Below the pieces are notes generated by a model. The model saw nothing but the letters and a program-made list of their open reading frames with translations. It did not search any database and was not told the DNA's origin. Positions 1-43,197 of a DNA stretch of 43,197 nt are shown here, piece by piece. This DNA comes from Chloroflexota bacterium (GTDB taxonomy: Bacteria; Chloroflexota; Anaerolineae; Anaerolineales; Anaerolineaceae), in the NCBI GenBank assembly GCA_012522475.1, contig JAAYKH010000027.1, positions 1 through 43,197 on the forward strand, read 5' to 3'. Positions within the stretch are counted from its first letter, which is position 1. Each line of letters starts with the position of its first letter. Both the position numbers and the translations under genes were made by a program.

Positions 1-2
1 AA

Positions 3-431
3 TCAAATCAGTGGTGGGTTAATATCGAGATTAAAGATGTCAGCGGGACCCCGGCAGATGCTGTGATCGTCTCGGAGGTGGTTAAGCTGGTTGAGACCCT
101 GGGGATGGAAGACCAGGTGCTGATTTCATCTTTTAATTGGGATTACCTTCGCCAGGTAAAGGCATTGAATCCAAACCTGGCGACGGGTGTGTTGGCACAT
201 AAAATTATTGAAGACCCCTTAGCGTTGATGGAGGAACTTGACGCACAGGCGTTTCATCCTGGGTTTAAGGTGACGCTATCTGCGCAGGTTAAGTTACTGT
301 GTGAGAACGGCTATGACGTCAATGTGTGGACCGTAAATGACGTTTCAGAAATGAAACAGCTGCTCGACATGGGTGTGACGGGCATTATTACGGATTTTCC
401 TCAATATTTACACCCCATTCTGCATCCCTAA
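3..431 (+). CDS. Glycerophosphodiester phosphodiesterase, C-terminal part (gene starts before window)
   Basis: This is the 3' end of an open frame that enters from outside the window; an internal GTG at 63 should not be read as the start. The visible 142 residues look like the C-terminal half of a GDPD-family TIM barrel. They include the strand NIEIK with the usual catalytic glutamate, the segment VLISSFNWDYL, and the closing motifs NVWTVND and GVTGIITDFP. The family hydrolyses glycerophosphodiesters to glycerol-3-phosphate and an alcohol. The N-terminal HRG..ENT motif lies outside the window, so activity cannot be judged. The assignment rests on the typical final strands of the family. Confidence 0.85.
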   Translation, partial: SNQWWVNIEIKDVSGTPADAVIVSEVVKLVETLGMEDQVLISSFNWDYLRQVKALNPNLATGVLAHKIIEDPLALMEELDAQAFHPGFKVTLSAQVKLLCENGYDVNVWTVNDVSEMKQLLDMGVTGIITDFPQYLHPILHP

Positions 432-702
432 TAAAACGGGTATCGGTACGGTAAGGCGCAGCGGATGACGCGTGTAAAGCATTATAATCGTTATCTTCAG
501 GCTCGTTCGGTTTCTATTTCGAACCCGCTGAACTCGCGGCCAACCATGAAGAGGCATTTGTATTGAATGACAGTAACTTGTTTTCCATCTTTACGGTTTA
601 GTATCGTGATCGTTTAGCTGCCTTTAGGCTTTCATTCCTGAGCCTGCATAATTTCGTGTTAAAATTGCCCTATTGTCTGGATCATCGAATCGGGGAGTGC
701 TT

Positions 703-2223
703 ATGCTTGCTCGTGTCTATTCATGTGCAGTAATCGGCCTGGACGGCGTTGTCGTTGAAGTGGAAGTTGACACGGGCGGCGGGTTACCTAAAATGGTGAT
801 TGTCGGCTTGCCGGATACGGCAGTTCAGGAGAGCCGTGAACGCGTACAATCGGCGGTGAAGAATGCCGGATATTATTACCCGAGAAGGCGGATCACGGTT
901 AATCTGGCGCCGGCCTCGGTGCGCAAAGAAGGCCCGGTTTACGACCTGCCGATCGCAGTAGGGGTGTTAATCGCGACCAATCAGCTTGATCCCGCGGCAG
1001 TGGAGAACACATTGATTATTGGGGAATTATCGCTGGATGGTGGCGTCAGGCATGTTAAGGGTGTGCTGCCGATGGCTGCCCTGGCCAGGCAGGCTGGCTA
1101 TCGTACCGTGGTGGTTCCCGAGGTGGACGCACCCGAAGCAGCCCTGATTCCGGGGATTACGGTGATCCCAGCACCCACGCTGAATGCACTTTACGATCAC
1201 CTGACAGGCATAGCACTGATTACACCTGCTGAACCACCCGAGCACGACCCGGAAGAAATCCTGGTAGAGACGGACTTCAGCGAGATCAAGGGTCAGGAGC
1301 ATGTCAAACGCGCCCTGGAGGTGGCCGCCGCGGGTGGACACAACCTGTTGATGATCGGTCCGCCTGGCTCGGGAAAAACCTTGATGGCACGCGCGTTGCC
1401 CTCGATCTTGCCCAGGATGACAATCGATGAGGAACTGGATGTGACTCGTATCTACAGTGTGGCCGACCTTCTGCCCTCAGACGTCCCGCTGATTCGTGCC
1501 AGGCCTTTCCGTGCGCCGCACCACACCATCAGCCACGCCGGGTTGGTAGGCGGTGGCAACTGGCCGCATCCGGGTGAGATCAGCCTTGCGCACAGAGGCG
1601 GGCTCTTTCTGGATGAGTTGCCTGAATTCAGCTCGAAAGTCCTGGAGGTGCTGCGCCAACCGCTGGAAGATAAGGTGGTTACAATCAGCCGTGCCCAGGG
1701 GTCGGTGACCTTCCCGGCTAATTTTCAACTGGCAGCAGCGATGAACCCCTGTCCGTGCGGGTATTTTGGAGACCCAACGCGACCCTGCACTTGTTCCTCG
1801 ACCACGGTGACACGCTACCAGAAGCGGATTTCTGGTCCGCTGATGGATCGTATTGATATCCATATGCAGGTGCCGCGGGTGGAATATGCCAAGCTGCGCG
1901 ATATGAAACCGGGGGAAAGGTCAGCAGAGGTGCGAAAGCGGGTGGAGGCCGCCCGCAAACGTCAACGAGAGCGGTTCGCCGGAACGACAATTGCCAGCAA
2001 TGCCGACATGCATCCGGCACAGATTCGTAAATTCTGTGCTTTGGATGATGCCTGCCAGGCGCTGATGAAAACCGCTATGCGTCAACTACAGCTGACGGCG
2101 CGAGCTTATCACCGGGTGTTGAAGCTCAGTCGAACCATTGCGGATTTGTCGGAGTCGGAGGCGATCACGCAGGTGCATTTGGCGGAAGCATTACAATATC
2201 GCCCCAAGCTGGAGCTGATGTAA
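703..2223 (+). CDS. yifB: YifB/ComM family Mg-chelatase-like AAA+ ATPase
   Basis: A 506-residue protein of full family length. It has an N-terminal ChlI/Lon-like domain beginning LARVYSCAVIGLDG, a Mg-chelatase AAA+ core with Walker A GPPGSGKT at residues 219-226, and a C-terminal helical domain. A CPC...CTC cluster (C350, C352, C362, C364) is typical of this family and may bind zinc. In naturally competent bacteria the homologue ComM is a hexameric branch-migration helicase used in transformation; a role here is inferred from family only. The ATG at 703 is chosen over an upstream in-frame TTG at 673 because CGGGGAG lies five bases before it and the family starts at this point. Confidence 0.93.
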   Translation: MLARVYSCAVIGLDGVVVEVEVDTGGGLPKMVIVGLPDTAVQESRERVQSAVKNAGYYYPRRRITVNLAPASVRKEGPVYDLPIAVGVLIATNQLDPAAVENTLIIGELSLDGGVRHVKGVLPMAALARQAGYRTVVVPEVDAPEAALIPGITVIPAPTLNALYDHLTGIALITPAEPPEHDPEEILVETDFSEIKGQEHVKRALEVAAAGGHNLLMIGPPGSGKTLMARALPSILPRMTIDEELDVTRIYSVADLLPSDVPLIRARPFRAPHHTISHAGLVGGGNWPHPGEISLAHRGGLFLDELPEFSSKVLEVLRQPLEDKVVTISRAQGSVTFPANFQLAAAMNPCPCGYFGDPTRPCTCSSTTVTRYQKRISGPLMDRIDIHMQVPRVEYAKLRDMKPGERSAEVRKRVEAARKRQRERFAGTTIASNADMHPAQIRKFCALDDACQALMKTAMRQLQLTARAYHRVLKLSRTIADLSESEAITQVHLAEALQYRPKLELM

Positions 2224-2362
2224 ATTCGTTTCACAACTGCATCTTGACAAAGTATGCGCATTAATATTTAATGATAGCAGAAGTACCAAGCGTCAAAAAA
2301 ACAGCTATTCATTAACCCCTATATCTTTAAATGTTGCCAACTTATCACCTGGAGGTGCTGCC

Positions 2363-2881
2363 GTGAACTTTCTTCCTAATAATAATCAATCAGAAATGAT
2401 CTGCTTTGGTTTGTCTGCTCTGGCATTCGGCTTTTTTGGAATATTTTTATTGATTTACTATTTTCGTACCAAGAAAAAAACCAAGAAAAGCATGACCTGG
2501 CCGTCTGTTGAAGGCAAGATCACTGGGCAGAGGGTGGAGAGGGAAGAGGTTTTCGATGATGACGGCCTGCGTGTCGTTTATCGGCCTGAGGTTTATTATC
2601 ATTATATAGTTGATTAAATATCTTATACAGGCTCGCGCATCGACTTTGGCAATGTGCCCAGTTTTGGCGCTCGAAAGAAAGCTGAAGCGTACCTGGAACC
2701 TTATCCTGAAGAGCAGGTTGTAACAGTTTTTTATAACCCAGATGATCCCCAGGATGCTGTACTTTCACAGACCATGCAGAAAATGGTGTGGGGACTGGTC
2801 GTTGGTATTTTGACGTTGGTCGTGAGTATTGCTGTATTTTGTGCTGCTGCAATAGGCGTGTTTAAAGCATTTTTTCAATAA
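2363..2881 (+). pseudogene. DUF3592-type membrane protein interrupted by an in-frame TAA
   Basis: A GTG start follows GGAGGTG at good spacing. The first 84 residues hold one membrane segment (LAFGFFGIFLLIYYF) and the start of a DUF3592-like domain with W-PSVEGKITG and YRPEVYYHYIVD. A TAA at 2615-2617 then stops translation, but the same frame continues at once with ISYTGSRIDFG, a Tyr-Pro...VTVFYNPDDP block and a second membrane helix. Together these make one ordinary domain flanked by two helices. Function of the family is unknown. The gene is probably a recent pseudogene, although a sequence error or two separately made fragments cannot be excluded. Confidence 0.75.
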
Positions 2882-3091
2882 TATCGCGCGGCCGTTTTAT
2901 GCATCCCAGGTTTTGTGATAAATTTACAGTTTTGCACAAAACTTGATAACACCTCTGCGTAATTATGAAAGTAGAAAAGTTGATCCAGAGCGCTACCTTT
3001 TGCCTGGTGCAATTGCGCAACAAAAACCTGGTTGGGCAAGGTTCCTGGGCGTTTGAAATGAGGGGGCACAAAAATGCAGCGATGGTGTTGT

Positions 3092-4909
3092 TTAGGGGAA
3101 ACTTAAATCCATGATAAGGATGTAACCAATTACATTGGTGGTATCTTCCCGATGCTCAACCAGCACGCATTCTCTATTCAGGTCATCGAATACCCGATTG
3201 GGTATCGCAATCAGGGTAACCACATCACCCTCGGAGAGACGACCGGTGGCAGGAAAAGCCTCATAGCAAGACTGGCGAACAAAGAGATTGCGCAAAACTG
3301 TACCTGTGATGATGGGCGTGGGTGAGGGTGTGTAGTAGGGCGTTTCTGTGGCCGTGGGCCCTGGTGTTGCGGTTTCTGTAGGCGTTGGGGTGATGGTGCC
3401 GGTAGGGGTGAGGCTGGCCGTGATCGTCGGCGATGGGGTGCGGGCAAGTTGATGGTTGCGAACGGCTCCAGCGATTCCTCGTCCCCCAAACCACAAAGCC
3501 AAACTTATCAGGGTCAACGCGATCGTACCGCCGCCAAATAGAGAAACATAATACCAACGGAGCTTGCGTTTAAGTCCCAATACATTTGGGTCCTGTGGAA
3601 AGCGCTTGCGGACTTGCTCGCTGATTAGGAAGGCGTCACGCGGGAAGAAACGACTTTCTTCGGTTAAGGATTCACCGGCTCGATCGAGGCTGTTTTCCAG
3701 TACCTGCATCTCTGCCTGGGCGTTTTGAATATCTGCCTCCAGTGTGCGAAGTAATGGATTTTCCGGCTGAAGAATTTGCAGGGTGGCGAGCCCCTGTTCG
3801 GAGGCCGTGTAGGCCTCTATAGCGATTTTGAGGCTGCTAGCTGATTCTGCCTGGCGTATCTGGCGCTGGATGTATTCGATTAAGGATGCGACCACATTTG
3901 GGAGAATGACTTCCAGGCGGCTGCGCAGGCGTGAGATGCGGGGGATTTCACTATATTTGATGGACAACCGATCTAATTCCTGGCGGGTGTCGGCTAAGAT
4001 TTCCGGGGGGACGCTTCCACTCAGGTTGACGACATCGGCAATTTGATCGAGCGTCATCAGGTCTGCACGAATTTCGGCAGCTTTGTCCACATATTCTGGC
4101 AAAACAACCGCGCTGGCTGCCGCTTGAATTTTGGAAAGCCCGCCCTGAAGGTCACCCTGGGCCAATAAACCAAGGCCTTCCTGGTAAACCTCGTGCGCTT
4201 GCATTTGGTTTTCCAGGTCTTGGCGAAGTTCTTCACCTTCACGCCAGCGACTGATGCCAGCTTCCTTCAGGCTGGCGAAGGCTTCATCCAGGTAATCCAA
4301 TGCGGTCTGATAGCGAAAGACGCGGGCTGCAGATTGGGCTTTGCCGAACGCTTTACCGGCGTTGGGAGGCAATGCCACGGAGGGGATATTGCCAGAACGT
4401 AAGAATTCTTCCGCTTCATCACGATGTTCCTGAGCCCGCGACCACGCAGGTTCAATCTCAAGGACTTTTTCATACAGAGGAATTGCCTTTTGATAATTAC
4501 CGGCATAGAAGGCTTCCTCCGCTTCATCCATTAATGCATCGGCTCTCGGGTTGTGGCTGGCGGGCAGAAAGCTCTTGAGCGGGTCATAAGCGTCATCTTC
4601 GCCCAGTTGGGGTGAAACCGCAGGCACATCAACCTCCATTGGGGTGGGTACCTGTGAGGCTTGTTCGGGTATTTCATTGGCAGTCTGAGCCTGAGCCTCT
4701 GCCAGGCGCCGCGAACGCTCGCGTCGCACTTCTCGCAGTAAACGATGAGCGTGTTCAAGGTCAGTCGTTTCGATCGGTTCAGAAATCCGTTCGGTGGCTA
4801 AGGCCTCAAGGTAGGCGCTGAGCGCGTTTTCTGTTTCCATTAACGCCTGGTCTGTGGGCTGTTCCTGATTAAGGATGTCCTTTGCTTTGATGATTAGATC
4901 AATGAGCAT
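3092..4909 (-). CDS. TPR-containing membrane protein with extracytoplasmic SH3-like domain
   Basis: A 605-residue protein. Residues about 1-75 are helical. A TPR-like pair follows at about 120-165 (ADALMDEAEEAFYAGNYQKA and the next helix), then a long helical, partly coiled-coil region to about 440. There is one membrane segment at about 451-475 (LFGGGTIALTLISLALWFGG), a Thr/Pro-rich linker of about 45 residues, and a C-terminal SH3b-like domain (GDVVTLIAIPN, VIGYILI). The expected topology is TPR part in the cytoplasm and SH3-like part outside. It is the last gene of a probable operon, 21 bases after a kinase-like gene, with AAGGAAA before its ATG. It may scaffold or sense for the two kinases; that is inference from order and architecture. 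Confidence 0.7.
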   Translation of the reverse strand: MLIDLIIKAKDILNQEQPTDQALMETENALSAYLEALATERISEPIETTDLEHAHRLLREVRRERSRRLAEAQAQTANEIPEQASQVPTPMEVDVPAVSPQLGEDDAYDPLKSFLPASHNPRADALMDEAEEAFYAGNYQKAIPLYEKVLEIEPAWSRAQEHRDEAEEFLRSGNIPSVALPPNAGKAFGKAQSAARVFRYQTALDYLDEAFASLKEAGISRWREGEELRQDLENQMQAHEVYQEGLGLLAQGDLQGGLSKIQAAASAVVLPEYVDKAAEIRADLMTLDQIADVVNLSGSVPPEILADTRQELDRLSIKYSEIPRISRLRSRLEVILPNVVASLIEYIQRQIRQAESASSLKIAIEAYTASEQGLATLQILQPENPLLRTLEADIQNAQAEMQVLENSLDRAGESLTEESRFFPRDAFLISEQVRKRFPQDPNVLGLKRKLRWYYVSLFGGGTIALTLISLALWFGGRGIAGAVRNHQLARTPSPTITASLTPTGTITPTPTETATPGPTATETPYYTPSPTPIITGTVLRNLFVRQSCYEAFPATGRLSEGDVVTLIAIPNRVFDDLNRECVLVEHREDTTNVIGYILIMDLSFP

Positions 4910-4930
4910 GGGTTTCCTTTCTTAAAAAGA

Positions 4931-5947
4931 TCAAGCATTGGATGAACGTGTCTGATAAAGCCAACGCAGGTCATTCTCCAATTCCTGTGCTGTGCGGTAC
5001 TCACCCTGAAGAGCTTTGGCGAGCATGTCCATTTCATCTTCATTAAGCCGTTTGTGATCATCATAAGTCCACACCGGCTCGTAACTCTCCGGTGCATTCT
5101 GGATGTCTTCGGGCTTGTTGGGGCCAACATTCACCGAACCAGGCGCCTGCCGCCCGGTCAGCATGTGATGGAGGGCACGGGCGCTAAACTGGAGCAGGTC
5201 GAATGTGAACATAGCGTGATGATCATCATTTGATATTTGGCGTCCAATATTCCAATCGAGGGCAAAGACCTGCTGGCGGGGGTCATTCCAGTAATAGTGG
5301 ATCACCTTGTGGTCGAGGTAAACAATGTCTCGCTCATGGGCAGCCTGGATGATCTGGCAGATTTGTGAGCCTGCCTGGAGGGCCTGGCTGACCGGAAAGG
5401 TGCGGCGGAATTCACCGCGTGTATACCCGGCATCACAACGCAGGTAGAGGTTATCCTCCCACCGTCGGGGTAAGACGATGAATGGTAGCCATGCTTTGGC
5501 TGTCCGGGCCTCAAGTTCTGATAAGAAGTCTGAAACCTCATCCGGTGAAAAGAGATCCATTTCACCATGCAGGTGGCTGGCTGAGGCCTTTGTTTCAAGT
5601 GTTGTGGTCAGAGGGGGGATTTCACCTGGCCAGGTTCCGCCAGTCACCTGCATAAAGCCTAACGCTTTCATGGGGGTGACTCCTGGTACATCTCGCATGA
5701 GGTCTAAAATACGAACCTCATTTCTGAACAAAGGCAGGGCGTAGTGTCGCTTGTCCGGCCGCATGACCTTGATGGCCGGGTAGTTAACATATTCACCGGC
5801 TAAATCGTCGTATTTCAGAAGGAATACCCGGGCTGATGAGCCGGCTGCTTCAGGCACTGCGTAATCGTATAAGCCCGCAGAAAGCCAGGTATCCAGCGGC
5901 TCGGTTAGTTTAATAGGTTGATCTGGCCCAAAAGTTTTGGTTTCCAT
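4931..5947 (-). CDS. Divergent protein-kinase-like protein (second of pair)
   Basis: A 338-residue cytoplasmic protein with a kinase-like fold. It shows AIKVM as the beta-3 lysine strand, NEVRILDLM as helix C, and a catalytic loop YLDHKVIHYYW with D212 and K214 kept but H217 where the usual Asn would be. LDWN at 230-233 stands where DFG is expected. The glycine-rich loop is poor (GSSARVF). Its loop and the 19-residue gap between D212 and D231 match the neighbouring kinase-like protein exactly. The ATG at 5947 is preferred over an in-frame TTG at 5983 because AGGA lies upstream of it. The substrate is unknown, and it could be a phosphotransferase or a pseudokinase. Confidence 0.65.
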   Translation of the reverse strand: METKTFGPDQPIKLTEPLDTWLSAGLYDYAVPEAAGSSARVFLLKYDDLAGEYVNYPAIKVMRPDKRHYALPLFRNEVRILDLMRDVPGVTPMKALGFMQVTGGTWPGEIPPLTTTLETKASASHLHGEMDLFSPDEVSDFLSELEARTAKAWLPFIVLPRRWEDNLYLRCDAGYTRGEFRRTFPVSQALQAGSQICQIIQAAHERDIVYLDHKVIHYYWNDPRQQVFALDWNIGRQISNDDHHAMFTFDLLQFSARALHHMLTGRQAPGSVNVGPNKPEDIQNAPESYEPVWTYDDHKRLNEDEMDMLAKALQGEYRTAQELENDLRWLYQTRSSNA

Positions 5948-6068
5948 GATTTTTAATCCTAATAGGTTTGGTGTTTTCTGCAAGTGTTGATTTTACCCGC
6001 CAGGCAAAGAATTGGCGCTCGGGTGACAAAGTTGTGGTTTGCGCGTAAGAGGTCGTTATCACCAGGAA

Positions 6069-7304
6069 TCAGCCGGATTGGCGTTTTTCGATCCTTTTTT
6101 TGGTAGAGCTGTTTTGCGATGTTTTGTTTGTCAACTCCATTTCGGCACGCTTGATCAGCTCACCAATCTTCATAGCGTTAAGGTTTTGCGCCTGGCAGGC
6201 GACGAGTTCGATGATCTGGTACACTGCTTCCCATTTTTTGTTCAGGGTGTTTTGGGCCAGGTCAGCGAAGGCTTTATGGGTAAGTACGTCCGTGTGCCGG
6301 CAGTATTCACGTAACAACTGCCAGCGACAATCTAGTACCTCACCGAACAGCTCAAATGTATGGGCAGTGGCACTGACCGCTGTCTGAATGTCGTTATCCG
6401 CCAGGGCGCCCTCCACAAGCTTTTGGCAGTATAGCAAAGCCTCATCATAAGCCCAGAGTGCGCCAATTGCCATAAGATTATTCCGATAAACTTTGATCTC
6501 TTTTAATCCACTTAGCGAGGGTTGCTGATCGAGCACCACGCGCATGAGCGATTTGTTTTCCATCAACTGCAGATCGACGACCTGCTGTTGGTAAGAAACC
6601 TGCCGGGCCAGTGCAGAGACATCGGAGGCATTCAGGGTTTTACCCTTGAACGTATCCCAGCCAAGGTCAGCATACAAGTCAGGGGCTGCGTTTTGCAGAA
6701 AGCTGCTCAGGGCGTCGATGATTTGCTGATAGTCTTGCCAACGGGTGTGTGTGGGTTGCCCCTGAGACTCGATGAAGATCGCGTTGCCCCAGTCGATCAC
6801 ATCGATAGTTTCGGTTGACGCATCCCAGTAAATATGTTCCAGTTTTACATCATTCCACATAACACCGGTTTTGTGTGCATGTGAAAACATGTCAAACAAA
6901 GCATCTAAAACTGTCATAATCACACGTTGCGGGAAAGGCTGGCTGGTTTTAAGTGTTTCAGCAAGTATCTCATTCAGGGCTTTACCGCGGGCAGTCTCGC
7001 TGATGATGAAGTAATTGGCTGTACCTCTTGTGAATTCAGGCGCCTGATCCAGTAAACGAGGTGGGTGCGCTTTTCCATCAGGGATGCCATCCAACAGTGC
7101 AAGGGCCTGTGCCTCTTGGGCAATCTGACCAGCCTGTCGTTGAATGGTACCGCCGGTGGCAATTTTGGCTGGCTTTTTTAATACACCCAAAACTTCGGGT
7201 TGATCCAGACGTGTGACAGTATACACCTCACCAGCGTCCCCGCTGCCAATTGGGCTATCACCAATCTGCCAGATATGGGCGATCCCCTGCACTGTAGTTG
7301 CCAA
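6069..7304 (-). CDS. Divergent Ser/Thr protein-kinase-like protein (first of pair)
   Basis: A 411-residue protein. The N-terminal 200 residues form a kinase-like domain with a glycine-rich loop (IGSGDAGEVYTV), the beta-3 strand VLGVLKKP, a helix-C glutamate, a catalytic loop WNDVKLEHIYWD (D152, K154, H157) and DWG at 171-173. The remaining half is helical and unrecognised. The metal-binding and catalytic Asp and Lys positions are present, so activity is plausible, but Asn and Phe of the usual DxKxxN and DFG are replaced. The start is read as TTG at 7304, behind GGAGAG; an in-frame GTG lies four codons later. It is the first gene of the kinase-kinase-TPR operon. Confidence 0.7.
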   Translation of the reverse strand: MATTVQGIAHIWQIGDSPIGSGDAGEVYTVTRLDQPEVLGVLKKPAKIATGGTIQRQAGQIAQEAQALALLDGIPDGKAHPPRLLDQAPEFTRGTANYFIISETARGKALNEILAETLKTSQPFPQRVIMTVLDALFDMFSHAHKTGVMWNDVKLEHIYWDASTETIDVIDWGNAIFIESQGQPTHTRWQDYQQIIDALSSFLQNAAPDLYADLGWDTFKGKTLNASDVSALARQVSYQQQVVDLQLMENKSLMRVVLDQQPSLSGLKEIKVYRNNLMAIGALWAYDEALLYCQKLVEGALADNDIQTAVSATAHTFELFGEVLDCRWQLLREYCRHTDVLTHKAFADLAQNTLNKKWEAVYQIIELVACQAQNLNAMKIGELIKRAEMELTNKTSQNSSTKKRIEKRQSG

Positions 7305-7425
7305 TTGCTCTCCAAGTATCTCCGTGAAACCTAACCCCTGATTTTACCTGAGATGGCTATAAATCTGAAGGCTGTGCATCTTTAGGATGGGAAAGAAAGG
7401 GGTCGGCATTTTTGATTGCTGTTTT

Positions 7426-7431
7426 ATTATA
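7426..7431 (-). promoter_or_regulatory. Candidate -10 box of the kinase-like operon
   Basis: On the minus strand this is a perfect TATAAT. No good -35 is visible at normal spacing; AATTTC lies 17 bases upstream. Transcription from here would leave a leader of about 115 bases before the TTG at 7304. No gene lies in the leader. Confidence 0.4.
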
Positions 7432-7466
7432 GTTCTAATCATTATTTTGAAATTCAAATTTATTGG

Positions 7467-7494
7467 TTGATGAAAAATAAATTGGTGATATGAT
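7467..7494 (+). promoter_or_regulatory. Candidate promoter of the HAD/PIG-L genes
   Basis: TTGATG at 7467-7472 and TATGAT at 7489-7494 are separated by 16 bases, about 80 bases before the HAD gene. It faces away from the kinase-operon -10. An inverted repeat, TTTGAA-A-TTCAAA at 7446-7458, sits between the two. Confidence 0.4.
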
Positions 7495-7573
7495 AAGGGG
7501 TGGTTTTTGCTCAGGCTTATCTGAGCTTTGACCTAAAAATACAAGAGAACGAGATGACAATAAGGAAAAAAGG

Positions 7574-8248
7574 ATGATTAAAGCTGTAATTTTTGACCTG
7601 GATGATTTAATGATCGATAGCGAGATCTATTATTTTGAAGCGATGGATCTCTTACTGAACAGACATGGAAAGAGCGCTCCGCAAGAATGGTTTGGCCCGA
7701 TGATCGGGTTGGACAATTATCAGTGTGCAGAATATGTGATTGAAAATGCCCAATTGCCCCTAACGCCTGTAGAATATATCAATGAAACACAAAATATCAT
7801 GATCGATTTTATACCCAAAATGGCTACGCCAAATCCCGGTTTGCTGGAATTGATTGATGACTTGCTTGGCTTAAATATGAAATTGGGCGTGGCTTCAAAC
7901 AGCTTTAGGACTTATGTAAGGCTTACCTTAGAAGAACTGGGTATTATTGATTTCTTTAGCTGTATTTTTTCGGCCGATGATGTTGTCGTAGGCAAGCCAG
8001 AGCCGGAAATTTATTTATTAGCGGCACAGTGCCTTGGCGTGCCGCCAAAGCATTGCTTGGCACTGGAGGATTCGCCTTCAGGAATGACGGCGGCGTTGGC
8101 AGCAGGTATGTCTTGTGTGGTGATTCCCAATTCGCACATCAAGGAAGCAGACTTTACTGGCGCCATGCATGTTTTCCAGTCTTTGGTGGAACTGCGTAAG
8201 ACGTTGCCTGCTGTTTTGAACAACCACAAGGGACGCATAAGCAGTTAA
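7574..8248 (+). CDS. HAD-superfamily hydrolase, beta-phosphoglucomutase/phosphatase type
   Basis: A 224-residue protein with all four HAD motifs: FDLDD with nucleophile D8 and acid/base D10, VASNS as motif II, GKPEPEIY carrying the motif III lysine, and LEDSPSGMTAA as motif IV. The helical insert between motifs I and II is the C1 cap of the phosphoglucomutase/phosphatase group. Such enzymes dephosphorylate or isomerise small phosphate esters; the substrate cannot be read from the sequence. A purine-rich Shine-Dalgarno region (AAGGAAAAAAGG) immediately precedes the ATG. It lies 76 bases before the PIG-L gene and may be co-transcribed with it. Confidence 0.88.
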   Translation: MIKAVIFDLDDLMIDSEIYYFEAMDLLLNRHGKSAPQEWFGPMIGLDNYQCAEYVIENAQLPLTPVEYINETQNIMIDFIPKMATPNPGLLELIDDLLGLNMKLGVASNSFRTYVRLTLEELGIIDFFSCIFSADDVVVGKPEPEIYLLAAQCLGVPPKHCLALEDSPSGMTAALAAGMSCVVIPNSHIKEADFTGAMHVFQSLVELRKTLPAVLNNHKGRISS

Positions 8249-8324
8249 GCGGTTAAAGAGCGTCCCTGTTCACTGTTAGATCGATTTGACTGGTAAAAAT
8301 ATCACATAATTTTTGAGGTGACGC

Positions 8325-9164
8325 ATGTTTAAAAACCCGCTTGCTAAAACTTATATACCTGACCAAACTTTGCGCAATCAAGCTCTTGAACGAACCACGC
8401 ATTTAGCGATCAGCGCACATCAGGATGACCTGGAGATCATCGCTGTTGACGGAATCTTGCATTGTTTTACGCACCCGGATGATTCATTTACGGGCGTTGT
8501 CATGACTGATGGGCGGGGCTCATCTCGGGCAGGGCGATATGCCGACTTCAGTGATGAAGAAATGATGCAGGTTCGATGGGTTGAACAAGAAAAGGCTGCC
8601 ATGGTGGGAAATTATGGCGCGATGATTGGATTGATGTACTCAAGTGAACAGATTAAAGATCGTTCCATTCAAGATCCGACGGATGATTTGGTGGCCTTAC
8701 TTCAGGTTGCAAAACCGAAGATCGTTTATACACACAACCTGGCTGATAAACACCCCACCCATATTGGCGTGGCGCTGCGTGTGGTCGAAGCAATTCGGCG
8801 GATTGAACCAGAGTCCAGGCCGGGTCAATTGCTGGGCGTCGAGGTTTGGCGGAATTTGGACTGGCTGTCCGATTCAGAGAAAGTTGTACTGGATTGCTCG
8901 GATCAGGTTAATTTGCAGGCTGCGTTGATTGGTGTCTTCGATTCTCAAATCAGCGGTGGTAAACGGTATGACCTGGCGATCATGGGGCGCAGAATGGCTA
9001 ACGCCACTTACTATCAATCACATCAGGTCGATGAAGCGACCCATCTAAATTTTGCGATGGATCTGACGCCACTGATCGAAGACGATCTCAGGGATGTCGT
9101 TGAATTTGTCAATGAGAAGTTGTTGAAGTTCCAGAAGGAAGTTATCGACCTTTTACGCGGATAG
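8325..9164 (+). CDS. PIG-L/LmbE family N-deacetylase-like protein
   Basis: A 279-residue protein with the PIG-L zinc motif AHQDDLE at residues 31-37 (family form HPDDxE) and the second metal site HPTHIG after THNLADK. Family members are zinc-dependent deacetylases acting on N-acetylglucosaminyl groups, as in MshB, BshB, LmbE-like and GlcNAc-PI de-N-acetylases. The segment GRGSSRAGRYADFSDEE is the loop between the metal sites. GAGGTG precedes the ATG. The substrate is unknown: no thiol-cofactor ligase is adjacent, and the only MshA-like glycosyltransferase is 13 kb away on the other strand. Confidence 0.85.
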   Translation: MFKNPLAKTYIPDQTLRNQALERTTHLAISAHQDDLEIIAVDGILHCFTHPDDSFTGVVMTDGRGSSRAGRYADFSDEEMMQVRWVEQEKAAMVGNYGAMIGLMYSSEQIKDRSIQDPTDDLVALLQVAKPKIVYTHNLADKHPTHIGVALRVVEAIRRIEPESRPGQLLGVEVWRNLDWLSDSEKVVLDCSDQVNLQAALIGVFDSQISGGKRYDLAIMGRRMANATYYQSHQVDEATHLNFAMDLTPLIEDDLRDVVEFVNEKLLKFQKEVIDLLRG

Positions 9165-9251
9165 ACCAGATTAACACGTTTGATCGTTTTGAGAAACTGC
9201 TGGTTTGCCAATACTGGTCGTTGACTGCATCTGTGATTGGGAGAACTTCCC

Positions 9252-9830
9252 TCAACTAAAGTATTGCAAGGCCTTGCGCAGGCGCGTTTCTGCGTCTGCT
9301 TGTTGATCTTCTTTTGAAAGAGATTGCAGGGCTGTTGGAGCCTCTACTACAGAATAGCCGAGCGTGGTGAGGGCTTCCATAACCTCCGTGTCGATCTGAT
9401 CCATCCTGGAAACCGCTTCGAAGGGTTCCAGCGGCTGGATCTTGCCCTGCAGGTCGAGGATGATCTTTTGGGCGGTCTTTTTTCCAATGCCCGGAACGCT
9501 GGCGAAGATCTCGGGTTGGTTGGTGGTAACCGCCCGTCTGATGCTCTCTGGAGAGAGGGCGGAGAGTGTGGCCATGGCGATTTTTGGCCCAACGCCGCTT
9601 ACGCCGATCAGGTGGATAAACAGGTCGCGTTCCTCGGGGGTTTCAAACCCGTACAGTGTTAGCTGATCTTCCCGGACAACCAGAAAAGTATGAAAAGCCC
9701 GCTTCAAACCTGGCTGGCATGCCAGGCTGGTTGCTTCGGTCAGTTTGACGAGTATGCCCACGCCACCGACGTTAACGACGGCCTGGCCTTCCAGAGCCTG
9801 GGTAATTTCTCCGCTTATGCTGGCAATCAT
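9252..9830 (-). CDS. ruvA: Holliday junction branch migration protein RuvA
   Basis: A 192-residue protein of normal RuvA length: N-terminal OB fold (MIASISGEI...VNVGGVGILV), a central pair of helix-hairpin-helix motifs (GVGPKIAMATLSAL and VPGIGKKTAQKIIL), and a C-terminal domain III that contacts RuvB (ALTTLGYS). It binds four-way junctions as tetramers and recruits the RuvB motor; ruvB is not in the window. Its ATG overlaps the TGA of the upstream methyltransferase gene by four bases (ATGA), so its translation is probably coupled to that gene, which is interrupted. It is the last gene of yebC-ruvC-SpoU-ruvA. Confidence 0.96.
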   Translation of the reverse strand: MIASISGEITQALEGQAVVNVGGVGILVKLTEATSLACQPGLKRAFHTFLVVREDQLTLYGFETPEERDLFIHLIGVSGVGPKIAMATLSALSPESIRRAVTTNQPEIFASVPGIGKKTAQKIILDLQGKIQPLEPFEAVSRMDQIDTEVMEALTTLGYSVVEAPTALQSLSKEDQQADAETRLRKALQYFS

Positions 9831-10636
9831 GGTTTTATTGTATCAAATTTTCGAGATTGGTTGTAAATTTCATAGATGATGAGTGCCGTCGCCACGGCTA
9901 AATTGAGCGAATCGGCCCGCCCTTGCATGGGGATGCGTACAAGCACATCGCAAGCATGTGCGGCTTTCGCGGGCAAACCATGCCGCTCGCTGCCCATTAA
10001 TAACACCATGGGGCGCCGGTAAGTGACCGCCTGGTAATCGGTTTCGGCTTTATCCGAGGTGCCAATCATGCAAAGCTGGTGTTTGTGACGCCAGTCGAGA
10101 AACCTTTCCCAATCGGAGGCCACCAATTAGAGAGAAAAAATTGAACCCATACTGGCCTTGACGGCTGTTGGGTCGTGGGGGTCGGCGGAGGGCCCCAGTA
10201 GAATGATGCCCTGCGCCCCGATCGCGTCTGCTGTGCGCATGATCGTTCCCAGATTTCCGGGGTCAGCAATCTGGTCGAGCGCAACCCAGAGATCAGTTTC
10301 ACCGATCTGAACTGCACTGAATCCCTGCCAGCGCTGGTGGATGATGGCTCCAATCCCCTGAGGCCCATCTGTGTGGGCGATTTTTTTAAAAACTTCTTTG
10401 CTGACAACGATCTTTTCAAGATCACGAACTGCTGGCTGTGTTAATAGTGATTGGCCAAATTCGCTAACCAGTAATTCAGGCGCAATCACCAGAGAATCAA
10501 GCGGGGCGCCTGTGTGGAGCGCTTCAGCAACGCCTCGCAGGCCTTCAACAAAAAACAGACCGGTTGCCTGGCGCTCTTTTTTTTGGTCGAGCTTCCGAAT
10601 CGCTTTGATTTTAGGGTTGGAGAAACTGGTGATCAT
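9827..10636 (-). pseudogene. SpoU/TrmH-family RNA 2'-O-methyltransferase interrupted by in-frame TAA
   Basis: One frame of 269 codons is cut by a TAA at 10127-10129. Upstream are the substrate-binding domain (SNPKIKAIRKL, GLFFVEGLRGV) and SPOUT motif 1 (ALDQIADPGNLGTIMRTADA), ending KASMGSIFSL. Downstream in the same frame comes LVASDWERF, then motif 2 (LLMGSERHGLP) and motif 3 (RIPMQGRADSLNLAVATA). Motifs 2 and 3 form the trefoil knot that binds S-adenosylmethionine, so the 169-residue product should be inactive. Family members methylate ribose in 23S rRNA or tRNA. It follows ruvC by five bases and overlaps ruvA. It is a probable recent pseudogene unless the stop is suppressed or is an error. 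Confidence 0.85.
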
Positions 10637-10641
10637 AACGC

Positions 10642-11142
10642 CTACCCTAAGCGCTGGACTGCGTCATTGAAGGATTGGTGATGGATATGACAAATAGCAA
10701 TTGCCAGGGCATCGGAGGCATCGTCAGGTTTAGGGATGTCTTGAAGGTTCAGAAGGGTTTTAACCATGTGCTGAACCTGGTTTTTATCAGCGTTGCCATA
10801 CCCACAAACGGTTTGTTTGACCTCATTCGGATTGTATTCAAAAACAGGCAATCCAGCCTGTGCCAGGGTTAACAACACCACGCCACGCGCCTGACCAACC
10901 GAGAGGGCGGTTTTGACATTCTTCTGAAAATAAAGTTTTTCCACTGCACTGGATTGGGGTAGATCGCGGTTAATTAGCTCGGTTAACTCAAAGTGAAGGA
11001 TCTTCAAACGCTCTGCTTCAGCAAGACCTGTGGGGGTGGCGATGACCCCAAATTCAACGTATTGATACCGAGACTGATCATCAATCTCGATCAGCCCATA
11101 ACCGGTGGCTGCCAGCCCGGGGTCAATGCCGAGGATGCGCAT
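10642..11142 (-). CDS. ruvC: Holliday junction resolvase RuvC
   Basis: A 166-residue RNase H-fold endonuclease that cuts four-way junctions bound by RuvAB. It begins MRILGIDPGLAATGYG with the first catalytic Asp at residue 7. The inner acidic glutamate lies in AVEKLYF, and the last acids are in DDASDALAIAICH. FQKNVKTALSVGQARGV is the conserved DNA-binding helix region. It starts six bases after the yebC stop and ends five bases before the methyltransferase start, consistent with one transcript. The pairing of yebC with ruvC and ruvA is common in bacteria. Confidence 0.96.
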   Translation of the reverse strand: MRILGIDPGLAATGYGLIEIDDQSRYQYVEFGVIATPTGLAEAERLKILHFELTELINRDLPQSSAVEKLYFQKNVKTALSVGQARGVVLLTLAQAGLPVFEYNPNEVKQTVCGYGNADKNQVQHMVKTLLNLQDIPKPDDASDALAIAICHIHHQSFNDAVQRLG

Positions 11143-11148
11143 TTCTGA

Positions 11149-11904
11149 TTAACTGTTTTCCAAAACTAAGATGGCTTCTTCGGTAATATCCAGATTGGCA
11201 TAAACATCTTGAACATCATCCAGGTCTTCGATAGCTTCGATGACTCTCATCACCTTGACGGTATTTTCAGTGTCCAGGGAGACTTCTTGTTTGGGGATGT
11301 AACGAATACCAGATTCTTCGGGAACAATATTTGCTTTTGTGAAGTGGTCAGCGATGGACTTGAAGGCACTCGGTGAGCCGTAGATCTCAATAAGTTCTTC
11401 ATCCTGCTGGATATCATCTGCACCGGCTTCGACTGCCAGCTCGAAGACGGCATCAAAATCATGGGCATCGCTAGAAAAGGCAAAATAGGTCAACCGGTCG
11501 AACTGCCAGCTGACAGAGCCGGGGTCACCGAGTCCGCCGCCGGCTCGGTTAAGCGCGTGGCGAAGTTCAGCAACGGTACGGTTGCGATTCTCGGTTACAC
11601 ACTCAATCATCAAAGCGACACCATTGGGCGCAAAACCCTCATAGAGGATCTCTTCAAAATTCGCACCATCTTTATCATCTCCGACACCACGTTTGATAGC
11701 CCGTTCAATGCTGTCCTTGGGCATATTGGCAGATTTGGCTTTATCGATGGCCAATCCTAAGCGTACATTCATGCTTGGGTCCCCACCACCCTCACGGGCT
11801 GCGATCGCAATTTCACGGGCAATCCGGGTGAAAATCTTGCCCTTCTTCGCATCGGCAGCACTTTTTTTACGTTTAATGGTTGACCAATGTGAATGTCCGG
11901 CCAT
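11149..11904 (-). CDS. yebC: YebC/PmpR family protein
   Basis: A 251-residue protein of typical length beginning MAGHSHWSTIKRKKSA with the family signature. It continues with GGGDPSMNVRLGLAIDKAKSANMP and IMIECVTENRNRT-like text and ends in an acidic C-terminal domain. The family has been called a DNA-binding transcriptional regulator; more recent work links YebC and its mitochondrial relative TACO1 to translation through difficult proline-rich stretches. AGGAGGT stands before the ATG. It leads the operon with ruvC and ruvA. Confidence 0.96.
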   Translation of the reverse strand: MAGHSHWSTIKRKKSAADAKKGKIFTRIAREIAIAAREGGGDPSMNVRLGLAIDKAKSANMPKDSIERAIKRGVGDDKDGANFEEILYEGFAPNGVALMIECVTENRNRTVAELRHALNRAGGGLGDPGSVSWQFDRLTYFAFSSDAHDFDAVFELAVEAGADDIQQDEELIEIYGSPSAFKSIADHFTKANIVPEESGIRYIPKQEVSLDTENTVKVMRVIEAIEDLDDVQDVYANLDITEEAILVLENS

Positions 11905-11966
11905 ATTTGGGACCTCCTAATAAACTGAAATCTTTTATTCTAAAAACAAACTCAACAAGTATTTTA

Positions 11967-12003
11967 CCATACCAAGTTTATTTTTTAAATAAACTTGGTA
12001 TGG
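11967..12003. terminator. Perfect 17-bp inverted repeat between mrfB and yebC
   Basis: The arms 11967-11983 and 11987-12003 are exact reverse complements, with only TTT between them. It lies downstream of mrfB and upstream of yebC, both on the minus strand, so it could end the mrfAB transcript. Neither side has a proper run of T, so it is not a textbook intrinsic terminator. A role in RNA stability or as a protein site is possible. Confidence 0.5.
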
Positions 12004-12038
12004 CTAAAAACAGTCATACCTTAATTATACAACGACTT

Positions 12039-13268
12039 TCAGGATATCTTCCGAAGGAGGCGTTTGAGACGGTGATCCAAGCTTGCATGCCAGGATTGGC
12101 ATTCGTTTATGGGTCGTCCGCACAAATCGAGCGCTTTTTTCCCTTTCGACGCCCAAAAATAAGCAGTGTCCGGGTCTTTGGCATGATGTTCATAATATTT
12201 TGCCAGTTCTTCGAAGGCAAACAATTCTTGATCCTGGGCGGCTTGTTGCCATAAGTTAAGGGCAGCCTCCCAATTTCCCGTGCGTTTTAAGATAAAAGAC
12301 AGCCTGGAACGAGTATCTCGGAGTAATTCCATTGGCAAATCTTTCGCCAGGGCTTTTTTGTAAAGGGCTTTTGCCTGGGAAAAATCGCCTGTGGCTTCAA
12401 AAAAGCGACCCAATGAAACGATATCCTCGGCATGTTGGACCTCTTTCGAGTGTGGTTCATGCAGAAGGCAAGCCATATGGGTGAAGAGCCCAGCAAGGCT
12501 GAGAATGTCTACAGCATTATGATAAAATATTTCGCTCAAGGGACGGGCATCCTGAGAACGCAGGTACTCAAAATAGATTTCGGGGATTAAATACCCTGGT
12601 ACTTCTTCGACACCGCGCTTGACGCCCAGGATGTGATTTTCGACAGCTCCCAGGGTGCGGCTCTCCAGGCGAATGCGCCATAAACGACGGGCCAGGGGCA
12701 AGAGATCAAAGTGGTCCACACCAGCAAACGGGTTGGGTAAACCCATCAGTGTAAAACGTGTATTGAGTAAGGGAAGGTCGAAGGTTTTACCATTATATGT
12801 GACCACGGCTTGCATACCAGCGATGAAATTTGATAGCCCCATCAGCAGGGCAGGTTCTTCGCCCGGGTGGCGCATAAAAAATTGCGCCAGGTGAAAACCA
12901 TCATCTTTGAAGCGAGCGGCACCGATTTGAAAGGCATAGGTGCCGGTTCCACCGGCCAGTCCGCTGGTTTCAGTATCAAGAAAAACGATATCTTTAAGGT
13001 CAGCCGGAGAGAAAGGACCTGCATTCGCCCACTGGCAGAGCTTTTGAATCGGCCCCGCTGGCCAGATCTGCCTGGTGCCATGGATATGGTCTTTGGGGTA
13101 GTGTGCTTCGCGATAGAAAATCTGGTCAGTGCCCAGGTCGAGGAATTGGCCTTCAACGACGGATTCGATCGGGTACTTGGCGCGACGCGGTGCCTCGGGC
13201 ACCCGATTTTTTCCAAGTTCGACGCCCAGGGCTTTGAGCTGTTGGGTGAGTGTTTGCCAATCAGTCAT
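12039..13268 (-). CDS. mrfB: MrfB/YprB-like DnaQ-fold exonuclease with TPR tail
   Basis: A 409-residue protein. Residues about 90-265 form a YprB-type RNase H-like exonuclease domain with DEDDh-style residues: D98 and E100 in FLDTETSGL, D164 in YNGKTFDLPLL, and H250 and D254 in YHNAVDILSL. Residues about 270-400 are helical repeats resembling TPR (GRFFEATGDFSQAKALYKKA). In Bacillus subtilis MrfB is a metal-dependent exonuclease working with the helicase MrfA to repair mitomycin C damage outside nucleotide excision repair. Its ATG lies inside the end of the mrfA gene, an eight-base overlap, which supports a joint function. Confidence 0.85.
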   Translation of the reverse strand: MTDWQTLTQQLKALGVELGKNRVPEAPRRAKYPIESVVEGQFLDLGTDQIFYREAHYPKDHIHGTRQIWPAGPIQKLCQWANAGPFSPADLKDIVFLDTETSGLAGGTGTYAFQIGAARFKDDGFHLAQFFMRHPGEEPALLMGLSNFIAGMQAVVTYNGKTFDLPLLNTRFTLMGLPNPFAGVDHFDLLPLARRLWRIRLESRTLGAVENHILGVKRGVEEVPGYLIPEIYFEYLRSQDARPLSEIFYHNAVDILSLAGLFTHMACLLHEPHSKEVQHAEDIVSLGRFFEATGDFSQAKALYKKALAKDLPMELLRDTRSRLSFILKRTGNWEAALNLWQQAAQDQELFAFEELAKYYEHHAKDPDTAYFWASKGKKALDLCGRPINECQSWHASLDHRLKRLLRKIS

Positions 13269-15780
13269 TTCCGGTCAGGGCCTTAAAAATTGCCAGGGCT
13301 TCTGCCTTTCCACCCGAGCTTTCTTCTCCAATCGGGCCAACACAGGAAGGGCAGCCATCCTCACATTCACAGTGGGTAATGGTTTCGAAGCTGCTCAGGA
13401 TCAGGTCGTGATGTCTTTCGTATAGGTTTTCAGACAATCCCAAACCACCTGGGATGGTGTCATAGAATACCACCGTGGGTTGTCCATCACCAAGTGTGCT
13501 GTTCGGGTCATAGTGTGCACCGATATCATCAAAAGCGCACATCAACAGCAAGGGCGCCAGGTTGTGCAGGAGGTAGCTGACGCCGGCCATTCCGCTGCGA
13601 ATTCTAACATTGATTTCAGCCTGGCGATGGCAGGCGGGGCAAAGTGTGATCAAGTTTTGCAGTTGGTTGGCAGCGTCCTGACTGATGAAACTGCGAAATG
13701 GCTGAATATGATGTACGTGCAGGGGCTGGGTCGCCCCGCGATATCCGCAAACCTGGCAGCAATGCCCATCACGCTGCAAGACCTGGCTGCGGATGGACCC
13801 CCATTCTGGTCCGTAATCGTTTTCGCCAGCGTTCCACAACAACTGATCTTTTAACCTTGCTACGGTGGTTTCATCTAATGAGACCCAGTAACCAACGGTG
13901 TTTAACAGGGTTGGCGGCAGATTAACCTCGCCGCTGCCGAGAAATTCGTGGGTGAACCAACGGATTTTGCGATAGCTGGTCACCCGGGTTGTTACCTGGA
14001 TCTCTCCCAAGGACTTAGTGGCGGCAGTTACAGGTGTTTGTTTGATCAGGGATCGTTCTTCAACGTCTGTTTTTTTACGGGCCTGGGTGTAATAATCCAC
14101 AGCGGCTGGCCGCAGGTAGGCTGCGCCTGTTTCAAGATCAAGCGTTTCTACCAGGTAGGAAATACCTTCATGCAGGTAGATGGCTTCTGGATGTACCATC
14201 CAGTACGCGCTGAGGAGATCGACCTGACCAATCGTTTCCTGACCATGAGCGCCCTGAAGAAGGAGCGAGATGTTGTCTGTGGTGGCATTCCTGAGGGAGA
14301 TGTCAATGGCAGGATATTGGTCAGCCATCCAGAAAAAGCGCTCACCCTGTTGGTGGAGTTCACCGTGTTGTGCCAGCATGGTTAGGAAAGCCAGCAGCCT
14401 TTCGCCTGGAATCGCGCCAAAATCTTCACCTGCAGTGAAGGGCTGCTCAAATGCGGCGCAGCGAATATGCCCCAAGAGAATCAGGAGGTTATTGGGTTCG
14501 ATCAAGGCCTGTTCGGGCGAGCGTTCAAAGATGTACTGCGGGTGTCGGGCCAGGTACTGGTCCATCGCGTTGGGCGCCGTGACCATTACGGCCAGAGAGG
14601 GCGCCAGCTTTCTGCCAGCACGTCCCGCCTGTTGCAACGTCGACGCGATGCTGCCCGGATACCCAATCAGCACAGCAGCGTCCATACCGCCGATGTCAAT
14701 GCCCAATTCGAGGGCATTTGTGGCTACAACACCCGTCACTGCGCCGCTGCGCAAGCCATCTTCAATCGCACGGCGCTCTTTGGGGAGGTAACCGCTGCGA
14801 TAACCGCGCACCCGCTGTGGATTTCCCTGGGGGTCTCGTTGTCGCAGGTAGGTGAGCAGCAGCTCAATACCGCGCCGGGTGCGCCCGAAGATAATGGTTT
14901 GGATCTCTTCGTCAATCAATTCACCCGCCAGGGCGGTACCTTCTGTAAGCGAACTCTGGCGGATGCCCAACCTTTTATCGATGAAAGGCGGGTTGTAAAT
15001 CAGAAAATGGCGTTCACCATGCGGCGAGCCATCTTGATCGATCACCGTGACCGGGCTTTCAATCAACCTTTCCGCCAGCTCTTTTGGGTTGGCAATCGTA
15101 GCTGAAGTGAGGATAAATTGGGGGTGAGCGCCATAAAAATGGCATACCCGTTTCAGACGCCTGATCACATTGGCGACATGTGACCCAAATACACCGCGAT
15201 AGGTATGTATTTCATCGATAACTATAAAGTTCAGGGCGCTGAAGAAATCCTTCCAAACCGCATGGTGAGGAAGGATGCCCGTATGGAGCATATCGGGGTT
15301 TGTGAGGATGATAGACGACACCTGGCGCAGTGTGGCCCGGGTATGTGTGGGCGTGTCACCATCGTAAATACTGGCGATGGGTTTTGGATCTTTAAGAAGC
15401 GAAAGGGTTTCATTTAAACTGGATAACTGGTCCTGTGCCAATGCCTTGGTGGGGAAAAGATAGAGGGCCCTGGCTGTGGGTTGGTTAATCAGTGTGTCAA
15501 TGACTGGAAGGTTGTAGCACAGAGTCTTGCCGCTGGCAGTCCCGGAGACGATAGCGAGGTTTTTCCCTGCCCGCGCATTTTCATATGCCAGGCGTTGGTG
15601 ATAGTAAAGGGAAAAAAGGCCCAGCTGGTTTAACGCTGAAACCAGATCGGATGAGAGCGCAGGGGGAAACGGCCGTTGATCAGCGGGTTTCGGCGGCAAT
15701 ACGCGCCAGTCGACCACATTTTCAGCGATAGTTGGCTGGCTCCGCCAGCGGTTGAGGATACGTTTGACCTTGGTGCTCAC
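13261..15780 (-). CDS. mrfA: MrfA/YprA-like DEAD/DEAH helicase with inserted HNH domain
   Basis: An 839-residue superfamily 2 helicase: Walker A GTASGKT, DEIH in FIVIDEIHTY, TSATIANP, and motif VI QQAGRAGR, followed by a DUF1998-type region. The C-terminus carries the four-cysteine motif C-x-C-x3-C-x2-C at C804-C813, the zinc site expected of MrfA. Inserted before it, at about 660-720, is a complete HNH-type unit: C675/C678, H690-H691, N709, C714/C717 and H718. The protein is longer than the roughly 750-residue Bacillus protein mainly for this reason. The start is GTG. It is expected to translocate 3' to 5' on DNA for interstrand crosslink or bulky-adduct repair with MrfB. The HNH may cut DNA or only bind zinc. 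Confidence 0.85.
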   Translation of the reverse strand: MSTKVKRILNRWRSQPTIAENVVDWRVLPPKPADQRPFPPALSSDLVSALNQLGLFSLYYHQRLAYENARAGKNLAIVSGTASGKTLCYNLPVIDTLINQPTARALYLFPTKALAQDQLSSLNETLSLLKDPKPIASIYDGDTPTHTRATLRQVSSIILTNPDMLHTGILPHHAVWKDFFSALNFIVIDEIHTYRGVFGSHVANVIRRLKRVCHFYGAHPQFILTSATIANPKELAERLIESPVTVIDQDGSPHGERHFLIYNPPFIDKRLGIRQSSLTEGTALAGELIDEEIQTIIFGRTRRGIELLLTYLRQRDPQGNPQRVRGYRSGYLPKERRAIEDGLRSGAVTGVVATNALELGIDIGGMDAAVLIGYPGSIASTLQQAGRAGRKLAPSLAVMVTAPNAMDQYLARHPQYIFERSPEQALIEPNNLLILLGHIRCAAFEQPFTAGEDFGAIPGERLLAFLTMLAQHGELHQQGERFFWMADQYPAIDISLRNATTDNISLLLQGAHGQETIGQVDLLSAYWMVHPEAIYLHEGISYLVETLDLETGAAYLRPAAVDYYTQARKKTDVEERSLIKQTPVTAATKSLGEIQVTTRVTSYRKIRWFTHEFLGSGEVNLPPTLLNTVGYWVSLDETTVARLKDQLLWNAGENDYGPEWGSIRSQVLQRDGHCCQVCGYRGATQPLHVHHIQPFRSFISQDAANQLQNLITLCPACHRQAEINVRIRSGMAGVSYLLHNLAPLLLMCAFDDIGAHYDPNSTLGDGQPTVVFYDTIPGGLGLSENLYERHHDLILSSFETITHCECEDGCPSCVGPIGEESSGGKAEALAIFKALTGND

Positions 15781-15896
15781 TAAAATTCTTTGAATGTTTG
15801 TTTTATTGATGATAATCCGAATACTTAATTGTTGCCAGAGGGTTTTTGCACAGGATAAATAAATAATTCACGGCCCTTTTATAAAGGAGGTTATAC

Positions 15897-17246
15897 TTGT
15901 GTTCAGGACCATTTGCAAGGGAGCATGGGATGGAAAACAGAAAGAAACGATCTCGCTGGTTGACTGTGATGATCCTATTTTTTTTCCTGTTGTTTAATCA
16001 ATTCCTGGGGTTTTTTATTGAGCCCATCACAATGGTAGTGAGTGCGTTTTCATCGATTACTGAACGTTGGCTCGATGATATTTTCCCTACTGATTTGATT
16101 TTCATGATGCTGTTTTTATTGGTGGGGGGGATTTTGTTTGATCGCAGTTCTCGCAAACCACTGCTTTCTTTTGGCAGCTTTCTTTGGGGGGTATCCGCCT
16201 GGTTGATGGGCATATCGCCTACTTTTGCAACGTTTACGGTATCAAAGGCTCTGTATGGCATCAGCCGGGTCAGCTTTTCAGGCATCTATGCGATGGCAAG
16301 CGATTATTTTAAACCATACAATCGCAGTAAGATCTTTTCATTGCTTTTACTGGCGCATCCACTTTCAATTGTGTTAGGCACTATTTTGCAGGATGTGAGT
16401 CAATTAGAGCAATCCTGGCGTTTGTTTTTAATCTTAATGGGCGTTGCGGCCTTTAGCATCACACTTGCCATACAAACAAAAGCGACAGAGCCTGAACGTG
16501 GTGCAATGGAGCCGGCGCTGAGCACCATCCCGATGAAAGGCACCTATCGGTTAACCTGGGAGAAATCAAAAAATCTGCTCACCAAACCAAGTTTAATTTT
16601 GATTTATTTGTTAATTTTGTTTGGCATCCTGCCAACGGTAACGCTGCTGGAAGGTTCGGTGATTTATCGGAGCGATGTACACGGTCTTTTGAAACCTGAA
16701 GTTTACAGTTCGATACTTCCGGGCATGCTCGGGGTTGTTCTGGGTTATCCGATTGGCGGGATTTTTGGCGATTTAGCATTTAAGATTAAAAAAACCGGTC
16801 GCCTGTTACCTTGTTTGGCGGGCTTTTTAGTGCCAAGCATCTTCCTGATTTGCGCACATGGCGTAACGGACGTCAGGAGTAATTTATTTCTTTTTTATAT
16901 TTTAATGATTGGCTTGTTTATGGCTTTGAGCCTCTCGAATTTAATGGCCTCCATCATGGATGTGACCTTACCGGAACTCAGAGCTTCCGCGACAGCCATA
17001 GGATTGTTTTTTCAAACCCTTAGCTTTTTAATGGCCCCAACGATCCTGTCGATTGGGTTGAAAAATCTCCCTATTGGGGCTTTGATCTTGTGGATGTGTA
17101 TCGTACCCTGGACAATTTGCCTGGGGCTGTTGACGGGTTTATTTTTTTTCATCCAAAAGGATATTGAAGTATTACGCAGCCATATGGCTTATCGCGGCTT
17201 GATGGAAACCAAGCCGACGCGGCTGGAAGGATGGGATGATCGTTAA
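15897..17246 (+). CDS. Major facilitator superfamily transporter
   Basis: An integral membrane protein of 449 residues with about 12 hydrophobic helices. It has the MFS-type cytoplasmic loop after helix 2 (GGILFDRSSRKPLLSFG, a D-R-x-x-R-K/R form of motif A) and a matching loop in the second half (GYPIGGIFGDLAFKIKKTGRLL). The N-terminal half is clearly longer in loops than the Fsr-like MFS protein later in the window, and the two are not close relatives. The start is uncertain: TTG at 15897 has AAGGAGG six bases before it, while ATG at 15930 gives a more usual N-terminus (MENRKKRSRW). The substrate is unknown. Its TAA overlaps the stop codon of the convergent SDR gene. Confidence 0.8.
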   Translation: MCSGPFAREHGMENRKKRSRWLTVMILFFFLLFNQFLGFFIEPITMVVSAFSSITERWLDDIFPTDLIFMMLFLLVGGILFDRSSRKPLLSFGSFLWGVSAWLMGISPTFATFTVSKALYGISRVSFSGIYAMASDYFKPYNRSKIFSLLLLAHPLSIVLGTILQDVSQLEQSWRLFLILMGVAAFSITLAIQTKATEPERGAMEPALSTIPMKGTYRLTWEKSKNLLTKPSLILIYLLILFGILPTVTLLEGSVIYRSDVHGLLKPEVYSSILPGMLGVVLGYPIGGIFGDLAFKIKKTGRLLPCLAGFLVPSIFLICAHGVTDVRSNLFLFYILMIGLFMALSLSNLMASIMDVTLPELRASATAIGLFFQTLSFLMAPTILSIGLKNLPIGALILWMCIVPWTICLGLLTGLFFFIQKDIEVLRSHMAYRGLMETKPTRLEGWDDR

Positions 17247-18058
17247 GCCTTTTTCTGCGCTCTGCTCACGAGCCAATCCAGAATAGGGTACTGTAAATTC
17301 CCGAGTAAATTTACCAGGCGGTACAACAACTTCCCTTCCAGACCGGGCAATATTATAAACCGTCCTTTCGCCAAACCATTTAATGTTGATTGAGCCACCT
17401 GGTCTGCAGTAAGAACCCCGGATTGACTGGCAATCGCTTTGGTTTCCAGGGGCTTCAGCGGCGCTTCAAATTCGAGCTGGGGTGTCTGTGTATCTGGTGG
17501 AAAGACGATCGCCACTCGAATGCCATGTTGTTTCAGCTCTGCCCGCATAGCCTCGCTTAAGGCGCGCACGGCAAACTTGGTGGGACTGTATCCAGAATAG
17601 CCAAAAATGGAAACAAACCCGGCCTGAGAAGAGAGATTAACAATGGTCCCCGAACCACGCTCGATCATACCCGGGGTGACAATCTTCGAGACATACAACG
17701 TCCCAAAATAATTGACATCCATTAACCAATGAAAAGTTTCAATCGCCAGTTCTTGGAAATAGCCTGGATAGGCAACACCTGCAGAATTGATCACCAGGTC
17801 TGGGCAGCCGTATGTACCCATCCAGTCTGTTAAACTGTGGGAGAGCAACGGGTAATCGGTGACATCCGCTGAAATATGGTGCACCTGTTGATCGGCTCGT
17901 ACAAGATGTTCACTGAGGGCTTGTTTTGCACGTTCCAGGTTGACCGGGTTGCGGGCCAGCAAGCAGATATCAAACCCTTGAGAGGCCAATGCCCTGGCTA
18001 AAGCAAATCCGATGCCGCTTGAACCACCGGTGATCAGTGCGAGTTTGGCGCTTTTCAT
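17243..18058 (-). CDS. Short-chain dehydrogenase resembling 3-ketodihydrosphingosine reductase
   Basis: A 271-residue classical SDR with nucleotide loop GGSSGIG, NSAG in strand 4, catalytic Ser in NLSSQAG and the Y-S-P-T-K active-site motif. After the active site it has FPPDTQTP, very like the P-P-D-T-x-T-P segment of eukaryotic KDSR proteins, and a hydrophobic C-terminal helix pair (LLYRLVNLLGNLQYPILDWL). KDSR reduces 3-ketosphinganine to sphinganine. Bacterial sphingolipid synthesis is known in some phyla, but no serine palmitoyltransferase is in the window, so the substrate is only suggested. The ATG at 18058 lies two bases after the FmdB-type gene stop and is preferred to an upstream ATG that would overlap it. 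Confidence 0.8.
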   Translation of the reverse strand: MKSAKLALITGGSSGIGFALARALASQGFDICLLARNPVNLERAKQALSEHLVRADQQVHHISADVTDYPLLSHSLTDWMGTYGCPDLVINSAGVAYPGYFQELAIETFHWLMDVNYFGTLYVSKIVTPGMIERGSGTIVNLSSQAGFVSIFGYSGYSPTKFAVRALSEAMRAELKQHGIRVAIVFPPDTQTPQLEFEAPLKPLETKAIASQSGVLTADQVAQSTLNGLAKGRFIILPGLEGKLLYRLVNLLGNLQYPILDWLVSRAQKKA

Positions 18059-18060
18059 GA

Positions 18061-18285
18061 CTAATGAGACCCACAGCTGCTGCAAGAACCGCCAGAACAG
18101 GTGCTGCATTGACTTCCCCCGGCGATGACTCTTCCACCACTGGAGGCATTAAATAGAGAAATACGACGTGTGACCTGATTTCCATGACAATGTTCACAGG
18201 TCAGCGGTGCGTCGGCGTCTTGCATACTGCGAATAATTTCAATCTGGGTGTGACAATCCTGGCAGGTGTATTCGTAGATGGGCAT
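18061..18285 (-). CDS. FmdB-family zinc ribbon protein
   Basis: A 74-residue protein beginning MPIYEYTCQDCHTQIEI, the standard start of the FmdB putative regulatory family. CxxC pairs at CQDC and CEHC make one zinc ribbon. The C-terminal tail is rich in Gly, Ser and Cys (SGGSCSSCGSH), as in many family members. GAAGGATACC lies before the ATG. The role of the family is not firmly established; the name derives from a gene near formamidase in Methylophilus. It ends two bases before the SDR start, so the two are probably co-translated. Confidence 0.9.
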   Translation of the reverse strand: MPIYEYTCQDCHTQIEIIRSMQDADAPLTCEHCHGNQVTRRISLFNASSGGRVIAGGSQCSTCSGGSCSSCGSH

Positions 18286-18446
18286 ACGGTTTGGTATCCT
18301 TCAATTAATCTTCAATCGAGGTAGATTTTATCGCACAGGGTAGAAGAGGTCAATTATGGGTACTGTTCAGGGCCGATCGTAACCACTCATAAAAAGAATG
18401 CAGGTTAATTGCATTATTCTCAGGTACCTTGTAATCGTTGGTGGAC

Positions 18447-18833
18447 TTAAGCAGATTTTTGGCTTTCTTCTTCAGGATGCCCATTGGGGACGGGCTCAAT
18501 GCGCAGGTTGCGTTTGATCTGGTCTTCTAAATTGTTGAGTTCAGTATGGGCTATTGCGTCGGTTTGGTCGAGGGTGCCTTTGATTTCCTGGGAGGTGAGG
18601 TCAAGCTCTTCAATCAGGGTTTGAAGTTGAACATCATCCATGATGCGCTGGGGCAAATCCCGAATCTCGTTTGAGGCGCTGACGACCTCGCGCCAAAAGG
18701 GCGATTTTGCCAGGTTTCTGATCCAAGCGCCGATATTCCTGGCGGTTGCAATCGCTTTCTGGGGGCCCAGGACGATAAAAGCCAGGATCAGGATAAAGAG
18801 GAGTTCTAAAATGCCGACGTTGAAAATTTGCAT
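18447..18833 (-). CDS. tatB: TatB-like Sec-independent translocase subunit
   Basis: A 128-residue protein with one N-terminal membrane helix (ILELLFILILAFIVLGPQKA), the GP hinge typical of TatA/TatB, an amphipathic helix (IATARNIGAWIRNLAKSP) and a long charged helical tail with EIRDLPQRIMDD. The E before the helix and the longer tail favour TatB over TatA. It would form the receptor complex with TatC for folded proteins carrying twin-arginine signals. It has no visible Shine-Dalgarno sequence and starts 16 bases after the tatA stop, so it may rely on coupling. Confidence 0.85.
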   Translation of the reverse strand: MQIFNVGILELLFILILAFIVLGPQKAIATARNIGAWIRNLAKSPFWREVVSASNEIRDLPQRIMDDVQLQTLIEELDLTSQEIKGTLDQTDAIAHTELNNLEDQIKRNLRIEPVPNGHPEEESQKSA

Positions 18834-18849
18834 CGGTTAATTTACGCGG

Positions 18850-19047
18850 TTAGGATGCGTCTTTAATGTTGTCATTGTTTTCGTTAACGTCCTGATCCTC
18901 ATCAAGTTTTCCGGCCAGTCCGTCTTTGAAGGCACGAATACCTTTGCCGAGCTCTCCACCGAGCTTACCAATTCGACCCACACCAAAAACGAGTAAAACA
19001 ATGACCAGAATGACGACGATTTCGAGTGGACCAACTGTTTTAAACAT
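18850..19047 (-). CDS. tatA: TatA twin-arginine translocase pore subunit
   Basis: A 65-residue protein with a short membrane helix (LEIVVILVIVLLVFGVGRI), then the amphipathic helix KLGGELGKGIRAFKDGL and an acidic tail. GKGIRAFKDG is close to the family's conserved G-x-x-x-F-K segment. Many copies form the pore for folded proteins. A strong AAGGAGG before the ATG fits the need for high expression. It lies between tatC and tatB. Confidence 0.95.
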   Translation of the reverse strand: MFKTVGPLEIVVILVIVLLVFGVGRIGKLGGELGKGIRAFKDGLAGKLDEDQDVNENNDNIKDAS

Positions 19048-19060
19048 CGAAACCTCCTTA

Positions 19061-19792
19061 TTAATTATCTTGATTTAATGCTCTAGAATTTTTGTGAGCA
19101 AATACCGCCAGCAGTATACCCAAAAAGTAGAGAATTAATAACGGCAGCATAAGAAACGCCATGTTGATGGGATCTGGTGTTGGTGTTGCCACGGCAGCAA
19201 TAATGGCAATGACGACGACAGCATAGCGCCAGGATTTGAGCATACTTTGTGCGCTGACCAAATTTAACTTGGCAAGCAAAAACATGATCAGGGGTGTTTC
19301 AAAGCTCAAGCCAATCCAAAAAACCAGGCTGGTAATAAATTTGATGTAATCATCCCATTTCGGGAGCACAATCGGCCCGGGGAAGGCTGTCAGGAAAGGG
19401 ATAGCAGCTGGCAACATCACCAGATAAGCAAAGGCTGCACCAATGATGAATAAAGCTGAAGCAAAGGGAACCGCAGTCAGGACCCAGCGTCGCTCCACCG
19501 AAGACAACCCAGGACTGATGAACAAGTAAAGCTGGACAAGGATGAAGGGCAGGGCAATTAAAAAACCGCCCAGCAAAACAATCTTGAAATAAGCGCCAAA
19601 ATTTTCAGTGACCTGAATTGAGAGCAGGCGGTCAAAACCGCCGATGGGTCTGGCCAGCAACTCGAGTAAAAAATCGGCAAAGGTGATCGCGACGATAACT
19701 CCAGCGACGATTGCCAGCAAGGAATACAGGAGGCGTTTGCGCAACTCCTCCAGATGCATCCAGACGCTCATTTCAAAAGGTTTTTCTGCCAC
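19061..19792 (-). CDS. tatC: TatC twin-arginine translocase core subunit
   Basis: A 243-residue integral membrane protein with six helices. It shows the N-terminal signature MSVWMHLEELRKRLLYS (H-L-x-E-L-R-x-R), the first periplasmic loop with F-x-x-x-L (NFGAYFKIVLLGG), and SFETPLIMFLLAKLNLVSA near the end. It recognises the twin-arginine signal peptide. The start is GTG, with AGG a few bases upstream. It is the first gene of tatC-tatA-tatB, behind a promoter and a leader hairpin. Confidence 0.95.
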   Translation of the reverse strand: MAEKPFEMSVWMHLEELRKRLLYSLLAIVAGVIVAITFADFLLELLARPIGGFDRLLSIQVTENFGAYFKIVLLGGFLIALPFILVQLYLFISPGLSSVERRWVLTAVPFASALFIIGAAFAYLVMLPAAIPFLTAFPGPIVLPKWDDYIKFITSLVFWIGLSFETPLIMFLLAKLNLVSAQSMLKSWRYAVVVIAIIAAVATPTPDPINMAFLMLPLLILYFLGILLAVFAHKNSRALNQDN

Positions 19793-19813
19793 AATACCTG
19801 AAGTTTAACCTTT

Positions 19814-19836
19814 CAGGATGCCCGATTTGCATCCTG
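19814..19836 (-). promoter_or_regulatory. Stem-loop at the 5' end of the tat transcript
   Basis: CAGGATGC and GCATCCTG pair perfectly over eight bases with a seven-base loop. Measured from the tat -10 box, the hairpin would begin within the first bases of the RNA. Such 5' hairpins often protect mRNA; here that is inference. Confidence 0.4.
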
Positions 19837-19843
19837 ATTAATC

Positions 19844-19872
19844 AGTATAGCACGCGAAGAACCAATTAACAA
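19844..19872 (-). promoter_or_regulatory. Promoter of the tat operon
   Basis: On the minus strand TTGTTA (19867-19872) and TATACT (19844-19849) are separated by 17 bases. The predicted transcript starts near 19837, about 45 bases before the tatC GTG. Confidence 0.55.
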
Positions 19873-20054
19873 ACCGCAAGAAGATGAGGGCAATTAGCGG
19901 GTGGAGGTGCTAACCTGTTGATCAATTGGCAAAATTAAAAACCTTTTCGATAGAAACCCAACAGCCCGTAAGTTCATAAGGGGGGATAGGCCTCTCCAGC
20001 CCAATCACGGAGAAAACAAAGATGATCTTTCAATCTTCCAGGGAAATTTGATTG

Positions 20055-20060
20055 TATAAT
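20055..20060 (+). promoter_or_regulatory. -10 box of dinB, placed for a leaderless transcript
   Basis: A perfect TATAAT ends six bases before the dinB ATG, which puts the likely RNA start on or next to the A of the start codon. No Shine-Dalgarno sequence is seen and the -35 region is weak. No LexA-type site was recognised. Confidence 0.55.
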
Positions 20061-20066
20061 CACCCT

Positions 20067-21221
20067 ATGACTCGTAAAGTTTTGCACATTGACCTGGATG
20101 CCTTCTTTTGTGCTGTGGAAGAACTGCATGACCCCAGCTTGAAGGGCAAACCTTTTGCGGTGGGTGGTAAGTCAGACCAGCGCGGTGTGGTTGCGTCTTG
20201 CTCTTATGCTGCCCGGCAATTTGGCGTTCGTTCTGCCATGCCGATGGGTCAGGCATTGCGGCTCTGCCCGGAGCTGAAGGTCATCCCTTCTCGGCATGGT
20301 CAATACAGCGCAGTTTCCAAGCAGGTGATGGCTTTAATTGATGTCTCTCCGTGGGTTGAGCGTATCTCGATTGATGAGGCCTTTGTTGAAGTTACTGACC
20401 TTCCTGATTCGATCGAATCCATTGCCAGAACATTGCGCGACCGCATCAACCAAACCCTCAACCTGCCGGTTTCTATCGGCGCGGCGACCAACAAACTGGT
20501 TGCAAAAATTGCCAATGACTGGGGCAAAAAGCAAAAAACTGGCCCAAACCCACCCAATACCATCACGGTGATTCCACCGGGAGAAGAAGCGGCTTTTTTG
20601 GCGCCTTTATCCGTTCAATCGCTGTGGGGCATTGGACCGAAATCGGCGCAAAAACTGGAAGGTCTTGGTATCCGCACCATTGGTGTTTTAGCCCAAACGC
20701 CAAAGGAAACCCTGGAGGCGTTATTCGGGCGCTTTGGCCCGGATTTGCGTCTGCGAGCACTTGGCATTGATAATCGGCCAATGATCGTTGAACAAATTGT
20801 CAAATCGATCAGTAATGAGATCACCTTTGCTGAAGACCTGACCGACGAGGAGATGTTGCTCGCCCGATTTCGAAAGCTTGCCGAGAAAGTTGGGCAGCGA
20901 TTAAGGAAAGCTGCATTAGCTGGAACAACTGTGCAAATTAAATTACGTTGGTCTGACTTCACAACCATCACCCGCCAGAAAACCTTACCTTCACCAAGTA
21001 ACCTGGACCATGAAATCTTTGAAACAGCTGCGCTGCTTTTCAGGGACAATTATTCCAGGGGGCGACCTGTCCGGTTAATTGGGGTTGGGGTCAGCAATCT
21101 TTGTCCCCCGGTCCGTCAATTAAGCCTGTGGGATGATGACCAGCAAAAAGAACATCAATTACTTTCTGCGGTTGACGAACTGCGTGAACGCTACGGCAAG
21201 GATATAATAAGGCGGGCTTAA
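20067..21221 (+). CDS. dinB: DNA polymerase IV (Y-family translesion polymerase)
   Basis: A 384-residue Y-family polymerase. It begins KVLHIDLDAFFCAVEEL with metal-binding D9. SIDEAFVEV carries D103 and E104. The thumb helix-hairpin-helix is near SLWGIGPKSAQKLEGLGI, and a little-finger domain of normal length follows. The tail ends QLSLWDDDQQKEHQLLSAVDELRERYG; the QLSLW segment resembles the beta-clamp binding motif QLxLF. It copies past damaged bases with low fidelity. The ATG at 20067 is chosen over an in-frame TTG at 20052 because the TTG overlaps the -10 box and the family starts at this point. Confidence 0.95.
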   Translation: MTRKVLHIDLDAFFCAVEELHDPSLKGKPFAVGGKSDQRGVVASCSYAARQFGVRSAMPMGQALRLCPELKVIPSRHGQYSAVSKQVMALIDVSPWVERISIDEAFVEVTDLPDSIESIARTLRDRINQTLNLPVSIGAATNKLVAKIANDWGKKQKTGPNPPNTITVIPPGEEAAFLAPLSVQSLWGIGPKSAQKLEGLGIRTIGVLAQTPKETLEALFGRFGPDLRLRALGIDNRPMIVEQIVKSISNEITFAEDLTDEEMLLARFRKLAEKVGQRLRKAALAGTTVQIKLRWSDFTTITRQKTLPSPSNLDHEIFETAALLFRDNYSRGRPVRLIGVGVSNLCPPVRQLSLWDDDQQKEHQLLSAVDELRERYGKDIIRRA

Positions 21222-21336
21222 CGGGTAGACCGGGACCACCATAACCGTTTGGATGAAGATGCTGATACATCTGGTGAGCAGTTAATTTTGCTTGCTTGAA
21301 AATTAATAATATTGAAAGACAATCGAATTAAAGTAT

Positions 21337-22113
21337 ATGAAACGTAAAAAAACATTCCTTTTGGGCATTAGCCTGGTTATTTTTGCTTTAGGTATGGCTG
21401 CCAGTATGTTTGTAAATGTGTTAACCCTGTGGGCTAACCTGGAAGGACAATCCTTTTGGGGATATCCTGAAGCCCTTGCTTTTGATACGAGCCTGACGAC
21501 AAAAGCTGAACTTTCCAGGTTGAGCTGTCCGTTGATCCTTGCACCAGGAGAGGCTGGTGATGTGGCGTTGAAGATCCGCAACCCCAATAATGACCCGATT
21601 GAGGCTTGGATTAGTGCCCGTATCAGCAAACCTGGCGAGTTCGAAGATATGATGCGGGAATTACACAGCCTGCCTCTGGCGGCTGGTGAAAGTTCAGTCT
21701 TACGCTGGCAGGTGGATGCCAGCAACATCATCAACCAGCGTATGGTACAAGTGCGAGTTTTCCTCCGTCTGACCGAACATCACCCACCAGCCAGGACGAA
21801 ACATTGCGGTATTGTGTTTATAGATTTATGGGGTTTGCCGGGGTTTGCGATCCTTTTAATCGCGCTGGTTGGCGGGCACGTCTTTCAAGTGACTGGGATC
21901 TGGTTGTGGTGGTATACAAGGCGGGCGCCAGGTATTCAAAGTCAATTGGTGCGCAATGTGCTGATTGCCCTGAGTGTCTTGTCGCTATTGATGTCGCTCA
22001 GCAGCTTTCTGCACAATTGGATTTTATCGCTGGTCTGTTTGCTGTTATCGCTGCTGATTGTGTTTACAACAGTCGGATATCACTTTGGAATGTTTGAACG
22101 ACCATCAAATTGA
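21337..22113 (+). CDS. Unknown membrane protein with extracytoplasmic Ig-like segment
   Basis: A 258-residue protein not recognised as a named family. It has an N-terminal membrane helix (FLLGISLVIFALGMAASMFVNVL) and a segment of about 110 residues outside with beta-strand pattern. That segment contains LAPGEAGDVALKIRNPNNDPIEAW and LAAGESSVLRWQVDAS, which resemble the phrasing of conserved bacterial Ig-like or NEW3-type repeats. Three further helices in the C-terminal third include LLIALVGGHVF, VLIALSVLSLLMSL and a final hydrophobic stretch. It lies between dinB and a convergent glycosyltransferase. No good Shine-Dalgarno sequence is visible before the ATG. No function is proposed. Confidence 0.65.
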   Translation: MKRKKTFLLGISLVIFALGMAASMFVNVLTLWANLEGQSFWGYPEALAFDTSLTTKAELSRLSCPLILAPGEAGDVALKIRNPNNDPIEAWISARISKPGEFEDMMRELHSLPLAAGESSVLRWQVDASNIINQRMVQVRVFLRLTEHHPPARTKHCGIVFIDLWGLPGFAILLIALVGGHVFQVTGIWLWWYTRRAPGIQSQLVRNVLIALSVLSLLMSLSSFLHNWILSLVCLLLSLLIVFTTVGYHFGMFERPSN

Positions 22114-22155
22114 CGTGGAATAATTACAAATAACAGTCTTTAAGGCCGGTTAAAG

Positions 22156-22180
22156 CGAAGCCGAATCTGAATTGGCTTCG
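22156..22180. terminator. Hairpin between convergent genes
   Basis: CGAAGCC and GGCTTCG pair over seven bases, extendable to nine with one G-T pair. The hairpin lies between the stops of two convergent genes. There is no T run, so it is only a possible terminator. Confidence 0.3.
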
Positions 22181-22227
22181 TTGTGAATGGCTTTCACGGA
22201 AGGTAATGTCAGGTGAAAAAAGGAAAA

Positions 22228-23478
22228 CTAGCCTTCACCCTGCGCTAACAGCCCCCGGTATACATCCAGCATTTGAGTCGTAATCGCTTCCCAACGAAAA
22301 TTTTGGGCATATTTTGCTGCCTGCGCCCCTAAGTGGGCGCGTAATTCCGCATCGATAAAGACCAGGCGCAGCTTTTCCGCCAGTGCATTTGGATCCTGCA
22401 TCGGGACGGTGTAGCCGGTTTGACCATCTTTGATTAGATGGGCCAACCCCCCAACCCGTGAGGCAATGACCGGCGTTCCACATGCCATCGCTTCGAGCGC
22501 TACCATGCCAAAACTCTCGTAATGGGAGGGCATGACAACCACTTCAGCAGCGGCATAGTAATAGGGTAAGGTCATCTGGCCGCGCTTGCCTAAAAAGAGG
22601 ATCATATCTTTTAAGCCCAATTCCTGGCATAAGGCCCGGATGCGGGCCATTTCAACGGACATTTCGTTCGGGTCTTCCTCAGGGTCTCCGCCAATGATGA
22701 CCAGGTAATGGGGACAGCGGAAAGATTTACAGGTTTGTTTAAGAATACCCATCGCCTTGATCAAGGTATCGAGTCCTTTCAGGGGTTCCACCCTGCCTAC
22801 AAAAAGTGCCATGCGATCCTGTGCCGGGATGCCGATCGCCTCCTTGGCTTCATCCTGTGCAATGGGGTAGAAGTGGTGCGTGTCCACGCCCGGAGGGATG
22901 ATGGTGATTTTCTCAGGGTTGACGTCGTACAGGGTAACCAGTTGTTCACGCTCTGCATCAGTGGCGGCGATGATCCCCTCTGCGGCAGACATCACTTCTG
23001 TTTCGCCGACGATACGATATTCACCTTCGTATTCCTCCAGGGAACGGGCGATTTGTTGTTTCAATAAACCCAGGGTGTGGAACATTTGCAGCATTGGAAT
23101 ACCCCATTGGGCCTTTAGCAGGATGCCAGCTTTTCCAGACATCCAGTAATGGGCATGGATCAGATCATAGCGGATGTCCTTCCGGGCCGCGAATTCGAAA
23201 ACCCCTTTTGCAAAGACGTCGGTGTAATTCCATATCTGGTCTTTTGGCAGGAAGTTTTCTGGCCCGGCGGGGATATGGACAACGCGGTTGAAATACCCCA
23301 GGTCGTGTGAAACCGAAGGAACGTGTTCATCTTGAGAGCGGGTGAAGACATCCACCCGCACACCCTGTCGACCTAAAAACCGGGTCAATTCGCGGACATA
23401 GACATTCATTCCGCCCGTATTTTTTCCGCCCAGGATCGCCAGCGGACAGGTGTGGTAAGAAAGCATCGCGATGTTCAT
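22228..23478 (-). CDS. GT4-type glycosyltransferase, MshA/sucrose-phosphate-synthase-like
   Basis: A 416-residue GT-B enzyme. The N-terminal domain has KNTGGMNVYVRELTRFLG, DVFTRSQD, VHIPAGPE and HAHYWMSGKAG. The C-terminal domain has LFVGRVEPLKGLDTLIKAM and the E-x7-E motif in HYESFGMVALEAMACGTP. This pattern is shared by MshA (which transfers GlcNAc to inositol phosphate) and sucrose-phosphate synthases; the donor and acceptor cannot be told from the sequence. A PIG-L deacetylase is present 13 kb away but there is no sign of a mycothiol pathway. CGGGAG precedes the ATG. The start region faces the tRNA promoter. Confidence 0.88.
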   Translation of the reverse strand: MNIAMLSYHTCPLAILGGKNTGGMNVYVRELTRFLGRQGVRVDVFTRSQDEHVPSVSHDLGYFNRVVHIPAGPENFLPKDQIWNYTDVFAKGVFEFAARKDIRYDLIHAHYWMSGKAGILLKAQWGIPMLQMFHTLGLLKQQIARSLEEYEGEYRIVGETEVMSAAEGIIAATDAEREQLVTLYDVNPEKITIIPPGVDTHHFYPIAQDEAKEAIGIPAQDRMALFVGRVEPLKGLDTLIKAMGILKQTCKSFRCPHYLVIIGGDPEEDPNEMSVEMARIRALCQELGLKDMILFLGKRGQMTLPYYYAAAEVVVMPSHYESFGMVALEAMACGTPVIASRVGGLAHLIKDGQTGYTVPMQDPNALAEKLRLVFIDAELRAHLGAQAAKYAQNFRWEAITTQMLDVYRGLLAQGEG

Positions 23479-23502
23479 TAATGTGGGCTCCCGAAGTTTA
23501 TC

Positions 23503-23532
23503 TTGTCAACAAATATTCTTTACTGGTATAAT
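23503..23532 (+). promoter_or_regulatory. Promoter of tRNA-Thr
   Basis: TTGTCA (23503-23508) and a perfect TATAAT (23527-23532) are 18 bases apart. The tRNA begins nine bases after the -10 box, so the primary transcript has almost no 5' extension. Confidence 0.65.
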
Positions 23533-23541
23533 GCCTTACAT

Positions 23542-23613
23542 GCCAACGTAGCTCAGTGGTAGAGCAGACGCTTCGTAAGCGCCCGGTCGAGGGTTCAACT
23601 CCCTCCGTTGGCT
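23542..23613 (+). tRNA. tRNA-Thr (anticodon CGT)
   Basis: A 72-base cloverleaf. The acceptor arms GCCAACG and CGTTGGC pair perfectly. There is a D arm GCTC/GAGC, an anticodon arm with loop TTCGTAA giving anticodon CGT for codon ACG, and a T arm GAGGG-TTCAACT-CCCTC. The anticodon stem has one A-C mismatch. The discriminator base is T and the 3' CCA is not encoded. It is a single tRNA with its own promoter and terminator. Confidence 0.95.
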
Positions 23614-23625
23614 TTTGCGAAAAGC

Positions 23626-23654
23626 ATACAGCTCATTGAGCTGTATTTTATTTT
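23626..23654 (+). terminator. Intrinsic terminator of tRNA-Thr
   Basis: ATACAGCTCA and TGAGCTGTAT are perfect inverse complements around one T, followed by TTTATTTT. It lies 12 bases after the tRNA. Confidence 0.8.
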
Positions 23655-23797
23655 AACGGATTAATCAGGGTTTGGTGAACGTGAGGCTCTGCAAATAATC
23701 CTTTTTCAATAAAATTATGATAGACGTTGTTCCATATTATTAAAAAACAAACCTCAGCCTGGTAAAAACTGTTTTTGACCGCGAGACGATGATTCTG

Positions 23798-24586
23798 TTA
23801 AGCAGAGGTGTCACTTTGTGGTGTTGGTTTGCTGAACTTGAACGCATTCAGGCGGTGAAGCAAAACCAGGTTTCCGTAGGTGACCAACATGGCAATCGGG
23901 ATGAGCCATACGGAAGGCAGTCCCAAATAGACCAGCCCCAGAATCAGCGCGTTAATCACCACCTCCAGACCCACTGCCGCCCCCAGCCACAGCTTATTGT
24001 TCGAGGTGAAGTACTCCAGGACGAGGATTGTTATGGTGATGTGCATCACCAAAGCCGCAATGCGTTCAAAAGATCCCGCCAGCGGCACCCAGGGGGAGAC
24101 TTTCCAAAGTTCATTCAGCTGTGCCATGATTTCAGGTTCAAGATGGCTGGTTTGGGAATTGATACCCCTCACCATGGTGAAAAAAGTCATCAATAATGGC
24201 AGGCCTACCCGGGTGATACTTTCGATGCCGCCAAAACCCAGGCCAATTCCGTAAGCGGCCTCAAGGTTAATCAACGGCATTTTAAGGTACTTCATCCCTG
24301 CCCAACGCAGCGTCATGCCCAGCAAGGCGGTGATGAAAATGCTGATCACGAGGTGGAAAAGGTTGTCGATGTCAACAAGAGGTTGCGAGGTTTCAATTTT
24401 CATCAGGAAAGCGAAGCCACTGTAAAGAAGGGTGAAGAGGGCCTGAACAATGAAATAACCTAATGCCCCTAAGGTGATCACCTGCCAAGTGACCTTCAGG
24501 TGTTTATTGATCCACACGCCTGCCAAGACAGGCAGGCCAATCGTTACCAACAGAGCGAAGACAATACTTATGCTGAGGATCATCAT
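23798..24586 (-). CDS. YhfC-family membrane protein (putative intramembrane protease)
   Basis: A 262-residue integral membrane protein with about seven helices. AAYGIGLGFGGIESI and GSFERIAALVMHITITILV match the family's conserved G-x-G-x-G-G-x-E and E-R...H motifs. YhfC (DUF2324) proteins are grouped with glutamic-type intramembrane endopeptidases of the PrsW/CPBP superfamily, where the conserved Glu and His form the catalytic site in the membrane. AAGGATC lies before the tandem ATGATG start. It begins 12 bases after the acyl-CoA synthetase stop and is probably co-transcribed with it. The reason for that pairing is not clear. Confidence 0.75.
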   Translation of the reverse strand: MMILSISIVFALLVTIGLPVLAGVWINKHLKVTWQVITLGALGYFIVQALFTLLYSGFAFLMKIETSQPLVDIDNLFHLVISIFITALLGMTLRWAGMKYLKMPLINLEAAYGIGLGFGGIESITRVGLPLLMTFFTMVRGINSQTSHLEPEIMAQLNELWKVSPWVPLAGSFERIAALVMHITITILVLEYFTSNNKLWLGAAVGLEVVINALILGLVYLGLPSVWLIPIAMLVTYGNLVLLHRLNAFKFSKPTPQSDTSA

Positions 24587-24598
24587 ACCGTCTGATCC

Positions 24599-26698
24599 TT
24601 AATTTTCAGAAAATATCATGCGCGCGTCCAGTACGAGGGTGCCCTCTCCCTCGGGCAGCACCAACAGCGGATTTACCTCTACCTCAGCAATCCTGGGGTG
24701 ATCCAACGCCAGCTGGCTCAGCCGGCCGATCGTATCGACGACGGCATGCAGATCGTATACGACCTTGCTACGATAACCCTGCAATAACTGTCCGGCTTTG
24801 GTTGAGGCAACCATTTCAAGAGCCTGGCTTGGCGTCAGGGGAACGATTCCAAAGCCGATATCTTTGAACAACTCCACATACACGCCACCCAGCCCAAACA
24901 TCATCAAAGGGCCAAAGGTCGAGTCGCGCTTCATGCCAACGATGACCTCCATTCCCTTAGGAGCCATCTTTTGCACTAAAAACCCTGAAATTTCAGCTTG
25001 GGGTGCAGCGGTTGTGATCGTTGCGACCATGCGCTGCAGGGCTGTTTTCAAAGCCTCAGCCGAGTTGAGGTTAAGAGCGATCCCGCCCAGATCAGATTTG
25101 TGAAGAATATGGGGCGAAAAAATTTTTAGCGCCACCGGGTAGCCCAGTTCTTCGGCAATGGCCAGTGCTTCATCGTGATTGGTTGCGATCTGGCCAGGCA
25201 CCAGGTTTAGGCCATAGGCAGCCATAATGGGCCGAGATTCCGCCTCGGTCAATACCCGTTGCTCTGTTTGAGCTAAAATTTCAGCGACTCTGTCTTTTTC
25301 TAGATTAGAGAACACAAAGGGTCCTGTCTGCGAACGCTGCCGCCATTGGCGATAGGTGCGCATTGCTCCCAGCACCTTTCCGGGAACTTCAGGGTAGGTA
25401 CTCATCGGGATCTTGTTGGCGTGCAATATCGCCCGCGCTTCTGAAATGCTCTGTTCACCAACCATGCAGGCTAAGATGGTTTTGTCGATTGTTTTAGAGT
25501 TTTCGACAACGGCGCGGGCAATATCTGCCGGATCCACCAGTGATTGTGGAACCAGCATGGGTATGAAAACGTCGATACTGGGTTGATCGCCAAGCACATT
25601 CAGGCAATGTTCAAAGTCATGTGCCTCGGCGCCGCCAAGCATATCCACTGGATTGGCAACCTGGGCGCTGGGGTTGAGCTTTTCTGCCAATTGGCTTTGT
25701 TTTTCAGGAGTGATTTCTGCTAACGTAAACCCGTGTGTAGCCAGGGTGTCCGCTGCTAGGGCGGCCGGACCGCCAGAGTTGGTCAGGATGACGACCTGGT
25801 TGTCTTTAGGTAGGGGCTGGCAGCTCAGGGCCCAGGCGACATCAAACAGGGCGCTGAGGTCCTCAACCTCAATTACACCGGCTTGTTTAAAGGCAGTCTG
25901 GTATGCCGCATAAGATCCCGCCAGGGATCCGGTATGCGAGGAGACCGCTTTGGCACCGGCATTTGTACGCCCTGCTTTTAGCAGGACGACCGGCTTTTCT
26001 TGTGAGACCTGGCTGACGACCTCAATGAAACGCTGACCGTGTTCGATTGCTTCCACATAGGCCGCAATTACCTTCACCTGGGGGTGAGCTCCAAAATAAG
26101 CGATGACATCGGTTTCATTTACATCCAGCTCGTTGCCCAGGCTGGCAAAATGGGAAAAGCCGATCCCCTTATCCCCAATCAAATCGACCACACCGCCACA
26201 GACCGCGCCGGATTGAGAGACAAAGCCAATCGAGCCCCTGGTGGGCACACCTTCAACGAAAGTGCTGTTGAGGCCAGTATACAAATCCATTGTGCCGACG
26301 CAATTCGGGCCAACCAGGCGCATCTGGTAACCCTGTGCAATTTGGAGGCATTCTTTCTCCAATGCCACCCCCGCACCGCCCACCTCTTTAAAACCACCCG
26401 AAATAATGATGGCCGCCTTGATGCCTCGTTCACCACACGCGCGCAGGATCTCAGGGGTCAGCGGCGCCGGTAAAACGACCACAGCCAGGTCTACGGGATC
26501 GGGGACGACACCTACGTCCGGGTAGGCTGTTAAGCCCAGAATCTGGTCGGCTTTAGGGTTGACGGGATAGATTCCACCTTGAAAGCCATACCGGAGCATG
26601 TTTTTTAGAATGCCATGGCTGAGCTTGCGGGGGTCTTGCGAAGCACCGATGATGGCCACCCCAGTCGGTGAGAAAAATGGAGCCAAACTCTCGGTCAT
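24599..26698 (-). CDS. ADP-forming acyl-CoA (acetate-CoA) synthetase, alpha-beta fusion
   Basis: A 699-residue protein combining three parts. The CoA-binding Rossmann domain is at about 1-130 (VAIIGASQDPRKLSHGIL). Succinyl-CoA-ligase-like domains follow at about 140-450, with the phosphohistidine segment SSHTGSLAGSYAAY. An ATP-grasp domain occupies about 480-699 (GYPVALKIFSPHILHKSDLGG, EVEVNPLLVLPEG). Such fused enzymes convert acyl-CoA, ADP and phosphate to acid, CoA and ATP, giving substrate-level ATP in fermenting cells; some relatives are protein acetyltransferases (Pat), but no GNAT domain is seen here. AAGGAACC precedes the ATG. Acyl specificity is unknown. Confidence 0.92.
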   Translation of the reverse strand: MTESLAPFFSPTGVAIIGASQDPRKLSHGILKNMLRYGFQGGIYPVNPKADQILGLTAYPDVGVVPDPVDLAVVVLPAPLTPEILRACGERGIKAAIIISGGFKEVGGAGVALEKECLQIAQGYQMRLVGPNCVGTMDLYTGLNSTFVEGVPTRGSIGFVSQSGAVCGGVVDLIGDKGIGFSHFASLGNELDVNETDVIAYFGAHPQVKVIAAYVEAIEHGQRFIEVVSQVSQEKPVVLLKAGRTNAGAKAVSSHTGSLAGSYAAYQTAFKQAGVIEVEDLSALFDVAWALSCQPLPKDNQVVILTNSGGPAALAADTLATHGFTLAEITPEKQSQLAEKLNPSAQVANPVDMLGGAEAHDFEHCLNVLGDQPSIDVFIPMLVPQSLVDPADIARAVVENSKTIDKTILACMVGEQSISEARAILHANKIPMSTYPEVPGKVLGAMRTYRQWRQRSQTGPFVFSNLEKDRVAEILAQTEQRVLTEAESRPIMAAYGLNLVPGQIATNHDEALAIAEELGYPVALKIFSPHILHKSDLGGIALNLNSAEALKTALQRMVATITTAAPQAEISGFLVQKMAPKGMEVIVGMKRDSTFGPLMMFGLGGVYVELFKDIGFGIVPLTPSQALEMVASTKAGQLLQGYRSKVVYDLHAVVDTIGRLSQLALDHPRIAEVEVNPLLVLPEGEGTLVLDARMIFSEN

Positions 26699-26742
26699 AG
26701 AAAGGTTCCTTTCCTGAATGTGTAAAGCTGTGGTACATGGCT

Positions 26743-26748
26743 ATTATA
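26743..26748 (-). promoter_or_regulatory. -10 box of the acyl-CoA synthetase/YhfC operon
   Basis: A perfect TATAAT on the minus strand, about 45 bases before the ATG. The -35 is weak (CTGGTT at 17 bases). It is divergent from the helicase-gene promoter 37 bases away. Confidence 0.4.
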
Positions 26749-26784
26749 CTCGTGATGCCTTGGGCAACCAGCGCGCTTTTATCA

Positions 26785-26790
26785 TATAAT
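26785..26790 (+). promoter_or_regulatory. -10 box of the helicase-nuclease-recJ operon, placed for a leaderless transcript
   Basis: TATAAT ends exactly six bases before the ATG, the same arrangement as at dinB. No Shine-Dalgarno sequence fits between them, and the -35 region is weak. Confidence 0.5.
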
Positions 26791-26796
26791 TAGGGT

Positions 26797-28923
26797 ATGC
26801 AGCTCACTGATGAACAAAGTTTGCTAATTAACCAGGCGATCGATTCCAGGATATTCATTCAGGGACGGGCAGGCTCGGGGAAAACAACGGCAGCGGTGCA
26901 CTGGCTTCAAAAGCTTCTAGCTTCCGGCGTACCTGCCCACCAGATTCTGGTGTTTACGCCGCAGCGAACCCTGGCGCAGCCTTATCTGGCGTGCATGCGC
27001 GATACGATAACGCCAGTAAACAGTTTAATCACCACGATGACCCTGGGCGGGTTGGCCAGGCGGATGGTGGATTTGTTCTGGCCGTTGATCAGCCAGGAGG
27101 CCGGTTTTGCTCTCCCGAATCAGCCCCCGCACTTTCTGACGCTTGAATCGGCCCAGTATTATATGGCGCATGTGGTCAGGCCGCTGATTGAAAACGAAGG
27201 TTATTTTGAAAGCCTGGCGATTAACCGCAACCGGATTTATGCTCAAATTTTGGATAATTTGAATAAAGCTGCCATTGTGGGGTTTTCAATCGAGGAAATT
27301 GGCCCGCGATTAAAATCTGCCTGGGTTGGCGGTATTGAGCAATTTAATATTTATGATGATGTGCAGCACTGCGCAGAGCGTTTTCGTCAATTCTGCCTGG
27401 CGCATAACCTGCTGGATTTCTCTTTGCAGGTGGAAATCTTCCTGCAGCATCTCTGGCCGTCGAGGCTCTGCCGCGAGCATCTCAACCAGTCTTATCGGCA
27501 CCTGATTGCCGATAATCTGGAAGAAGACACCCCTGTTACCCACGATCTTCTCAGGAGCTGGCTTCCAGATTTTGAATCGGCGTTGTTAATCGCTGATGAA
27601 GCAGCTGGTTTTCGGTCTTTCCTGGGCGCAGATGTGGTCAGCGCGTTTTCTTTAAGCGTAGCCTGCGAGACGCGTTTGTGGTTCAATCAAAACTTAGTTA
27701 ACGAAGCTGGTATTGCCCAGTTGAAAACGGGGCTCCAGGCGGTGATCAGCCAGCTTCAGGCGCGGGGCATGGAGGACGCTGGCGGTTCTACAGCCCTCCT
27801 GCGAGAAGCGCTGCACATGCCAGATGAACCGATTAAATTATTTCCATCAATGGTGAAATGGGTCACCACGCAGGTGGCGGCTCTGATTGAAGATGGGGTT
27901 CCGCCCGGCGAGATCGTTCTACTGGCGCCCTATATGCCGGACGTGTTGAAGTTTTCGCTGGGTGAAAGACTGGATGCGCTGGGCATACCGCACCAATCCC
28001 ACCGACCTTCGCGGGCTTTGCGAGATGAACCCGATACACAGACCCTGCTGACCCTGGCGATGCTATCCTTCCCAAATTGGGAATTGTCAGCCCAGCCGGT
28101 TAACCTGGCAACGGCCTTCATGCAGTCCATCGAGGGGTTAGACCTGGTGCGGGCGCAATTACTGGTTAACCTGGTTTTTGAACCGAATAGTGAGACGTTT
28201 CCCCTCAAGCCCTTTGAAACAATCCAACCCCAGTTTAAGGAACGCATCACTTACCGTGTGGGGGAGCGTTACGATAGGCTGCGGGAATGGCTGCTGGACG
28301 CTGCCCAGAGGGAAGGCCAACAGAATCTCGATTTTTTCCTCAGTCAGTTATTTGGTGAGGTGTTGAGCCAGCCCGGCTTCGGATTTCACAATGATTTGGT
28401 GCGCGCTAACCTCGTTTCAACGCTGATCGAATCGGTGCAAAAATTCCGCTGGGCGATGGGGCACCAGAAAGTCATAGAAAATGGCGACACCGGCAGGGAG
28501 TACCTGCAAATGGTGCGGGATGGTGTGATCGCCGCTCAGTATCTGCACAGTTGGGAAGAACGCTCACCCGATGCCGTTTTCATCGCGCCAGCGCACACGT
28601 TTTTAGTCAGCAACGAGCCGGTGGATATTCAGTTTTGGCTGGATATTGGCAGTCCCAGCTGGTATCAGCGCCTGAATCAACCCCTGACCCACCCTTATGT
28701 GCTCAGCCGGCATTGGAAAGCCGGTCAGGTTTGGGATGCAGAGGATGAATTGGCAGCTGCCCACGCAACCCTGCGCCGCTTGACCATAGGATTGCTCAAC
28801 CGCTGTCGAAAACAGGTTTTTATTGGCCTGAGCGCTCTGGATGTGCGCGGTTATGAAAATCGGGGTTTATTGATCCGGATTATTAATGAAGCCTGGCGGC
28901 GCTCACTGGAGGAGGTTGCATGA
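26797..28923 (+). CDS. AddB-like superfamily 1 helicase subunit without nuclease domain
   Basis: A 708-residue UvrD/AddB-like protein. Walker A is GRAGSGKTT (residues 23-31) and motif Ia is ILVFTPQRTLAQPY. The Walker B region reads IADNLEEDTP, with N240 where UvrD-type helicases have the catalytic Glu of DE-x-Q-D. Motif VI is poorly kept (LLNRCRKQVFIGLS), and there is no C-terminal PD-(D/E)XK domain. It may therefore bind ATP without being the main motor, as AddB does in AddAB. It is translated from a probably leaderless message. Its TGA overlaps the next gene's ATG (ATGA). The four-gene overlap chain points to a stable complex for processing DNA ends. Confidence 0.75.
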   Translation: MQLTDEQSLLINQAIDSRIFIQGRAGSGKTTAAVHWLQKLLASGVPAHQILVFTPQRTLAQPYLACMRDTITPVNSLITTMTLGGLARRMVDLFWPLISQEAGFALPNQPPHFLTLESAQYYMAHVVRPLIENEGYFESLAINRNRIYAQILDNLNKAAIVGFSIEEIGPRLKSAWVGGIEQFNIYDDVQHCAERFRQFCLAHNLLDFSLQVEIFLQHLWPSRLCREHLNQSYRHLIADNLEEDTPVTHDLLRSWLPDFESALLIADEAAGFRSFLGADVVSAFSLSVACETRLWFNQNLVNEAGIAQLKTGLQAVISQLQARGMEDAGGSTALLREALHMPDEPIKLFPSMVKWVTTQVAALIEDGVPPGEIVLLAPYMPDVLKFSLGERLDALGIPHQSHRPSRALRDEPDTQTLLTLAMLSFPNWELSAQPVNLATAFMQSIEGLDLVRAQLLVNLVFEPNSETFPLKPFETIQPQFKERITYRVGERYDRLREWLLDAAQREGQQNLDFFLSQLFGEVLSQPGFGFHNDLVRANLVSTLIESVQKFRWAMGHQKVIENGDTGREYLQMVRDGVIAAQYLHSWEERSPDAVFIAPAHTFLVSNEPVDIQFWLDIGSPSWYQRLNQPLTHPYVLSRHWKAGQVWDAEDELAAAHATLRRLTIGLLNRCRKQVFIGLSALDVRGYENRGLLIRIINEAWRRSLEEVA

Positions 28924-31166
28924 CCCAACCGAGCATCCGTTTGCGCTCCGGGCAGGAAGCGGTATTGCGTTACCAGGGCGGACGAATGGGGATTAGTGCT
29001 GTGCCCGGCAGCGGTAAAACCTGGACGCTGGCGTATCTGGCAGCCAATTTGATCAAACGCGGTGTTATTGATGCTGACCAGGAGATCCTGGTGGTGACTC
29101 TGGTGAACGCGGCGGTGGATAATTTTTCATCCCGGATCAGTCAGCAACTTCAGGTTGAGGGTCTGCTGCCAGGCTATGGTTACCGGGTGCGAACCCTGCA
29201 CGGGTTGGCTAATGACATCGTGCGTGAACGCCCTGACCTGGCTGGTTTGAACACCAACTTTCAGATTATCGATGAATTTGAATGCGACCGGATAAAAAGC
29301 AGGATTGCCAAGGATTGGATCGCATCTCACCCGGGCTATCTGGAGCCATACCTTGAATACGCACCAAACCAGAAAAACCAGGTTTTTTCAGCCCGGCAAA
29401 ACCTGCCCAGAACGATCGAACAAATCGCCAATGCTTTCATTCGCCTGGCTAAAGACCGGGAATTAATGCCTGCGGATATCGAAAAGAAATTGGGCAAATT
29501 GCAAATCCCGCTGCCGCTGGTCAGGATGGGATTGGACATGTACACAGAGTATCAAAATGCACTCACCTATCGGGGTGGGGTTGACTTTGACGACCTGATC
29601 AGGCTGGCCCTGCGCTGCTTGCGCTCTGATCCATCTCTGTTGGTGCTGCTGCGCAAACGCTGGCCATTTATTCTTGAAGATGAAGCTCAGGATTCAAGCC
29701 GCCTGCAACAGGAAATCCTCTCCCTGCTGGCTGGTGATGGGGGCAATTGGGTGCGGGTGGGCGACCCTAACCAGGCTATTTACGAAAGCTTTACGACGGC
29801 CAGCCCGCAATTCTTGCTCGATTATCTGGCGCATCCCAACGTTGAAGAACGGACCTTGCCTGAAAGTGGCCGTTCGACCCAGGATATTATTGATCTGGCC
29901 AACCACATGATCATGTGGACGCAGACGGACCATCCTAATCTGGGTGTCCGCAACGCGCTGACACCGCCATTCATCCTGCCAACACCCTGGGACGACCCTC
30001 AGCCCAACCCGCCAGCATGTCCTGCCTGTATTCGCTTGCTTACACAGGGCATGGGGCCTGATGAGGAAATGCGCCATGTCGTCAAAACAGCCCAATCTTT
30101 CCTTGAAAAGCAACCGGATCAGACGGTGGCGATCCTCTGCCTGAGCAATGAACGGGCGTATAAATATGCCGAACTGCTCAAACAGGAGCATGTTCCCTGC
30201 GTGGATAGCTTGCTCCGCTCGTCAAGTTCGACTCGCCTTTCAACGGATGCAATGGTTACAATTTTACGCAGCCTGGCCGATCCAACCTCCAGCCGAAAGT
30301 TGGCAGAAGCCTATAAAATTTGGCGGCGCAAGGCGCATGAGGATGAAGCTGCCTGGAAATTCCATCAGGGGGTGGCGAGACTGGTCGGTAAGTGCCGTAA
30401 CCTGGAAGATTACCTGTGGCCTTCAGGCGGCCAGGACTGGCGGGCCGAGACGGCAGAAGAAGGCGGCGAACCAGCTGTACTGGATGAGCTGCGGGCCTTC
30501 CAAGGTCTTGTTCAGCGCTGGCATTCAGCGGTGATTTTACCCATCGACCAGCTCTTGTTAACCATTGCCCAAGACCTGTTTCTTGATCCGGTTGAACTTG
30601 CTCTGGCTTATAAACTTTCTACGTTACTGCGCCAGATGAGTGATGCGCACCTGGAATGGCGGTTGCCTCAGTTTATCGATGAGCTGGTGACGATCACGAA
30701 GAATGAACGTAAATATCTGGGTTTCTCTGCAGATGATGACGCCTTTGACCCGGATCGCTACCCAGGGCAGGTGGTTGTAGGCACGATGCACAAAGCCAAG
30801 GGCTTAGAATGGGATTGCGTGTTTCTGACCGCACTCAATAACTATAATTTTCCCTCAGGTGCTCCTTATGACCAATAGCTGCCTGAAAAATGGTTTGTGA
30901 AAGGTCAGCACAACCTGGAAGCTGAGACAATTTCACAATTGATGACCCTGATTGAAGACCACCCCTACGGGTGGTATCAACCTGGTAAGGCAACCCTGGA
31001 TGCTCGGGAGGAGTTTATCCGCGAACGTTTGCGGCTGCTGTTTGTTGGCATCACCCGTGCCCGCCGCTGGCTTTTGATCAGCTGGAATATCGGCAAATCC
31101 ACAAAAAAGAGTGTGCCAGCAGAGGCCTTTACCGCGCTATTAAATTATTTGGAGCGCCAGCAATGA
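28920..31166 (+). pseudogene. UvrD/AddA-like DNA helicase interrupted by in-frame TAG
   Basis: A 748-codon superfamily 1A helicase frame. Motif I is SAVPGSGKT (K33), motif II ILEDEAQDSS (D254, E255), motif III GDPNQAIYES and motif V TMHKAKGLEWD. A TAG at 30876-30878 (codon 653) follows APYDQ. The same frame continues with LPEKWFVKGQHN and motif VI RLLFVGITRARRWLL. The 652-residue product would lack motif VI, whose arginine is needed for ATP hydrolysis, so it should not be a working motor. The rest shows no decay, and the downstream ATGA overlap with the nuclease gene is intact. Readthrough is possible because TAG followed by C is a weak stop, but error or recent loss is equally possible. Confidence 0.85.
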
Positions 31167-32002
31167 TTCTTCCCAAGAATTTTATTTTCACCCAGGGCAA
31201 CCTCCAGGACTTTGTTGATTGCCCATACCGTTTTTACCTGCGATATATTCTGCGCACCAGTTGGCCAGCCCTGGTGGTTGACCAGGCGCTGGAATTTGAG
31301 CAACGCGGCCAGGCCGGCGGGCGCTTTCATCGTTTTGTGCAGCAATATTTGCTGGGTGTACCGCCAGAGCGGATTGATGGGTTGGTGGATGGAGACCCGC
31401 TGCCTGATTTACGTCGCTGGTGGGCAGGTTTTATAGCGCATGTGCCGCCCTGGCTGGAGGGTCAGCGCTGGGTGGAAATGACCGTGACAGCGACCCTGGC
31501 AGGACAGCGGCTGGTGGCTAAATATGACCTGATCCTTTTGGATGAGAAGGGCAATCTGACCATATTTGATTGGAAGACATCGAAAAAACCTCTGAGCGCA
31601 GCGCGACTTTTAGAGCGTATTCAAACCAGGCTCTACCGTTTGGTGTTGTTACAAGCCAGCGCCAGCCTTTTCAACTTGCAGCCAGTTGAACCGGAGCAAA
31701 TAACCATGCGTTACTGGTATGCTACCCAACCTCAAATGCCGATCACCCTGGTTTACAGTCAATCGAATTACGAAAACGATCTGGCTTACCTGACAGATCT
31801 AATTGAAACCATTTCCAACGCGCAGGAAAATGATTTTATTCGCACTGCTGACCTCGCCAGGTGCCGGTTCTGTGTTTACCGGTCGCATTGCGAGCGTGGC
31901 GTTGAAGCGGGCAGTCTGGACGATTTTGACTACCTGGACTTGGAGCAGGATGAGGCCGATCTGTTAATCGACTTTGAAGACCTACCAGAAATCGAATTCT
32001 AA
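31163..32002 (+). CDS. PD-(D/E)XK nuclease with Fe-S cluster cysteines (AddB/Cas4 type)
   Basis: A 279-residue stand-alone RecB-family nuclease. FTQGNLQDFVDCPYRFYLRY supplies the first cysteine. GGRFHRFVQQYL gives the motif I histidine. DLILLDEKGNLTIFDWKTSKK gives the D...D-x-K catalytic core, and IQTRLYRLVLLQA the Q-x-x-x-Y helix. Near the end CRFCVYRSHC has C-x2-C-x5-C spacing, which with the first Cys matches the 4Fe-4S staple of AddB and Cas4-like nucleases. It is linked by ATGA to the helicase upstream and by TAATG to recJ. It most likely works as the nuclease subunit for the two helicase proteins. No cas genes are nearby, so a Cas4 role is unlikely. Confidence 0.85.
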   Translation: MILPKNFIFTQGNLQDFVDCPYRFYLRYILRTSWPALVVDQALEFEQRGQAGGRFHRFVQQYLLGVPPERIDGLVDGDPLPDLRRWWAGFIAHVPPWLEGQRWVEMTVTATLAGQRLVAKYDLILLDEKGNLTIFDWKTSKKPLSAARLLERIQTRLYRLVLLQASASLFNLQPVEPEQITMRYWYATQPQMPITLVYSQSNYENDLAYLTDLIETISNAQENDFIRTADLARCRFCVYRSHCERGVEAGSLDDFDYLDLEQDEADLLIDFEDLPEIEF

Positions 32003-34314
32003 TGTCCGTAGAAAAGACCTGGGTATTCACCGAAACGCACTCCATTCCACCTGCATTTCAAGAAGCCATTGGCGGGCATCCGCTGGTGGCCCAGACGCTT
32101 TATGAGCGTGGCATCCGGACGATCGAAGCAGCCCTGGCGTTTTTAGATCCCGCACTTTATCAGGCCGCCAATCCTTTTGATTTACCCGATATGGACACCG
32201 GTTGTGAACTGCTGATGGGTGCCATCCGTGAACAATTGCGCATCCTGGTGTGGGGTGATTTTGATGTCGACGGCCAAACGGCGACTGCAGTCTTGGTAGA
32301 GGGGTTGCGAAGCCTGGGCGCAAACGTGCGTTATCATATCCCGGTGCGCGCGGAGGAATCCCACGGCATCCGGAAAGATGCCCTCAAAACCTATCTGGCG
32401 CAGGGATTTCATCTGCTGTTGACCTGTGACACGGGGATTACCGAATATGAGAGCTTGCAATTGGTGCATAATCTGGGCATCCCGATCATTGTCACCGATC
32501 ATCATCTGCTGGGTGAAAGATTGCCGCCCGCGGATGCAGTGATCAACCCCCAGCGATTGGAGCCCGGGCATCCCTTGTGCACGCTGCCAGGGGTGGGTGT
32601 GGCTTACAAGTTAATTGAAGGCTTGTATTCAATCTTGGGGGAGGTACAAGATTTGGGGCACCTGCAGGAACTGGTTGCCCTGGGCATTGTGGCGGATGTG
32701 GCAGAGCAGCAGGGTGACACGCGCTACTTGCTGCAAAAAGGGCTGGAAAATTTGCAGAAAACCAGCCGGATTGGGTTAAACCTTTTGTATGAGAATGCTG
32801 AACTCAACCCCGAAAACCTGAATGAGGGACACATTGGCTTTCAGATTGCGCCGCGCCTGAACGCGGTTGGGCGATTGGGTGATGCCAACCCGATGGTGAC
32901 GTTCTTAACCACAGATGATCGGGCTGAGGCTCGGCACCTGGCGACCCTGATTGAAGGGATGAACATCAAACGGCGGGCGGAAACGCGCCAGGTGGAACTG
33001 GGCGCCGAGGCGCAATTGCAGGCATCCAGTGAGGATCGACATGCACCGGCGATTGTGCTCCACCACCCTGGCTGGCCGGGCGGCGTGGTTGGGATTGTCG
33101 CCAGCCGTCTTGTGGAACGCTACCATAAACCGGCGATCCTGCTGACGGGCGAAGACTCAATTCATGGTTCGGCGCGCTCGATACCCGGATTTGATATCAC
33201 CGAAGCGATTGGCGCCCAGGCCGACCTGTTGACCGGCTATGGGGGACACCCGATGGCAGCCGGCTTGTCCCTGCCCGCCGAGCATTTCCCTGCTTTTAAA
33301 CGGCGTTTTTTAAAAACGTTTACAGCTCAAAGACTACCATTCCCCCGTGGCGAAGTGACTGAGATTGCTCAGTCATTGACCATTGCCGAGGTGAACCTGG
33401 AACTGGTGCGCGACATTGCCCGTTTGGCGCCTTTTGGCCCCGGCAACCCGGCTTTGAATTTCCTGGTGGAGAATGTGCGGGTGGTATCCCAATCTCTGGT
33501 AGGGATTGAACGTGAACATCGCCAGGTGACTGTTGCTGATCGAGAAAATAATGAGCTGCGTTTGATCTGGTGGAATGGCACTGATACACCTCTGCCGAAG
33601 GCGCAATTTGACCTGGTTTGTAAATTGACCGAAAGCGATTATCGAGGCATTCCCCAGTTAAGCGCTGAATGGATTGATTTTCGTCTTTCGGCGGCTGGCA
33701 AAGAAGAAATTGCAGACCGCCAGATTAAAATTGTGGACTGCCGCAATTTGGAAGACAAACAGGCAGGTTTAGCAAGCTTAGTGCAGGAACATCCATACGC
33801 TGTGATTTGGGGTGAGGGTGAACTGACAGGGGGAACCTTCTTCAGGGGCAGGCACAAGCTTGAAAGGTCGTCGCACCTGGCCATCTGGACCACGCCGCCC
33901 TCACAAGCCGTTTTACGAACGGTTTTGGATCAAACGCACGCGAACCAGGTAACGGTTTTTGCTGTAGACCCGGGCAGTGATGATTTAGAAAGTTTCATGT
34001 CCCGTTTGGGCGGTGTGGTTAAATATGCTCTAACGGGTTTGGGCGGAACTGTTCAGCTGGATCGATTGGGAGCAGCCTGCGCGGCGGACGAAATGGCGGT
34101 GCAGACGGGTGTGTTATTGTGGCAGGCCAGGGGTGAGTTTTCGGTTGCCTTCGTTGGGGAGACTGTTCACTTCAGTGCTGAGAAACCGGATGCCAACCCA
34201 GGGGCGATTGAACATTTTGAAGCCCTACTAAAGGAATTACTGGCCGAGACCCGGGCTTATCGAGGGTATTTTCACAAGGGGGACTTGGTGTCGATCATCA
34301 CCCACTCTTGGTGA
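32002..34314 (+). CDS. recJ: Single-stranded-DNA-specific 5'-3' exonuclease RecJ
   Basis: A 770-residue DHH-family exonuclease. The metal-binding motifs are WGDFDVDGQTATAVL, LTCDTGITEYE and VTDHHLLGERLPPADAVINP, followed by the glycine-rich DHHA1 region (GWPGGVVGIVASRLVERYHKPAILL, GYGGHPMAAGLSL). An OB fold comes next, and then an additional C-terminal domain of about 200 residues with weaker similarity to anything known. RecJ resects 5' strands in RecF-type repair, mismatch repair and base excision repair. Its ATG shares one base with the previous stop (TAATG), so it is produced with the nuclease. Placement inside an AddAB-like operon suggests joint end resection. Confidence 0.93.
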   Translation: MSVEKTWVFTETHSIPPAFQEAIGGHPLVAQTLYERGIRTIEAALAFLDPALYQAANPFDLPDMDTGCELLMGAIREQLRILVWGDFDVDGQTATAVLVEGLRSLGANVRYHIPVRAEESHGIRKDALKTYLAQGFHLLLTCDTGITEYESLQLVHNLGIPIIVTDHHLLGERLPPADAVINPQRLEPGHPLCTLPGVGVAYKLIEGLYSILGEVQDLGHLQELVALGIVADVAEQQGDTRYLLQKGLENLQKTSRIGLNLLYENAELNPENLNEGHIGFQIAPRLNAVGRLGDANPMVTFLTTDDRAEARHLATLIEGMNIKRRAETRQVELGAEAQLQASSEDRHAPAIVLHHPGWPGGVVGIVASRLVERYHKPAILLTGEDSIHGSARSIPGFDITEAIGAQADLLTGYGGHPMAAGLSLPAEHFPAFKRRFLKTFTAQRLPFPRGEVTEIAQSLTIAEVNLELVRDIARLAPFGPGNPALNFLVENVRVVSQSLVGIEREHRQVTVADRENNELRLIWWNGTDTPLPKAQFDLVCKLTESDYRGIPQLSAEWIDFRLSAAGKEEIADRQIKIVDCRNLEDKQAGLASLVQEHPYAVIWGEGELTGGTFFRGRHKLERSSHLAIWTTPPSQAVLRTVLDQTHANQVTVFAVDPGSDDLESFMSRLGGVVKYALTGLGGTVQLDRLGAACAADEMAVQTGVLLWQARGEFSVAFVGETVHFSAEKPDANPGAIEHFEALLKELLAETRAYRGYFHKGDLVSIITHSW

Positions 34315-34376
34315 GAAAAACGGGGCGATTAAATAAGTGTGAGCCAATCGGGGGGCAGATTATTTATAATTGGCGA

Positions 34377-35222
34377 TTAACCAGAAAAACCGCACAGCGC
34401 TAGCGCACCAGGTCCGGTGTTGATCCCCAGCACGGGCCCGGTGATGTTAATTAATAAAATAACAGGCTGAAATTCTTCCCGGATACGGTTCGCCAATCGC
34501 TGAGCCTCTTCTGGTATGTTGCCATGCAGTACAGCGATGTGCAGCTTGCCACCCGGGTCAATGGCGTCGAAAAATTTCTTGTGCAAGATGTGCAACATAG
34601 CTTGCTGGGTGCGGGCCAGACCAACCGGTTCAACCCGACCGGTTTTATGATTAATCCTCACCACCGGTTTAACCTTTAGCAGGGTACCCACATATTTGGC
34701 TGCGTCACCAATCCGACCGCCATACTCTAGGTATTTAATGCTTTGCATGGCCACCACCTGGACGAGTTTTTGGCGCACTGTGACGACCCTGGCGACAATT
34801 TCAGCCATAGCCGCACCAGAATCTCGGGCGCGTGCTGCTTCCAAAACCTGCCAGCCCAAAGACATGGTCGGCCCTTTCGAATCGATTACCGATACCGGGA
34901 TCGGCGCCATTTCGGCAGCTGTGGTAGCTGTTTGGAAAGTTCCGCTCATGGCAGAAGAAACTGTCAGGATCAGGGCTTCACTGGCGCCATTTCCAACGGC
35001 TGTTTCAATCGCAGATAAGAAATCATCCCTGGTGGCCTGAGCCGAGGTCGGCCGTTGAGGGTCAGTTTGCATGCGCTGGTAAAAATCTTCGGGTGAAAGC
35101 TCTAATCGATCTTTGAATTGTTCATCTCCCCAGATGATATATTGTGGCACGATATAGATATTGTATTTTTCCACCAGGTCTGCAGGGATGTCACAGGTGC
35201 TATCAGTGATAATTGCAATCAT
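34377..35222 (-). CDS. DegV family fatty-acid-binding protein
   Basis: A 281-residue protein of normal length. It begins MIAIITDSTCDIPADLVEKYNIYIVPQYI, the DegV signature with D-S-T/S near the N-terminus. PTSAQATRDDFL and LTVSSAMSGTFQTA form the lipid head-group binding loops, and YLEYGGRIGDAAKYVG precedes the second domain. DegV/FakB proteins carry fatty acids to kinase FakA in some bacteria; no fakA is in the window. The ATG at 35222 is chosen because AGGAGG stands immediately upstream; an upstream in-frame ATG would add 32 residues with no family match. Confidence 0.9.
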   Translation of the reverse strand: MIAIITDSTCDIPADLVEKYNIYIVPQYIIWGDEQFKDRLELSPEDFYQRMQTDPQRPTSAQATRDDFLSAIETAVGNGASEALILTVSSAMSGTFQTATTAAEMAPIPVSVIDSKGPTMSLGWQVLEAARARDSGAAMAEIVARVVTVRQKLVQVVAMQSIKYLEYGGRIGDAAKYVGTLLKVKPVVRINHKTGRVEPVGLARTQQAMLHILHKKFFDAIDPGGKLHIAVLHGNIPEEAQRLANRIREEFQPVILLINITGPVLGINTGPGALALCGFSG

Positions 35223-35421
35223 GCCGTCCTCCTGAAATTCTAATGACTTAAGGAAAATTATAATCGAAATATAAAAGAGCGCGAGAATTTTCCGGGCATT
35301 CAAGGGGACGAACATCAAAATGTAACCAGCAATCTTTTCTTTTGGATAAAAATTTATTGTGTGAGCCTGTTGATGCCGAAGGCACCCGGTTATAGGCTTA
35401 TTCCTAATTGAGAATTATCGG

Positions 35422-35427
35422 TATAAT
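35422..35427 (+). promoter_or_regulatory. Candidate -10 box of the coiled-coil membrane protein gene
   Basis: A perfect TATAAT about 78 bases before the ATG at 35505. The -35 is weak. Confidence 0.35.
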
Positions 35428-35504
35428 GAAGCTATTGTTTGATTAAAAACATTAAAATAGTTACTGATAACAAATGGAATTAATGAAAATAGAGGAGAAG
35501 TAAA

Positions 35505-36239
35505 ATGATTGAAAATAATTCAATCGATAACCAACCGGGGTCAGAGGTGCCAGCAACACCAGAACCAATAGATGATCAGGGATTGATCGCACCTCCTGAA
35601 CGGCTTGAAGATGCGGTGATTGACCCCGTCACGCTGGCAGAGGACGTTGCTGAACTAGAGATAAAGCCAGAAATGGATGAAAAGAAACCTCCCTCCCGCT
35701 TTAGAATATTTATGCGGAAAGCGTTGATCGCGCTGGGGATGGCGGCCCTGTTCTTTTTGGCTGGCTTTCTGACTGACCATTTTACGCGTTATAAACCGCT
35801 TGCAGACACGTTGAAAGAAACCCGTACACAACTGGAAGAAGCCAGCCAATCGGTTGTTGACCTGGCGGCGCAAAGCGAGAACTTACTCGATTTAAATAAA
35901 AAAGCTGAAGATGAGATCGCAGCCTTGGAAGCTGAACTAGATGCTGTCAGGGCAAATGCCTTATTTTATCAGGTACTGGTGGACGTGAACAACGCCCGGA
36001 TTGCGCTGTTCCTTGATGACCTTGAGGGTGCGCAGGCTGCATTGGCTGAAACCGAAGTGCAGCTGGAAGAATTACTGCCCGCCATCGAAGCGGTGGACTC
36101 TGATCTGGCGCTCAGCCTGCCGAATCGGTTGGAGCTGGTGATTGCAGGGATAGGCCGCGATCAAGAAACGGGATTAATCGACCTGGAATTGTTCACAAAA
36201 GCACTGCTGGAACTGGAACCGCTGCTGGCATTAGACTGA
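35505..36239 (+). CDS. Unknown single-pass membrane protein with acidic N-terminus and coiled coil
   Basis: A 244-residue protein not assigned to a family. Residues 1-62 are acidic and rich in Pro and Glu, probably disordered and cytoplasmic. KPPSRFRIFMRKA is a basic stop before the membrane helix ALIALGMAALFFLAGFL at about 74-92. Beyond it, heptad-like helices (TLKETRTQLEEASQSV, LLDLNKKAEDEIAALEAELDAV) and a TPR-like helical part (NNARIALFLDDLEGAQAALAE) run to the end. GAGGAGAAG precedes the ATG. It is transcribed alone, with a hairpin just after the stop. It could organise envelope proteins, but nothing in the sequence proves a role. Confidence 0.7.
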   Translation: MIENNSIDNQPGSEVPATPEPIDDQGLIAPPERLEDAVIDPVTLAEDVAELEIKPEMDEKKPPSRFRIFMRKALIALGMAALFFLAGFLTDHFTRYKPLADTLKETRTQLEEASQSVVDLAAQSENLLDLNKKAEDEIAALEAELDAVRANALFYQVLVDVNNARIALFLDDLEGAQAALAETEVQLEELLPAIEAVDSDLALSLPNRLELVIAGIGRDQETGLIDLELFTKALLELEPLLALD

Positions 36240-36260
36240 TCTTTGCGGCATACGCAAAGA
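36240..36260 (+). terminator. Hairpin after the coiled-coil protein gene
   Basis: TCTTTGCG and CGCAAAGA pair over eight bases around GCATA, starting one base after the TGA. There is no T run after it, so termination is uncertain. Confidence 0.35.
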
Positions 36261-36343
36261 GGAATGGACTAACAAGGCATTATCGGGCTCGTTTTCTTGA
36301 ATTGATGATATCCTTATTGGGATTTGAACCTAATGCAAGCATA

Positions 36344-36370
36344 TTTTCATGGCTGTGACCCACTTATACT
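36344..36370 (+). promoter_or_regulatory. Candidate promoter of the Fsr-like MFS gene
   Basis: TTTTCA (36344-36349) and TATACT (36365-36370) are 15 bases apart, shorter than ideal. The leader would be about 23 bases. Confidence 0.3.
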
Positions 36371-36399
36371 GAAAGGATATTGAACGTAGGCCAATCACC

Positions 36400-37578
36400 A
36401 TGGAAAACGAAGCCAGTTATTATAACCAGGACTTTCAAGCAAATGGCGTGGCAACAGTCTCAATCGGCCACGCCATTCACGATGGTTATGCCGCCTTTCT
36501 GCCAGCCCTTTTACCCCAACTGATTGATAAATTTGCCCTCAGCAATACCGCGGCAGGTTTATTAACCGTTTTTTATCGATTACCCTTTTTAGTACAACCT
36601 TTTATTGGTTGGCTGGCAGATCATGCGAATTTACGCTGGATGGTGATCCTGTCGCCAGCCATTACCGGCGCAGTGATGAGTTTTCTTGACCTGGTGCCAA
36701 GCTATGGGTTTATACTCTTTCTGCTCCTTCTTGCCGGGATTAGTTCAGCGACGCTGCACGCTACCGGGCCGGTGATTAGCAGTGCGCTCTCGGGAAAGTA
36801 TTTAGGACGAGGGATGAGCTTTTGGATGGTGGGGGGCGAATTGGGACGCGCCATGGGTCCGGTCATTATTGTTACTGCGATCACCTATTTGTCGGTAGAG
36901 AGTGTTCCTTGGTTAATGCTGGGCGGTGTGTTAACCTCTATATTTTTGTTCTTTAAATTGGATGGCATTTCAACACAAACACAACATTTAATTGCTCCGG
37001 TTGATTGGCGACAAAGTTTAAAACAATTAGGGCAGTTAATGATGTTTTTGGGAATAATCTCTTTCTTGCGTTATATTACCATGGCTTCACTGACCATCTA
37101 CCTGCCCACATTTTTAACCCAGGAAGGCTCCACACTGTGGATGGCTGGTTTTTCGCTGACCATTTTTGAATTAGCGGGTATCGGGGGTGCTTTTCTGGCG
37201 GGTGTGTTAAGTGATAAATTTGGGCGCCGCCGCATGCTGGTTGTCTCATCAATTGCAACACCGATTTTCATGCTTATATTCCTTTATGCAAATGAGTGGT
37301 GGAAACTACCGCTGTTGATGCTGATGGGCTTCTTTTCTCTGGCTGCGGTACCGGTGTTGATGGCGATTGCGATCGAAAACGCCAAAGATCAACGGGCCTT
37401 TGCCAACGGCCTCTTTATGGCGGTTTCATTATTGGCGGAAGCCCTGGCTGTGGTGTTGGTGGGGCTATTTTCAGATCGGTTTAGCTTCAATTTGACCTTC
37501 CTGGTTAGCGCGGCTGCAATGCCTTTAACCCTGCCCTTTGTGCGTATGCTGCCAAAGTCGGTGAAAAATCGGGGTTAG
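36400..37578 (+). CDS. MFS transporter, fosmidomycin-resistance (Fsr)-like
   Basis: A 392-residue, 12-helix major facilitator protein. SIGHAIHDGYAAFLPALLPQL is the Fsr-type first helix (H-x-x-x-D-x-Y...L-P). The loop after helix 2 reads GWLADHANLRW, and the second half has GVLSDKFGRRRMLV, a good MFS motif A. Relatives export fosmidomycin and other small compounds, but natural substrates are mostly unknown. It appears to be a single-gene unit with a weak hairpin and a T run about 50 bases after the stop. Annotation as a drug exporter is by similarity only. Confidence 0.85.
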   Translation: MENEASYYNQDFQANGVATVSIGHAIHDGYAAFLPALLPQLIDKFALSNTAAGLLTVFYRLPFLVQPFIGWLADHANLRWMVILSPAITGAVMSFLDLVPSYGFILFLLLLAGISSATLHATGPVISSALSGKYLGRGMSFWMVGGELGRAMGPVIIVTAITYLSVESVPWLMLGGVLTSIFLFFKLDGISTQTQHLIAPVDWRQSLKQLGQLMMFLGIISFLRYITMASLTIYLPTFLTQEGSTLWMAGFSLTIFELAGIGGAFLAGVLSDKFGRRRMLVVSSIATPIFMLIFLYANEWWKLPLLMLMGFFSLAAVPVLMAIAIENAKDQRAFANGLFMAVSLLAEALAVVLVGLFSDRFSFNLTFLVSAAAMPLTLPFVRMLPKSVKNRG

Positions 37579-38017
37579 GAATCGAAGCCTGACCGGAAAA
37601 CAAAAACATAGCATTTCAATCTCTGCTCTGGCTGCTTGAACCAGAACCTTTTTTGTTCACTGAATTGTGAAAACGGTTTAATTAATCCAGGCTTTGGAAT
37701 GGGTTCAATTCCAGAGTGGCTCAACGACGTTATATGAAATAATTTGAGTGACAATAAAGAGAATGCAACCCTGCCGTGTTATTTTAACAACGCAAGAATT
37801 GGGGAAAATTACATAACAAATACCAATCCCCTGTGTAATATCTTTTGAAAAGCTCCGTAAAAAACAAAATTGATCGTCATTACAGAGCTATTTTAATTTT
37901 GCTATGAGGCTGTGGCATATTTTCGCCATGCAGATGTTTGTGGCCGTTATTGTCGCCCAAGCAATATTGTCAAAACTGATCTCAATCACATCCCAGGCGC
38001 GGTTAAACGCTCAGGCG
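37579..38017. other. 439-base gap without a gene, containing hairpins
   Basis: No convincing coding frame is present. TCTGG(37627-37631)/CCAGA(37641-37645) followed by TTTTTT may end the MFS transcript. A stronger hairpin at 37692-37716 pairs CTTTGGAAT with ATTCCAGAG around a seven-base loop. The rest is AT-rich with no repeat or RNA recognised. Confidence 0.5.
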
Positions 38018-39187
38018 TTACTCGCTGGTCGGGGAAGGCGCTTCGCCCAAGAAGTGCAACGTGTTGTAATCTGAGGTCAGGATCAGGCGGTTCTTTTCCA
38101 TCTGGATGACCAGTTCGTCCTGCAATGCCTCAATGAAGGCTGCTTCAATGTCCATACTGGTGTCGCAAAACTTTGCCGTCAGACTGATGAGGTTAATTGT
38201 CAGGTGATCCCCATCCAAGACGTAACTGCCCGTATAGTTGTTGCAGCCTGCGCTTCCTGAAACGGTGCCATCATTACTTTCACCCTCAGGTGAAAGCGTC
38301 AGGGAAACGTGGATGTCTGCGGGAATGTCTTCGCCATTGCGTGTGTATAAACGCCATTGTGTGTTTTCCAGCGTCAGGTCTGCCGTGAAAAAGGTCATCA
38401 CTGTTGTAAAATCTTCAGAGGACAAAACCAGCTGGTCTTCAATGATCTCGTATTGAGAGACTGCTTCCAGTGCATTTGTGAAGCTTAATTCCAAGTCCAT
38501 CAAGCCCTCACAATACATCATCGTGCTGGCAATCATCCCGAAAGAGATGCTCCTGTCGGTGGCCTCGAAGGATGACCCGATCGTGTTGCATCCGCTATTT
38601 CCGTACATACCATCTTTTTCTGACAGGTTTAACCAGGGCACATCGGTTGACGGAACGGGGATATCGCCGTCCGATGTGATCAGAGAACTCAGCACCCAGT
38701 CGGTGTCACGAAGCGTCGGCGTTGGCCTATTGACGAAAAGCATGAAATTATACCCTTCTGCTGATTCTTTAAAATTGATCACTAGCTGATCATCTTCATT
38801 GACAAAGGCGCTCTTAGCTGATTGAATTGCCGCCAAAAAGGTTGCTTCTTCATCCATAAAGCCTTCACAAAACATGAGGGTTGAACCTACGGGCTCAGTG
38901 AGTTTGAAACTGCCCTGTTTGGTTACTTTGTAAGAACCAAAAAAGTTATTGCAACCCCCGTTTCCATACAGGTTGCCATCTGCCTCGAAGGCTAAAAACG
39001 TCTTTAGGCCCGGGGTAACTGGCACAGTTTTTTCTTTGTTGCCATAGGCGACGAGGTGCCAGGTGCCGGAATAGAGGGTTTCTAAGGAGGTGAATCCTTT
39101 TTGTCCGGCAAGTGGGACGCAGGCTGCGAAAAGTGTTGCTGCAAGGATAAGCATAAGTGTTGCTTTGAGCGTTAAGTATTTTTTCAT
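38018..39187 (-). CDS. Lipoprotein with three META (HslJ-like) domains
   Basis: A 389-residue exported protein. The N-terminal signal LMLILAATLFAAC ends in a likely lipobox cysteine. It then carries three consecutive META domains, at about 35-145, 155-262 and 270-385. Each has the pattern W-x-L, then a strand with G-N/S-x-G-C-N (GNGGCNNFFGSY, GNSGCNTIGSS, GSAGCNNYTGSY) and a later MxC-E/D-x-x (LMFCEGFMDEE, MMYCEGLMDLE, AKFCDTSMDIE). One Cys in each half could form a disulfide. HslJ-type proteins are linked to envelope stress and novobiocin resistance in Escherichia coli; the role here is unknown. It is a single-gene unit facing away from the DeoR gene. Confidence 0.88.
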   Translation of the reverse strand: MKKYLTLKATLMLILAATLFAACVPLAGQKGFTSLETLYSGTWHLVAYGNKEKTVPVTPGLKTFLAFEADGNLYGNGGCNNFFGSYKVTKQGSFKLTEPVGSTLMFCEGFMDEEATFLAAIQSAKSAFVNEDDQLVINFKESAEGYNFMLFVNRPTPTLRDTDWVLSSLITSDGDIPVPSTDVPWLNLSEKDGMYGNSGCNTIGSSFEATDRSISFGMIASTMMYCEGLMDLELSFTNALEAVSQYEIIEDQLVLSSEDFTTVMTFFTADLTLENTQWRLYTRNGEDIPADIHVSLTLSPEGESNDGTVSGSAGCNNYTGSYVLDGDHLTINLISLTAKFCDTSMDIEAAFIEALQDELVIQMEKNRLILTSDYNTLHFLGEAPSPTSE

Positions 39188-39368
39188 CGTTTCCTTCCTC
39201 CGATAGTTTTATATTTAAAGATATTGATCAAATAAGCATCAAATTTTCAAAAACGGTGTTTGGAACTTGAAAAGCGATGCGAAATTAGAAGCAAATAGTA
39301 TAGTATTGTGGACTTAAATGATCAAGATTGCAAGATTGGATATGTGGAGATTGCTTGGATGATATAAA

Positions 39369-39435
39369 TGAAACAAATTTCCTCACGACCAGATCCCTGG
39401 TCGCATTCCAAAACCAACGATTGGTTGAAACAAAT
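39369..39435. repeat. Repeat and hairpin cluster upstream of the deoR-type gene
   Basis: The decamer TGAAACAAAT occurs at 39369-39378 and 39426-39435, 57 bases apart. Between the copies are two perfect hairpins: CGACCAG-ATCC-CTGGTCG (39386-39403) and AACCAA-CGA-TTGGTT (39412-39426). They may be operators for the adjacent DeoR protein. The rest of the 402-base gap from 39188 holds only the promoter described below. Confidence 0.4.
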
Positions 39436-39523
39436 CTGTACAGCATGGTTTTGTCAACTTAAGATCAAAGTAACACCCAAAGGTGCGACGAGCGCAGCTT
39501 TTTTTGATATGAACGTTTGAACC

Positions 39524-39552
39524 TTGACAAAACAAACATGACCATTTACTAT
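39524..39552 (+). promoter_or_regulatory. Promoter of the DeoR-type regulator gene
   Basis: A consensus TTGACA (39524-39529) is followed after 17 bases by TACTAT (39547-39552). The ATG is 38 bases downstream. Confidence 0.5.
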
Positions 39553-39589
39553 ATGAATAACAATTTTAAGAACCTATACGGGTTTAGAA

Positions 39590-40381
39590 ATGTCGACATT
39601 TGTGGAATACCGATACCAATTTATTCTTGACATAATTGAAAAACGAGGCTCGGTTAATGTAATTGAATTGGCGGAGGCTTTAAACGTATCTGATATGACG
39701 ATACGTCGTGACCTGCGGGAATTAGAAAAGTCAGGATTTATTCGTCGGTTTCACGGTGGTGCTGTTGGTTCAAGAGGACGTGCGTATGAACCGTCGTTGA
39801 TGACACGCAGTATGGAAAACCAAAAGCAAAAAGAAATTATAGGTCGGTATGCTGCAAAAATGATTGTGGAAGGCGATAGTGTTGCGCTGGATGTCGGTAC
39901 GACTGCCTATCAAATTGCGAAGAATATCGGGCATATTAAAAACATCACCCTCATCACACCGAGCTTACCGATTGCGCAACTGTTTTTCGAGCGTTCGGAT
40001 ATGCGCTTAATCCTCCCTGGGGGAATTGTTCGGCCTGGAGAAAGCTCACTGATTGGTGAGATCACACGGCGCAACATTGAACAAGTTTTTGTAGACCGTT
40101 TGTTTGTTGGGGCAGGTGGTGTTGACATCCAAGCTGGCGTGACAGAATTTAACATGGACGATGCGCTGATCAAGCAGGCATTGATTAAAAATGCCAAAGA
40201 AGTTATTCTGGCAGTGGATGCCTCAAAATTTGACAAAATCTCTTTCACCCATGTCGCAGATTTGAACCAAATTGATCAGGTGATTACTGATGCTCCTCCG
40301 CCGGAGGAACTGAGACGCTATTTTCGAAACCAAGGGATCACTGTGCATATCGCTGCAAAAGACCCAGAGTGCCAGGAATAA
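39590..40381 (+). CDS. DeoR-family transcriptional regulator of sugar metabolism
   Basis: A 263-residue protein. The N-terminal DeoR helix-turn-helix is at about 5-58 (IIEKRGSVNVIELAEALNV, SDMTIRRDLRELEKSGFI, RRFHGGAV). The C-terminal sensor domain belongs to the ribose-5-phosphate isomerase-like fold, with VALDVGTTAYQIAKNI, LILPGGIVRPGESSLIG and DRLFVGAGGVD. DeoR proteins normally repress sugar catabolic operons and release DNA on binding a phosphorylated sugar. The binding-protein, permease and FGGY kinase genes follow on the same strand, so they are its likely targets. The Shine-Dalgarno sequence is weak. Confidence 0.92.
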   Translation: MSTFVEYRYQFILDIIEKRGSVNVIELAEALNVSDMTIRRDLRELEKSGFIRRFHGGAVGSRGRAYEPSLMTRSMENQKQKEIIGRYAAKMIVEGDSVALDVGTTAYQIAKNIGHIKNITLITPSLPIAQLFFERSDMRLILPGGIVRPGESSLIGEITRRNIEQVFVDRLFVGAGGVDIQAGVTEFNMDDALIKQALIKNAKEVILAVDASKFDKISFTHVADLNQIDQVITDAPPPEELRRYFRNQGITVHIAAKDPECQE

Positions 40382-40559
40382 GCAGCGAACTAAGTGAATC
40401 TGTTTTGGAAGGAAGCGTAAATTATCAGTAATTAATCGACCTGTCTTCCATATTCTCAGAGACGCTTATCATGAGAAAGGAGCCAATATAAGCCAATAGG
40501 AGTTAATTGTGTTTACCAATGAAAAATAAAGGATTAAATTTAAAACAAGGAGAATTATT

Positions 40560-41984
40560 TTGAAGAAAAAGCTAATTCTAATTTTTAGCTCATTGTTTAT
40601 CATCCTGAGCATGTTGATGGTAAGCTGTCAGCCTGCTGCCGAGCCAGTCGAAGAACCCGCGGTTGAAGAGGTTGTAGATGAACCAGTAGTCGAAGAGCCA
40701 GTTGTGGAAGAGCCAGTTGTTGAGGAACCTGTTGTGGAAGAGCCTGCAGTTCCACCAACAACGATTAATATTTTGTTTGAAACAGTTGCAGACACGGATT
40801 TTGTCCTTGAATACGTTGCTGAGTTTGAAGCTGCTACAGGTCATAAAGTCAACACTGAAATTGTTAGTTATTTAAACATGAAAGAGAAGTTGACCCCTGA
40901 CTTGGCCTCACCGGAAGGTGCGGGTGCTTATGATGTGATTGTGATTGACAAACAATGGGTGGGCGAATTTGTTTCGGCAGATTGGCTCTGGCCGCTCGAT
41001 GATTTTATTGCACGAGACAACTTTGATTACTCTGTGTATATTCCAGCTATGGTTGATCTGGTTGGGAAAGTTAATGATGTCACCTATATGCTGCCATTTT
41101 ACAACTATTCATCCGGGCTTCTTTATCGCACCGATGTCTTTGAAGATGATGATTTCAAAGCCGCATATAAAGAAGAATTCGGCAAAGACCTGGTGGTCCC
41201 CACCACCATCCCTGAATATGTTGAAGTTGCCAAGAACCTGACGAAAGACTACGATGGCGATGGCGAAATTGATCTGTATGGTGCAATCGGACAATATTCA
41301 CGTAATCCCGTCCAATTTGAATATGCAATCACCCTGTTTGGATTGGGAGGTTGGTATTATGATGAGAATTGGAATGCAGCTGTGAACAGTGATATCGGCG
41401 TGCAAGCTGCTGAATATTTGCTGGACCTTTATCACAATGCAATGCCTGAGGCTGCTACTGGCTATGGTTTTTCAGAACAACGAGAATTTATGGCACAGGG
41501 TAAAGCTGCTATGATGTTAACCTACAGCTGGATGAAAGCCACTCTTGATGATCCTGAAGTTTCCAATGTAGCTGGGATGGTCGATTTTGCAGTCTCTCCT
41601 GGTGGGCATGGTGCACAGGGTGGCTGGGGTTGGGCTATCCCCAAGAGCGCGCCAAACCCAGAAGCTGCCTGGCAATTCCTTGCTTGGGTTGAATCGCCTG
41701 ATATTGCTACCAGGCGCGGTTTGTTAGGCGGAGCCCCGGTTCGCTATGATGTGTTTGAGGACCCGGAAGTGCTGGCGAAATTCCCGCAAAACGAGGTCAT
41801 GAAACTGGTCATTGAAGGTGCAAAACCAATCCCAATTATTGCTTCGTCTGCACAGGTTCCAGACAAAGTTGGTTTGTATGTGTCTGAGATGCTGGCTGGT
41901 GAGAAAACTCCTCAAGAAGCAATGGATGCACTGGCAGATGTATTGAATGAAATTGTCATCGGAGATCCACTTACTGGGAGATAA
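40560..41984 (+). CDS. Sugar ABC transporter substrate-binding lipoprotein
   Basis: A 474-residue family 1 extracellular solute-binding protein. The signal peptide KKKLILIFSSLFIILSMLMVSC ends at a lipobox Cys. A linker of about 30 residues repeats EEPVV before a two-lobed binding domain starting TTINILFETVADTDFV. Typical features include YDVIVIDKQWVGEF, KAAMMLTYSWM, and GGWGWAIPKSAPNPEAAWQF near the hinge. The start is TTG at 40560, with AAGGAGAA at good spacing. It would deliver a sugar or polyol to the adjacent permease; the actual sugar is unknown. A strong stem-loop lies between this gene and the permease gene. Confidence 0.92.
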   Translation: MKKKLILIFSSLFIILSMLMVSCQPAAEPVEEPAVEEVVDEPVVEEPVVEEPVVEEPVVEEPAVPPTTINILFETVADTDFVLEYVAEFEAATGHKVNTEIVSYLNMKEKLTPDLASPEGAGAYDVIVIDKQWVGEFVSADWLWPLDDFIARDNFDYSVYIPAMVDLVGKVNDVTYMLPFYNYSSGLLYRTDVFEDDDFKAAYKEEFGKDLVVPTTIPEYVEVAKNLTKDYDGDGEIDLYGAIGQYSRNPVQFEYAITLFGLGGWYYDENWNAAVNSDIGVQAAEYLLDLYHNAMPEAATGYGFSEQREFMAQGKAAMMLTYSWMKATLDDPEVSNVAGMVDFAVSPGGHGAQGGWGWAIPKSAPNPEAAWQFLAWVESPDIATRRGLLGGAPVRYDVFEDPEVLAKFPQNEVMKLVIEGAKPIPIIASSAQVPDKVGLYVSEMLAGEKTPQEAMDALADVLNEIVIGDPLTGR

Positions 41985-42004
41985 CCTGACAATAAGTATA
42001 TAAG

Positions 42005-42031
42005 GGTAGTGGGATTTTAAATCCCACTACC
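42005..42031 (+). promoter_or_regulatory. Perfect 13-bp inverted repeat between binding-protein and permease genes
   Basis: GGTAGTGGGATTT (42005-42017) pairs exactly with AAATCCCACTACC (42019-42031) around one T. It sits 21 bases after the binding-protein stop and 23 before the permease start. There is no long T run, so partial termination or 3'-end protection of the upstream message fits better than complete termination. Confidence 0.6.
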
Positions 42032-42053
42032 TAATTAAGGAAATATTCCTGCG

Positions 42054-42944
42054 ATGAAGAAAAAAAGAATTCAATTAAAGCATTGGTTAGTACTTCCAGC
42101 AATAATAATCATGCTGTCTGTAATGATATTTCCATTACTATTTTCATTACGGACAAGCTTTTATTATTACATTATTAGCAAACCGACTTACCGTCCTTTC
42201 ATTTGGTTTGCAAATTATTTGAACATGCTCAAAGACGGGCAGGTTTTAAATAGTATTGTTGTTACGTTGAAAATTGCCATTCGAGCTGTGATCATTGAAT
42301 TTATTGTTGGCTTCATCATTGCTCATTTCTTAAGCAAAATCCCAAGGTATCAAAACTTTCTTCTATCTGTTCTCATTATGCCCATGATGCTTTCTTCAAT
42401 TGCCGTTGGCATGATGTGGCGGTTGTTACTTAATCCTGACCTGGGAATAGTGAATTATTTACTTACCCAGATAGGCATAAAAGCTTATCCCTGGCTGGCA
42501 TTGCCGAAAACAGCTTTACCAACGATTGTGTTTGTTGAGGTATGGCGCTCTACTCCATTTGTGGCGTTAATGCTATATTCCGGGATCATTTCATTGCCAG
42601 TGGAACCATTTGAATCTGCAACGATTGACGGTGCAAATGCCTGGCAAAAATTTTATTACCTCACCTTGCCTCTACTCCAACCAATAATTTTGGTTCTTGT
42701 AACGATCCGGGCGATTAATTTGATCAAACTATACGATTTAATTTTTATTATGACACATGGTGGGCCCGGAGATACTACAGAAACGATCAGCCATTATATC
42801 TGGCGTGTTGGTTTCACGGATCTGGATTTGGGTAAAGCATCAGCAGGGTCTTGGATTATTGTCATTTTTATTAGTATATTAACAACATTTTTGTTTAACC
42901 GATTGTTTAAAATTGGATCAAAAACACAAAAAACTAAAGGCTGA
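42054..42944 (+). CDS. Sugar ABC transporter permease (MalF/UgpA type)
   Basis: A 296-residue integral membrane protein with six helices in the binding-protein-dependent transport fold. The coupling-loop EAA motif appears as ESATIDGANAWQKFYYLTLP, and the N-terminal start KKKRIQLKHWLVLPAIIIM is typical of the MalF/UgpA half. It would pair with a second permease of the MalG/UgpE type and an ATPase; neither lies between this gene and the FGGY kinase. AAGGAAATATTCC lies ahead of the ATG. Confidence 0.92.
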   Translation: MKKKRIQLKHWLVLPAIIIMLSVMIFPLLFSLRTSFYYYIISKPTYRPFIWFANYLNMLKDGQVLNSIVVTLKIAIRAVIIEFIVGFIIAHFLSKIPRYQNFLLSVLIMPMMLSSIAVGMMWRLLLNPDLGIVNYLLTQIGIKAYPWLALPKTALPTIVFVEVWRSTPFVALMLYSGIISLPVEPFESATIDGANAWQKFYYLTLPLLQPIILVLVTIRAINLIKLYDLIFIMTHGGPGDTTETISHYIWRVGFTDLDLGKASAGSWIIVIFISILTTFLFNRLFKIGSKTQKTKG

Positions 42945-42948
42945 AATA

Positions 42949-43197
42949 ATGAAAAGGGATCAAAGGTTCGTCATTGCGCTTGATATTGGAACGTCTGCTT
43001 TGAAGGTTGGCCTGTTTGATATTAATGGAGATCTGATTCAGGTTGAGACTCGTGAACAGGAGTTTATTTTCCCAAAAAGCGACTGGTTTGAACAGGACCC
43101 CGATGTTACCTGGGAACTAATTAAAGATAGTATTCATACATTGGTAAATGCGCATGGCCACCAAAGCATTCATGCACTATCTCTTACTGTTCAAAGG
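42949..43197 (+). CDS. FGGY-family carbohydrate kinase, N-terminal part (runs off window)
   Basis: The first 83 codons of a frame still open at the window end. It begins MKRDQRFVIALDIGTSALKV, then GLFDINGDLIQVE and WFEQDPDVTW, the standard opening of xylulokinase/gluconokinase-type FGGY kinases. The D-I-G-T-S loop binds ATP phosphate. The ATG is four bases after the permease stop. It would phosphorylate the sugar or polyol taken up by the transporter. The specificity regions lie beyond the window. Confidence 0.9.
   Translation, partial: MKRDQRFVIALDIGTSALKVGLFDINGDLIQVETREQEFIFPKSDWFEQDPDVTWELIKDSIHTLVNAHGHQSIHALSLTVQR

What the first reader, a model, noticed from the sequence alone, without database searches (positions are those of the whole stretch)
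26797..34314. Split AddAB-like machine fused into an operon with recJ
Four genes overlap by ATGA, ATGA and TAATG: an AddB-like helicase without nuclease domain, a UvrD/AddA-like helicase, a separate PD-(D/E)XK nuclease with the 4Fe-4S cysteine pattern of AddB, and RecJ. In known AddAB and AdnAB the nuclease domains are fused to the helicase chains. Here the modules are separate, and a 5'-3' exonuclease is made with them. Seen: motifs and overlaps. Known: the AddAB and RecJ roles. Inferred: a single complex for DNA end resection that may replace RecBCD/AddAB.
Basis: partly seen in the sequence, partly recalled or inferred. Interest (0 to 1): 0.72.

Follow-up and report, generated by a model that had tools for sequence, protein, structure and literature searches.

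The report
Split AddAB-like set with own RecJ
Many bacteria of one Chloroflexota class carry a set of four separate genes that looks like a DNA-end trimming machine taken apart into pieces, which seems undescribed; here it sits beside, and does not replace, the ordinary version of that machine.

Summary
Four genes overlap by ATGA, ATGA and TAATG: an inactivated SF1 helicase most like AddB's helicase part (hel1), a UvrD/AddA-type helicase without nuclease (hel2), a free RecB-type nuclease with AddB-type cysteines (nuc), and a RecJ.

The interpretation needs correcting. But 11 relatives at least 90% complete have nuc (10 with hel1 and hel2 beside it) and no long RecB-nuclease protein.

The unit is real. 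In 150 Anaerolineae genomes hel2 occurs in 92 of 94 hel1+ genomes and 0 of 56 others; nuc in 83 of 94 and 0 of 56, even where scattered. The operon RecJ is a separate paralogue clade. The whole cassette also sits, in order, on a Salinibacter plasmid.

Best reading: a taken-apart, single-PD-(D/E)XK-nuclease AddAB/AdnAB-type resection module with a dedicated RecJ. One physical complex is untested. New variant of a known kind.

The parts
26797..28923 (+). hel1: 708-aa inactivated SF1A (UvrD-fold) protein, like the helicase part of AddB; Walker A GRAGSGKT intact, motif II DExQD replaced by D-N-x-E-E-D
28920..31166 (+). hel2: UvrD/AddA-type SF1A helicase without nuclease domain, motifs I and II intact; about 747 codons, interrupted in this genome by TAG
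30876..30878 (+). in-frame TAG in hel2, not present in the 13 relatives aligned; motif VI lies after it
31163..32002 (+). nuc: free-standing 279-aa PD-(D/E)XK (RecB-type, PF12705) nuclease; Cys 20, 234, 237, 243, D122, W137, K138, Q154, Y158 invariant and D136 in at least 90% of 43 sequences
32002..34314 (+). recJ2: 770-aa RecJ paralogue with the RecJ catalytic motifs
33679..34311 (+). C-terminal extension of recJ2 (about 210 aa), not in the 35 housekeeping RecJs compared (560-672 aa)
28920..28923 (+). ATGA overlap hel1/hel2
   Evidence: coordinates and stop/start
31163..31166 (+). ATGA overlap hel2/nuc
32000..32004 (+). TAATG overlap nuc/recJ2

Best explanation
The four genes encode one DNA-end-processing module, an AddAB/AdnAB-type helicase-nuclease taken apart into separate chains and made with a dedicated RecJ. 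Hel2 is the only active motor and unwinds from a DNA end (3'-5', as for its UvrD/AddA relatives). Hel1 is an inactivated SF1 helicase that binds ATP but should not translocate; like the AddB and RecC helicase-like domains it would hold or channel one strand. Nuc supplies the single RecB-type nuclease and, as the counterpart of the AddB nuclease, would cut the 5'-ended strand. RecJ2 would extend degradation of that 5' strand, leaving a 3' overhang for RecA. Shown: domain content, catalytic and Cys residues, profile relationships, co-occurrence, the joint cassette in another phylum. Inferred: ATP binding, polarity, strand choice, physical contact, role in break repair.
For: Profile comparison maps each chain to one AddAB part: hel1 to AddB profile positions 10-572 (97.1%) over AddA (91.5%); hel2 to AddA (99.9%); nuc to AddB 745-1025 (97.0%) over AddA (34.7%). 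Hel1 model (pLDDT 87.9) has the whole SF1A fold; AdnB Z 24.2 over 619 residues at 4.8 A, AddB Z 20.8 over 606 at 6.3 A. Nuc model (86.4): AdnA nuclease Z 18.6, 2.7 A over 224; AddB nuclease Z 15.7, 3.2 A over 233. Hel1 has N240 in place of the motif II glutamate in all 50 aligned sequences while the Walker A lysine stays; hel2 keeps DEAQD. Co-occurrence in 150 genomes: hel2 92 of 94 against 0 of 56; nuc 83 of 94 against 0 of 56; at least 2 RecJ hits in 72 of 94 against 8 of 56; AddB unrelated (33 of 94 against 14 of 56, p 0.21). In 28 of 82 genomes with all three of hel1, hel2 and nuc, none lies within 12 kb of another, and still all are kept. The 25 operon RecJs, plus one dispersed copy, form one clade among 61 RecJs (support 1.0). 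The same four genes in order lie on Salinibacter plasmid pSR56.
Against: No interaction or activity was measured, and complexes could not be predicted. No hel1-nuc or hel2-nuc fusion was found that would show contact (105 loci, 12 more). Hel1's fold matches UvrD at least as well as AddB (Z 28.5, 7.8 A over 553). All 8 genomes of family f20 keep hel1, hel2 and nuc but have one RecJ hit each, of the housekeeping clade in the two that were checked (G382, G402), so RecJ2 is dispensable. 13 of 41 genomes have neither nuc nor a long RecB-type-nuclease protein, so the role cannot be essential everywhere. In this genome hel2 carries a stop, so the module may be off here. Fisher p values ignore shared ancestry.
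Confidence: 0.62

Rival explanations
1. An anti-invader system: the set destroys foreign linear DNA, as Gabija-like UvrD systems or UvrD-Cas4 fusions are thought to do, and repair is not its main job.
For: The cassette sits on a Salinibacter plasmid that also carries type I restriction-modification genes and a large DEAD/DEAH helicase. PADLOC GajB models match hel2 (6e-42). UvrD-Cas4 fusions lie in defence contexts (PMC5704561, section 8).
Against: Around the window's operon the neighbours are housekeeping-like (acyl-CoA ligase, YhfC, DegV) and partly conserved in the genus; of ten neighbours only a DeoR regulator weakly matched a PADLOC model (CasR). No GajA match among the pieces (for hel2 25 of 51 matches were shown) or the neighbours. 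Within most families presence is all or nothing rather than patchy: both states in 4 of 46 families (one genome per species, strains not seen). No relative of hel1 found in 50,697 phage records or in the pattern scan of IMG/VR.
Confidence: 0.2
2. Two independent pairs, hel1-hel2 and nuc-RecJ2, share a pathway but not a complex; nuc-RecJ2 enlarges gaps while hel1-hel2 unwinds.
For: Where linkage is partly lost, hel1-hel2 stay together without nuc in 13 of 82 genomes, and nuc-recJ2 stay together without hel1/hel2 in the stretches fetched from three genomes of one genus (L160-L162).
Against: Nuc is not found without hel1 (0 of 56 hel1- genomes; two weak matches dropped) and only once without detected hel2 (G366, 520 contigs); f20 keeps nuc and lacks a second RecJ; 6 of 82 genomes keep hel2-nuc together without hel1.
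Confidence: 0.13
3. The overlaps reflect only co-regulation of unrelated repair genes.
For: Overlapping genes are common in bacterial operons (recalled); all four are repair-type genes.
Against: Co-occurrence persists when the genes lie apart on one contig (G382: 2.2, 0.2 and 1.0 Mb), and all four stand together in another phylum.
Confidence: 0.05

Closest known systems
AddAB (Bacillus subtilis type)
   Same: Active SF1A motor plus inactivated SF1 partner plus RecB-type nuclease with the C...C-x2-C-x5-C cysteines of the AddB nuclease; AddB, AddA and AddB C-terminus are the best matches of hel1, hel2 and nuc among the profiles compared
   Different: Three chains instead of two; one RecB-type nuclease instead of two (AddA's is missing); a RecJ paralogue is made with it; hel1 and AddB align only at profile level. 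Chi response unknown.
AdnAB (mycobacteria)
   Same: UvrD-like motors plus RecB-like nuclease; the AdnA nuclease domain is the closest solved structure to nuc, AdnB among the closest to hel1
   Different: AdnA and AdnB each carry motor and nuclease in one chain (PMC13309787, passages); AdnAB was reported only from Actinobacteria (PMC6452273, passages). No AdnA/AdnB profile was available for sequence comparison
Unfused UvrD + Cas4-like (pfam12705) gene pair, mostly Clostridiales (PMC5704561, section 8)
   Same: UvrD-like helicase and PF12705 nuclease as separate genes of a predicted operon in a non-defence context; repair role suggested
   Different: No inactivated helicase and no RecJ mentioned in that section; its relation to hel2/nuc was not tested here
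RecJ of the RecFOR pathway
   Same: DHH, DHHA1 and OB domains; D-x-D-x-D, DHH and GGH residues in 26 of 26
   Different: Separate clade from the housekeeping RecJ of these genomes, with an extra C-terminal region of about 210 aa; RecJs with C-terminal regions are known from other bacteria (recalled)

Membership tests
AddAB | AddA: SF1A helicase and nuclease in one chain | tested here: not met
   hel2 has no PF12705 match, before or after the stop; the AddA of the same genome does
AddAB | AddB: inactivated helicase and Fe-S nuclease in one chain | tested here: not met
   hel1 ends at 708 aa without nuclease; nuc is a separate gene; no fusion in 105 loci or 12 more
AddAB | Sequence kinship of the parts | tested here: met
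   hhalign 97.1, 99.9 and 97.0% against AddB, AddA and AddB C-terminus
AddAB | AddA and AddB equivalog scores (NCBIfam) | tested here: not met
   hel2 69.3 bits against addA_Gpos cut-off 707.65; nuc 14.7 against addB_alphas 486.5; hel1 no Add model. The two-chain AddAB on C78 also stays below the cut-offs (303.6 and 131.7 bits), so the test is strict for this class
AddAB | Inactivated helicase motifs in the B subunit | tested here: met
   N240 in place of the motif II glutamate in all 50 aligned sequences, Walker A lysine kept
AddAB | Four Cys for an Fe-S cluster in the B nuclease | tested here: met
   C20, C234, C237, C243 invariant in 43 sequences; arrangement as described for AddB/Cas4 (PMC3466216, passages). 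That a cluster is bound was not tested
AddAB | Stable complex; Chi recognition | not testable with these tools
   no complex prediction or assay available
AdnAB | Motor and nuclease domain in each of two chains | tested here: not met
RecBCD (RecB) | RecB equivalog score | tested here: not met
   hel2 82.2 bits against cut-off 696.05
RecBCD (RecC, RecD) | RecC and RecD present | not tested
   no RecC or RecD family search was run in the genome
RecJ | recJ equivalog score and DHH/DHHA1 motifs | tested here: met
   475.3 bits against 396.9; D-x-D-x-D, DHH and GGH residues in 26 of 26
Cas4 | Cas4 equivalog score | tested here: not met
   TIGR00372 14.5 bits against 65; TIGR04328 21.9 against 70
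Gabija | GajA nuclease beside a GajB helicase | tested here: not met
   PADLOC: GajB-type matches for the helicases, no GajA for nuc, RecJ or hel1 (for hel2 25 of 51 matches were shown) or for ten neighbouring proteins

The most novel reading that the evidence does not exclude
A fourth architecture of bacterial end-resection machine beside RecBCD, AddAB and AdnAB: one motor, one dead-helicase strand holder, one detachable RecB-type nuclease and a dedicated RecJ paralogue working as one module. It is the only resection machine in many Anaerolineae that lack AddAB/RecB, and is portable as a four-gene cassette between phyla.
Probability: 0.38. Interest if true: 0.75.

Novelty: new variant of a known kind. 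Interest (0 to 1): 0.58.

Why it matters
Bacterial break resection is described as three fused-chain machines. A conserved, taken-apart version would let motor, strand holder and nuclease be tested one by one, and would directly link RecJ, usually assigned to the RecFOR path, to an AddAB-type enzyme. It would also offer a candidate for genomes of a large environmental class in which no AddAB/RecB-sized nuclease protein was detected. The Salinibacter plasmid copy offers a route in a cultured organism.

Tried and rejected
Replacement of AddAB in this genome: rejected, since an addB-addA pair is on C78. It is called so from size, adjacency, domains and best NCBIfam models (addB_Gpos, addA_Gpos), though both score below NCBI's cut-offs. 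RecJ as the cell's only RecJ: rejected, since a 590-aa housekeeping RecJ is on C35. Gene fusions as proof of contact: apparent long frames (G385, G431, G349, G337) were checked. G385 and G431 showed no fusion; G349 and G337 hel1 lie in longer frames (1237 and 928 aa) whose extra N-terminal part matched none of my six profiles and was not followed. TAG read as an amino acid: rejected, since TAG ends other reading frames of the window that I took as genes (36400-37578, 22228-23478, 10642-11142; the first two have Pfam families). Long-standing pseudogene: unlikely, since dN/dS after the stop is 0.11 against 0.08 before it, compared with G005; a recent mutation and a base error cannot be told apart here. 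Phage origin: no match to hel1 in phages or in the pattern scan of viral contigs. Fold search could not separate AddB-, AdnB-, AddA- and UvrD-type for hel1. A weak hel1-like match on an Ilyobacter plasmid (22%) has no such partners annotated within 8 kb and was not followed. Literature: the listings (titles, starts of abstracts) of searches showed no description of this gene set, and searches found no paper. Of six papers I saw passages only, and of one of these also a whole section, which holds the closest case. Most subscription journals are not in that library.

Limits of the counts: AddB presence in the class was read from a match list cut at about E 6e-15, with open frame 750 aa or more; weaker ones would be missed. 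G379 (644 aa, cut) was counted as present; G421, G440 and G381 were left out at first and added, giving 35 of 94 and 15 of 56. Weak hel1 matches (G229, G358) and weak nuc matches (G338, G380) were dropped before counting. RecJ counts include gene fragments. Duplicate loci were recognised by equal contig length. 406 of the 486 hel1 relatives were not shown.

Full report
OBSERVATION. Pfam gives a weak UvrD match for hel1 (708 aa), strong UvrD-helicase and UvrD_C matches for hel2, PDDEXK_1 for nuc (279 aa), and DHH, DHHA1 and RecJ_OB for the 770-aa RecJ. The 13 relatives aligned are open at that place. The reading frame after the stop is still under purifying selection when compared with the closest relative (dN/dS 0.11 after, 0.08 before), and TAG is used as a normal stop elsewhere in the window. 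So the stop is recent or an error of the assembly.

THE PARTS. I compared profiles built from relatives with profiles of the two-chain AddA and AddB of the same order. Hel1 matches AddB profile positions 10-572 best (97.1%, 510 columns), ahead of AddA (91.5%) and hel2 (87.2%). Hel2 matches AddA best (99.9%), though among solved structures it is nearest to PcrA/UvrD (1.1e-36) and then AddA (1.1e-21). Nuc matches the AddB C-terminus (97.0%) and hardly AddA (34.7%). Hel1 keeps the Walker A lysine, but N240 stands where the catalytic glutamate of motif II would be, in all 50 aligned sequences; the model places it right after the strand of residues 235-238. Hel2 keeps EDEAQD, invariant. Nuc keeps its four cysteines and D122, W137, K138, Q154 and Y158 in all 43 sequences, and D136 in at least 90%. 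AlphaFold models are confident for hel1 (pLDDT 87.9) and nuc (86.4). The nuc model lies closest to the AdnA nuclease domain (Z 18.6, 2.7 A, 224 residues) and then to the AddB nuclease (Z 15.7, 3.2 A, 233 residues). The hel1 model has the full SF1A fold and does not discriminate within it: UvrD Z 28.5 (7.8 A, 553 residues), AdnB 24.2 (4.8 A, 619), AddA 21.1 (5.2 A, 627), AddB 20.8 (6.3 A, 606).

RECJ. The operon RecJ is not the cell's only RecJ: a 590-aa RecJ lies on C35. In a tree of 61 RecJs, the 25 operon copies and the dispersed copy of G035 form one clade (support 1.0), apart from 35 housekeeping copies. The operon RecJs are 763-862 aa against 560-672 aa, and the D-x-D-x-D, DHH and GGH residues stand in 26 of 26.

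SAME GENOME. The window's genome (2.26 Mb, 98.6% complete) also has addB (1014 aa) and addA (1141 aa) of standard two-chain build, adjacent on contig C78. Their best NCBIfam models are addB_Gpos (131.7 bits) and addA_Gpos (303.6 bits), below NCBI's cut-offs. Among 41 genomes (own and 40 relatives), 8 have nuc and AddAB, 18 have nuc and no PF12705 protein of 750 aa or more (11 of them at least 90% complete, of which 10 show hel1 and hel2 in the same locus), 2 have AddAB only, and 13 have neither. In G006, G011, G013 and G016 nuc is the only PF12705 protein found. RecC and RecD were not searched.

DISTRIBUTION. In 301 Chloroflexota genomes, full-length hel1 (E below 1e-80) occurs in 24 of 25 genomes of the order (own genome included), 7 of 13 of the rest of the class and 0 of 263 outside it; the other matches (E 2.9e-9 and weaker) mostly cover the Walker A region. 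In 150 genomes of the class, all at least 90% complete: hel1 94; hel2 92, all among the 94; nuc 83, all among the 94; 56 have none (four weak matches dropped). At least two RecJ hits occur in 72 of 94 hel1+ and 8 of 56 hel1- genomes. As a contrast, AddB is not associated with hel1 (33 of 94 against 14 of 56, p 0.21; with three omitted genomes added, 35 of 94 and 15 of 56). These p values ignore ancestry; hel1 varies within only 4 of 46 families. Of 82 genomes with all three of hel1, hel2 and nuc, 35 have them within 12 kb, 13 keep only hel1-hel2 near, 6 only hel2-nuc, and in 28 none is near another. Contig breaks explain part of this, but in G382 the three lie 0.2, 1.0 and 2.2 Mb along one contig. 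Keeping all three without linkage speaks for joint function more strongly than the operon does. In family f20 (8 of 8) all three are kept with one RecJ hit only, so RecJ2 is the loosest member.

GENE ORDER. Of 96 distinct loci (25 chosen by nuc and 80 by hel1, minus 9 that appear twice), 47 have all four genes in the same order and strand, 33 of them with gaps of 100 bases or less; 17 are cut by a contig or locus end, and 32 are incomplete with room left. No fusion of hel1 or hel2 with nuc was seen.

TRANSFER. hel1 has no relative found in the phage records or in the IMG/VR scan, but a 42.8%-identical one over 97% of its length on plasmid pSR56 of Salinibacter ruber M8. There the complete cassette hel1-hel2-nuc-recJ stands in the same order, each member matches its own profile strongly, and its RecJ falls inside the operon RecJ clade. 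The plasmid also carries a type I restriction system, a DEAD/DEAH helicase and dinB, which keeps a defence role open. A block of exactly these four genes in another phylum is strong evidence that they are one unit, RecJ included.

MECHANISM. Inferred from AddAB: inactivated helicase domains of AddB and RecC share the SF1 fold but lack most motifs and are thought to recognise Chi, and the AddB nuclease degrades the 5'-ended strand to give a 3' overhang (PMC4824097, passages). By analogy hel2 pulls, hel1 holds, nuc cuts the 5' strand and RecJ2 (5'-3' on single strands by family) lengthens the overhang. None of this was assayed.

NOVELTY. The nearest printed precedent that I found is an unfused UvrD and Cas4-like pair, mostly in Clostridiales, in a context not indicative of defence (PMC5704561, section 8). 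The named machines AddAB and AdnAB carry their nuclease domains on the helicase chains (PMC4824097 and PMC13309787, passages), as does RecB (recalled); 88% of the genomes of one survey have RecBCD, AddAB or AdnAB (PMC6452273, passages). The listings of searches showed no description of this set; searches found no paper. I file it as a new variant of a known kind: it is built like AddAB/AdnAB taken apart and probably works like them, but it is not a member by chain architecture.

Noticed in passing
window 30876-30878: In-frame TAG in hel2 upstream of motif VI, while relatives are open; either a recent nonsense change in an organism that also has AddAB, or a base error.
   Followed up: partly
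L212 9950-17833 (NC_014028.1, Salinibacter ruber M8 plasmid pSR56): The complete four-gene cassette in another phylum, on a plasmid with type I restriction-modification, a DEAD/DEAH helicase and dinB.
   Followed up: partly
window 33679-34311: About 210-aa C-terminal extension of the operon RecJ, diverging fast (16-56% identity to the window's in 17 relatives), of unknown role.
   Followed up: no
L160, L161, L162 (family f118): nuc and recJ2 adjacent without hel1 or hel2 in the stretch fetched, so the operon can split into a nuclease pair and a helicase pair.
   Followed up: partly
L163 4560-8273 and L164 2842-5628: hel1 lies in much longer open frames (1237 and 928 aa) whose N-terminal extra part matched none of six profiles.
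   Followed up: no
window 22228-26698: Counterparts of the glycosyltransferase, YhfC metalloprotease and acyl-CoA ligase genes lie in 9, 17 and 19 of 105 loci around the operon (duplicates included).
   Followed up: partly
window 38018-39187: Protein with three META-domain matches, without a counterpart in the 105 compared loci at the threshold used.
   Followed up: no
L213 7998-9971 (Ilyobacter polytropus plasmid): Weak hel1-like UvrD-fold protein (22% identity) without annotated partners nearby.
   Followed up: no
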